Below are positions 1-64,000 of a stretch of 64,000 nucleotides of DNA, piece by piece. This DNA is from Saccoglossus kowalevskii (lineage: Eukaryota > Hemichordata > Enteropneusta > Harrimaniidae), in NCBI RefSeq assembly GCF_000003605.2, contig NW_003129358.1, positions 111,863 through 175,862 on the forward strand. The letters run 5' to 3'. A program made the translations under genes and the position numbers. Each line of letters starts with the position of its first letter. Within the stretch, counting starts at the first letter, position 1. The notes beneath the pieces were generated by a model, which did not search any database, was not told where the DNA came from, and was given only the letters and a program-made list of their open reading frames with translations.

Positions 1-21
1 NNNNNNNNNNNNNNNNNNNNN
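1..21. other. assembly gap (N run)
   Basis: Twenty-one N bases. The real sequence begins inside a MITE copy, so the missing left part of that element probably lies in or before this gap. Confidence 0.99.
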
Positions 22-102
22 TCATGGGTAGACGCTTGTTTGTAAACACTGACACGCTATGACCATCTGACCCATGCGCAGGTGACGACTCCCCCGCTTT
101 AA
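22..102 (+). mobile_element. TTAA-flanked MITE, family A, copy 1 (right half)
   Basis: This stretch matches the right half of the complete copy at 22120-22281, including the run starting TCATGGGTAG, the CATGCGCAGGTGACGACTC block and the terminal CCGCT followed by TTAA at 99-102. The left half is lost in the N run. It lies on the 3' side of exon 2 of the minus-strand receptor gene, so it is intronic or downstream in that gene. No coding capacity; non-autonomous DNA transposon remnant. Confidence 0.8.
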
Positions 103-433
103 GTATTTTGCGCACATACACGTGTTCATGCGTTCCGATAAGTCGATTGAAATGAACTTTAAATTCGAATTGGTATATGCCCCCCATAATAGTAAGTATT
201 AATAATATAAATTCAATGTTAAAAATATGTAGCATGTTTATAAAGACCGATAACTTGTTAATTTATTCAAACGGTGAATGTCCATTAAACGGAAACGGCT
301 CATACAGCTCAATCAGTAAATATATAATTTTGTAAGATTGTGCATCTGATGCTTGTTATTAATCAAGACGGGCGGTGCAACCGGGGAGGCCAATTTTACG
401 CAAGCGTCACAGTGCGAGTTTTACATATTTTGT
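103..433. other. intron or unassigned sequence
   Basis: No exon or RNA gene seen. A GC-richer patch near 370-420 begins GGGCGGTGCAACCGGGGAGG and may be eroded MITE sequence, but I could not pair it with anything. Confidence 0.5.
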
Positions 434-631
434 TTAAAGGGCGGTAGTCGTCGCGCCACGCATGCGCGAGAATGAGGGTCCATATAAACAAAGATTGCAA
501 CTGTGACTGTTGCGAAGAGTACAAACTGAGACGTTAAAAAGCTTTAATTAGATTTTTTAGGTGATTAGACTGAGTTGTCGAAGGAGTAAACGGCGGTAAT
601 CAGTGCAAGTCACGCCCAGATCAAACCTCAC
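434..631 (+). mobile_element. TTAA-bordered MITE, family C, copy 1 (3' truncated)
   Basis: It begins with TTAA (434-437) followed by AGGGCGGTAGTCGTCGCGCC. This end is the inverted counterpart of the right end of the copy at 59963-60096, which finishes with the complement of AGGGCGGTGGTCGTCGC before TTAA. The two copies share a 20-bp identical internal block (517-536 and 59965-59984) and a further diverged match up to about 631. After that this copy diverges and lacks the right terminus. Confidence 0.72.
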
Positions 632-1589
632 ACTTGTGATTTTCATTATAAGAACGCATTGGATTATGGGAAACTCAATGTTTATGAACACAAATGTCGT
701 ACAGGCGCAGCGCGATGACTACCTCCCTAAGTGGGTCACATTTCAGCTCAAGTCACATTACATATGCTGAGCTGCCTCAATGACCATGAAACACAGTACA
801 TGTATTGGCACCAGGTGTTCCCACTTGTTTAATTCTCATGGAAAACGCTTGAGGGAATATGCCTATACACACATAAAACTGGAACCCGATAATTAACGTT
901 ATGTAGTTGTTTTAATGTAACACACAAGAACCTGAATATAATTACTACACTCTCATTTAAATCACCTAAAAACCATTCTTGTCTGAGACACTAGTATAAT
1001 GCAAGTTAGTTACAACATTTAAATGTTGATATTAATGCTAGCACACTTCTTTGAATACGTTGAGCGATATTGCAACAATTACAATACTAGAGTCTCAAAC
1101 TTAACATGCATTAATTCTCTGTCAATATACATTCTGATATCACACTTAAGAGTTTCCCAAATTAGCTGGAATGAAATTATATAAATTAAATGTCGTTGAT
1201 AAAATAGTACGGCACCTTTTTTGTTAATGTTTGTACTGATTGTAAAATAACAACCGAGGCAGGTGTTGGTATTCCGGAATCACTTGTGTGATAATCTACC
1301 ATGACTAATTTCTCATACACATGTTTATTGTATGCGATATGAATAAAGCATTGCCACATCACAAATTGATTGATATTAAAAAAATATATTTTGTCAACAG
1401 AACATTGTAGAAACCAAAGTGACACATATGATATAAATTTATTTGTACTTTCGAAATGAGTGAGCACATTTTAGAACTTGTAATCGAAGGGAGTCACATT
1501 TTGGAATATTAATTTGAGGTGGGTATTTTTCTTGTTATATTACTGGTTGATATACATCCCCTTCCTCCTTGAAAATAAATGAACCTTAC
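632..1589. other. intron 2 of the receptor gene (rest beyond the window)
   Basis: The donor of exon 2 lies at its right end (GTAAG read on the minus strand just below 1590). I searched the minus strand here for the next receptor exon (start of the DRY/DRF codon, TM4 onwards) and did not find it. The remaining exons therefore probably lie beyond the left edge. Confidence 0.65.
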
Positions 1590-1689
1590 CTGTCTATTGC
1601 AATGATAGTGAGTGTGAATATGGATGCAGCCACCGACAAACCTTGTATAACTGGCGTCAGTTTACACATTATCACACCAAATGGCCATC
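1590..1689 (-). CDS. neuropeptide FF/SIFamide-type GPCR, coding exon 2 (ECL1-TM3)
   Basis: This 100-bp exon on the minus strand is too short to be found by ORF length. It follows a TTTTTTCAG acceptor and ends at a GTAAGG donor. It enters in phase 1, completing the split Gly codon of exon 1, and reads G-W-P-F, the first extracellular loop signature. The conserved Cys-Lys at the top of TM3 (the disulfide cysteine) follows, then [10 protein letters not shown] in TM3 and A-I-D-R, where the DRY/DRF box begins. It leaves in phase 2 inside the Arg codon. Join and content match NPFF receptors and the related invertebrate SIFamide receptors, which bind C-terminally amidated peptides and couple to G proteins at the plasma membrane. 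The next exon is not in the window. The alternative is another rhodopsin-like peptide receptor of the NPY/NPFF branch. Confidence 0.92.
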
Positions 1690-2439
1690 CTGAAAAAATA
1701 AACAACGTCAGAATCGTTACTCGCATCATGGACATCCATGGTCGCATTCGGACGGCGCACAATCGCCACCCGTCGCCACAACAAGTTAGTCACGTACGTC
1801 ACTGTATCATGTGCGGATAAACCACATGGGACCAGAACATCGAGAAATACAAGATTCTGGTCAAGTTAATTAATAAATTAAAACATATGCATGTATGTCT
1901 TAAACAGCGCCTTTATATTACCAGTACTAGTATTATTTCATTGTTGTTTCGTGCCATTTTGTTTGCTTAATATCCGCTAAACGATAACATACATCAACAA
2001 GTCGGCGTACGAACATAACGAATGAAGGTCACATAACACTGGAGTTTAGGTTCATTACTTAAAACTTATATATGGATTAACAATAACAAAGGAAAAATGT
2101 AATACTCTCAGCACAACAATGGCATTCTCTTAATCTATAAGATATGTCCGAGTTCCAATCGCTGTTGAAAGCAGCCAATCAACAAGCACCGTGTGTGAGG
2201 ATTTTATTTGAAAACATTTCACTGTTATTCAATTGGTCAATAAAACTTGACGTTTAGATTTGAATAATGAATTTCATAAATATCTATAAAGATGAAAGGA
2301 ACGCCTCTGGTGAGAGTGAAGATAAAAGTCATGCATGGCACAATCTCCGTTAAATATCCAATTTAAGATACATGTCAAGAGTTATGGATCCAGAAGGTGA
2401 TACTTAATTATGATATTTTGTAACATTAAAAATAATTGA

Positions 2440-2950
2440 CATTCAGTCATCTTGTATCTGATCATCAAACGAGTACTTCTCCATATTGCTCTGAACAGCA
2501 ATAATTTAAAAAAACGGCCACCATTTTGAATACATATTTATATCTATGATGTATAATAAATATATAAAATTTGAACTCGATCAGTCAAAGTATGTCAGAG
2601 ATATGGTACTAGAACCGCATTGATTTGAACAAAATGGCCGCCAGTCGGGCATTTTTAATTTGATCAGTCTGCAAAACAAAATGACGTTTATCAATAACCA
2701 ATAATGTCTAATGTATGTACCAAGTTTGAACAACATCCATCAGCCGAGAAATGCTTGGTTTTGATGATTTTTCAGTACATGAATGGCCGCTATTCGGCCA
2801 TCTTGAATCAGATCGTGAAACAAATGGATGTACAATGTATAATATTATGTACGATGTATGTGTGAAGTTTAAATGTAATCGGTCCAGGCATGTATAACAT
2901 ATAATTCCAAACGCATGGACACGCGGACGCACGGACACACGGACGCACAG
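2440..2950. repeat. tandem array of diverged ~150-bp units ending in GGACGCACGGACAC-like repeats
   Basis: The motif GGCC(G/A)CCA...TTCGGCCATCTTGAAT followed by a GATC-containing block recurs at about 2514, 2635 and 2784, with a weaker earlier copy near 2440-2470 (CAGTCATCTTGTATCTGATC). Each unit ends with a variant of AAGTTTGAAC..(A/G)ATC. The right end (2914-2949) is a short tandem of GGACGCACGGACAC-type repeats. This layout resembles non-coding repeats seen in several invertebrate genomes. It could be a SINE-like or satellite-derived element; it has no protein. Confidence 0.7.
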
Positions 2951-3477
2951 TAGTCAATATAATAGTCCTAACTGCATCCGAACGGGGACTAATAACATAA
3001 ATCTAAAACAATTGCAATAGTTAGTAATTTTATTTAACAAGCACAATAGGAATTAGAACATAATTTCAAAATCAAAACCTCACAAACGCTAAAACCAAAA
3101 ATGCAAAACACTTTAAAATCCCTGTCATTTCCTGCGTTCATTCCATACCAATAGTTTCAGAGTGTCCCATGCCTGTCTTAAAGTTAAATATCGGTTCCGT
3201 TCTAATAATTCAGATTTGTATATTGTTAGTGCTGAGTAAATATTAGTAGCACAGTGGTGATTTACATAAAGATATGTGATTGGTATATCAATGTGCATGG
3301 TACGTGGCATACTTTGTGACGTCACATCAAATCTTCCAGTAAGGCAAGGACGGGTCATAGTTTGAACCGAGTACCGAGTCAAATAACCCAGTAATGCACG
3401 GGGGATTACGCACAATGCATGAAATAATTGTTCAAAATTCTTCCGTAGAAAATACACCTACTGACAGAATGAAAATT

Positions 3478-3573
3478 TTAAAGACCGCGACGGAGGTCGT
3501 ACGACGCGTCGTGTTCAATATGGGTCCCACACGACGCGTCGAATGAGCGCTGCGTGACGATCACCGCCTTTAA
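3478..3573. mobile_element. small TTAA-flanked element (96 bp)
   Basis: It is bordered by TTAA at 3478-3481 and 3570-3573. The right end read inward is AGGCGGTGATCGTCACGC, very close to the family C terminus (AGGGCGGTGGTCGTCGC). The left end begins AGACCGCGACGGAGGTCGT. Inside, the palindrome CGACGCGTCG occurs twice (near 3503 and 3533). It looks like an internally deleted member of the same TTAA-using superfamily as families A and C. Confidence 0.6.
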
Positions 3574-4940
3574 CTTTCAAATACACTGAATGTGTTGACA
3601 TGATTCTTCACGAATATCACATCATTGCTTTCCGCATATTTCCTTGATAAATAGATCACGAATTCGTAAAGAGATTCCCGCAGGAACTCTTGTTGTTTGA
3701 AAATGAGTCCATTCGGATAAATAATGGTGGAATAAATTAGTTTCGTTACTCGTACAATGGAAATGACTATCTGTTTAAGGACGGAATACATCTCCCTCAC
3801 TCTGTGTCACATTCTATTATCGTGTCTATGTCATTTTGACGACTAAATAATTTACAATATTCACGCACAACATGTTTGCATCCAAGTGACCGAGTGAGGA
3901 TGATTGAATTAGCCTCAGTCATTATAGGTAGTACAATACAAAGGACGTAATTCAATAGAACCAAAAGGGTGTTCTTTTAAAGAGCAGATGAGAATTAATG
4001 GCGCGGCTCTGCACATTCTCGTCTCGTGGAGTACTTGCCAGTCGTACTAACGAATACAGATTAATACAAATCACGTGATTGGATATGCCTGGCAGAGAAA
4101 CTTTTTAGATAGGTAGAAGTTTGTGTTGGTTGATTGATATAACGTTGACTATACACAGTACATAGGACGTGACTATCGAGGTTACACCGCTGTTTTCTAA
4201 GTCGCGCTACCTAAGATCACTTATATTTAGCCACTCAGAGAATTTTTTTATATTTTATAATAAGGGGTCGCCCATTCGAAATAATTATGCCCGGACGAAA
4301 TGATTACACTCAATTTTTAAATAGTTCGCCAAAAATGTACGGATATGACAGAATGATAATTTTTCACCGGACAATTGGCACTGTGTACGCCATGGCATAA
4401 ATCTACATGGCTTATGGTATGGGTTTTGATATTACCTCCGTCCTGTCAAGTTACAAATTCAACATATCCACACCCTAGTTTTGTTCTTGGGTTTTATAGT
4501 TTGACGCAGGCACTCATTAGAATTGACAAATAGGCGGAAAATGAAACTTTTTGATTTTTGAAATAGTCAAAAATCGAATCCAAAAACACCCTTTTTCTTT
4601 TATTTCTAGATATATAATACACAACCTCAAATGCGTGACGTGCGTATACGTGTTGAACGGTTTTAAAATATTCCATACTACGCAATTGCTTATTGGAGGA
4701 TGAGTACCAAATAATTTTGTGAAACCACAGAAACTTTAATATGGTGCCAGGGCCGCCAGTGACAAGTCATCAGAGACGATCATTTACAGTATTGGCTGTA
4801 TATTCTATACAAGACACATCGTAGCAATGTAGCTGTTGCATTTCTATGCTACATCATATTGAAACATACACCGAAATCAATCTCATATACGTATGTTAGA
4901 AAGGTGCTTACGTCATACCCAAAATACAAACGTAACTTAC

Positions 4941-5208
4941 CTTCTAATATATTCCCAACAAGTGTAATAGGCATGCAGAATATTGCCACTAGTATATCAG
5001 CGACTGCCAGATTTACGATGAAGAAGTTTGTAACTGTATGCATACGGGGGTTCCGGGCCACGACCAGGCATACTAATGAGTTCCCAATCAAACACATAAG
5101 AAATATGAACACATAGGCGCAAATATAGATGCTTGTTATGAGAGGACCGTTCTTTAAATACGGTTGAATTTCCCTGGTTTCGTTGCTGTAATTACGTACG
5201 AAATCCAT
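4941..5208 (-). CDS. neuropeptide FF/SIFamide-type GPCR, coding exon 1 (N-terminus, TM1, TM2)
   Basis: This is the first coding exon of a rhodopsin-like peptide receptor on the minus strand. The ATG at 5208-5206 has a good context (AAAATGG). The short extracellular N-terminus has two N-glycosylation sequons (N6-Y-S and N9-E-T). TM1 (about residues 24-46) carries the class A G-N-S-L-V motif. The first intracellular loop is R-M-H-T-V-T-N, a hallmark of NPFF and SIFamide receptors. TM2 contains N-L-A-V-A-D-I-L-V and F-C-M-P-I-T-L. The exon ends in ...G-N-I-L-E plus one base at a GAAG|GTAAG donor, and the split Gly codon is completed by exon 2. The open frame continues about 30 codons past the donor, but that part is intronic and not receptor-like. 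It is closest in pattern to NPFFR/SIFaR; which one cannot be decided from 89 residues. Confidence 0.94.
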
Positions 5209-8200
5209 TTTAGCTAGATTATTCCAAAGTACCCGTTAGTTCATTAGCGAATTGGCTGGTTGATCGGTCCTCCGTTTTGTTAAAATCCAATGCACCACTG
5301 TTAATAGAAGGGCCGGGTTTCAATACCTCTATACATTCAAGGCGTCTCACAGAGCCGCACAGCGTAGACACGTCCACAGTGAGTATTGTTCTGGAAGAAA
5401 GGCGAAAGCGTATAATTTAATCAGAACGTACAAACCCGCAGTAGAGAGCGTACAATATAAACTATTTCAACACAGACGATGGATTAAGTACTACCTGTCA
5501 ATGTGTTTATGTTAATTGTATTGGATTGCAAGTTATATACATTGAGGAAATGTGTTTTTAAACACAGATGAAATGCGACTATAGTAAATCTTGATGGGGA
5601 AGCTTGTAAATCAGAAATGGAGAGGAAACAGTAAATCAGCCCGTCGTAACAAAAACGGCAACGTTAGGTTTGATAATCAGTAAGGACGCGACATTTATAG
5701 TAAGACCCGGGAAATGGTTTGGAAACTGGGTGTTTCAACGCCGCCAGTCATCTCGTAATTGTAGCTCTGTCGCCCAAACAAGTGTTGTACAATGTATCCG
5801 CAGCGCTTGCCCGGAGATCAAATTGGTGGTTTTACGTTTATTCTCTCTCCTAACATATTCTCGAAACGTATCTCACTTTATTTTCTCTGTGGTATTGCAT
5901 TGCACGCGTAGACAGACACAGCTTTATCACTATCACCGTCTATCCGCGAACGAAGCGATATCATCTATCGCACTAGAAGAATTCCATCAATATCACGTCA
6001 CGTGAGCTAAGTATGTACGACATGAGCTCTGTTGTTTATTCTCTCACAGAGGTAATACTCGGATGAACGTACACTTCGATGGCACTTAAAATGAAATATG
6101 GTGCGGTCAGGCGAATTTCTAGTAGAAGGTTCGTAGTTACTGGATGACTGAACAACTGACGAAGTAGGGACGGTGTATTGTTGTAGCATTCAAACTATGA
6201 TATCGGATGTTAAAAATGCTTAATGAATGTTAAATTGGCTGATTTAAGAATGGCGTCGACAGTAAAATCAAAGGGGCGCCATATTAGAATGTGTGGATAC
6301 GGCAATAAAACCTTGGATGCATATTTCGAAATGTAATGTGGTTATTTGCCATATATTGATTAAGGTTGGCTTTATGTGCAATAAAGCAAAATTTCGATTA
6401 CGGAGAAACGTCATCATATTACGGCTTTGAAATCATCCTCAGTCAAGAATACTAAAATTTCGATTACATCTGTCAATTTCAATTTGAGATATATTTCTGT
6501 AGAAATGAAATGTGGGGATGTGATATTCATCGAGCGATTGCGCAAAAAATAATTGCCTGTGCAACCTTCTCAATCTTGTTTTGTTTTATGAATATACTTT
6601 TTTACAGCAATTTTCTATGTACGTTTTTTTTTTCATAAGTTTTCTGCGCTAAGCATTTGTTTTTCAAATCGGAGACTTTCAGGGGGTATTCTTGTTGAAT
6701 TTACTAGAACTATTTCAAGCCGGAAGTTTATTTGTGTCTCTATTTCATACGCTCGTGTTTTATTAAATCAGGAAGTAGTTTCCCATGAATTTGTCACTAG
6801 GTGTAGGGTATATATATATAATTGGCCATGTACGCACCGCAACATGCCTCGAGAATGTACCAGTCAAGCATAGAGTATGGATTCTTAACATTAGTAACAT
6901 TTTCAGTAATATATCACATGATGGAAAATGACATAAATATGCGATGTATATGGAACAAGTTTGATATAGGGTTGTTGATATTTCAAATGGAGTCACACAC
7001 ACAGTTATGTAGTGTTCTGTTACGTTGTCTCTTTCAGTCCTTATGCTGACAGACGTGCTTATAACATTGGAGAAAAAAAAAATAACAATTATATTATGAC
7101 AGTAAATACCTTCTGCACATGCGCCACTATAATGTCCCAAATGTGCATCCGACAATAATAAACCACCGTATTCTGATAACAAGATTAACCCGTTGAACGC
7201 ACGCTAAGGTCAATGTGTGCGACCTTTCACAAAATAAACCTGCATAATCCCCGTAATTGAAAATATTCGGCGAAGAATTTGTAGTGAAATATTGTGCCAT
7301 TTATGTAGATAAAATGTTTATGGTGTGAATTTCGAATTTCAGATAAACTAACAATATATTTTACACGTGTTGTATACGTCATATGGAATTACCGCCGCCT
7401 TTTAATGTAGATTACGGTATTATTGTTTTTACTTTGATCCACAATACACTTACGTACCGCGTTCTGGGAACTAAATGACAGTACTTCATATTTGCTTCCG
7501 CTTCCAAATACCTGACCTTGTCAAATTAACTATATTTGACATTAAAACGTGTTTTTAAGAAACATTTACACAATGATTCGCTGCATATATATCGCGTCAG
7601 GCGTAACTCAAAAAGTACCTTTCTGGTGGCTTACATGAGACACGGATATATTATATCGGTTAATATCAGTTGGATAAATCTATTCTGCGAAAGGTAAAAT
7701 AAAATAAATCAGAGTGGTATCCCGGTAATAGTTGATTCGAAAAAGTGAGGTTTGAAGAAATCACTACTGGATTTGCATATGGTGAATTTCCTTACTCAAG
7801 GCCGGACTCATAATCCGTAAAATGGCTATAAAACACTAACCTGCATACAGACTAAAGCCATACGATGCGGAAATATCATCTAGTTACGCGAACTTGAATT
7901 GGAAGCAGCCATATTTTAGTTTTTCACTAAGCTAGAGAGCCTATGTCAGTCACTGTATGTATCGCGAAGGTGAATCGCCGAAGACAAAACTAATTTTTGT
8001 GAGTATTTAACCTATCAATTCGCCAATAAAACCAGTGCGCATGCGTGCACTGACTGGTGCATACTTTTCACATTTCAGATTATGGGAAAAAGAGAACATT
8101 AGATACATACATTTTTCAATTATCCAGCTGTGTCATCACACGGATTTGATGAAACACTTGGTGGAAATAATGTGTTTTATGTCTAAATATCAATACAGTG

Positions 8201-9284
8201 CGAACATCCACAAAAGTACATTATCGATTTAGCGGTATGAATGGTGAAAGGCATTGATTGATACGCGGATTATGCAAAAAATGTTTTGTAGGTAATACTA
8301 GGTCACCGACAGGAGTATAATTCACACATATATTCACCCCAATGTTTCTGCAAGCAATTCAACAGGTAGTCCGATCAGTCATAGATACATCACAACAAAG
8401 ACTAAAACATATATATTAGGTATTTATTGATTGTTAAATGAACATCAAAAATGTCATTTTGAAATTCTACCTTGAGATTATAATATTGCATTTAATTCCA
8501 TGTTCCTTTTATTTAAACAAGAGATAAGATGTGAGTCTTCCTCACATGTATGACGTGCGTATCTCCATACTGTGACGTAATACAAGACAGATCGAAAATT
8601 CGCATCACATATTTTGACGTCACATACTACAGAACTTATTTTATAAGTTTGTATGAGTACGAGCTACCGCAATATTGCCCGGAGTATCCGGATTTGTATA
8701 GGTTCCAATAACTACGGATTCTGGTAAGTATGGTAAATACGAGATAGTACATAATCTCTGGAAACGCGCATCATGCATGCTGTGAACGGTTTCTCAGTTG
8801 TTCTGCCTGTGTACAAGTCAGTAATTCAAGTTTTATTCACTACATTTCCAAAGCATGTGATAAGGTTCATGATGTGCATTTTTTTGTTACAACTGGGAAT
8901 GTTGCTATTTTTCAGAGCATGGGTCGTCGCTTTGCTTAAAATGTACTTTTTACAAGTCATGGCGTCAAAGTAGACGATCAAAAATCATTGCAACAGATTG
9001 CGCAGTCCACGGAGAATAGTCCTAAAGCATCATATCAAGTTCTGAATATTATGTTAACGCTCATACGAAACCTGCGTCATAGCGGCATCGCTATATGTCA
9101 ATACATAAACACAGAAAGCGTGTGCGGTGCATGAATACATGTATATTCTTTAGAACAAAGTCCAACAGAGCGTCATAGAAAAGCAAATACAAAAATATCA
9201 TTTTGATAAACCAACAATTCCTAATGTGTGTCTTCGTTTATCTGGGGAAAAACTCGCGATGTAAGAGATTTATTACTACTTGTC
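5209..9284. other. 5' flank of the receptor gene and intergenic DNA
   Basis: The region just upstream of the ATG should hold the 5' UTR and promoter, but no TATA box, initiator or further exon can be fixed. Open frames such as 5670-6005 plus and 6763-7182 minus resemble no protein I know and have the composition of their surroundings. GC-poor simple stretches are common. No RNA gene seen. Confidence 0.5.
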
Positions 9285-9336
9285 TACGGCTCGTAGTGAT
9301 ACGGCTCGTAGTGACACGGTTCGTAGTGATACGGCC
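9285..9336. repeat. 15-bp minisatellite, about 3.5 copies
   Basis: The unit TACGGCTCGTAGTGA occurs at 9285-9299 and identically at 9300-9314, then with two changes (CACGGTTCGTAGTGA) at 9315-9329, followed by a partial TACGGCC. No coding context. Confidence 0.9.
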
Positions 9337-12300
9337 CTTGCGTCACTTGTATTTCCAGATAAAACATTAGGGATTTTGAATAAGTGCAACCTAATGTTGT
9401 TAAGCAGATGTTATCTATGCAAATGACAATATAATTATCTAGTATTTAATATTCATGGTTTAGTTGTAGCGTCATCAACGTGATAATATAATATATAATA
9501 TGGTAACCATAGCGATAACTGGTGTGATTAAGTTATGAATACATTTTTGTTCAATATTCCCTAAGGATAACAGTATTGCATATAGTTTTGTATAATGAAA
9601 TTAGACTTAGACTGAAAATTATCATGTGAACAACCCGTTTCAATTGGAAATAACCCAACATGATCTAAAATTTGAATTTCCCTAATGTTCAGATGTTGAC
9701 ACATTTTTTTTTACAAAATGGAAGAAAAAGAAAATCTTCGTTTCAACGGAAACCGTTTCCTCATAACTGAGATTTATTTGGTACAGTACTAATATTCACT
9801 AACCGAGAATATTTAGGCGATACAAATTGTTGTATACATTTTTTTACATAAAGCAGTGAGTATTGATTCCATGTCGCTTCGAAATGTGAATCAGTATGAC
9901 CCAATCATTGAAGGTGAAAAGTGTGCATACTGCAGTCTTATTGGAATTGTTGAGTTGCAGCTTTGAAGAATTATTTAGCGTTCAATGCCTGTTGTGACGT
10001 TAGACAGTCACCTAAAAACACGTGACATTGGAATTCCATCTTATCTCTTTACAGCAGTATTGAATTGTAGATTTGGTAACGGATATACCGGTTGACAACT
10101 ATTAGAGCAGTGTGCAGCTGTTTGCCCCCTGAACACGTCTGAATAATACCGATATAAGATGCATAACAAGATGAAATGATATTTTCACCTTCCCACGTTC
10201 GTTGTGGGGGTAACCTCTTTGTTCATGTGTTAATGGTCTTTTGTTAGCACATTTAAGAAACCGAGTAAGTCGTATGAAAAATAAGGTATATATAAAATTT
10301 CAATGTGACTAATCGGCCAGAACATTGTTGGCAATGGTGAATATTCTCAATAGTTGATATCATCGTTCTCTTTCTTAACGCTTTTAGTAGTAAATCAATC
10401 TCGCAGCGTATCGCCACACCGATTCAATGTAACAAAGTAATTGCTTTTTAAATCCATAGCCTCGAGTCGATGCCATCATGATATCCTTTTATTTTACAAT
10501 TAGGCTAAGTTATTGAAATTTCAACAACCAATATCAAAATCGCCTCGTCTCCGGAAGCTCCATTTTTCTGCTGAATTATTAGAGTGAAATGGCATTATAC
10601 AAGCAACGTTCAGCTTGCTTGCATTTATTAATTTATTTAAATTATACCCAGCCTAAGGGGTCCGCAATGAGACCAGATAAAACAACACTGTGACGTGCAT
10701 TAACCAAATTGTTAATCTAATGGATGTGCACTATTGATTGAAGAAAAGGCCAAACGTGGAAAATTTAGTTGTGTAAATATTGTACAAATCTGAACACGGT
10801 TATAAACCCACTGAATGTGATCATGTGATTCGGACGAACGCACGACATTAATGTGCAAACTAAGCGTCAGCTGCCAATCACGCTGATAAACCATTGATTG
10901 CTCTGATGATATTACATTGTATTTCAGAATAACACCAAACAAAATTTGACGAATGAACATGATTCTTTTGACCAAACAATAACATTATTTCCAATGCATA
11001 ATAATTCCGTAACTGTCACACGTTAACTTAAGACGATTATAGTTGTAATTACATTATCATATTTATATATAAGCAACGCTGGTGTTTGGTAAACCCCAAA
11101 GAAAAATAACTAAATCTTCTGATTTATTAAAAGTCGTGTTTCTGATTAAGTCTACAAAATGGAGGGAAAGGCAAGATGATTTAACAAATGAGAATTTAAC
11201 TAACGCCATTTTTCATACGCCTTGATATTGTCAGCGACTGCATATGATAATTTATATGGAATAATTAATTGACACTAAGATTTGAAATGTACAGCGAGGT
11301 GATTGACCTGTACCAAGTCACTCTCATGTAATCGAATACATAATGCGAGAGCAAACATTGTCACGTAAGATATACACACATTATAAACTCATTCCTCTTT
11401 GCATATTGCATTTTTTCTGAAAATAATTTGTTAATAACTATTTGTTATTGCACATACTCTCGCCAATGTAACCTGTTAACGATACTTCAGCAGACAGGTC
11501 ATATAGTCAAAACACTAATTTAGCCGTAGTGTTATTCTTCGCATTATTATTACACAGTTACTGGTGGTAAAATTAAATTCATTTCAGCGAGTACGGGAAC
11601 AATATTCATTTTTAATTAGAAACCCGTTTTAATTGAGTGAAGGCATTTCCAATATAATTGCTTGTCAATACTACCACGAGTAGCATCATGCTTTTTATTA
11701 TTACGATTCTTACAACTTTAGAAACCGTATATTGAACCGTTTGAGTCTCTTCTATCGGACACCAAGCAGTAACATTGACTTGAACAATGAACATCGCACG
11801 GCACGAACGCCATGTTTGGGGGGAGTCGGTGTGTCTGTAAATATCAACAGAAACTAGGTAAACAGAATGTGACCTCTGGAAATTATTTAATATAGACACC
11901 CGTGTGGGAATAATACAGTTCTGTTCGATTATTGACACGTCTTGTTGCCAAGTCAAACTACCTCAATTATAATAAAGCCAAACCCGTCTTTGTGACCAAG
12001 TGCCCATAGTTGGAACCTTTTGACAGTCCCAATCTAATTTACATATATATCGACCAATATATCATTAAGGCTACCTTTCTAACATGACCTGTGGCCGCCT
12101 TTTAGAATCTAGTTGATAACAAATGATTGAATGTTTAGTGATTTACACAATGTAATCAAGACAACAATATTGTTATGTATTTCCCATCTTCAAATATGTA
12201 TTGACAAAAATTGCTCTTTTTATTCACGAATTAATTATTCAACTTCCATATAGTCTATAAATGACAATTTATGAAGTACTTCGAGTAGTCTCTGCACATA

Positions 12301-15300
12301 TATTGATACTTAATGGAAACTGTGCTATTCATTGTGATTACAACTACACACGTTGATAGTGATCAATATTCAATTACTGATGTGACTTGTTTATTTTTAG
12401 AAACAAATGTGTCAAAAATCAATTACATAATAATGTACTCCAACAAGAATACATGATTGTCAGTTAAAGCAATGAATTGGGAGTGAACTCCCAGGCGGAT
12501 TCAACACATTTAATCCATCTTCAAATGTTACGAGTCCAAATTATTATTTGAATGATTTGTTTCTACGAAGCATTGGCTTGGTATGTCATTTATTTAGTTA
12601 TTAAAATTGATGACAGAATATAAAAAACACGTCATGTTGTTAAAGTAGATTGTAATATTATATTACACACAAAATACAGAATGTATTCCGATATAAATTG
12701 CTTTGACCAACTTAAACCGCACCTCACAATATTAGTATTACATAATGATATTTACTATGAAGTTATGTACTATGAATATACAGTAATCATAACTTCTGTT
12801 ATTGAATACAATATTTGATTTCCTGTATGTATATAATTGGTGCATGTATTTATCATTATGTGCCATTATCCCATCCCCACTCGGGAGATAATGTTAAAAA
12901 CACCTTTCATCTACGCCGAGTTTAATAAAGTAAAAGTGTTTTGCATTCACTTATATTTATTTCGGAGTAACTATTCACAGAATCACGTTCACTAGTTGTA
13001 ATTTCCATGAATAGTTAGATTAAATATTTTACTGGTTTATGAGTGGTAATTATGTTCATCATATGTACTGGGCTCTGGCGTCGTTTGGAGTCGCTCCCGA
13101 GAATTGATGTGAATAATAGATGGCGAAGTACCTACAAAGTACGTAACAATATGCATTCCGGCGTAATGGTCGCGTAATCTTCTTAGTTTTAGTACTCACT
13201 CCCCTGGCGATATAACGAAGCAATATTCCGACAATGTGGGGAGTTACAAAGCTTCAAAGTGCGGCAAACTATTGCTTCTCAGTGTTGAGCCCTCAGGTAA
13301 ATTGTAAACTATTTTCAGACGGAGTTTATCGCATGTGTAATCTGAGAAATAGTGTGCCCGCAGTCTATATAAGCTCCACTTCGTAGCGGTAACTTTGAAG
13401 TATGAACAAATTGCACGATAACTTAGGTGTCGATTGTTTGGCAATTATTCACATGGCACGGAAATGTGATCCAGAAACAGACTTACGGTCACGATTCCCT
13501 TATACTAACCACATGACTCCATGTGCTTATAGAAGATTATGATTTGCGATAAAGGATGTCGTGACATTTATACAATTGTAATTTGTATTTAACATTAATT
13601 CGGTATTCTGCACATTCTCAGAATATATGCATTTGTGTGTTACTGGAGCATTATCGACCACAAATCAGTTATGATATAACTCAATATAACATAGTTACTT
13701 TCCTAGCCTGTAGTGGAATCCTAAATCACACACCATACAAGTCGACATTCATTGCTGGTCCTTCCAAATGTACTACAAGTGCATTGTCAAAAACATTGAC
13801 AACAATTATACCATCTGCAGTAAAGTATGGACAGCAAGATATTATGATACCGTTTTTTAGGGAATGGTATAAACAGATGTGGATATTGCGATATTGCGTA
13901 ATTTCAAAACGCTTCTGATAACTTAAAGTGCATACCTATTTCGGATATTGCATATATTCAAACATTTGATTTCTTCCACATTATATACCACAGTACTTCA
14001 TGCGTGAGTATTAATATTATGGCTGAGAAAAGTTATTCATTATATCTTTTTTTTCGAAAGGTATAAACACAATGCTCCTCATTACAAATAAATACAATGT
14101 TGTACAGAAGGTAACACGGTAACGCACTATAATAAGGTATTCTATTGTGCGGATAATATTGCTTGAACTTTTTATTAACAACATGTGTGGAGGACATATA
14201 TTTAACAAATCATTGGTATTGTGCATCATTGCTAGGTGATTTATTTCTACATTCGCATGAACGCCAGAATGGAACATCATAAACCCAAATCTTTTAATTT
14301 CACAATTATATTCATGATGAGGGTTTCATTGCTAATCGACTGAAAAAAATACGACCATCTTGTAGATTAATACTCCTATGTCCCAAATAACTACTGATGG
14401 TCGATCATAATTATATGGGTGATACCAAATGTTGTTGGTTGATTTATTAGATTATTATTTGTATGGTCAGCAAGTTAACTATTTAACAAGTGGCTTAAAT
14501 ATGTATAACGAAGGGGTGGTGCTCACTCTTTTCGAATCAACTGATATCACAATCGTTTCCGGGAGGTTCATGTGTCTCCCTACATTGACTACATTGTGTT
14601 TACCCTCAAAATGCAGAATTGTCAAAAATTAACTACTTTTGCGTAGGTCAACGTGCGTTTGCCTATGTAATTGTCAATTTTACTTATTTTATACGGGGAT
14701 TATGTCTGATTAGTCGTATTGATTTAGCGACGCCAAATGAACAGTGGCAATAAATGAAACGAGACATGTGTAGCCAAGCTCACATAAACGGGGCACAACG
14801 TAGCGTAATATTGAATGTCCCGTTGAATTGTTTATAATCATTGACAAAGTCTTGAAAATATTTGTTATGTATAAGAATTGCATGCATTAGGTGGACTTTG
14901 ACCTTAACCCTGTCGTAATAATGCAAAATATGTCTTCTTTGTGTCAAGCATCGCAGTGTGACGTGATATACGAAATGACAGTCGATCTATGAATCACCGT
15001 TGCTCAATACTGCTAATCGTCTTGTCATATAGTATTGTATTGCGTCAAAGAGTGGGCGTTTTTTCTCAAGAGGCAACTTCATTCATCACAAGTACAAGAC
15101 GTAACCATTGCCATCTTTTCATTTTAAACACACAATGCATCATTTACGTGGATACTAACGTATTTGTATTTTGAAGGTCGAACCTATTTTAGTATAGTAA
15201 TACTTAGGCTTTTTTACAATCAGATTTGATTTTAAATCCTGGTACCCCAATGAACGGTTTGGAGTTCATCCACGTTTACATCCGGTCTAAACAATTTTTT

Positions 15301-15605
15301 CTCTCTATTTTTTCTCTATTTGGCTTACACATAAGTGGAATTGCAACGATTGTTTCAATAATTAAACGAGTTTCTACAATTCTGGTTTCTATGACTACAG
15401 TTTCTTTTTTGCCGTAATCATGAAAGACTAACCTATTCTACGCTGTTCCCTTGTATAATGTATAATGTGAATATCAGCGCTTATCCATTCACGTTTTAAG
15501 TGTTATAGACGAATAATTGATACATGAGCTTAAAGGAGAAATTCAACAAATCTTAACACTAATCCAACTTTAATATCACAGTGACATGAATTAATCTCAT
15601 ATGAC
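9337..15605. other. intergenic DNA, nothing recognised
   Basis: Six kilobases of AT-rich sequence. The longer open frames (11612-11956 minus, 13583-13918 plus) have no domain, no conserved motif and no splice-site framing that I can defend. Confidence 0.5.
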
Positions 15606-15840
15606 GGAGGTCAGCTGTCGAGATCTTGCTGAGAACGAGAATCACGCGATTTGTTTTTGTCCCTCAGATAGATTTCCATTCGTTTTCGTTCACTGTTCAA
15701 ATACCATGGTTAAATATTACATAAATCAGGGACAGTGAACGTGATGACGGGAGAGAATGGAAAACTTTTTGAGGGGCAAAAACAAGTCTCGTGGCTATCT
15801 CGCACTCAACGAGATCTTGGTGGCCATTTGGTGTCTAAGG
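15606..15840. mobile_element. palindromic MITE, family B, copy 1
   Basis: The left arm (about 15606-15696) and right arm (about 15731-15840) are imperfect reverse complements. The arms share GATCT...TGAG..CGAGA, then CACG, TGTTTTTG(T/C)CCCTCA, TTTCCATTC and CGTTCACTGT. The loop is about 35 bp. The right arm aligns directly with 31390-31492, giving a second copy. It is non-coding, so a non-autonomous DNA transposon is most likely; target duplication not resolved. Confidence 0.75.
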
Positions 15841-17311
15841 TTTATTCGGCTTCACTATTCTTCACTCAGTTCAGTTATCGTCAAACTAAGTAAGTGTGGT
15901 TATTTTACATGAACGAATATTCAAATAATTGTGCTGGAAAATCTAAGACTAGTGTCACGATATCTAGCACAAACTAACTGTTATATGAATTCTGTTCGCC
16001 TCCAGATGGCGATGTTTGTGAAAATACATTATCTGTAGAGAGCAAATACTAAAACTATTTCATACAATGCTGTTATATTTTGCTCAGGAAGTCATCGAAG
16101 AGCATTATAGTTTCAGATGAGTACAGTCAGCAGTAATTAAGTGTAATTTTAATCTCTCAGTTGCCAAATGTACCTCTTTAACAATACCAAATAAACTGAA
16201 ACTTAAAACTACCTAAAAGCTACAACTGTCATGTATTTGAGTGTACCTTGACTCACTCCAACAAAAGACGTGGTTATCTACGTTTGTTTTACTTTACATT
16301 GAATAATTGTGTCCTTGACAACGTATCCAGATCAAAAAACATGTTTTCAATAAGATTTAAAAAACATTTGCCACAAATACTAATTTTTATTTTTTCAAAT
16401 GCGAATTCAAAAGTGGTTTAAGAATTCGTAAGACTTCTTAGATGAGACAATTGATTGATTCGGATTACAATAATTGAAACACGCAATAGTCCAGTCTCAA
16501 TAATCCACGTCAGAAAAACAAAATAATGAAAAATAATAAGTGACATTACCATAGTGTTCATCAGCCAGGTGAACTTTATTATTGAAATATGTCATAAATA
16601 TTTATTAGTATTTAAAATTGTGTTTGTGTATGGATCATTTTAACTATATACCCATTACACAACAGCATAAGAGCACAGCCGTGCATCCGTATGGTGACAT
16701 ACGTACGTGTAAATTAAGGGGAAACAATAATGTTGATCGATGATTAATCATATACTCAAGATGGAGGCATCCAATCAGAATATTGTACTGCAATGCGTTA
16801 AACAGTATGCATCGTATCTTTTAATTCTACACAGCGATCATTTCAAATGCAAAAGATAAACGAGTATAATACCAACTAACAAAACATTATTACTAAAAAT
16901 AAATCTAAAATTTATCAAATAAGGTAGAGAAATTAACATTAGATACAAAGGAAAGGAGATTAGATTGACTACGTGCGAAACCACGTGAACATTTGCCTAT
17001 TGGCGCTAGTGTCAAGTTTGTTGAATTAAATCAGACATACAGCCACTCCACTGTTCTATATTTTCCCCAATCACTTCCTAATATAACAATAATTTTAAGA
17101 ATATAAAATACAAAAGCAATGATGTTTTCAAGTCTGAAAAATTACTTTTTACCAATAATAGTTCTAAAACAGAGAACTGGTTGTTTTGTCACCAACAGCC
17201 CTGTAAGAGCGTTACCCTGGTTACGTCTGTCCAATTAAAGTAATTGAATAGATAGTCTTTCAAGACGCATGAAATGACAGAATTGAAGATATCGCAAGTT
17301 CCCCTATGTAA
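15841..17311. other. intergenic DNA, possibly eroded coding sequence near the right end
   Basis: Mostly AT-rich and unassignable. Between about 17100 and 17240 one plus frame reads as a run of ordinary codons with Trp and two Cys before a stop. This may be an upstream eroded part of the unidentified frame at 17312, but a link is not shown. Confidence 0.35.
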
Positions 17312-17773
17312 CTACATATCAAGTGTCAAAGCAATTGGACAGATGGTTTTCAAGAAGAAGTCAAAAATCTAATTGCTAACGAATGGATGAAAAACGATGA
17401 ACATCTCTGGCCTGTCATCTCAGACGACACTAAAAAGGTAATTCAGAAACGTGTTGTCGTTTTTGGAAAACATTTACCTAAAAAAAACTTGTCTATACCC
17501 GTGGCGCCAGTATATCAACAGTCCGTGAAACTACGTGAATGTAAATTCGACATTGAGCAAGGTTACATCACGTCATCTAATACAGGTATATTGCCGGTAT
17601 TCGAAACACGCAAAAGGAGATCAGTAGCGTGTCTCGTGCACGTTAACGGCGTTAAACACTACGATACTCAGCTTTATCATACGTATACAGAATTTACAAA
17701 TGATGAGACATGGTGCAATTACGGATTGTTACAAGTCATGCCCGTCACAGCTGATGACTTCCTAACTTCATAG
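17312..17773 (+). CDS. unidentified protein-like reading frame
   Basis: An open frame of 153 codons follows a TAA at 17309-17311; the first ATG is at 17387, giving 128 residues, and a TAG ends it at 17771. Its codons include more C- and G-ending triplets than the surrounding DNA, and its composition looks like a folded soluble protein: several Trp, Cys-rich only near the ends, a basic R-K-R-R patch around residue 72 of the ATG form, no signal peptide, no membrane helix. I recognise no family or catalytic motif. The stretch upstream of the ATG also reads as plausible protein, so the true start may lie further left or the frame may be an exon or a broken gene. A second reading frame follows on the same strand after 70 bases. 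Possible sources are a retrocopy, an unknown mobile element or captured foreign DNA. Chance is also possible. Confidence 0.4.
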   Translation, partial: LHIKCQSNWTDGFQEEVKNLIANEWMKNDEHLWPVISDDTKKVIQKRVVVFGKHLPKKNLSIPVAPVYQQSVKLRECKFDIEQGYITSSNTGILPVFETRKRRSVACLVHVNGVKHYDTQLYHTYTEFTNDETWCNYGLLQVMPVTADDFLTS

Positions 17774-17843
17774 CCCTTAAAATAAAACTAGGGGTAAGCC
17801 CCTACATACGTTCCAAGGAGTAAGTCTCTCAATAAGAGATATA

Positions 17844-18223
17844 ATGAACTATTTTAACGATAAAAATAATTTTGGTCGTGCTACTAAATTTAAAAATAGA
17901 AAAGTTGAATGCGGGATGCCAGTAAGTCAAGGGTATATTGTCTTAAGTTGCGTGCCAACGCTCTAATTGTTGAGCACGCAATTGGCTTATGTTTTCAGAC
18001 ACAATATACACTCGTAGTGGATAATATCGGGGAATTCGAATGTATGTACGTACTTGGAAACACCCTGGCTAGTTACAGTGATGTATCGTTCATTCACACT
18101 ATGGTGCAGGATGCCACTTCCGACCAATTTAGATTCAATCTCAAACTTGTAAACAGAAAAACGGCCATTACGTGGTACGTGCCGTGGTCTAATTACCACA
18201 TTGCCGAACTGTTGAAAATATAA
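17844..18223 (+). pseudogene. unidentified reading frame, apparently frameshifted
   Basis: Two overlapping plus frames make up this stretch. One opens with ATG at 17844 and stops at 17964-17966. The other starts at ATG 17909 and stops at 18221-18223 (104 residues). Protein-like composition moves from the first frame to the second near 17930-17965, as expected of one gene with an indel. The second frame has alternating hydrophobic and polar residues suggesting beta strands, and ends with an aromatic-rich W-Y-V-P-W segment. No family recognised. It may be the continuation or partner of the frame at 17312-17773. A frame on the opposite strand (17987-18226) covers the same bases and I treat it as a shadow. 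Confidence 0.35.
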
Positions 18224-20541
18224 CATGAAAAAATCCGGACTACTGTATGTTGGTATTACTCACCATAATCAAGTCTTCCATTGCGGTACTGGCTGCGAAC
18301 ACCAACGATGTACATTTATTAAGCGCGGCAAAATGAATATGAGCGGACGATAGTTTATGTAATTCGGTCGTATGGGTGGTGTGTTCTCTCACGTGACTGA
18401 AATATATTGGTATATAAACCAATCATGGGCAGGATCGCCGCCTTGACGATTATGTCATCTCTTTAGTTCAACGTTTTTTTTTTATTCTACAGAAACAACA
18501 CGAGTACTAATCAGATGTGCTGTACACTCTTTTAAATAAGGTGTCGTGCCGCGCACCGAAGTTTATTATCGCTATGCCAACAGATTTAAATGATCAGATA
18601 TCAGTTTGAATTCTGTTTCAATAGCTGAATAAAATATCGATGGGTCAGAAGAGCGATTGAGCCCCACGGCGCATTCTATGCATGCAGATCACGTGATTAC
18701 TGACACATATTTATTCACAACGTAGATGTGTGTGTTTCTGCTTTTTCGGAGCACCCAGAATGCTTTGAAAATCATGTATATATACATATATTTATATTGG
18801 CAACTGAAGAATGCAAAAGATGGGTGAAAGAAAGACGTCACTTTAAATGCCGCATGTTACGTTTACATTTGAGATATTAAATACATCAAAATACTATATA
18901 CATCAGGATATGCTGGTACAGTTTCTACACCCAGAGAACTGACGTGTTTAAATGGGTATTCATGTCATGAATACATTGTGTAAAATTTAAAATATAAATG
19001 TAACATAATCTTAAAAATAAAATTAGACCTAAAGTAAAACGGAAAAAATAGTTAATGCATTTCTGTTCTTTGTTTTACACAGGGTACTTACTCATGTTAA
19101 ACACTTCTCTGATCGAACCCCTGGTGAGTACAAGTATCGACGCATGTTTATTCTTCTTAACAACCAGCACACACTCACACATTGATGTAGGATACGTGAT
19201 GTTCATAAATCCTTCTAATTTTTAACATACACACAAAGCAATCATTTCATTCACTTGACAGTTTACACGCAGTGGATTAAAAGTGGACACATATCCGTGC
19301 ATTACACAAATTAAACATTACCATTGTATTGTGTGTATGGATCGTGGTAGCAGAGCATTATTTAAAAAAACAAATTTCACACTGACCAAAATATAAATTA
19401 CAAAATTCTATAAATTGGAAATATAAAATGAAGTTCAAGGATAAGAAACCATTTATATGGTTTGTTTGATTATTCATTATTAATCCACGGGGATTCCATG
19501 CATGGTATACAACGCATGTAAAACGTCTGTTTGCACGGATTTAAAACACGCGCCGCGCAACGGGCGTGGCAACAATGCATATGTTTATTGCAAAGCCCAG
19601 TGACAAAGAGGGCACACATCGTGGGAGATATACTTCCTGAGCCGTACAACAAGATACCTGTTTCTGTTTTGTAAAGGTTATTTCATTCAAAGACTCGTCA
19701 TCATGGATTACCCACCCAATTATGCGAGTAGTTTGGCCAAATGATAACCATTCAATCAGAGATAAAAACAACTGGTGATTTTCTCGTGTGTTTTATGCCT
19801 TCCTCTTCGAAGACCAATCATTGCGAGTGTCCTCAATAAAGAGACGATCTTTGGCGTTTCCATTTTTCGCTAATGAACAAAAAAGTGTCAGGGTGTATGT
19901 CGTTTTTTTTCGATCGATCAATATACTTTGTGCTGAAAGTCTCTAATACAATCAATATGCTCGCCCCGTGTTACAAGTATATTGAGGGTGTTTTTCGAAT
20001 CCGATTGTAGACTAATTGCCTGAAACCATAAAGCATGCTCTCTCGGGCAGCAGTGAATAAGGTAAGAGTAGTTGAATTGATACGAACGTAGCCTTTCAGT
20101 AAGCAACCATTTATAATCGATACAGTTTATATATACAGTCGGTTATTATATATTACTATAGTTGTTATTTAGATTCCAGTCTTATATATATATATATATA
20201 ATCCACGCTGAACATTCGTCTGAGTGTGTGGGTCAGTTAAATTAACCATACATATACTTTCGTGGCATAAGTACTATGGTTTGTTATCGCAAGATAAGGA
20301 CAAGCACAGAATAGGCAATCTGGAATTACGATGTCTACGAAATTGAATTGTATAACGGATTTTCCATCAAATGCAGCTCTGTGGATGCAACTGTGGATCA
20401 CAGAGAGTATTCGAGGAATTAAATTCAAAACAAGCGAATTACGAAGGCTTAGATTCAAACATATTTTAGAATCATGCATAGCAAATACAAATTGGCATGA
20501 TCACTATTTCAATATTATCTAAAAGGTCTTCATGTATTTTT
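18224..20541. other. intergenic DNA, nothing recognised
   Basis: AT-rich, with short TA runs (around 20185-20200). Open frames here are short and overlap on both strands without any recognisable motif. Confidence 0.5.
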
Positions 20542-20566
20542 AAGTCTATGTAAGTTACATAGACTT
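20542..20566. repeat. perfect 25-bp inverted repeat (12-bp arms)
   Basis: AAGTCTATGTAA, one central G, then its exact reverse complement TTACATAGACTT. It could extrude as a hairpin or be a dimeric protein site; no flanking gene. Confidence 0.9.
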
Positions 20567-22119
20567 TTCACTTATACTCAAAATATTGACTTGGAACAAA
20601 ATGTTCTCCGTATTTTTGTAAAAGAAAATAGTAAAATTAGTATGCAAGACTTAGCTGGAAGTATCTGCATGGACATGACTCACCAGTAGACACGAGGGTT
20701 TCACCTACTTTACATTGTGGCATAGAAAACTCTGAATTAATTACAACCTAGATTATGTGATGAACATATAATCGTTTATTTTATTTAATAATTTATAATC
20801 ACCGGTTGTTTTATTTATACTCCGTATATCAAATAAACACCATTGTCTACATATATATGTATGAGTGTGTTCCTCTTAGACAAATAATAGCCCCATAATG
20901 CGTCATTGTCTACTATGGTATCTCTGAGTAATAAGTCAGATCGGTACTAGCATAATTTTCATCAAAATCGTTCTTCCCGATTTTAGCTTGAAGTCAGTAA
21001 GTACATTTGGTGTTGTTAGTGCGAACTTTGCCGGTGGGGTTGATGCATTATCTTCATTATTCACAGCTGAACTCATTCCCATTATCAGTGTTGCTTGTCA
21101 GCTGGAGTGCGAGTCATTTCACGCTATGTATATGTATATATTTGACCGTTTTGTATTATTATGGTCTATTGGGGTTTCTATTCATAGTATACAGGGAATA
21201 TACATTGATGTCATAATAGATAAACAGCTTTTGAAAATGACAACCGTCCTCTTCTCTGAATGTTCTATCAATCATAATTCATGTTAGTAATACAACCAAA
21301 AAGAGCGATATCACCCTGAATTAAACACTTAATACTTATGCTGATCGAGATGATGAACTGTTACGAAAACCCATTTTTAGAGACCACGCCCACCTTCGAG
21401 ATACCATGCCCAAATTGTAACTCCATTAACGGTTACCTGAACTTTGAGTAACGGACAACATACATTTTTGTTGTTGCTGAAAGTCCAGATTTAGTAACTC
21501 AAAATTGAATTAATAGTTAACCGAACTTCGAGTTAAAATTTAGTTCATCGGTTGTTACACAACAAATCCGTGATATCGCAACAGTGTCGAACTAAATCAT
21601 TACGATTTGTGATATGACAAGAAATCCGCTTTGGTATTTTCATGGCAGCCATTTTTGACGTTGCGTCAAAACAGTTTCATGGTCATTCTTTGGGCTGGCG
21701 TTTTAATGATCCCAAGACAATGTGATGGATTTCTTGGCTACAGGTGGCCTACGATCATATGGCTCATCGAAAACTATTAATCAGTTATAAAGTTTCAAAT
21801 TATATATGTAATTGTGCTGTACGTAGTTTTATCGATTTGGTTACTATGCTGGTTATGGTGTTGCAGCAGAGTTCGTCGTTGTCGTTAAGACGTACTGTCG
21901 TTGGATGCGCACTGTAGTCTGCAACTGACGTCATCACACTCTGCGGAGAGAATCTACCAGCCAAACTGTTTGTAGGATTGTAGTGTATTGTGGATTGTTT
22001 GTTAGTCATTTGTTTTGTGGTCTTGGTCTTGTACACTCCTTTTTTTGTCTGAATAGGAAATAAAATATTAAATTTGCACAAAATAAAAAGATCGTATATA
22101 GATTAAAATAAAACTTTGA
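20567..22119. other. intergenic DNA
   Basis: A short direct repeat is seen: GGTTACCTGAACTTTGAGTAA near 21431 resembles AGTTAACCGAACTTCGAGTTAA near 21517. Otherwise nothing recognisable. Confidence 0.45.
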
Positions 22120-22281
22120 TTAAAGCGGGAGGGTCGTCACCTGCACACGCGCGGGAATTGAGTCCCAAGCGACGATAACAACGCACGCTAAAAACGCAAA
22201 GGCTCATGGGTAGGGTGTTTGTAAACAATGACACGCTATGGCCATCTGACGCATGCGCAGGTGACGACTCCTCCGCTTTAA
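22120..22281. mobile_element. complete TTAA-flanked MITE, family A, copy 2
   Basis: The element is 162 bp including TTAA at both borders (22120-22123 and 22278-22281). Its ends are inverted: AGCGGGAGGGTCGTCACCTG on the left, and the right end read inward is AGCGGAGGAGTCGTCACCTG. The right half matches 22-102 and the left half, inverted, matches 43023-43099, so its limits are defined by three copies. TTAA targets are typical of piggyBac and some Kolobok-type elements. It encodes nothing and would need a transposase supplied elsewhere. Confidence 0.88.
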
Positions 22282-23849
22282 TATTTGAACATGGTGAAAT
22301 ATTTTCCTTTGTGTATTTTAGGTTTTAGTCATTCGTTACGTTTTACTGCGTCTTCTGTAGTCCAAACTATGAAATTAGGGATTGTTTCTGAATAACGACT
22401 CGTTATAATATGAGCTGCTGGGTAAGTAAAATGTATGCACAATACATTGTCTATACTAGTATGCTAATATTATTGATACTGTGGTGTATTTCACGCGAAC
22501 ACCTTTTGTACGCTGTATGACGATTTTGTTCGTTATTGGAAATTCTGAAGAATAAAGGCGAAAGCTTGTTCACTTTTTTACTTCGTGGCTGCATTACGCG
22601 AAGTCCATAACTACATTCTTTTTTTTTCGTTCTTTGCAATCTGTAGACCGGGTTTTGCCGTGCAGAAAATAGGAGTATATGCCGTTGTCGGCCAGTGGCC
22701 ATAAACAGTCCTATCAACACTTAAAACATTAATAGATTTAGTAAACGTGCGTGGTGTTAAAAATAAAAAGTTCACTCAACGGGGTGAACTAATTTCCCGT
22801 ATCACTAGAAAACCGTTTAATTATATCTTTTCTGTAAAAACACACGTTTCAAGTATGATAAAGGAATATCTTCAGTTTGATGAGATGGCGTTACGTGATC
22901 ATTTTCGGCATCTCCATCCACGTAATAACAATCCCATTAAACTAATCTGCTTGGTAATTGCAAGCATCTCAGAAGTTATCTGATGTCAGTCTCTAAATAC
23001 ACTGTCTCTAAACAAGCATGTTTTCTAATTCACTATTTCTAATTCACGCCCTTGTTTTAACCCTTTGCGAGAGAATAAGGTAGACTTGTTTAATTTCTAT
23101 AATATTATTATTGTTATCTGTGTATGATACTATCATATGTAAAAAAAACATGTTGTGTAACGCTAAAATTCCATTAAGTAAAAATGTCAAATATACCAGG
23201 TACATGGTCATCCTTTCTAATAAGAGGATGTATAGTCAATCCCCGGCACATTTGAGTAATGAACGTACGGGAACTTTTCATTAGATTTGCTTTTAAATTA
23301 GTTTTGTTGCCTTGAATATAATATTATGAAAACGAATGAATAAATTAATTTCACTGAAATAAATCTCTAAATGTTATAAAAATAACAACTGTTAGTCTCG
23401 TGAAATAGTTTCACTATCGTTATTACGCTATACATAATTTTATATAAACGGATACTATTATTGATGATAGTTTGAAAACTTTGAACACATATGTTATCAT
23501 AAAAACAATGATTATTGTTTAGCAATGCAAAATATATAATTTCAGAGCAAATTTAAAAAATACATATATAAAGATAAATTGTTTCATGGAGTCCGGTGAA
23601 CAGTTTCAATTTTTGGTTTTGGCGAATTTTAATTATGTTGTTTTCGTGGGAAGTTGCAACGGTATATGGCTTGAGGATTGGGTAATACTGAATGATTGCA
23701 TCAAGATAATCATTTACAGAATGGAAATAATGATTGCCATTCCAAACAAAGATGTGATATTCACATAGTTTATGGATATTTAGTCTAAATGCAGACTAGG
23801 TGGTGAAGTGTGAATAGGACTATCAAATAATGTAATGAGTCACTGGTTC
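22282..23849. other. intergenic DNA, nothing recognised
   Basis: The frame at 22747-22983 plus has a somewhat basic composition but no recognisable family. The rest is AT-rich and featureless. Confidence 0.45.
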
Positions 23850-24510
23850 TGCAGCAGAATTGGTTGTAATAATAACAGGGCGTATAACATAGGTTTCTAG
23901 GCGTTTTAGTGTGGTGTGGGAGTTTATTCTAGATTTTGGGAGCTGTAACTGAGAAAGCCCTCTCAGGGGATCTTGGGCTTATGGGGTGTTGTTTAGTTGA
24001 GCTGAACACTGGATGAAGATGTATAAGGAGAAATGGGATCAGATAAATGTAATCAGAGGCGAGGATATTATAAGCTTTATAAGTTATCAACAGTATTTTG
24101 TATATAATCCATTTATGGGCAGGTATCCAATGAAGTTGATAAACGAGCGGGGTAATATGTTTATTACACTTGTTACATGTGGCGAGTCTGGCGGCAGAAT
24201 TCTCGATACGTTATAATGTAAATGAGTGTATTAGGCGCTCAGTTGGATCTTGGACGAGATTTCCAATTTTGTAAATGCCAAAGTTAGTTGACTTACAAAT
24301 GTTTTGACGTGATATTTAAATTGTATGCTGTTGTTAACAATGACTCCAAGATCATTGGCAACTGAAACTATAGATATAAAATCTGAATGTTTACGGAATT
24401 TGGAGCTCACGATGAGCAGTTTTGGCATCGTTTTTCTGTGCCCATGTTCCAGTTTTGGCATATTTCAATGCATTTTGCAATTTCTGGCAATATGAGTGTT
24501 TTATATAATA
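23850..24510 (-). pseudogene. LINE (CR1/L2-like) reverse transcriptase, C-terminal fragment
   Basis: On the minus strand this is the 3' part of a non-LTR retrotransposon ORF2. A frame at 24461-24231 reads K-L-L-I-V-S-S-K near the start, then D-L-G-V-I-V-N-N-S and F-K-Y-H-V, the typical segment after the RT palm. After a frame change, an open stretch from about 24210 to 23929 carries the family's thumb signature: N-S-A-A-R-L, H-I-T-P, L-H-W-I-P, Y-K-I-L-L-I-T-Y-K-A and finally E-R-A-F-S-V-T-A-P-K. A stop replaces the usual Trp after A-P-K-(L/I), and N-K-L-P follows. The catalytic YADD part is not recognisable upstream. It is a dead 5'-truncated copy, as is usual for LINEs. CR1/L2 placement rests on the thumb motif. 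Confidence 0.85.
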
Positions 24511-27500
24511 AAATTAGAATTGATTTCGTGCAATAATTTCTACCTTGTGTTGAACTGAATTGTTCATGTCATCAATATGGCTTTTGATGAATAATTACCC
24601 CTAACATAATATATGATAGTTACGCCCTCAGTCAGCTTTGCGTTGAACCGCAAACATGCCTTTGAGGGGTTTTGATTTGCTACCATTTAGTGCTAGTTTG
24701 TTCACACTACACAAGATGTCTTATGGTAAAATTACAATGCAAGATGATGGGAAATATACAGTAAAAGATGGGAAGTAGTCCACGTATAAGTCCACGTATT
24801 CTGGGCGTTTTTCCTTAAGGTACTATAAAAAAACATTATTTTCGCTTGGAATTAATTCCTTGGAAGAGATGGTTCAGTGAAAATAAAATCCAGCGAATAT
24901 ACCTTTTTTTCTATATTTTACATTCAACTTCAGTGGAAATAAATTCCATACAAAACACCCAAAAAGGCTTTTCATAGAAAATTAATTTTAGCTAAAATAA
25001 AGTATTCTACAGTAGTTGCATACATACAAGGTGGGAGCTTAGTCTGTCGCAAAAGTGAGAGATTGACTCAGAGGTAGTGTTAACGCAAACTTATACGTTC
25101 TGGAAGACAGTGAACATGTTTGGTTGCACGCACAAAAATAGCCACTTATACCGAAAAGGTTTAAATAAATTAATTATGAGGGATATTTCACATGGTGTCA
25201 TGGTGTTCCATTCGAATCTGATTATTTTGGGATAAGGCCATAAAAGGACATTGAAACACATTATTATTATATACTCAATAACACTACAGTTTCTCGTGGT
25301 GTTTTTCTAATATTTACAGCAGCGATTTACAAATTGCTAAAACCTATGACCGACAAACACTGACAATTTACAACATTATAGCGTGTTCTAATGCGGTCCC
25401 GTGCGACCTATACAACACGTGTAACAAATTGTGTTCGATGAAATATGTAACCTATATCGGCATGCTTTACGCGTGTACGATTTATCGGCTCTGGCCAAAA
25501 GTGTGGCGTTATAATCGGTTATTTCTTGTGGTCTTTCGATCAATATACGAGTAATAAGACAAAGGAATGTTTAAGGACGCAGCACTAGGCAAGTTCAACA
25601 CAATTTCTCCCATCAACTAAGCATTCTCTAATTTCAAATACCCCGAAGCACATATGCTTTATGATTTCAATGCTTGAAATAACTCCACCCTCTTAACAAC
25701 AAACTAACATTTTCATGCCAGTTGATTTAAAGTTTGCAATGAGAAGCTTTTGCCAGTAACATTGTGGATTATCTCCCATTATTACAAGGAATGACCAGCT
25801 GCAACACAGTCGCTGATTGGCTACTCGCGCTGTCAATCACTTAGAATGAGCATAAATATATATAATGAGTGGATTGAATCGCTAATACTGTTTTGATCGT
25901 AGCAAGAATAGAAATCGACCACTTACATTTACATTAGGGCCATGGTGGCTTTCATATACAACTTATATGGGCACGCACTTGCTTCGTGATAAACACATAA
26001 GTCCGGAAACAACAAAAGAAGAATCGAGGGGTCCATAAATTGCCAAAGCAGACATGACGTCAGTTATACAGGGAAAGTCGATTTAGTTTGTTAACAGTAA
26101 TAGAATCCCTCGCATCACTGCGCAATTAAAACAGAAAGAAAAAACTACGTTTTATCGCATGCAATCAGAATTCCGAACTCAATAAATTAAAATAAACATG
26201 ATATCATACTCAATACAAGATAATTATAAATATACCGATCATTTTTGTTTATCTTTTTGTAATAAAAATTACACACAAATTACGAGCATAAAGGCACGCA
26301 GTAGAGGACTTACGACATCTTCGAAACGTTTTTAAGTTGTCACTGTAAGTAGACGTGCACTTCACTAAGCCACAGTAAATGAACAAATTATTGTAAACGA
26401 GTCTTTCTTTTTCTGTAATTTGAGTGATGTACATTTTGATGTACTATACCCCGATTTCAAGAATTGATGATTTTCGATTGATTGTATTTCACAATAGGTG
26501 TGTTACTAAAGTATATGTTATGCATTCAATTCATGTGCACCAGTAAACTGTGAGAAGGGCAGTCGTGACATTCTTAAATTAAAACACTACAGAGAGCACT
26601 GTGTGATGAATGGACATTGCTTGTGGGAATACCTTAGATATCAGTGTTTGGTACATACTGGCGCGACAGGTAGAAAGACAACATGTATCAGGACGCCAAG
26701 AAAATGCATTTGTCGACAATTGTGACATTGGTGGATTGGAAAACTCCTTAAATATATCTCAAACGTCGGTCAAAGGTGATAAAACTGTCCATGTCCTGCG
26801 CGCAATTAATGAACTGCTCCACCTCCAACCATACATTTCCATCGTTTTAATGGGCTGTCGGGTGTGGTTGACATACGGCGGCTATTCGCTGTGCTTGGCT
26901 GGCCTCGGGCTTGGTGCATTCCTGTAAATTGTTAAGACTTCCTGCAATCTACTGTCAAATACTCGTAAATCTTTAGGTTTTTCAAACGCCCTACTATAAA
27001 TGAAAATAGCATCCACAATGATATAAGAAATGTCGGAAATGTGATATTAATAATTTAATATTTTTCCATCTTATTTATTACTTGGAATATTATTAATTGG
27101 GAACCCCTGTGTCCTAGGTACCATCCAGTAAACATGCATAAAGTGAACATATATTTTGAAAAGTGTGTTTGTATGGTTTTAAGTAGAAACATGACTCGTG
27201 GGATTGAAAGAAAAATATCATATTACAATTTAAAACTACTCCAACAATATTAAATGTAATTAAATGTCTATGAAGTTCAACATCAATAACTGAAGTCAAT
27301 TACTATTCTTAATTTATATCATCTTACTAATGTAATAACAATGCATTTGACACATTGGAAGCGATGTAAATTATCGGCAAATTGCAAGGTGTTAAAGAAT
27401 TTAATCGTTTTAAAATGATTACGGTTATATTAATAAATTGTATCACTGCACTGTTACATGCAACTAGGGACCTAATTAGTAAGTAATGTAGATTGGGGTT

Positions 27501-27675
27501 ATTTTACTGCGTCTCAAGAGACCCTAAGGACGCTCAGAATACAACATGTGCTGGATTAAACACCAAACAAACATTGTGTAATTGCTTTGAACTTTAAAGT
27601 TAAAAATCGTCAATTAGTTGTTTTTGTTCATCCTCTCGACACTTTGGTTAAAAACGTGAGCATAATTTAATCTAT
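24511..27675. other. intergenic DNA
   Basis: Immediately right of the LINE fragment, 24511-24660 may include more decayed LINE sequence but I cannot anchor it. The 105-codon plus frame at 26610-26927 is the longest here; its right part is hydrophobic and glycine-rich, but no family is recognised. Otherwise featureless. Confidence 0.4.
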
Positions 27676-28184
27676 AAAAAATGCTATATGAATTAGAAGT
27701 ACAAATTATAATGCAGATCACGTATCAATCGATNNNNNNNNNNNNNNNNNNNNNNNNNNNNNNNNNNNNNNNNNNNNNNNNNNNNNNNNNNNNNNNNNNN
27801 NNNNNNNNNNNNNNNNNNNNNNNNNNNNNNNNNNNNNNNNNNNNNNNNNNNNNNNNNNNNNNNNNNNNNNNNNNNNNNNNNNNNNNNNNNNNNNNNNNNN
27901 NNNNNNNNNNNNNNNNNNNNNNNNNNNNNNNNNNNNNNNNNNNNNNNNNNNNNNNNNNNNNNNNNNNNNNNNNNNNNNNNNNNNNNNNNNNNNNNNNNNN
28001 NNNNNNNNNNNNNNNNNNNNNNNNNNNNNNNNNNNNNNNNNNNNNNNNNNNNNNNNNNNNNNNNNNNNNNNNNNNNNNNNNNNNNNNNNNNNNNNNNNNN
28101 NNNNNNNNNNNNNNNNNNNNNNNNNAAAAAATGCTATATGAATTAGAAGTACAAAATTATAATGCAGATCACGTATCAATCGAT
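27676..28184. other. assembly gap flanked by duplicated sequence
   Basis: N bases run from 27734 to 28125 (392). The 58 bp before the gap (27676-27733) and the 59 bp after it (28126-28184) are the same sequence apart from one extra A in a homopolymer. Two contig ends overlap and were joined with a gap instead of being merged. Any frame running through the Ns is meaningless. Confidence 0.95.
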
Positions 28185-31100
28185 GTCAAACTGAGATAAG
28201 AGACGATGTCGAATCGCGGGGCACTTGTCTGTTTCTTCGAATCGGGGATTGATTTGTCTCTAGGGGAACTGAATCCAGTTTTGTCAATTATTGCGCTTTG
28301 CAGTGTTGTAGAGCCTATGGGGTGTAATCGTATTTCCAGGGATTGGTCAAAGGAAATTATCGTCCCATTTTTATAGAGGGCTGTTAACAAACCAGAATAC
28401 TACAAACCAATTACCTCATTCAGATTTTCACTTGTATATTACATAATCGTCTAACTTCATTGATTATATCAGCCTAGTTTGGCATACATGTTAAGTATCC
28501 ATGTCACAGCACAATTAGTTTGGGAGCACAAAGTTTATAAATAACACTTACTGATTGCATCGTCACTCCAGGAATATTAAAATGGCTCCTCGTGTGTACG
28601 TTATTTTTTATTAGTGTTACTGAATTATGTTAAAAATATTATTAAATATTATTGACTTATGCAAACCATATGCAATTTCTGTGAAGAATTAAAGCCCAGG
28701 ACGAGGACTCTTCCGGGAAATAGTGTCAGACACTTCATAACGTGTCCATGCCGCAGGCCGAGATATTTCATCGCGAGAGAGGATTTTATATTAGAAAGTA
28801 TTCGAGTACGATGGTTTTGAACTGGGAAAAACGATCATGCTCTACGAAAGTCCTTGAATGTGTGTTACCCAATGCGTGTGTGCGTACATGTGTGCACGAT
28901 CGTCGGCTTGTCTTAATTTGTAGTAATTGTTCCAATAAAATGTGCATAATCAAATGTGACCCTCTAGACATGATACGCGTAATGATTAAATATACATGAC
29001 CTAACTCGGACCATCATAGTCCCAAAAATACAATTGTTAGACATCGTGTTCCAGGTAGATCAATAAACAATGTGTATATCAAATCGCTCACTGTGTGGGT
29101 TCCACGTTTGAACCTAGCTTAGGTGTGTTTTTCCCAGCAAAACGTGTTGAAGTTTCCTTTTCATGCCATGTGATCTTTATAAAAGTCAATAAATGCATAG
29201 AACATTATAATTTAATACAAAACAGGGATTTATCTTCATACTCATTGTTCCACGGTTTAAACTCGGTAACAGGACATTTAGTGTTTATAAATACCTAATT
29301 ACTCAAGTAGCACTAGGTAGGTTTACATCACTGTTCCTCGTTAACAATTTCAGGGTTATTTAGTCTAAGAAAGCATATATTGCTGGTGGTCGTATTTTTT
29401 TTGAAAACTCACATTTCTTGTCTGTAAGTAAACATCTTTTACAATATTTATATATAAAACTGTTAGCAATTATATTTATGTATAGTTCTATATTTTACTT
29501 GGTCACAGTGTGTTTGTCTAAGTAACTCTCAGTTACCACTGTATCCACCATATCTGTATTATACACTCAAAATTACTTTAAATAGACATTATCCGTGGCA
29601 GTATTAAAGAATAGAACCGTCCCACATAATGTCATCACTGGGAAATACAACATGTACAGTTTCGTCCGTCCATTCCAATAATAGTGAATGTTCAAATCAT
29701 CACATTAAATATTAACAGTATCAATTCATTTATTAGGCCTATGTATCATGTTCGATAAGAGGAATAATTGTAATCCTCAATATTCTGACAGGTGCTACTC
29801 GAACTGTGCAGTCAATTGTGACCACTTCTACATACGGCAGAGAGCAAAGCTATGTTAGACTGTGTTAGACTTGACAATATGATTTAATTCGCATTATTGT
29901 TGACGTTATAACGTCTACAATGAAATTGATATTTACTAAAAAAAAATAAAGTCAGAGACCAATGAGAGTAGTACTAAACAAAGATCACTGCATTTACAGT
30001 CGCTCTGTAATCTCCTGTCTCTGTCTCATAGCATACCAAAGCTAAATAAGACAATAAAATGAATTTGGAATTTGTGTGTGGAGTAAAAGTGTGGTATATA
30101 CATAATGGTAAGATTTGGTGAGAATCTTATTCATTATTTATTTGGCTTTTGTTAATTAGCTCACGCGATCACTCCGCTCGTCCGGAGAAATCTCTTTTCA
30201 GTGAGAGTGTTTTTCAGTGAGAATTCTGGCCCTATATTTTTCTTGAACTCTCGAGTTTGCTCATGCTACGCGTACGTGATTGCCAATCAAGATGTTGATA
30301 GTTTTCAAATCTTGCCAGATTAGTTTTTACAAATACATATTATAAAATTTATTTCAGAATCTTGAATTTAGCATGCAAATTTAGTCGATGTACATAAATA
30401 TATCTTTTTTTTAGTGTCTCGCACTCTAACCTTTTCTTAAGTGGAGTTGTTTAACTGAATTGTCGAAATGTTTTAAATAATATATATTTGTGGGTTTTGA
30501 TTGTTGTAATAGACTCTATATCAAAGCATGCTTGTTAAAGAATCTACTCTGCTTGCACCATTGTGAGTTATACATGTATGTCCTGATCTATCATTCAACA
30601 TTTGTAAGCTAAATATACTACACAAGGCAAGAAAGAATCTATCAAAAACATTGATTTCGCTGTTTTTATACAAGCGACACTTATTGACCGAGTCTATAAC
30701 ATACTCAAAACGACTCATTGAGAAGGTATTTACCTTTCTGTTAATGTATTACTATGATATTTACAATGTGTTATGCTTTTGAGATATGTTTGTCTCAAAT
30801 GTTTTACCATGTGTCTGTTGACATGGGTTGTTTATGTTTGAACACTTTAAGGTGACAAAATATTAAATGGTCAGCCTTTTCTTCCATTTACTCATGGAGT
30901 TGTTGCTATGCAAATGAGTTGGCAACTTTAATGGCAGCTCACATTTTTGGTACCAGATTAAACGAAGTAACTAATGTTCGCTCTACACGCATCCAATGAT
31001 GTGCTCGTGGTTACAGTATTACACTAGGAATGACGTACGTGTTTAGATTGCTGTGTAATATACATCTGGAAAATTTCCGTCAGGAAAATAGTGAACAGCT

Positions 31101-31339
31101 TGAGACTCTTAAGGAGACGATTTTCACAAGATGCGGGCTAATTGACGCCCTCAGCGAGGTTGTCCACTGCGAGGTTCTGTTGTGGGTGTGACTCTGTTGA
31201 GTACGTCATTATCTTGTACGTCAGACCTGAAACATTTTATGACATGCACTCTCACTCCATCACAAACGATTCATGACCCTGATGTAGTTCAAATGAACAT
31301 TTTGCAGGCAAGTTGTTGAATGACAGGAGATGGACTATT
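28185..31339. other. intergenic DNA, nothing recognised
   Basis: Open frames are short and often overlap on both strands (for example 28742-28999 and 28786-28971). No motif or RNA gene seen. The GC-richer patch at 31125-31200 may be part of an eroded element. Confidence 0.45.
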
Positions 31340-31492
31340 TTAGTGATTCCATCACGGCAAGCAAAGAATGAAAGTGAACAAATATGGCGATGAAGGCAAC
31401 AAATGGAACACTGTTTTAGGGCAAAAATAAATTACGTGATTATCTTACTCTGAACGAGATGACAGCGGTCATTTACGCCTAAGGTTTATAAA
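31340..31492. mobile_element. MITE family B, copy 2 (partial)
   Basis: Bases 31390-31492 align in the same orientation with 15741-15840. Shared blocks include GATGA, AATGGAA, TTT(T)AGGGGCAAAAA-like sequence, (A/G)CGTG, ACGAGAT and CCTAAGGTTTAT or CTAAGGTTTATT at the border. The left arm is poorly preserved. Confidence 0.65.
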
Positions 31493-34400
31493 TTCATTAT
31501 GTCAACTATTGCACGATTGAGAAATGAAACGAAATTTTTTGTATGTTTGAGTGGGACAAGGGATGTTGTAGTAATAATAATAACCCGAAACACAATATAT
31601 ACTGTAAATAAAGTCATAAACTAACATTTGTCTGTCAAATATTAACTATAATATTACCATTGCTTACAATATCGCACGGTGAATATATGTTAGTTCTTGG
31701 GAAAATTGAGTGGTATTTATAATGTGAAAAGATATTTTATCGGATTGAATATCTATCTAAATTACTGCAATAATCAAGACGGGATCACATGAATGATTTC
31801 GATAAGAGAGACGCCCGTTGGTATTGGTGTAGACAGACGTCGGTAAACATCACGTAAACTGTGAGTTATACATCCACGTTCATAGAAGTAAACTTATGTT
31901 GCAAATGAGACACATTTTAAATATACAAAAAACATGTTTGTAATTTGTAAATTCCCAGCATTAATTTAATCGTATGTTCCTATGAAATTATTAATTGATG
32001 ATTACAATGTAATATTGGTGTGAAATGTGCCATGTGTGGAGAAGACTTCAAATAGTGAATTTTCTAATCTGATCACAAATAAATAGGCAGCCCCCTCCCT
32101 GAAAATCCTAGAAAAACGTCTTTGACAACATTCCATCGTCATAAAAACCCCGGCTTCTCCATGGCACTTGATTACTACCACATAAATGTCGTGATAAAAT
32201 ACGTCACAATTGCAATATTCAGTAGCTTACAAATAAGCGCGTCATCCATTACAGCGAACCAATCAATATACTTGTACAAGCAGACGATCTGTGCCTCTTT
32301 TTCATCACGCACCGATTGGTTATTTGCTTTCATAATGTTTACTCATGAATAGTCAAATCATATTTTTCTCAAATACAGACCGTGTCGTTTTATTTTACCT
32401 GAGGCTGAACTAAATATGTTGGCGGTTTAGAATTGCCAATATACACAAATGCAGAGATTCTGGTGACGATGTGTTGATATAAAACAGATAAAGTGGAGAG
32501 CGAGAGGTTATCAGAATAAGTAAAAAAATGGTTAGACCTTTATTATCAAAAAGGTCGATGACACGCCTTTGTGCGTAGTTATCCATGAATGATTGACATT
32601 TTTTAGATACCTCCAATAATTACCGATATGAGGTATAGAGTCAGAGGTGAATATCTTTTTTCGATGTCAGACAACAAAAAACACTCTTCGCTATTGACAG
32701 TGATGTGGGTCAGTATCTAACTGATAGGAAGTGGACCCCTAAAAATAATTGTCGTCAACATAGGTATGTCCTTGATCCTTGATTCGCTTACATAGTAAGG
32801 TTATATGATCAACCTCATACCATTCAAACGGTTTGACAGTTGCTCTGCTATTGACTTACATTGGAGCCTGGTGTGTGAGGTCGCTATGTAATTGACTTCC
32901 GTTGGGAACTGGCGTGTGAGCACCAGTGGGGATGGTTCATCCGAAAGACATGGCAGAACAAATATTAAAGAGTAAACCAGATAAAATATTATGACCATTG
33001 TTAAGTAACCTAAGTAGTATCCATCTGAATAAATAAGACCATAGTTTAGATTTTTTATTTTATTATTGTTTCTTCATATATTTAATTTTATTTTTGATAA
33101 ATTATTTTAGTGACATATTTTTTTAAAGATTCTTTATTAACGAAATCTCACAAAACAATAGTCAAATTAAACAAAATAAGAATTGTGTATCACCAAACAA
33201 ACATACAATTACAAAATAGTAAAAGAGTAACAAATAAAATAAAATACAAGAACGCCGTACAATACACGAATTTTAAGTCAGATTTATTCTACATAAAATA
33301 ACATAATGAACAAGTTAAGTTAAAAGTATGTATTCTGCAAGACATGGACCAATAGTTGAAATTACGTATGTACGTGTACCTTTAGAGCAAGTGACATAAT
33401 TAGTGATATAGTTTTTATAGGTTGTAGATCTTGATCACAAGACGTTTTGGGCAAGGTGACATTGACGTTCAAAAAGTTGACAGCCAACTATCGGCCTACT
33501 GAGGACTGGTTTCTGCTGGGTGAGTGACCCCCAACAAGGTTACGTAATATACGAGTTGTGTTTCTCATACGAGAAGGAATACTATAGTGGGTACAAGTCT
33601 CACTGACCGAATATCTAAAAATGATATATAACTAATGCCATAGAATTTGTCTACAGCCGTGTTAGTTTCAACACGTCACGTCATACATAGCTGATATGGA
33701 TAATCCATTCATGGAATCTGTGTAAAGCCTTATATTCTCAAGAGATTAGTCTGTGTATTTATCGTAATTACTTCATCCCTCAGAGACCTTCCAATGGTTT
33801 ACTACTGCCTGTATTGTTCATATGTTACGTGTTTCATCTTGTGTGGAATAACACCATGGAAATAATGGTAGCCCCTTAAGCGAATGAATGTGCGTCTGGG
33901 AGATATCATATTTTTGAAGTGCCTATCATCCTGTTACGTAGCTTCAGTCACATCTGTACCAGACGAGCTGCTTATGTAATCTCACGCGTTTCATATGAGA
34001 CTGGTCGTTTAAAGAATTGTACAGTCGCCCGTTTATGTGTATTGAAAAGAAACACTGTGAAAACACGAATACGTACTGTTGATTCGAACGAATTAAACTA
34101 TCGAACGGTTAGATGAAAATTTATTGAAAGGATATCTTTAAAGATTTTCTCGCCGTCTAGACACTGCTTACTAATCCCATGAACGAGAGCTAGGATTTGA
34201 GTCGTCGAATCGTACTGGATAAAAGACAATCTATTCTGCTTTGATATATGTAACTGGGTTCACAAATGTACAAGGCCATGTTAAATCGTTGGCGACAGTC
34301 CCAGGTTGTCTGTCAAAATCCTTTATTTAGATATCATATGATGTGTTTCCGGTTCGACGGAAATTTAAGTATGACCGTGTGTATAATAAACGATATTAGA

Positions 34401-35270
34401 GTTAAAGTTGCATTCACAAAATACTCTAAAACAATCTAATGACATGAAATGTATTCAAATAATGATGATTTAGCTAAAAAATAGGAAATGTTTTCTGCAT
34501 TTAGTGTCGCTATAGTAACGATACTGGCGTGTCGTAAGATACAAATACATTATGGATGTAACACTTTATAACCCAAGATAGTCAACTAAACCTTTCCCAT
34601 ATTCTAATGATCCTTGCTCAGACCATTATAAAATATAACCTTATAAATGGAAACAAAATTATAACCACGAAACCTTCCATTATTCTTATGTACATAATTA
34701 TATACCTAATTAAATAACTGAGTCACATCATAGCAAGCCTTGTTCCCGTGAGCAAACCTCGAGACAAGACGAAGTGAGCCAATTAATCACTGAAACCAAT
34801 TTATACGGTTGGCCTGACGTGTAACGAGTTCTACAAAATATCGGATTTGCGCCTTCAGCGATCCCGCTACTTCAGCTGACTCAGCACACTTTGTGTCACT
34901 ATCGCGAGGAACGATTCATCATAGTACGCTCCGAGATGAATGCGTAATGACGCCTACGAGATTTTACCAGTGGATTAGTGCGCTGGTGCATCAAATAATG
35001 AGGTTAATTAATAATTAATACTGAGTTAAAGAAATCGTAACTTGTATTTCCTTGTGTACTGACACATAAATGATTATTACTTGTATATACTGTAATTTGA
35101 AACAAGTATGTAATAATAATCAAAATACTAATGTGTCACAGATCATAACATTCCTACGATTCATGAGGGTATATACCTCTGCTTTCATCACATAATGACT
35201 TACTGTCTCGATTTGATGATAATATATTCATGCGATAATCATGTAGAAAGTGAAGAGTTTTTTTTTAAAT
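31493..35270. other. intergenic DNA, nothing recognised
   Basis: AT-rich. The frames at 32122-32352, 32801-32998 and 33919-34116 show no family features. Confidence 0.45.
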
Positions 35271-35345
35271 GTCGGTTAGTGTGGCGTAGTGAGGTGAGCG
35301 TCTGCCTTCAGTGGCAAAGCGCTTTGCCGTGGTCGGAAACCGTTG
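35271..35345 (+). repeat. possible tRNA-derived SINE head
   Basis: The run TGGCGTAGTGAGGTGAGCG resembles a tRNA A box with D-loop, as found in many invertebrate SINE heads. It is followed by GTCTGCCTT, a small self-complementary block (GGCAAAGCGCTTTGCC) and a poor B-box-like GGTCGGAAACC. A functional tRNA is unlikely because the B box is degenerate and the acceptor stem does not pair convincingly. Confidence 0.35.
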
Positions 35346-37648
35346 TATCAAAAAACCGTTGTTAATTAGCTTTAATTAGTGTTATTGGTGACGATATTTT
35401 CCACTGCACGGCCGTTTGATTTGTGACTGTAATAACATTGATAGACAATTTACTGTAGGCAAACAACTTACAGGCTGCGGACATCGACGAATGGGAGTCT
35501 TCAAATCGAGAACTTATTTTCATATCGATCACTGTTACTACATAATCACACAGTAGGTAATTGGGGATTGAAAACGGGAATTGAAAACTAACAAAAAAGA
35601 GATTCATCATATATCACTCAACTAGCATTAAATCTAGATGATAATCATTTTTTTATTTAATATAATTGTATTTGGTGACAACATTGTGAATTAACTGATC
35701 GGAATAATAATAGTTGTCGTACATGGGGGAATTCGATAATTGGTCATATTGTCCAAGGTGTTCAGCGGTTTATAGTTCTACAGCAAAGAAATACCATTCT
35801 GTGTTTTAATGTTTAATCGCTTTACATAATCTGTTACGTCACGCGCAGTATAATCCAGTGATTAACATCATATCATATTTCTTAGACGTACAGCGTATTA
35901 TAATAATAAGTCTCACGACAGAATCAATCCGCCAATGGCAAAAGAAAAGCTTTTGATTAAAAACAATACATTCTACGCTTGTTTACCGGGAAACGTTTTT
36001 TATATTATGATTTTCAACATATTTACCCGCATTCTTAGTATTTTGCATATCCATGGCAATAACCAAATTAAAAGTGCATGAATTTTGTCATTTCAATACA
36101 AGCAATTTTATATGATAGGATCTGTTTTGGTAATTTGTAAGTTTCACCACAATACCACATAGTTTTGGAGTTGTCTAAGGCATCTCTTTTGTTTACTGCA
36201 CGTTCCATCGATTAAGGGTCTTTTAAATCAGAATACACATTGATGAATACTAAAATTTCATCTTATTTCGCATTCATTGGCGCATCATGAAAATCCGTAA
36301 TCTAGACTGCAACTCAATGCCTAATAGTTGGCAAGGTATAAAATAATAAATTAATTACTGTGTTTTCTTTATGTGAGTAAACTGTGAGTATATATTTCAT
36401 ATACTAATGTTATATATATTATACGTTATTTTCTTTTAAAGATTATTTCCTGTTACGCAGTATATTACATATTTATAACATAAATGTCTGTAATTGAACG
36501 TAATGAGATTTCAAACATATGATCACTGTTCGATTTATATTATATATGTGTGTTGCATCTGATGATCTGGTAACCAAAACAAAGCAGTAGCCAAGTTTGT
36601 AGCGAACCTTTATTATTTGAATATACACAAATATTAAAAAACCTCAGTGGGCCTTAACCTGAAAGCATCAATAACAAATATATCACGTTTTTCCGTTCGT
36701 CCACAAATTGCCTATCCCGTGGGGAGAATGGAAAAATTCTGTCGATATTACGACCTTGAAACAAATTGTATTGTAAAGTCACGTAATCCCACAACGCTTG
36801 CCACATCGTTCATTCATGAAATGAACGATTTAGTGCCTTAACTGGTTCCTTAAACGTCACTGAAGAAGATTTGTGAATGTACATCAACAGAATCGATCCC
36901 AGTTAAATTTAGTACATCCAAAACAGTTCTTTCAGTATTTGGAATGGCATTATATAACATTTATGTAGTGTTTATTTGTTAGTATGGAATTACAAAGTAA
37001 TCTTAACAGAAATCGAAATTACAGAAATACGCTAAACGTATCGAGTGAGATGGTATTAAATGGCTTCAGTATTTGACAAACGATTGTTAGCGTTACGGAA
37101 TCGCGCAAATGACTTGAGTGTTGTAATTACCAAATAAGTGTTTTGAGGTTTGCAGTATTTTAAAAATTGTTTCAGCGTTGAGGTATTGAACAAACGATTT
37201 GAATACCATTATACATGATTTAAAAGTTACGATATTAGACAAACGTTGCGTTGTTAGACAAACTGTATAAGAATATGCTTGGGTAACCTCGCAAACGAAA
37301 AGCAAAGAAGAGCAGAAACCACTTATAAGAAGAAGAGTGTGGCAGGTGTCCAAGAATTATTTGTTTTCCACAACTCAATTTGTTTTATACTCAATAATAC
37401 AACTTAGACACACTTAGTTTGAGAGAACAACAGTTATTTTGTACAAACCAGAAGAGTAAAATACAGCAATATCTCCACAATTGAGATAGCACAAGAGCTA
37501 CTCTCACTCAACTCCAACTTGTGCGGTCATCTGATTATGCTTCTTAAACAGAGAACACAGCAAAACATATATATCACCTTTTTACTTTTATTAGGTATGG
37601 TTAAAAAAAATTCCTACAAAATATTTATAAAGTATAATAGTTAAGTGA
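35346..37648. other. intergenic DNA, nothing recognised
   Basis: No coding or repeat structure that I can support. Confidence 0.45.
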
Positions 37649-37792
37649 CATCTCATCACTACACCGAAAGTGTTACCAGATTATGAAGCTTTGAAAGAAA
37701 AAGGCAGAAACTTCACCCGTGAGTATATTGTCGATGACAGAACAGATCCTACCATAAATGGACTGGTGGGAGCTACATTTCGGGAGGTTAGG
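37649..37792 (+). other. coding-like fragment of unknown origin
   Basis: A 48-codon frame without ATG lies between TGA (37646-37648) and TAG (37793-37795). Its highly charged composition, including P-D-Y-E-A-L-K-E-K-G and R-E-Y-I-V-D-D-R, looks like real protein rather than translated AT-rich spacer. No splice acceptor is convincing at its left, and no family is recognised. The DNA to about 38400 is less AT-rich than its neighbourhood and may belong to the same decayed element. Confidence 0.3.
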
Positions 37793-37795
37793 TAG

Positions 37796-40790
37796 ATCCA
37801 CATATATATCTACTTAGTTGGAGTTCCCATACAAGTACACGTAAAAACAAATTTGGACTCTCCTTTCTAGCCATTGAACTAGCTGAACATTAGCTGGTGC
37901 GGGTGTAAAGTGTGAAGGATCTTTTAAGTCTGTGTGTGTGTCCAAATTTTGTGATGTACAAACTATGCCCAAGTGCGAAATTAAAAGGGGGTGCCAGATT
38001 GAAATAGTAAGGGAACCTATGAACTGACTAATATCTTGTCCCATGCTAACAGACGCAGCTTGGGCATATTGCGGGTACTTCAGGTGAAGCTTACACCGAA
38101 TACCCTCTTCAAGAATTTATAGACATACTAGAAAGAACTGAATGGGGTTCATAAAGAGGAATCCAACACTAATTGTGGATATACCTATGGGTGGATACTA
38201 GGAAGCCACTCATCTGGTTGTTCCTTGAGCTATTCCCAAAACAATGGCCCAACCCATGTCACGCAGTCTACTGATTAAGGGTGTAGCATCCAGTGTCCTC
38301 GTAGAAACATCGCTCGGCATTAAGTCTTTATTTGTGGCATGATACGTGGTAGTTCACCCTAGGTCTGAGTAGCAGGACAACTATTCCTTCAGTGGCTACC
38401 ATGAAACTACCATGAATGAAAAGGATATAAGCATGTCAGAATGCATTGTTTCCCAAGTCGACGGTGGACAGCATCTTGGGTGTAAATCTGGCATGATTGA
38501 AGCATTAAATATGGCAGACGTGTATTTGTTTGTTCGTTTAGTGTTTCATCGTCTTAGACACATCACAGAGTCAGAGACCAACAGGATCTTCGAGTACTCT
38601 GAGATTGTGTTTTGAATATAAGGCTTAAACTGCACCGTGGTGCCTCTTGTTTGTAGCATTTTTATCTCTCGTGTATTATCCGCCTTCGCGATCTTCCTTG
38701 ACAAAAAAACATTTCTGGATTACATATGGACACTTAAACAGATGTACTTGTACTCACGTTTCACTAGATTATCTCCTAAATCACTGAATCACTATTGTGT
38801 AGTAAGTTAGAATAATTCGTCGTTGAATATGTATTATCAAAAACCAAAATCCGGGAAGTCCTACATAAATACGTTTTCTAACAAGAATTCATGGAAATAG
38901 TATAATAAATAGGCGATTAGTACATGTTATCATATTTAGGCAGATGTCTGCTTTATATTGAAATAGACGGCTTACTGTCTAGGATGGCAGCCGTTACAGT
39001 GTTCTATAAATAATGAATATGTCATTTCTTCGGGGTGCTGTTTCAGACACAAAAGCTATCCATGTGCAGGTGAATAATGTCTTCGAAAGATATAATCTGG
39101 TTTCAAGCAACATCACGTCACTGTGTATTACTATCTACTATTTCACTAAAATATATTACATAGCCTTCACGGATCATCTGTTTTTTTTTCACCCCCATTT
39201 CTGAGTATTTCAAATTAAGAGCGTCTGTCGTATCATGTTTGTTAACTGATTATCTACATCATCGTTCCGGCCAAACTTTTAAAATTGTGTTACTTGGTTA
39301 GAGATAAGGTGTCATAGTAATCCAAACCACAGATAAATTCTTGTAAGAATTGCTAGCGTTAACCGGGATATCATATATTAGTCAAGAAATATGTTCAAAT
39401 ATTGCAGAAAATATAACATTCGCAGAGAGCGTGGGTTGATATATTTCTGTGAAATTAACAGATTTTGTCATGGACAATGATATGGGAGTTTACCTACTTT
39501 GATTCAAAATACTGTTTTCACTATAACGCTTTTCAGAAGTGGGATTGGAAATTGACAGTTGAACTCTTGAATGAAAGTTGGGATGATAATAATTACAATC
39601 ATGCAAATGCAGCTCTAAACAATTCATTTCATTATGTTTTAATTAATATTAGTCTCGACAGTGAAGTCCGAAACTTTTAAAACTGACCATGTACGTTTAA
39701 TAATTCACGTCATATCGCCCATGTGTATCATGTATAGTCCATAATTTTATTCACATCATTCGGTATTTAATTTTTACATCATTAAATCGTACACAAAATA
39801 TCCATTGAAGATATTATGTGATTTAAATGTTTTTTTTTCTGAGTTGGTCAGATGTTATCCGAATAGTGGTGATATTACCAGTCATTTCTCAAACTGCAAT
39901 TGGTGATAGTGTGATGCTCAATCCTGTACCACTCTTGAAACATTTAGGCAACCACTGTGATGCAACTATAAAAATAGAACCGTTGACTAACCAACCAATA
40001 GACAATCATTTTGTCAAAATCTAACTACTCTTTTTAGTTTTTGGATATACCCAAAATACAATGCAAGCGACCTACTTAGGGTAACAAATTCCCGAGAGCA
40101 ACAAACTCGACGTGTTATATTATTATGATTTACCAGAAGTGAATTAGCCAACAATGTGTGGGTCAGTCTCACATAAAATACTACTAGATGTGACAAATTT
40201 ATGAACATTTACATCGCATTTATGGCTAAAATAGGTTAATTACAGCAGTACAAATCAACTTACAGCGGCGAAATTCTGACATACTCATACTCAGATGTCA
40301 GGAATTATAAAAGACGTACGGTTTAGTGAGTGTTTTACTATTTTTTTATTTACATTTCGTGTTAGCAAACAATGCCATCATAAAACGATCCGCGACTTAA
40401 CGAAAATAGCTGAAAGGTTTGAAACATTTGTTCGGTGTACAATTTTGACTCGGAAATTCAATTGTGGGTGTGCCAAAGCCTATTACCGCGTGAAAAAACA
40501 AATGTTTTGGGGAAAGCGTCCACAATCATACACATGAGCTCGTCTGCGACTAAAATATCAGGGTAGACAGTAGTAAATCGTGAAATGTTATTATACGGTT
40601 TTGTTTATACAGAATCAAGCATTTTCTAGTAAATTAATTCCTAGAGGTACCACTACGCCACATGTTCTACATAGATACTATTTTTTAATCGTTGACATTA
40701 TCATTAGTACCATTTAACTTGACATTCCAAACTAACTGTAACATGATGATAGCTTCAGAATTGATTTCCAGTTTTATTGGGGGTAATTTC
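37796..40790. other. intergenic DNA; less AT-rich to about 38640
   Basis: From 37796 to about 38640 the sequence is more balanced in base composition and could be a decayed element or UTR-like DNA. The 67-codon frame at 38412-38615 has no family. After 38640 it is AT-rich and featureless. Confidence 0.35.
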
Positions 40791-40811
40791 CTATATAATT
40801 AAATTATATAG
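40791..40811. repeat. perfect 21-bp AT-rich inverted repeat
   Basis: CTATATAATT, a central A, then AATTATATAG. It could be chance in AT-rich DNA. Confidence 0.85.
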
Positions 40812-41183
40812 TTAAAGAATTGTATCGTGTTAACTTTCTTTTAGTAACCTTAGTTCAAACTGAAAGGTATATTCAAGTAAATGACGATCTGGTGTATTGA
40901 TAACGAGCTATTCATAGCATAAGTCAATTTATACAAAAGTTACATACGACTGATGTATGTTCAAAACACGGAGGTAGTCCTTTAATATTTTCGATAGATT
41001 TGCAAAATATAATGCTGGACTTAGACCAAATATACATAATTCATCATTTGTTTTAGTAAAATAACAGCAATAACTTTCTCACATCAAAGCTCCGCGACAG
41101 AATCATATGATATAAATATGGTATATAGCGGGTTCCACTCACTGTTTTAGAAACGTTTAGTTAAATACGAATACAGCTTTCCA

Positions 41184-41437
41184 ATAAGTAGCGCCCTCTA
41201 GTGACTAAGTGATTTTGTGACGTCAAAATGAAGTAGATTGGTGTAAGTAATTCCGATCAAATAGACAATTCTGCTGGTCGTGTAGTCGGTTGTCATTTAG
41301 AACATAGCACATCTCTTGAAGAATTTTTATAGACGGGCAACCACAGTTCAAAACCATATCAGCCATCATGATGTGAATGGCGAAAATTATATCCACTGAC
41401 GTCACAGAATTTCACCGTCGCTAGAGGGCCTACTTAT
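41184..41437. mobile_element. MITE with ~40-bp imperfect terminal inverted repeats
   Basis: The left end (41184-41225) begins ATAAGTAGCGCCCTCTAGTG and ends with GTGACGTCA. The right end (41397-41437) reads inward as ATAAGTAGGCCCTCTAGCGA and likewise ends with GTGACGTCA. The 254-bp unit has no coding potential; the minus frame at 41223-41405 is internal noise. Target duplication unclear. Confidence 0.78.
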
Positions 41438-42964
41438 AGAAACTGTGCATTGTGATCAATATGTTCAAACGCTAGCGATATTATTATTGCATGATAAAAA
41501 GTCTATGATATATCATTATCACTTGGCAGATAATAATTCGTCGAACATCTTGAGATATAATATGATATTTTTCAAGTACATAAAAACCTATCTTTCGACC
41601 GAGTATTCGTTACTAGTCAACGTAGGGAGACACCATAGATAACTCTAAGAATTTTGAATAATTTAATAAGGTAACAATTATTGTCAATTACAAAACAAAG
41701 TTTTGGTAGCAAACATAGCAGTATTCATTCGGTAAAATACTGAAAACACAAGGTGTCAATTTTTGTATATCTAGCAAATCAACAACTCGTGCGCATTGTT
41801 TGTAAGTATTTCGTTCAATTATTTGCCGCCAATTCAACTCTATAATTTTACGACAAATCATATTATATCGTCTGAGATAAAATATAAAAAATAATAAGTT
41901 ATCCACATTTCCAAAGTTTGTGAAACCTAAGCTTATATACAAACTTTTAAGTCGTAGTAAATTTTACATTAAGAAAAAACTCCCAGAACCTGTATAATGA
42001 GTCTGTGCTGTATTTTCAGTTGTTTCAGTATTGTTGTTGATATAACACCGAAATATGTACAATCACGTCTGAAACCTTGCTTCCTTAAAATACACTAATG
42101 AAATCTTGATTCGGAAACGCGCTTGTCACGTAGGAATCAAACTAACTCAAATAACGATGACAACTAAATTGATTTATCAAGAATATCTTTTTGTCATGAT
42201 TCGCCAAGTTTAAGTTTCACTGACAACGAATCCACGTAAATTGAATCCGGTAGAATCCGGTCAAATCTGATTATGATCAGATGACGATAAAGCGGGCCGT
42301 CGGATTTCGTGAAGGTAATGTCTTCGAGACAACGCATATGTTATGCGTTTTATTACAAATAAAACCCTGTTTATGACCAGCGTAAATTGAGTCAGACAAA
42401 TAAAAATAATCATTTGGTCGTTTATCCATAAAAGCACATTGAAATCCTGTATTTAGCCCGGTGGTTGGCGTAACCGTGTGAAAATATGAACAAGACTTCA
42501 CCTGTAATTTTCGGTCATATAACCTACACTCGCTTGAACACTGTGCCGAATTGCGATCTCGAAAAAGATCCTACTATCGGGAAAAATGACCACATTGTAA
42601 CATTGTAAAAATTCAAACTAAACATGTCATGATGCTGGAATGTGTTTCCACCCAAAAAACAACTTATTTATTTTGAAACGAGATGTGCGTTTGCATATTT
42701 AGTCCTCTATTACAAACAATAAGTAATATTGTTTTGTATATGCACATTGATTAAATGTAATGACAAGTTGATTTTCATTTATATTCGACACAATTTGTTG
42801 TATTAATCCCAATAAGACATGTTGAACCCAATAAAAATACTTGCAAATATCACAGATATCTAAAATCCCATGTATGGTATAGCCTCAGTTATTTGTTATT
42901 GTTGTTATTGACAGCTGAAAAACGACAAATAAAATAGATAAATAAACAGAAAAAGTAATAAATA

Positions 42965-42966
<2 letters not shown>
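41438..42966. other. intergenic DNA, nothing recognised
   Basis: AT-rich, with short frames only. Confidence 0.45.
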
Positions 42967-43020
<54 letters not shown>

Positions 43021-43022
43021 AT
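42967..43022. repeat. (AAAT)n microsatellite, 14 units
   Basis: A pure AAAT tandem of 56 bp that runs directly into the broken end of a family A MITE. Confidence 0.97.
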
Positions 43023-43099
43023 GCGTTTTAGCGTGTGTTGTTATCGTCGCTTTGGACTCAATTCCCACGCGTGCGCAGGTGACGGCCCTCCCGCTTTAA
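43023..43099. mobile_element. family A MITE, copy 3 (half element, inverted)
   Basis: This is the reverse complement of the left half of the complete copy at 22120-22281, ending CCCTCCCGCT plus TTAA at 43096-43099. It breaks off inside GCGTTTT, close to the element's centre, exactly where the AAAT microsatellite begins. Confidence 0.87.
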
Positions 43100-46000
43100 C
43101 GAAACTTATATTACGCAATACGATAATGGCTTATTCACTAAAGCCGGGACTCTGCGATCAATAGAAAAAAAGCATTAGCGTGGACTTTGTCATTAAACTC
43201 AGTACCCAAGTAATAAAGATTTATTTCACATTCTAATGGTATTTATTGGGAGTAGTGCACTTTGATTCTGTGAGAAGTGTTTTATTTCCTGTCAAATATC
43301 TTGTGTATACAATTCACTTAAATACCATTGGTCTCCCAGTCTTACACCGTGTTCACATCTTAAATACGTATATCAGAGTTTAAACTCCCATGCGAGGGGA
43401 AGCACTGGCGACCATTCGCAAATTGAATTTGAGTGCTACGGACAACTGTATTTATACGTTTATCTTATTTTAAAGTGCATGTACATTGCATTGTTAAACT
43501 TGAAATATGAAGCTTGGTTGGAACAAGGTTATATGTACGTATGATTTTACGAATTATGTCGTATTACGTTCTCTGTAAGATAACGCTGGCGTACATTTTT
43601 CTAGTGGAAACACGGTTTTTCTCTCACAAAGATAGGTTTTATAATACACCTAACATTTCGTTAATGATTAAACACGATACATAGCTTATTTTACAACATG
43701 TCTGTGTTTGTATTTAGTAGTTAATACCTGCATATTATAGAACGCAATGCTTTATAGTATTATGGCGCCAACCCCCCACTGATAATATTACGGAACAAAT
43801 TCATTAGAATTACTTTTATTATTTTACTACTATGTAAATTTAAAGCGTATCCCATAATTCAATGAAGTAGCATACTATTTTTGTAATGACATATTAAAAC
43901 TGAATGATATTATTATTATTAATTTCTCTTGGTTGTAGATATTCAAACTGACTTTCAGGTCTGTCGTGACTCGAATATCATGCCATGCAAACAACAATGA
44001 CGTATAAAAAGTAGCATTTATCAAACTCATCAACATCCGAGCGAATCACACAAAAAATTGCTGAACCATGCAGTGATTTCAATATAGTGTGATTGAACAG
44101 TGTAATTGGTATATTACTCAGCCATCAGTATGTAAATTAAATTAAATCCAAGAAGTCACGTGACAGTGTCCGTACGAATAACCCGTTTTCAGGTTTTACG
44201 TTGTCAGTGCCACGCAAATAACATATTAGCCTTTCACATTGGAATTTCACAAAAGGATTTTATGTCGACAAGTTGTCTTTCTTTGTGCGAATCCAAATGT
44301 CTATTTGCCCGAAGCATTATATAAGTCTCGGTATGTATGTGTGTGTTAAACCGCTTTTCCCGCCAATGTTGAAAATGTAGTAATAAACAGATTGCAAATA
44401 TATTGTAGTGCTGTTAAACGGACATGCACACGTAGCATGCAGTTCTCATTTGTTTCAAAACATTACTTCGTGACCTTTGACCTGTGGGTCATATTTCTTT
44501 CTCTCTTAGTTGATTGTACATTTATTGTGTTTGTATTACACTACAACTCTCACACAAACATAACACCTTGAACAGCCAGACAATTTTACTCTTTTTGAAA
44601 TATCTGACATAATTTCTTCTTTGCTTTCCAAGCGATGTGTTTATCTCTCTTCGAATTAACTGTGTAGCGTTCATTCACTGTGTTTGTTAGTTTTTTTGTT
44701 CCGGAATTGTAGATACCTTTGTATCCAGCATTAAAAAAATCGTCTAGTTAAAGATTCAGTACTCCCAATAAATGTAGCAGTCCAACATTTCAATTGTTTT
44801 TTTGCTGACATTTTATTCACAAGTCTAAGACATGGTTATTCGTGTAAACAGTTTAAAAACACGAATGTAGAGGAAATAACATTCGCGCTGTGAATCTTAC
44901 ATCTTGCTTCAATTTCCTGTTTATTGTTTTGGACTTGTTATTTTCCTATACAGATTAGAGTGAAGATTTCCAAATAGGAAAGTTGGTTATTTCTAGTTCA
45001 TGTATTCATTTGTGGGTCTAAATTGACTACATCAGAATAAGCCATACAATTCATGGCCGCACACGTTCTTCATACCACCTTTATGTGACATATTACTATC
45101 AAAATTTTAACACTTTTTGAGCATGAAATTCTTATTCTGAAATCTTCAAAACTCGAGAGACTGCTTACGTTATTATGAAGATCTGACAACTTCTTACAGA
45201 GTGTGTATACATTAGGCTATATATCCAGCATTCGACGAATGACCTTTATTAGGGTGACACCAGCCTGTGTTTTTCTCGGTTAAACCCAATCAAATTTTAA
45301 GTGTTTTAAAGAACGTAATTCTTTCAAGGATTCTTTCTAAATACGTATAGATAAATGTGTACTTACTTGATCGGCGTGAATTGTCTGCCTCAATGAACTA
45401 CAGTGTACAAACACGTATGCAGTAGCAAAAGAGGATATGTTCATAAACTGTTTGTTTTTTTCGCTTGAATCAAGATTGATGAACTTCATTTAATGCTTGT
45501 TTGTCTAAGCGTACATTTCTGTTATCGTGGACACGTACGTACACATAAATATTTAATTTTGCACTTGATATACAATAATTGTTAATTCTGTTTATAAATG
45601 GTTGATGAAACACTTGATTTACTTGTGGGTGTAGCCATTAAGGAGATTTACATAAGTGTATACATTGAATTATTCATTCACCGGCTTATTGTTGTATTAT
45701 TATTATTAATCAAATCACTTTGAAATCACGTGTTAATACTTTAATTGGACCTAGGGTAAGAAACAGCACAAGATTCATAATTGTGAGCTTTGTGTTATTA
45801 AACTATTTAACCGGCTACCGTGGAACAGGACATAAAAATCATTGACAAAACAGTTAGACAGAGTATCAAAATTGTCATCACATATTTTGTTTATAATTTG
45901 ATGTTACTGGATGTACAATTATCCTCTCTTAATACACCAATAATATATTGTCGGTCGGAATAAACAGAAATAAAACATATTACGTGAACTGAAGAGAATA

Positions 46001-47805
46001 AATTCATACGAACGACACTGTAGACTACGACCCCATTGCATAAGGTCAGGCAAAGTGCTTACCATATAAATCACAAGTCTCTATATATTCACTCAACATT
46101 TTTGACAACTATAAATATAAAAAGGTTGCATGTCAGGTCAATAAAGAAAATATATATTTATATATATATTTATATCACTATTAATAGAATCATTCTGACA
46201 GTCAATATTGAAAGTGCACCGATTATTCCCATGTTGAATGAGTTGTTTTCATTTGATGATTACGATGTGTACCGGTTTGATAAAAAAAAAAACACAAAAT
46301 CAAGTGACTTCGCATGATAATGCAAATTACGATTGAAAGCCCACTCATTGTCATCATTTAGTACTCCATATGCAATGCCTCAATTCATAGAACAAGACTC
46401 AATACATATACGAGTGGGAAATGTGTGAATACGCCTCACTAAGTTTCGTATTTGTCAGTGGTTGAAGGCAGTGGTTGTTAAAAAGGTTTCCCATGGGCAC
46501 TTGTGGCGATGGTGCGTAAAGTTTGATCATGAGGTTTCCCATTTACTCCACAGAACGTATATTCTTCAGAAAAAACTCCTTATCTCAATTAATTTATCTC
46601 AGTTTTGCGCGCTTTTTATATAAGTGTGAATGTATAGTGTTGGCACAGTATCCGGCAAATCGTTGAATTTCGAGGGAAGCCGGAGATTTCCGCTTTGGTG
46701 CATCCTTTTCCAGTTTCCATATGTTATCATACAGTATTCAAAATAACACCTTTTAAATGCACATTTTGTTTGATTATACTGATATATCGAAACAGATATC
46801 CATAGAGAAATGTATGTTCACTATAAAGCGCCACGGTCGCGTGGTATACGGCGCATGGGACGCACGTCGAACACGACGCGGTATGACTGTGATAGTTTAA
46901 CTTGACAATAATAATTATATATATGAATCCGTATTACGGGGTAATAATGATAACAGTATAAATGAGTAAATCCGCGTGAACATATTTAAACAACTAATAC
47001 AACTACAGTATCAATATGGACCTGAAAATAATCGTAGATGTATTATTGTTTACTATCCATTATAGTTGGTGACGTATGTCATTACGTCATATATGCTGGT
47101 GATGGAATAGAATTAGTTCATCTACGCAGTCAACTGTCAAACAAGTCTATGTGCACAATATATGTGTTGATTGAAACTTATTGGTTTTTTTTTTTAATCC
47201 GAGCGAGCAAGGTTTACAATAATCTGTGCGTTTGTTAGATGGATTAAATTATAATGACAACCTTTAATCCTCAAATGGGGTATACATATTGTATTGTTCT
47301 CGTGCCTTCTACAAATATATCGCCACAACTGTGATCATTAATAATTTAATAAAGTATGTTGAAATTGTTAACGTCTGCGTTATTATATTTGTAACTTCAG
47401 ATTTTCATATTAGCGTCCATAAGTAGAACGGTGCACACAGACGAACAGCAATCCATTCAAGTACTCACATTGTAGTTTTTGGCCAGATAAATAAACTATT
47501 TTATTACACTGTGGTACCACATGGAGAATACCTCACCATTGAAATCTGTACAACATTCGTATTTGATAATTGGATTGAGTGTTTGAATTGACGCAAGCAA
47601 ATCGCTATGCTAATTAACTAATTGACACGCGCGTTCCTGTATTACTATGCTGTGTTCAGTAGAAACAAATCTACTTGCAAACATTTTATGACGTCATGTA
47701 ATATAAATACTCTGGAAGTAAAATCAACAAACTTATTAACCCACATATCCTACAATATCGTAGGGTTTTTGAGTAACCTTGCAAACTCGCTTAAACCTAA
47801 TGGGT
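43100..47805. other. intergenic DNA, nothing recognised
   Basis: AT-rich, with a TA-rich simple stretch near 46148-46178. The frame at 46036-46317 runs through this simple sequence and is not a gene. Confidence 0.45.
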
Positions 47806-48119
47806 GATTTCCGTTCACCGCGAGATCTCGCATAATGCGTGGAAGACGTGGACCGAAAGTCTGCTGCAAAAATTGAATGATTCGATTTTGAACTGAAATT
47901 TCTGTTTTTATAGTTTAATGTCGAAAGGTAGAGGGGAAACTGGCGTTGAGATACGCTTACTTCTGCAAAACTAACTATCATCAAATGTGTATATTAAGCA
48001 CCAAAATAGTTTCGAATCTCACGCGATGTTTTAATGCCACTGATAACAGTGTCTTTTGTTTGTCCTGTTTTTACGTTCGATTTCACGCATACCGCGAGAT
48101 TTCACAGTGAACGGAAAAT
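47806..48119. mobile_element. inverted-repeat element (~310 bp)
   Basis: Left arm 47808-47841 (TTTCCGTTCACCGCGAGATC, then TCGCATAATGCGT) pairs with right arm 48086-48119, which read inward is TTTTCCGTTCACTGTGAAAT, then CTCGCGGTATGCGTG. Pairing is imperfect but covers about 35 bp with the same order of blocks. No coding potential inside. Confidence 0.7.
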
Positions 48120-48186
48120 TGTCTACCGATAGAGTGTAGAATGTATCTACTGATGATTATGAGCATAATGTATACATGGGAGCAGC

Positions 48187-48216
48187 CACCCACGTGACTG
48201 TCACCCACGTGACTGC
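48187..48216. promoter_or_regulatory. tandem pair of CACGTG E-boxes
   Basis: The 15-bp unit CACCCACGTGACTGT is repeated with one change, placing two palindromic CACGTG motifs at 48191-48196 and 48206-48211. Such motifs bind bHLH factors, but no adjacent gene is visible, so function is unproven. Confidence 0.4.
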
Positions 48217-48699
48217 TCGATCCACGACGAAACACCACCTTACACGATACTCACCCCACACACCGAGATACAAGACACCGATTTCATACAAAATTTACGT
48301 CAAACGATACTGGCGGGAATTCACGCAGCACTTCATTACACCGATGATCAATTTTAATATTGCAGAATAACACCCACAACTGCTTGAAGGTGTGAAAATT
48401 ATACAACGATTTACATGTATAATTCATTTTACGTAGTACATGAGCAGCGCTAACGTGCCGGGAGACAACACACGAACCAACTACGGATTTGTTGGTAAAT
48501 TACCGGGGGAGTATGGCCTGCGTCGCTTTGCGCATACAATGTGTCACCAGAGATCACAGATTCGTTTATCGTTGGAATATACACGATGTGGGGCCTTAGT
48601 GGATGGTAATATTAATTCTAGAAGTAATATAATTCTAGGTATTCTGAAAACGTATAAGTTTTAGTTTTACGCCAAATGTTGGCTTTTACATGCAGTGCG
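48217..48699. other. intergenic DNA
   Basis: The 74-codon frame at 48440-48664 is unassigned. No other structure. Confidence 0.4.
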
Positions 48700-49265
48700 T
48701 TATTCCCTAGCCCTGCGTACAGTGCTGTGTGTACGGGACGCGTTCAGTTGATAGATGTCCCCACCACAGCCCTGCGTACCTCCATAGACAAAGTACGGGA
48801 CTTTGAAAAATATAATTTTTTTAATGAAATAGCATGCCCAGGTACCAAAAATGGTGATCGATCACCAGATATATCCAGAACTCCCAGTTCGGAGTCCAAT
48901 TGTGGATGAAATCGGCTACTTTGACCTAAAAACAAACACATTCTCTTGCGTGCGTGAATGAAATTAAAAATGGCGGCGCTTGGTGGATAATTTCTCCAGT
49001 ACCTACGCGTTTACATTTTGTCCGTCTTTACTAGTCGCATTTTAAAGACATTTCAGTTTCAGATAACTTTGTAATGGTTGTTACGGATAACTCTCGTCAT
49101 TTCAACCGATTTCGGCTGGGAAACTACTTATTTTTAACTTGCGCACCAATTACGGTGCGCTCCCTCCCGGACTTTGTCTATGGAGGTACGCAGGGCTGTG
49201 GTGGGGACATCTATCAACCGAACGCGTCCCGTACACACAGCACTGTACGCAGGGCTAGTTATTCC
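48700..49265. mobile_element. 552-bp element with 94-bp terminal inverted repeats and 7-bp target duplication
   Basis: The left repeat (48707-48800) and right repeat (49165-49258) are reverse complements over 94 bp with two differences. Both begin CTAGCCCTGCGTACAGTGC. Identical TTATTCC flanks lie at 48700-48706 and 49259-49265 (an 8-bp reading, TTATTCCC, is possible if the outermost C is not counted in the element). Each repeat contains AGCCCTGCGTAC twice, at its tip and about 60 bp in. Just inside the right arm is a perfect hairpin, GCGCACC-AATTAC-GGTGCGC at 49141-49160. No transposase is encoded. A 7-8 bp duplication fits hAT-, P- or related superfamilies, but the termini lack the hAT consensus CAG.G. 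Confidence 0.93.
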
Positions 49266-50843
49266 CTTATTCTTTTTAAGTCACTATAGTGCCACCATCA
49301 TATGTATATAACTAAACAGGTTTGCAAGCGAGAACAAATCAGTCAAATCAAATTAAATTATTGTTGTATATGTTGTATCATAATTTTATGTCAACTATTA
49401 TATTCCGGCTACTAGCATGACGAATATAGACTACAGGCACCTATACGCACATAAAAGACACAATCACAAGAGAATGCCTCGACATTGAACGCAGACGCGC
49501 TGTCCGTTACGTACGTACTACACGCACCCCCCCCCCCCAAATGGTAGCTTGAAATAACACGTGGTGAACACGGAATTACACTGACAAAATGGACATGCGT
49601 AAATCCCGACGTCACAAATATGCAGAAGATATAAAGTCGTCTATTTCATGGTCAGAAGAACCTACCCAGTTATGATTGCCTTCAGGGATATAAATGCATA
49701 TGTGCGTCATTTGCGCACTAAAGAACAGTATATATTTGTTTATGCTTGGCGGCACTCAATACCTCCCTTATCTGGCATAGACAATTGCAATATGGAGTAT
49801 ATATGTCAGTAGCTGCCACTTTGACCAATATCATTGATGAAAACAAGTCTACGGCAACGTATGTGCATAGAAACGCATAGCAGTGAGTGTTCGTTACCAT
49901 AGCCACCATAGCACCATTTGCCCTCTACTAATGACTACCTCGTTAGATTTAATGGATAAAACTCATTCGATAACGTGATATCTAAATGAACTGACAAGAT
50001 GTTATGTAATGCACTTAAACGTATCGGACGATACCTGAATTAGTGGTTGTGAAAAAGGATATTTTCTTGAAATAACTCAAAACAGACATAATATAGCGGA
50101 TATTTATTGTTTGCAATGGCGCCAATTCGAACTACAGTGTCACATTCAATATAGCTACATTGTATATCTATATATTTGCATAAATGTGTGCGTTCCGTTG
50201 TGTCGTCACCGGAAGACGCCGAACTGCAGCGTCAATGGTGTGCGTCCTTTTGCTCTGAAAATGACTGACTTCGATGGATCCCTGTGATCGCACAGCTACA
50301 ATCCGTATAAAATGTCTCAGATTTCCTAACGAGTCGTATTTGAAACTTCCGTGACCTCATGGCATGACTTAGAAAAGATCGAGAGATGTGTATTTGGAAT
50401 ATTTTGAATGACAAAGTCTCGGCGGAGAATCGAAAATGACATATGTTTTGACAGGTTTATAGAGTTGCGATCTTACGATGCGTGAATCTGATGCGAATTA
50501 GTTGGGCCAGACGTGTGGGTCATTGTAGTGTGTCTCAGGCTACAATGTCAGATTTAAATACACTTGGGATCGCAAAAACTATGCAAATTGTCAATCAAGT
50601 CGAACCGCGTGAACCGCAGGCGCGTTTGTAGCATGTATTGTTTATTCAAATACTACTAAGCAAGTATCGTGTCTGGAGATACGCCGCCGGTACTTTGCTT
50701 TTCATGTATCGCTGCTCAGCGGTGTTTTTGCTCGTCTGTCTGTCAAAGCCTTTATGCAGTTTCTAATCGAGTTATAAGATTTCGCTCAATATTGTGAAAT
50801 CTAGAGCTGCCGGCGTACAGTAAAAATAAAATAATAAAGTTGT
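49266..50843. other. intergenic DNA, nothing recognised
   Basis: A C-homopolymer lies near 49529-49538. Short frames only. Confidence 0.45.
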
Positions 50844-50870
50844 TTGTTGTTGTTGTTGTTGTTGTTGTTG
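50844..50870. repeat. (GTT)n microsatellite
   Basis: About nine pure GTT triplets. Confidence 0.95.
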
Positions 50871-52997
50871 CTGATTGGATTCGTTTACGGTATGTACATT
50901 GTATGTACTTTTAGTAGCTTGGTCTCAACTGCGCATGCCCATACATTGAATGAGATTAGCTGAGTAAGTGGACAACACATTTTGTTTGGGCAATCACAAT
51001 TCCGATATTGAAATTGACTTCGTTCTTCGCATAGGTTCAACCATTTTTAAAAGAAGCAACAAAATAGAAACAAATTCCGAAACTATTCCCAAACTCACAT
51101 GAAAGACGCTAGATAGAAAGGCGAGTATATCTGAATAAAAGTGAATGAACGGCCAATGAAGCCCGATGAACACTCGGTGCGTGTCAACAACTGTCCAATC
51201 GGCTCATAGCAACTCCGAAAGTAGAGCAACAAACGTCGAATGAAAACTGATGAACACCGAGTTCGTACTGTAAAATACCGAGAGGGCAAAGGCCGGCGCC
51301 AAAAAAACACACTGAGAACGTCTGATGGGGACAAATGACTATCGAATGATGGCGAATTTCATCGATACATACATCATACATTAATTTGAAGAATGTTTTT
51401 TACAGAGTTAAGTTTGATTTGTTTTCCTTACATGCAACTTATACAAGTAATAACTGTCGAGTAAATCCTGTAATAAAGGTACTCCGATTACGAGCACGTC
51501 GTCTCAAAGGTTAAAAAAGTGTAGCCCCGGCAATGCGATAACGACGCAGTGAAATGAAAAAAAAGATAGGATTTATTACTACATTGAATAAATACTTAAC
51601 GTTAACAACGCTGTACTTCACATAATATAGGAGACCGTGATTTACCATGTAAAATTAAGAGATTTAATGGGATTCGATGAAATATTAATAAACTCATAAC
51701 CGGCATTCCCAGAATAGGACTTCAATTATAGAAAGCACAGCATGGATATTGAGCACTAAGAATCGTTTTATCACGATGCACACAACATTTATCGAACTTT
51801 GATTTAATTACGTTTGACATTTACGTCAAGTGTTTTACTTAGGATAGGATATAACCAAGCTAGAAGCATAATGCATGCCTACTTTTTTTTGTTTATCGGC
51901 GTTAAACTCGATATAGTGTGGGAATATTGTCACGTGACATACTTAACATTTAATTGCCATCTGCGAAATCTTATATTAAGCGTGACCTGAGTATATTGAC
52001 TGCAGTGAGTGCCTCACATGTCATAGTGTTTCATGAATATATGAAAATAAGAGATCCGTGTATCATCAATATTTCCAAACATTTGAAAATGTAAATGCAT
52101 TTTTTTGAATATTACGCACACGTGATTCAAAACGCATTCGCAATTGTGTGGTGCATATTTTGTCAACGTGATCGAATCTGGCATATGTTGTTGGTATGAC
52201 TAAAAATACTCGAGCGTCGTAAACTTTTGTCGTGGTTACGTGATGTTGATAGCAATGGAGACATGGAGACAGGCTGAACACGGTCTGGTACGAACAGTTG
52301 GTCATTAAGCGATATCGCGATCCCATTTTGTGTGGCTGTTCTTATTCTCATATCACAAGCTTGTCATAAATGATCAGCTTATTATAGAACCCTATCAACA
52401 ACGGAGTTATAACAGACGGAAACAAACGTCAGAGTAATGTAATTGACCCTTGGTATATATTCCTTGTTTTAAACTTTCCCCATTGTTCGACTTCGTCTCT
52501 GAATGAGACATTTCATCATTTCCCATTTCACGAAACGCAAGACAGAATAAGTGTGGAGCAGAATATGTATCTCGCGATTGCTGGGTAATATGTGAAAACA
52601 TTGTCGTGTTCTTAAAAACAATCTTCACTATTTTTGTTTAAACACGAGATATTAAATCAACATTTTGAAAATAAAAATAAAAAAGGGGGCATAGACCTAA
52701 TTTAAAAAATAAGACAGTTTCAGTAATTTGTCCCATGCTCATAAAATAATGGGCGATACGGCGATAGAAGTTCTCACGCGACAACTCCCGCGCGACCTGG
52801 CGTTCGGCCGAGGAAACTGCATAGATTTAACTTAAGCAATGAAGTATTGAGTTTAAACTTGCTACCTTACCGTTGAATGCACACATACAAATCAGACATT
52901 TTGTCATACTTAAGTTAACAAAATTCAGATTAAAGTAAATACCCTCGTCCAACTAATGATGTGTTAGTCTGATACCACGTGACGACGTCTGAGTAAT
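50871..52997. other. intergenic DNA, nothing recognised
   Basis: Short frames overlapping on the minus strand (51095-51381, 52066-52351). A CG-rich spot near 52750-52815 has no associated exon. Confidence 0.4.
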
Positions 52998-53143
52998 AGA
53001 CCTAAGACGTAAATGCCGGCTGTGATCATCGCGTCCACTGATCCAAATAAATAGATCAAGGCAATAGTGGACGCAATGGGGGGGGGGGCAGTCAAGTCTC
53101 GGGAATCTCTTGCTCCCCGCGTCAATTTGCGTCTAAAGCTATT
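52998..53143. mobile_element. small inverted-repeat element, possibly related to family B
   Basis: The left end (CCTAAGACGTAAATGCCGGC) resembles, in reverse complement, the family B border at 31450-31492 (CCTTAGGCGTAAATGACCGC). The right end read inward is CTTTAGACGCAAATTGACGC. An inner pair GCGTCCACTG...AATAGTGGACGC surrounds a short loop, followed by a G-homopolymer. Confidence 0.5.
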
Positions 53144-56100
53144 GTGTTATGTACTGCAATAGCATTATTTTTTACTGGCATTTAATCTCAAAATATTGCT
53201 ATTTGACCATGTTCCCCGGCTTTCTAAATCACAGAGTGCCCAGTCGGACAAGGAGTTATATTTGTAGCGGATTACACCCCGTGATTGATACAGGTTATCT
53301 CGAAGAAGAATGTTGCGTGCAGCGGACTTTCAGTTTTGACTTATTCCTCTCTCAGCATTAAAATGATTTCTGTCGTTTGCTTTCATGATAATAATAAACT
53401 TTCTTCCATTGACAGAATTGTAATTGCATATTATGCTTGCCCTTAATGCTTTCAAATTACTCTTATTACAAACCATGCACATTCCATTAACTATTCAAGA
53501 CAGGACGTTTGCTTGTTATAACGATCCTCTTATCGTTCACGAAAACCGGATTTCGTGACTTTCCTAATATTCAATTATTCGATATATGGACGCATTATTT
53601 TTTATGGAATTATAGGTCGGAAAGCAGTCGTCGTACAACCGTGAACCACACCGTGTCCCGAATCACTCAATTTAGTGGCTCCGAATTTAGCATATTTTAC
53701 AGCGACTTATTAACATACAGTAATTCAGCGGAAATATGTCGCTTCAGAGTGTCGCATTTTGACAGGATACATTTATTTACAAATTATTGTAACACATCAA
53801 CCAAATATTTCAAAATGATCGCAGCTCTGTGGCGTAGCCACTTTGTATCCTAAAACATGTAATGCTTCGTTTGGCTGCTGAGCTTTAATACAATGGTTAT
53901 TGTTTTCAATAATATGTACTCTTGCTTATGGGCAATTCAAAGTTGCCATTATTTAAGTTGATGTAATCCCAGTAGAGTTGTACGAATCATACCTACGAAC
54001 CAGTCGGGGAACTGCTGTCATACGCTTGATCACGGACGATGGGACATTCTCGGTATAGAGAAACGACACAGCATTGTATATATATCAATAGTTTTACCCG
54101 GTAAATGTTTTTTGTTGTTAAATATCCCGCATTTTGTGCTTGTTTACAAGAGCGGCAAATCTGATTGTGTAAACTCTGAACGTAGTACGGTACCATATCA
54201 CATTTGATGATAATATGGAATTTATGAAATGTGTATCGCTACATTGTGACGTTCACGTATAAGATAACGTTATACAGATATGCATTTATATACATCAGTT
54301 ATAAACAAGGTTGCTCTTTCTAAGAATCGATTACTCCCGTCACTTTTTTTCGAATACTAGTATTTAATCTGGAAGTCACTACCACGTAAACTGTGGAGGT
54401 AGCAACAACTTACCCTGACATACACCGTGAAATAAAATCAACATCACCAGTTGTACTGAGGTGAGTTTTATATTTCAGTAAAAAGTGTGCATAGGAATGT
54501 TATTTGTTAGGTCTAGCGATTGTTCTGCTAAATGTGAGCAGCATTATCAACTATCCGACATCGGAATGAAGAATGGCTTACTCATAATGCAGAACTTGTA
54601 TTCACATGTCGCAGATATAAATAATTTTTTTAATTAAAAGTTCAATGTGTTCTTTTTCAAAGACAGTTTATATTGATCAGCGGAAATTAAACATCACTAT
54701 CTTCATTAGAACATTAACAGAGTTGATTGAAAAGGAAAAAAAAATGAGCATTGTATAGATTCATTTCCAATGACTGAAATATTTCACTTCGTTATGAATC
54801 TTATGATTTTTATCTGAACTGAAATACGTCAGCAAATGTGTTACCAATAAACATCGCATACACTATCCAAAGCAATAGCACGAGTTTTTCTTTCTCTTTT
54901 CAATTATTTAAATCTGTAAAATATAACACAATATGTTTTCGCTATTGACAAGTACAAACTTAATTGATATTTATGAAATGAACTTCAACATTCGACAAAA
55001 TCGGACATGTCGCGACGCCGCTCTTGAACTAGAAATAGCAAAAACACAAAGAGAAGCAAATGAAACATTTCTAGATTACTTGTTCTACAAGAAATTCGTG
55101 TAATGAATTGTTTTGTAAACCCTCCAGATAGTAAATGGTGGGGGCTGTTACATTATTCTTTTTCAACACCACCCACCTCTCACCTCAGGTAAAGCGGGAT
55201 CCACGTGATTTTGTGAATGAATGCATCAGTCGAGTATTAGGCTACTAATGCGGCGGCTGTTCTAAATAACGCCGCAGACGACAACGAGTTACTGGCGGAT
55301 TCCCAATAACAGAAGCTAATCCTGTCACGAGTCGCCTGGAATTAAAACACTCTTCTACCAGTCCACATTTAAATTGGATCGTGCACCAATTAGCATAACT
55401 CATGGTGATTTGTCAATAAGAGAGTGGCGATATCTGAGATGTGATAATCCCCACGTTCTTGAAAACGTGTAATATCGCTCAACACGATCCCCGAGGAATC
55501 TTAAAACACTCCTTAAGCACTTGCTATGATGTCATATCGTGTTACCAAATAACTGACACGATGGCTCAAAAAATGGAGACGTACCATGAATTGTTTATAG
55601 TATACGAGGAGTTACAGGTTGAATGACTCTCACAATGACGTCTCGTATTGAACTCACACCATGGATTCGATTGGTCTGCTGCTGACTACTTATTAGCAAA
55701 TAGCTTATCACCAATTAAACCGAATGTGTTGAAATTATGCTTATACCGCACAGAAACATAGATAATATCACAACAAATGTTATGAACTCACATAGAAATG
55801 TCATTTAAAAACCCCAAACTATTGTGAGCAATATAATATCTGTACATTTATTAAGATAAACAACCGACAATTAACAAATACCTTTTGCGCTTTGCAAGTT
55901 CCCGGCTTCCATTACGCCACTGCAGGTTTTAACCGCAATGGGCGTCGAGAACCAGCGAAGTTTGTAGCTGGCGACTGGTGGCGTCACGCTTACTCGTGAT
56001 TGAAACAGTTTCAAAAAAATATTATCAATGTGAAACAAAACGAGTATGGGCTTCTGAAGCCAAAACAGCAAATAATATTATTATCGAAGAACAACATCTA

Positions 56101-56175
56101 TACACTGTTTATAAATAGAAGATTCTGTTTGTGGTATTTGGAAAAAATTAAACAAGTTTATACAGCTAATAAATT
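53144..56175. other. intergenic DNA, nothing recognised
   Basis: The 114-codon frame at 53509-53853 plus shows no family or motif and is taken as chance. Confidence 0.45.
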
Positions 56176-56201
56176 ATGATATAATATGATATGATATGAT
56201 A
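56176..56201. repeat. (GATAT)n-like short tandem repeat
   Basis: The pentamer ATGAT or its variant is repeated four to five times. Confidence 0.8.
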
Positions 56202-56221
56202 CCTCATTGTAATGCGAACAG

Positions 56222-56420
56222 GCGGGAAGGATAGGCGATTACACAAGAGGAGTGACAGCATGGGCGCCGCGGGAAACGACGGTAACGCGCCAAAGGGTTC
56301 TCTCGGATCACGGAATAACGCGAGTAGGTGGATAATGTAGAGGTGGGATATTCGAGAAGAGTTGCCGGCGGATGTTTAAGCAGTATTCGGGTTACAGGCT
56401 AACACTGGACGCGGGGGACT
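56222..56420. other. CpG-rich island with a short ATG-started frame
   Basis: This 200-bp patch is markedly richer in G, C and CpG than the surrounding DNA. It contains an ATG at 56260 opening 26 codons that begin M-G-A-A-G-N-D-G and stop at 56338-56340. An N-terminal exon, a 5' UTR/promoter island or an eroded GC-rich repeat are all possible. A weak donor-like GTAGGT lies at about 56323. Nothing recognisable follows. Confidence 0.3.
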
Positions 56421-59400
56421 GTCACGATTAGATAATTCTTTTCGTAACTGCCAATATAATTGGAATATTACGATTTACTATATTTCTAATCAGATTACAG
56501 ACGTATTGCAGTTCTTATAACGCCTCGCGGTTCTTTCTTTATCTTTTTCTCGTTTATAATACTTTTATTTTCTTGGACGATTTAATTTATTGCTTAGATC
56601 TATATAGAACTGCGGCGCGTAGTGTGGTACACCGACGGTCATAAATATACATTTCCCGAATCAGCGCTCATTTGTAAACTACTGCGATTTTAACTGCTTT
56701 CTGAACGCGCCAAAATTGAGGTTTTATATTGTGTAATTTCTGTGAATTTTCACTTCATTACTTTGTTTATTCTGGGTCACTTGGGACAAAATTCATCATT
56801 AGCTACAGGTCCTGGTTATTTATACAACAAGTACACAGGTGTATTTGGTGAAAGGTGGTGAAAGTTGAACTGCTGCAATGGAAAGTCAAATGAAACTACT
56901 TAGAAGGGTTTTAGTTTGTTTACATGTAAAGGCGAAAACTAGTCTCGTAAAAATATGAAAAACATGCTTCCACATTCGTCACATTGCCTACTTTTGATAC
57001 GCAAAACATGGCTCAATAATTTTACAGACCTCGTACAGTGTGACGTTTAATACGAACACGTGTTTGAAAGTCGACATCATATCAACAAGCCGGCGTGATT
57101 ATGCACTAAATACAACGCTTCTGTAGAATTTGTCGGTGCGATCGTAACATGGTCTCTCTGATGTCATAGTGAGTTCGAAGTCCTAGTATTACGCTACGAG
57201 TAAAAACGTTTAATTTTGTATTGGGGTATTACAAATTGAGCCGTTAGTTCACCGGAGAAAGAATTGCGTTTACTACTGACATATTTCCCGTTTAGTAAAA
57301 GTGTTGTTAGACTGTGATTAAATGAAGATACATTCAATTCACGCCATGTGTGTCGGTTTAAAGATATACAGCTATATGTATGAGTAGACCAATAGAAACT
57401 CTATAAGGGCATATGTTATGGTTCTAAGGGGCGTGCTATCCCGACTGGTAACTGACACAGAGTTGAACTGTGATACAAGTGCCGCAACCATCACATATTT
57501 GTAACTGATCAAAGTAATTTACGAGCAGATATAAGAACGTGGTTTAAACATTAACGTCTACATTTTTCACTCTCTGTTGTCTTAAGGCACATGTCTATTA
57601 TATTATAAATGTTCTTAAATTATTTTACTTTGTGTTGTACATCATAAAACTAATAGAACGTACACACTAATGATTTATACGCAGTTTTAGATCGGAGTAT
57701 CTGTGCATATGTGTCCTTAAACATATTCAATGTGGTCAAAGAAATAAATGCTATAGATAGTACACTTACTCTCAATGTGCATCTTGAAAACGTCTTGCTT
57801 CGATCGACAAACTTTCTATCTCGCAGCCGGATTGCTTGCACGCGTCCCGGTGGATTAGCTCTTTTACGCGTAATCGTCGATTGTTGAAATCAACAGCCGC
57901 TGTCACTTGAAAATAAAATGTTCATATATTCTGTTATTTTGTAAGTAGTGAATTCAGATGCGAGTTGGTGTCAGCGATCTGTCTTCGGTAGCACAGTTTC
58001 TCAGCAGGGAAGTTGTCCCAAGCGATGATTTCAGATATGTCAAGTGAAGGCATCAAGCATCATGAGTAGCTCACGTCCACTCCGATTCAGTGTGATGTGA
58101 TGTCACGTGGAGAGCACATCCGCATCCCTCTATATTTTCTCCAGTTCGTGGAGGTATGCTACTCGTCGGCAGAAACCATTACTCTACAAAGGGGGTTTTT
58201 AGTATAGAGGTGCTTGGTACGCAGACGACAACTAACGCTTGTATTCTGAATGTGATGCGGTAACGGTAACCCCGTAACAGATGAAACCTAGCTAAGAGGC
58301 GGTGGTCGTCCACAGCGATCGTTCGAATTTCGTAGCACCATGGGACCGTATAATGCGACGAGGCGCGTGGACCAACGTTCTCTACATCGTGGTATATTTT
58401 CTTTTTCAATTATAAACACTTTGATAGAAATCATGTTGAAGTAATTAATTTAATACCAGGATCACTGCGAAATAAATTCATTAACTTTATCGGCATGACG
58501 TTCCGCCGCAGGTAAAAAGTGCGTCAACACAACAACAAAGATTTCTATATTCCAATTGCGTTGTTTGATACTTGACCACGGCGTCAACAAAACATAAGAC
58601 GTGCACTTAGTGATTTGTGGCGGGAAATGTAAATGTTAAAGCCGACTAAATACACTCGCGTTGTTTTTGAAATGAACTTTTTGAGGCGAAAAGACTGTAT
58701 CCTTGCGCAATCGCTCCACCCTTTTGTTTCCTGACAAAGACAAATAAACGATTCCCGTCCGTCGTTATATGTTCAATTATGCTTAATAATGTATCTCCGT
58801 ATCACGTGATTTGTGTCGGGAGTACATCGCTAAACTCAATATCTTGTCCATCATCGTTCGCAGACAATCGTGTTATAATCACTGAAAAAATAATTCACAC
58901 ATAAACTTTGAAGATTGGTGTGAGATTTGAAGTAACACGAAATCCTGTAACAAGATAGTATTAACAGTTTGTTCAAAGTTATAAGGCAGAATTCGTTTTG
59001 AAATGAACTTCGGTCACGTGTATGTGACGTAAGACAACGAATCGCTGCTACACACGGTTTGCATAATTGCACCCAATAAAAACTCAACTGTTGAGAACAT
59101 CCCTATCCGTTTTCATTGTATACATTTGAAGTCATACCCATAAGGCAGCGCGGCCAAACGATACTTAACGCCACGCATACCCACAAGACATTGCTCCACT
59201 AGTGTTCAAGGAAAAAAGTCGAAAAAAAGGAAAAAGTACAATTGAAAAAAAAACATCCGTGTCCTCAACTTGTAAAGAATGGATAATTTCACATGTAGAG
59301 GGCGCCAATTTGTTGGGTGAATGATATGTACATTAAACAAGCATATTATTGTTAATGTTCTTTGGAACAGAGAACAATTTAAACCTATCCTAACGACAAT

Positions 59401-59962
59401 GGTCGTAGTGTTTATTCTACGATGCACACACGTAACTAACGCGTATTTTGGAGTTTGTTATTTATTTATTTTTTCAAGCCGCCGTAAATAATCCCGATTA
59501 ATGGAATTCTCTCTGGTTCACTCCTCTTACATCCTGTCGTAAGATAATAATTGTTATGTATTTGGATTTCCGGTTGACACCCACATGACTGGGAATTACG
59601 TCTTGCGGGCGTAGTGTGCATGTTCAACAAATTGTGTAGCATGATAGTAGTGTGGTTGTCTGCCGACGCCTTCGGTGACGGAGATAGGGGTGTCGACTAG
59701 CCGTGGGTGCATGCATGTACTTGGGCTAGTTTGGAATGCGCGGGAATCTCATTTCGTCACAACAATCTTCCTAAAACATTAAACAGAACATTAGTAGAAA
59801 TACAGTCTCGAAATATCACTGAAAACAAAGTCTATATTTAATAAATGATTCCTATATACCTATATACATAATCGACCTCCGTCTACCGTTCTACTGAATC
59901 CTTTACAAATAACACAGACAACAGTCATACAATTGAAGTTAAAAATCACTTGCCGCATACCA
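56421..59962. other. intergenic DNA, nothing recognised
   Basis: Short frames only (57650-57841, 58179-58409, 59206-59427 minus), none with recognisable motifs. Confidence 0.45.
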
Positions 59963-60096
59963 ACGAGTACAAACTGAGACGTTACTTTAACTTTGTATAT
60001 TTTTGGGGGGATTTGAAGGTATTGAAAGAGTCACCGTCGGTAATTAGTGCACGTTGTGTCCAGGTCAAAACTCGTGCGACGACCACCGCCCTTTAA
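59963..60096. mobile_element. TTAA-bordered MITE, family C, copy 2 (5' truncated)
   Basis: It shares GAGTACAAACTGAGACGTTA (59965-59984) and the following diverged block with the copy at 434-631. It keeps the right terminus, GCGACGACCACCGCCCT, then TTAA at 60093-60096. The left terminus is missing, complementary to the other copy, which lacks the right one. Confidence 0.75.
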
Positions 60097-61307
60097 CACA
60101 GCGCAAATAAATAGGAGTATCTAGGTGACCGGCCGTGAGAAATATATAGATTGCTGATGTGTTTTTTTGTAATATATGAATAAATAATATTTTTTAAAAG
60201 ACGGAGTATACCTTGTGAATACATATCATTTGTATAATGATAACACGCTTTATATCGCAATTTGTTTCTTTAATATCTCAATATTTAATAATTTCACATC
60301 AAAGGATCGTGTTAATATGATACATTTGGTTTATTAAGCAGCAGGAAGTACGTAATTACAGAATGCAATTTGATATCTTTCATATAGTATAGTATATGAG
60401 AACATAATTCTTAATAAAAAACAGATCATACATTTGGTATCTCCGTTGCGGCTCCTATATTATTGATTGTAAATGTTTCATTACATTCCGTGGGTCATAG
60501 GTACTCTCAAACCATTTATACAGACCAGTTTCCCGAATGACCTGAAACTCAATCCGGCTTGAATTCCTCCAGACGTATGTCTGAATTCGGAAGTTTCATT
60601 AGCGGGTTTTATAATTTGAAATTAATCATGTAATTTCGTGCGTTCAATAATTCAGATTCCTGTTAAGAATACAGAACTATGTCTATTATGCACGATGTCT
60701 ATTATGCACGCGTTCGAGCGTTGATGGCGCGTAGAACGTGCTTTTAAATTTGATTGGAAAATTATTAACATACAGCAAATTTATACGCGCCATAAAGAAT
60801 TACTAACAATTAGTTTATTATGCAAATTATGCAAATTAATATGGATGTTACAAAGTGTATTTGTTGTACACAGGAATGAATATCTTCCTAGATAACTGAT
60901 CAACATTTTGGTGTATAACTAAAGTGGTTACACATGTATGTTGATACAGCTGCATGTGTACGTACGTATCCTGCGCATGTCTTGTCACTAAATGGATTAA
61001 TGATTTGCTACCCGGACGCGTTTGTGCTTGCACCCGGTGTCATTTTATATAAGTATATATCAGTCTGCATAAACAGGTGAAATATGAAACGGCAACCCAC
61101 CCCATTTCTGAACAAACATCCCATCAACCGATTTGTGAAACTGTTGCAACTTATTTTCTTGTTTTCACATATGATTCCGCGCTCGTGATTTGTTAAAGGT
61201 TAGGGTGTTCTGACTTTGGTCACAGGAGACAAAAGTTTTCAGAAATCCGCCCTAAGTTCACAAGCGTTGTTTTGTTTTGCTTTTTTACCTGATCACGTGT
61301 GATTTGT
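60097..61307. other. intergenic DNA with short tandem motifs
   Basis: A direct repeat TGTCTATTATGCACG occurs twice near 60678-60710. Two overlapping-phase octamer motifs ATGCAAAT lie at 60820-60827 and 60829-60836. No gene. Confidence 0.45.
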
Positions 61308-61520
61308 AATTTGTATCATTAATATCATCCTCCGAATAGTGTGTATTTATTCAAGTACAAATAACAGGATTGGTTTAGTATTTTGGCAAAATTGAGTTTT
61401 TTTTAACATTCCTTAGTTAGAAGTAGAGATATTTATCAAATGATCTGAAATCGTTAGTCTTTCACCCTTATAACATATAGCAGCTATTTAAAATTCGTCT
61501 CTATGGCATTGACCTCTTTA
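61308..61520 (+). repeat. diverged direct repeat, copy 1
   Basis: Blocks in the same order as 62243-62432: GTGATTTGTA, GTGT(G)TTTATTC.AGTAC, TAGTATTTTG.CAAAATTGAG, GTTA.TCT.TCA, ACATATA and GTCTCT. Divergence is large, so it is an old duplication or an unknown interspersed repeat. Confidence 0.7.
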
Positions 61521-62242
61521 TCTGATGTACGATTATCGGAGCCAATGATCCAATTGCATGTTGTGTGAAACTGGCGAGTAAGGTTATAGAGCAGTGCCAA
61601 TATATGTTTACCAGAATTACTCAATGTACCCCCAGACCACTGCCATACTTAACAAACTATGTGTCCTGATTAATTAACCAAGTTCATATATATCCTGTGT
61701 ACCTATTCGTCTTCATTAAAATTAAATTATCTTAAGTTTAATTTAAAAAAAAGTATTTACTACTAATAATAAGCAATACATTATTATTTACTTATTGTAC
61801 AGTGCCGTAATGCCTGGAAACAAACTATATTAGACATTCAGTTTGATTTTATGCAAGTGTTATTTCTTATTAACAGAATATGTCAAAATTGTACGTAACA
61901 TTGTGGTGGCGTATATTAATTAATCCTTTGAGTGTTAAAGTATACTGTTGTAATCCTTCACAAAGAAAACACAGAGTCGGCAAATGCTCCCCTGAAAATG
62001 AAGAAAGGTTTCCCTAATTCATACGGTAATCCTAAACATATACAATATTTGCATATCTATAGGGGTATTTCATCATTTAATGATGCACAAAAGAAGGAAA
62101 AAGGTCACAACGTTTTTAAGCCGTCGGGTTTTCAACCGACGTTCTAAACAGAAAAGTGACTACGGATGTAATCGTTGTAAACTTTTTGAGAAAAAAATAT
62201 CGATGATGGTTATTTTCGAATTTATGGATGACAATTACGTAA
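61521..62242. other. spacer between the two direct repeats
   Basis: AT-rich; the 71- and 78-codon overlapping frames at 61932-62316 have no recognisable family. Confidence 0.4.
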
Positions 62243-62432
62243 GATTCGTGATTTGTATTTCGCCCTTCGCCTCGTCAGTGTTTATTCGAGTACATATGAC
62301 CTGCCTAGTATTTTGACAAAATTGAGTCATATCTTACAATCAACAAATAATGATCGATAATTGTTAATCTATCATCTTTAAGACATATACGAGTGATATA
62401 AGACCGTCTCTGGGACGTTGGTCTCTCTAACC
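62243..62432 (+). repeat. diverged direct repeat, copy 2
   Basis: Second copy of the unit at 61308-61520, about 930 bp downstream and in the same orientation. The strongest shared block is TAGTATTTTG(G/A)CAAAATTGAG. Confidence 0.7.
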
Positions 62433-62945
62433 AAGAAAAGGAGTTTAACGGGTTTATGCCAGCTACAAATTACAGTAAATAAGAAAGAAAGTCGCGTTCT
62501 CTTCACTGTAACAACATTTATGATTGCCTATGTGCTATTTTTCGAATATATTTATTGTGCTCATTTTCGGTGGTCGAAGATATTGGCACTTGTCGATGAC
62601 CTCATAAAGGTTATCAAAGTATTGAGTTGGTTGTTACAACTCTATTTTTTAGTCGAAATAGTCGTGTGAAGTTGCCTAGTTTTATTTTTAATCGATACCA
62701 TGCTCTACTTGTCGGAAAATATTTCCCGGAAACACTTTGTATAGTGTCTTTCTTTATCGTATCCTATAAATTGCGCCCTTTAGCGACGAATCGGACCATG
62801 ACGTCAACGTTACGTACATTAGAAGTAATACTGTAGAATTAAACTCTACTGTAATTCATTACCCGAGTCTAAAAATGTGCATGTTTTTTGGCGAGTAGTC
62901 CGTATTTTAATCAATTATACATCAATACCAATATACAAGTTATAA
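62433..62945. other. unassigned DNA left of the LINE
   Basis: A full LINE should have its endonuclease here, but I recognise none of it. Either the copy is 5' truncated near 62900 or the domain has decayed. A TAA at 62943-62945 closes the LINE frame on the left. Confidence 0.45.
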
Positions 62946-64000
62946 ATACTCAATATATTCACAATAAATGCACACGATGGTATTTCGTCAATAAATATTT
63001 CTCATGACGTCATCTCATCTGATCACTTTCCTTTGACTGTTCGTCTGAACATTGACAAACTTCCTACAATAGAAACTCGTCGACTGTGTGGTGTAGTTTG
63101 TAATACTGACAATCTACCTGTGAATTGGGATAAGATATCTTCCAGTCAACTTAATGACTATCGTGAAATGTCGGACAGATTATTAAAAGAAGTGACCATA
63201 CCCATTGAATCTATTAGCTGTAAAAATGCTAATTGTCATGTTGCTAGTCATCGTGACAACTTGCATACATTTTATTGTTATATAGTAACTGCACTTAATT
63301 CTTCCACTCGTAACATTCAACATACTCCACGAAATAAATCTGTTAATCTGGTTCCTGGCTGGAACGAAGCTGTAAAGGAAGTTTATGATGCATCCAGGGA
63401 CGCTTTTAAACGGTGGGTGTCATTTGGTAAGCCCCGTTACGGTCCAATCTATGAATTAATGCGCAAGACCCGGGCTCAATTTAAGCGTGTATTTCGTGCA
63501 TGTCGTGGGGATGAAGACCGCATTAAAGCTGATAAAATTGCTACACATCATTGTAATAAAGATTTGGAAAGAAGTAAACTCTGATAAAGTAAACCAATTC
63601 ATTTCTTGTTGTGTAGATGGTCAGTCTACTGAAGTGGATATTGCTGATATGTGGAAAGACCATTTCTCCAGTATTCTAAATTCTGTAAAAAAAATTGCGA
63701 ATCTCGTGATTCAGTTGAGGCCAGTTTAGGTAATATTATGTTTCACCCATCTATGATTATTCAAGTAGCCGAGGTAAAAGAATACATTATGGGATTATCG
63801 GGATGGAAGGCGGTTGGGACTGACGATATTTCTCCCGAACACCTAAAACACGCCAGTGATAGTTTATATGTACTCTTGTCGTTGTGCATGACAGGCATGC
63901 TTGTTCATGGTTATTTGCCAAATGAACTGTTAGAAACTATCATTGTCCCAATTATAAAAGATCGCTCGGGCGATATCACTTCCCGTGACAATTATCGTCC
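62946..64000 (+). pseudogene. non-LTR retrotransposon (LINE) ORF2: end of APE endonuclease to start of reverse transcriptase
   Basis: The frame opens after a TAA. It reads I-N-A-H-D-G-I-S-S and S-S-D-H-F-P-L, the S-D-H motif at the C-terminal end of LINE APE endonucleases. Next comes the linker with P-G-W-N-E-A-V-K-E (63353 on), G-K-P-R-Y-G-P and R-A-Q-F-K-R. Near 63561-63572 the frame shifts and continues as W-K-E-V-N-S, then M-W-K-D-H-F-S. A second shift coincides with an eight-A run at 63687-63694. The third frame carries the fingers of the reverse transcriptase: G-T-D-D-I-S-P-E-H-L-K, then P-I-I-K-D-R-S-G-D-I and D-N-Y-R-P at the window's end. Order and motifs match the jockey/CR1-type LINE polyproteins common in fish and invertebrates. 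The copy is inactive unless the indels are assembly errors; the palm (YADD) lies beyond the edge. Confidence 0.9.

What the first reader, a model, noticed from the sequence alone, without database searches (positions are those of the whole stretch)
1590..5208. Two exons of an NPFF/SIFamide-type neuropeptide receptor joined in phase across a repeat-bearing intron
Seen: exon 1 ends GAAG|GTAAG and exon 2 follows TTTTTTCAG. The split codon gives Gly before W-P-F, restoring the expected extracellular loop 1. Known: NPFF and SIFamide receptors share R-M-x-T-V-T-N, F-C-(M/L)-P, and Q-G-x-S-V-x-A-S. Inference: the gene is real, and the rest (TM4-TM7) lies left of the window. The 100-bp exon would be missed by ORF-length methods.
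Basis: partly seen in the sequence, partly recalled or inferred. Interest (0 to 1): 0.7.

Follow-up and report, generated by a model that had tools for sequence, protein, structure and literature searches.

The report
Complete NPFF/SIFamide-type neuropeptide receptor gene
The two exons are the start of an ordinary, apparently intact gene for a brain-peptide receptor related to human NPFF receptors, and its missing last exon lies about 12.5 kb to the left of the window; the only unusual points are two changed residues in usually fixed receptor motifs.

Summary
On the minus strand, exon 1 (5208-4941) and exon 2 (1689-1590, 100 bp) have GT-AG borders and join in phase through a split Gly codon. 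The joined 122 residues match Pfam 7tm_1 at 9.7e-26 and, best in the PDB, human NPFFR2 at 9.6e-38. The three exons give one open 372-residue frame. It scores 307.7 bits to NPFFR2 and 297.3 to NPFFR1, against 207.8 for the next family, orexin receptor 1. In a tree of 25 sequences it groups with NPFFR1/2 at 100/99. Among the candidates scored, no comparable second locus was found in the genome. It is a new member of a known kind. Mild oddities are DRH in place of DRY/DRF and Met in place of the TM6 Trp. The animal's phylum was not determined; expression, splicing in RNA and ligand are untested.

The parts
4941..5208 (-). Coding exon 1: ATG (5208-5206), N-terminus, TM1, TM2; ends in phase 1 (GAAG|GTAAG)
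   Evidence: Sequence and translation; 7tm_1 6.7e-14; 189.7 bits at its own locus, next locus in the genome 91 bits
1690..4940 (-). Intron 1, 3251 bp, GT...AG, phase 1
1590..1689 (-). Coding exon 2, 100 bp: end of extracellular loop 1 and TM3 up to the Arg codon of the DRY-equivalent motif; ends in phase 2 (GACAG|GTAAGG)
   Evidence: 32 aa alone best PDB hit NPFFR2 1.1e-8
22..1589 (-). 5' part of intron 2 (14,126 bp in all, with a run of N). The intron runs out of the window to coding exon 3 at G000:C2107:99325-98575 (-), 751 bp including the stop, which corresponds to window positions -12537 to -13287 and encodes TM4-TM7 and the C-tail
   Evidence: Window placed on C2107:111863-175862; left flank fetched; exon found and acceptor TTTATTTCAG|GCAC read; full CDS; exon 3 gives 564.3 bits at its own locus, next locus 90.4 bits

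Best explanation
This is a complete, apparently intact three-exon gene for a seven-transmembrane neuropeptide receptor of the NPFF/GnIH/SIFamide family, on the minus strand. Shown: open 372-codon frame, three in-phase coding exons with GT-AG introns, closest affinity to human NPFFR1/2, and no second locus of comparable similarity among the candidates scored in this genome. Inferred from family knowledge: the protein sits in the membrane of neurons or their targets, binds a short peptide with an amidated C-terminal Phe, and signals through heterotrimeric G proteins.
For: In-phase splice junctions at both introns. Full-length PDB scores: NPFFR2 307.7 and NPFFR1 297.3 bits, then orexin receptor 1 207.8, QRFPR 172.5, NPY2R 166.0. 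Tree of 25 rows (window, 5 human, 19 from the same genome): window + NPFFR1 + NPFFR2 at 100/99. Identity 147/303 (48.5%) to NPFFR2 and 138/306 (45.1%) to NPFFR1; human OX2R 114/291 (39.2%); the best longer own-genome alignments are L035 111/283 (39.2%) and L022 116/305 (38.0%), and shorter ones reach 91/213 (42.7%, L019). Of 43 columns where NPFFR1 = NPFFR2 and at most 10% of the other rows with a letter agree, the window shares 11; the best other row shares 5. The TM7 string FAHWLAF is identical in both NPFFRs and in none of the 18 other rows that cover it. Genome searches: exon 1 at 189.7 bits, next locus 91; exon 3 at 564.3 bits, next 90.4.
Against: Two family-typical residues differ: DRH where NPFFR2 has DRF and NPFFR1 has ERF, and Met where both have the TM6 Trp. 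The window shares only 11 of 43 NPFFR-diagnostic columns, so it is well diverged. No invertebrate SIFamide receptor was available for the tree. No transcript evidence. Exons 2 and 3 are separated by a run of N (C2107:111834-111883), so their linkage rests on the scaffold plus the phase and sequence match.
Confidence: 0.93

Rival explanations
1. A member of a neighbouring peptide-receptor family (orexin/allatotropin, QRFP, NPY/NPF, PrRP/sNPF or luqin type) that only resembles NPFFR.
For: These families share motifs; orexin receptor 1 scores 207.8 bits over most of the length and human OX2R is 39.2% identical.
Against: A gap of about 100 bits to NPFFR2; 100/99 support for the NPFFR grouping; the same genome holds separate QRFPR-like (L021, 253.5 bits to QRFPR) and PRLHR-like (L035, 224.6 bits) receptors that fall elsewhere in the tree. 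NPY and luqin receptors were not in the tree.
Confidence: 0.04
2. A decaying or non-signalling paralog: the DRH and TM6 Met changes mark loss of normal G-protein activation.
For: Met at the TM6 position is unique among the 21 rows that cover it; 48.5% identity to NPFFR2 is moderate.
Against: No stop or frameshift in 372 codons and all splice sites canonical. DRH also occurs in another receptor of the same genome (L037), and human QRFPR has ERH. Human OX2R also lacks the Trp, having Tyr. No more canonical NPFFR copy was found among the candidates scored.
Confidence: 0.1
3. Exons 1-2 belong to a fragment or pseudogene, and the TM4-TM7 exon belongs to a different receptor nearby.
For: The contig has long runs of N left of the window (60772-95451 and 111834-111883 of C2107), which could hide exons.
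Against: The same strand, phase 2 on both sides of intron 2 and an ungapped match across the junction to NPFFR2. Of the 150 TM1-TM3 matches listed for the genome, the only two on C2107 are this gene's exons 1 and 2, and of 133 TM4-TM7 matches the only one on C2107 is exon 3.
Confidence: 0.03

Closest known systems
Human neuropeptide FF receptor 2 (NPFFR2, GPR74)
   Same: Best PDB match, 307.7 bits; 147/303 identical; shared FCMPITL, WPFG..MCK, QG.SVAAS, FAHWLAF.NS.VNPI.YG, NFRRGF
   Different: DRH instead of DRF; SMLP instead of SWLP; extracellular loop 2 about 7 residues shorter
Human neuropeptide FF receptor 1 (NPFFR1, GPR147, GnIH receptor)
   Same: 297.3 bits; 138/306 identical
   Different: ERF and SWLP in NPFFR1
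SIFamide receptors of protostomes
   Same: Published as orthologs of NPFF/GnIH receptors (PMC4062910, passages; PMC5860471, passages)
   Different: Not compared: no SIFamide receptor sequence was reachable with the tools
Orexin receptors (human OX1R, OX2R)
   Same: Next family by score, 207.8 bits
   Different: About 100 bits lower; OX2R does not group with the window protein

Membership tests
Rhodopsin-type GPCR (Pfam 7tm_1) | Match over the curated cut-off | tested here: met
   91.2 bits against cut-off 30.5 for exons 1+2 joined; exon 3 continues through TM7 with NPIVY
NPFF/GnIH/SIFamide receptor family | Closer to NPFFR1/2 than to any other receptor family compared | tested here: met
   comparison sets are PDB proteins and a tree with 5 human and 19 own-genome receptors
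NPFF/GnIH/SIFamide receptor family | Shared NPFFR-specific residues | tested here: met
   11 of 43 diagnostic columns, next best row 5 of 43; FAHWLAF identical
NPFF/GnIH/SIFamide receptor family | Groups with deorphanised SIFamide receptors in a broad bilaterian tree | not testable with these tools
   No collection of invertebrate proteins is on hand
NPFF/GnIH/SIFamide receptor family | Activation by a C-terminally amidated F-amide peptide | not testable with these tools
   Needs a cell assay
Canonical class A activation motifs | DRY-type motif, Trp of the TM6 toggle, NPxxY | tested here: inconclusive
   NPIVY present; DRH instead of DRY/DRF; Met instead of Trp in TM6. These motifs do not define the NPFFR family

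The most novel reading that the evidence does not exclude
The only NPFF/SIFamide-type receptor found in this animal activates without the conserved TM6 toggle Trp and with DRH, so it has an altered activation switch. If the animal belongs to a lineage suggested to have lost this receptor (echinoderms in PMC4062910, passages), the gene would also overturn that loss.
Probability: 0.08. Interest if true: 0.55.

Novelty: new member of a known kind. Interest (0 to 1): 0.22.

Why it matters
It adds one more apparently intact NPFF-type receptor, with a full gene model, to a family that links vertebrate GnIH/NPFF with protostome SIFamide signalling. The two motif changes make it a small natural test of how class A receptors signal without the usual switch residues.

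Tried and rejected
Rejected: orexin, QRFP and PrRP type as the family (scores and tree) and NPY type (scores only). Rejected: a TM4-TM7 exon inside the window left of 1590; I recognised none by eye among the frames of 30 aa or more listed there. The motif scan of the 111,862 bases left of the window, much of it N, returned one frame, that of exon 3.

Led nowhere: Rfam (gathering threshold) and tRNA scans of the window (0 hits); Pfam scans of 20 other long frames of the window (no match over a curated cut-off; one sub-threshold match at E 0.044). Identification of the animal failed. mir-2 (RF00047) gave no match, but only 60 of 112,269 candidates were scored, the control panel rang in one bacterium of 14 genomes, and the planned positive control (RF00239) did not complete, so nothing follows from it. 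A COX1 search (PF00115) did not complete. Paper searches by assembly size found nothing useful, nor did those for an NPFFR intron map (passages of PMC4133751). Of the other paper searches, one search found nothing, searches found the reviews cited, and one search added nothing that I used. The DRY-site phase-2 intron is not used as evidence of kinship, because PMC3151243 (passages) reports repeated insertions at this site in different animal lineages.

Full report
Observation. The gene is on the minus strand. Exon 1 (5208-4941) starts with ATG in the context AAAATGG and ends GAAG|GTAAG. Exon 2 (1689-1590) follows TTTTTTCAG and ends GACAG|GTAAGG. Exon 1 is 268 bp (phase 1), exon 2 is 100 bp (phase 2), and the split codon G|GA gives Gly before Trp-Pro-Phe. 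The joined 122 residues score 91.2 bits to Pfam 7tm_1; exon 1 alone scores 52.4 bits and exon 2 alone 28.1, just under the 30.5 cut-off. Against the PDB the joined piece hits human NPFFR2 (9.6e-38), NPFFR1 (1.7e-35), then orexin receptor 1 (4.8e-27). The 32 residues of exon 2 alone also hit NPFFR2 first (1.1e-8). Splice signals by themselves are weak evidence: on this strand of the first 5208 bases, 96 YAG and 6 GTRAG sites form 16 pairs 60-200 bp apart. Two details of the finding need correction: the human receptors read HMHTVTN, not RM-TVTN, and intron 1 holds only a 38-bp tandem repeat, with no other copy in the DNA I held. The stretch 22-1589, part of intron 2, does hold dispersed repeats.

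The missing part. The window is G000:C2107:111863-175862, in a 572-Mb genome of 4830 contigs. I fetched all 111,862 positions to the left. They contain runs of N at 10498-50276, 60772-95451 and 111834-111862, and the last continues as the 21 N at the window start; these may be assembly gaps or stretches that the tool withholds. A scan for TM6/TM7 motifs on both strands gave one frame, C2107:98578-99348 minus. An acceptor TTTATTTCAG lies before 99325; with the AG of exon 2 it gives Arg, and the sequence reads IAID-R-HNNIVNPLRPR without a gap against NPFFR2. The joined coding sequence is 1119 nt, 372 codons and a stop, with introns of 3251 and 14,126 bp.

Identity. Full length, NPFFR2 scores 307.7 bits and NPFFR1 297.3; orexin receptor 1 follows at 207.8, QRFPR at 172.5, NPY2R at 166.0. 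I built a tree from 25 rows: the window protein, five human receptors copied from PDB alignments, and 19 receptor frames of the same genome, out of 25 loci then fetched by the genome search. Six loci were left out: L018 is the window gene itself, L020, L029 and L034 give short exons, L030 and L031 are further C593 copies. The window groups with NPFFR1 and NPFFR2 at 100/99. L021 falls with human QRFPR (93/94, together with L037) and L035 with human PRLHR (95/91), in line with their best PDB hits. The long-branch warning of that tree concerns L036 and L037, and the composition warning hs_PRLHR, not the window. Pairwise, the window is 48.5% identical to NPFFR2 (147/303) and 45.1% to NPFFR1 (138/306); OX2R and L035 reach 39.2%, and shorter own-genome alignments up to 42.7%. 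Of 43 columns where both human NPFFRs agree and at most 10% of the other rows with a letter there do, the window shares 11; the best other row shares 5. The 11 of 43 also says that the protein is well diverged from the human pair.

Copy number. With exons 1+2 the genome search lists 150 matches (150 of 396 candidates scored). The window's exon 1 gives 189.7 bits and the next locus 91 bits at 49% identity. With exon 3 it lists 133 matches (150 of 386 candidates scored): 564.3 bits for the gene's own exon, next 90.4 bits at 37%. No second copy of comparable similarity was found; the tool scores only the best candidates of a first look.

Oddities. The DRY-equivalent is DRH, and the TM6 motif is VSMLP where both NPFFRs have LSWLP; NPIVY is intact. 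Of the 21 rows that cover TM6, 19 have Trp, human OX2R has Tyr and the window has Met. DRH occurs in L037 of the same genome, and human QRFPR has ERH, so the His is not alarming. PMC3151243 (passages) gives [DEHLIS]R[YFSN] as the variation in the DRY motifs it characterised in vertebrate receptors, which does not include His in third place. The same passages say that introns at this site were inserted repeatedly in different animal lineages in the same phase, so intron 2 is no proof of kinship.

Function. Published work treats vertebrate NPFF/GnIH receptors and protostome SIFamide receptors as orthologs. It reports SIFamide-type peptides in lophotrochozoans, a receptor in a hemichordate, an expanded receptor family in amphioxus, absence in a sea squirt, and no receptor found in a sea urchin, hence a suggested loss in echinoderms (PMC4062910, passages; PMC5860471, passages; PMC6200920, passages). 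I infer a peptide-gated G-protein-coupled receptor for an amidated F-amide peptide. The phylum of this animal is unknown to me. If it were an echinoderm the gene would contradict the suggested loss; nothing here shows that it is.

Verdict. The finding is correct in observation and, as far as tested, in interpretation, and the predicted exon exists. The gene is an ordinary new member of a known receptor family, with two mildly unusual motif residues. Not shown: expression, splicing in RNA, ligand, G-protein coupling, species.

Noticed in passing
G000:C593 (L019, L027, L028, L030, L031, L033): Six receptor frames on one contig among the hits; 3 of the 5 C593 rows carry in-frame stops within the longer profile match. 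A lineage-specific expansion with possible pseudogenes, or introns read through as stops.
   Followed up: partly
L021 (G000:C3178) and L035 (G000:C2106): Receptors in single open frames closest to human QRFPR (253.5 bits) and human PRLHR (224.6 bits); this genome keeps several RFamide-type receptor families.
   Followed up: partly
window 62946-63998 (+): Two adjacent frames (212 and 117 aa, the second reaching the window end) that look by eye like the region before and at the start of a non-LTR reverse transcriptase (motif recalled, not tested); no Pfam match.
   Followed up: partly
window 48707-48800 and 49165-49258: Inverted repeat of 94-nt arms, 98% complementary, 364 nt apart; no other copy in the DNA held. 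Possible MITE or hairpin.
   Followed up: partly
window 37-102, 22216-22281 and further places in L006, L012: Dispersed repeat of about 60-90 bp, 85-94% identical, also next to the run of N at the window start.
   Followed up: partly
window 17312-17770 (+): Open frame of 153 aa without a Pfam match; second longest frame in the window.
   Followed up: no
window 27734-28125: Run of 392 N.
   Followed up: no
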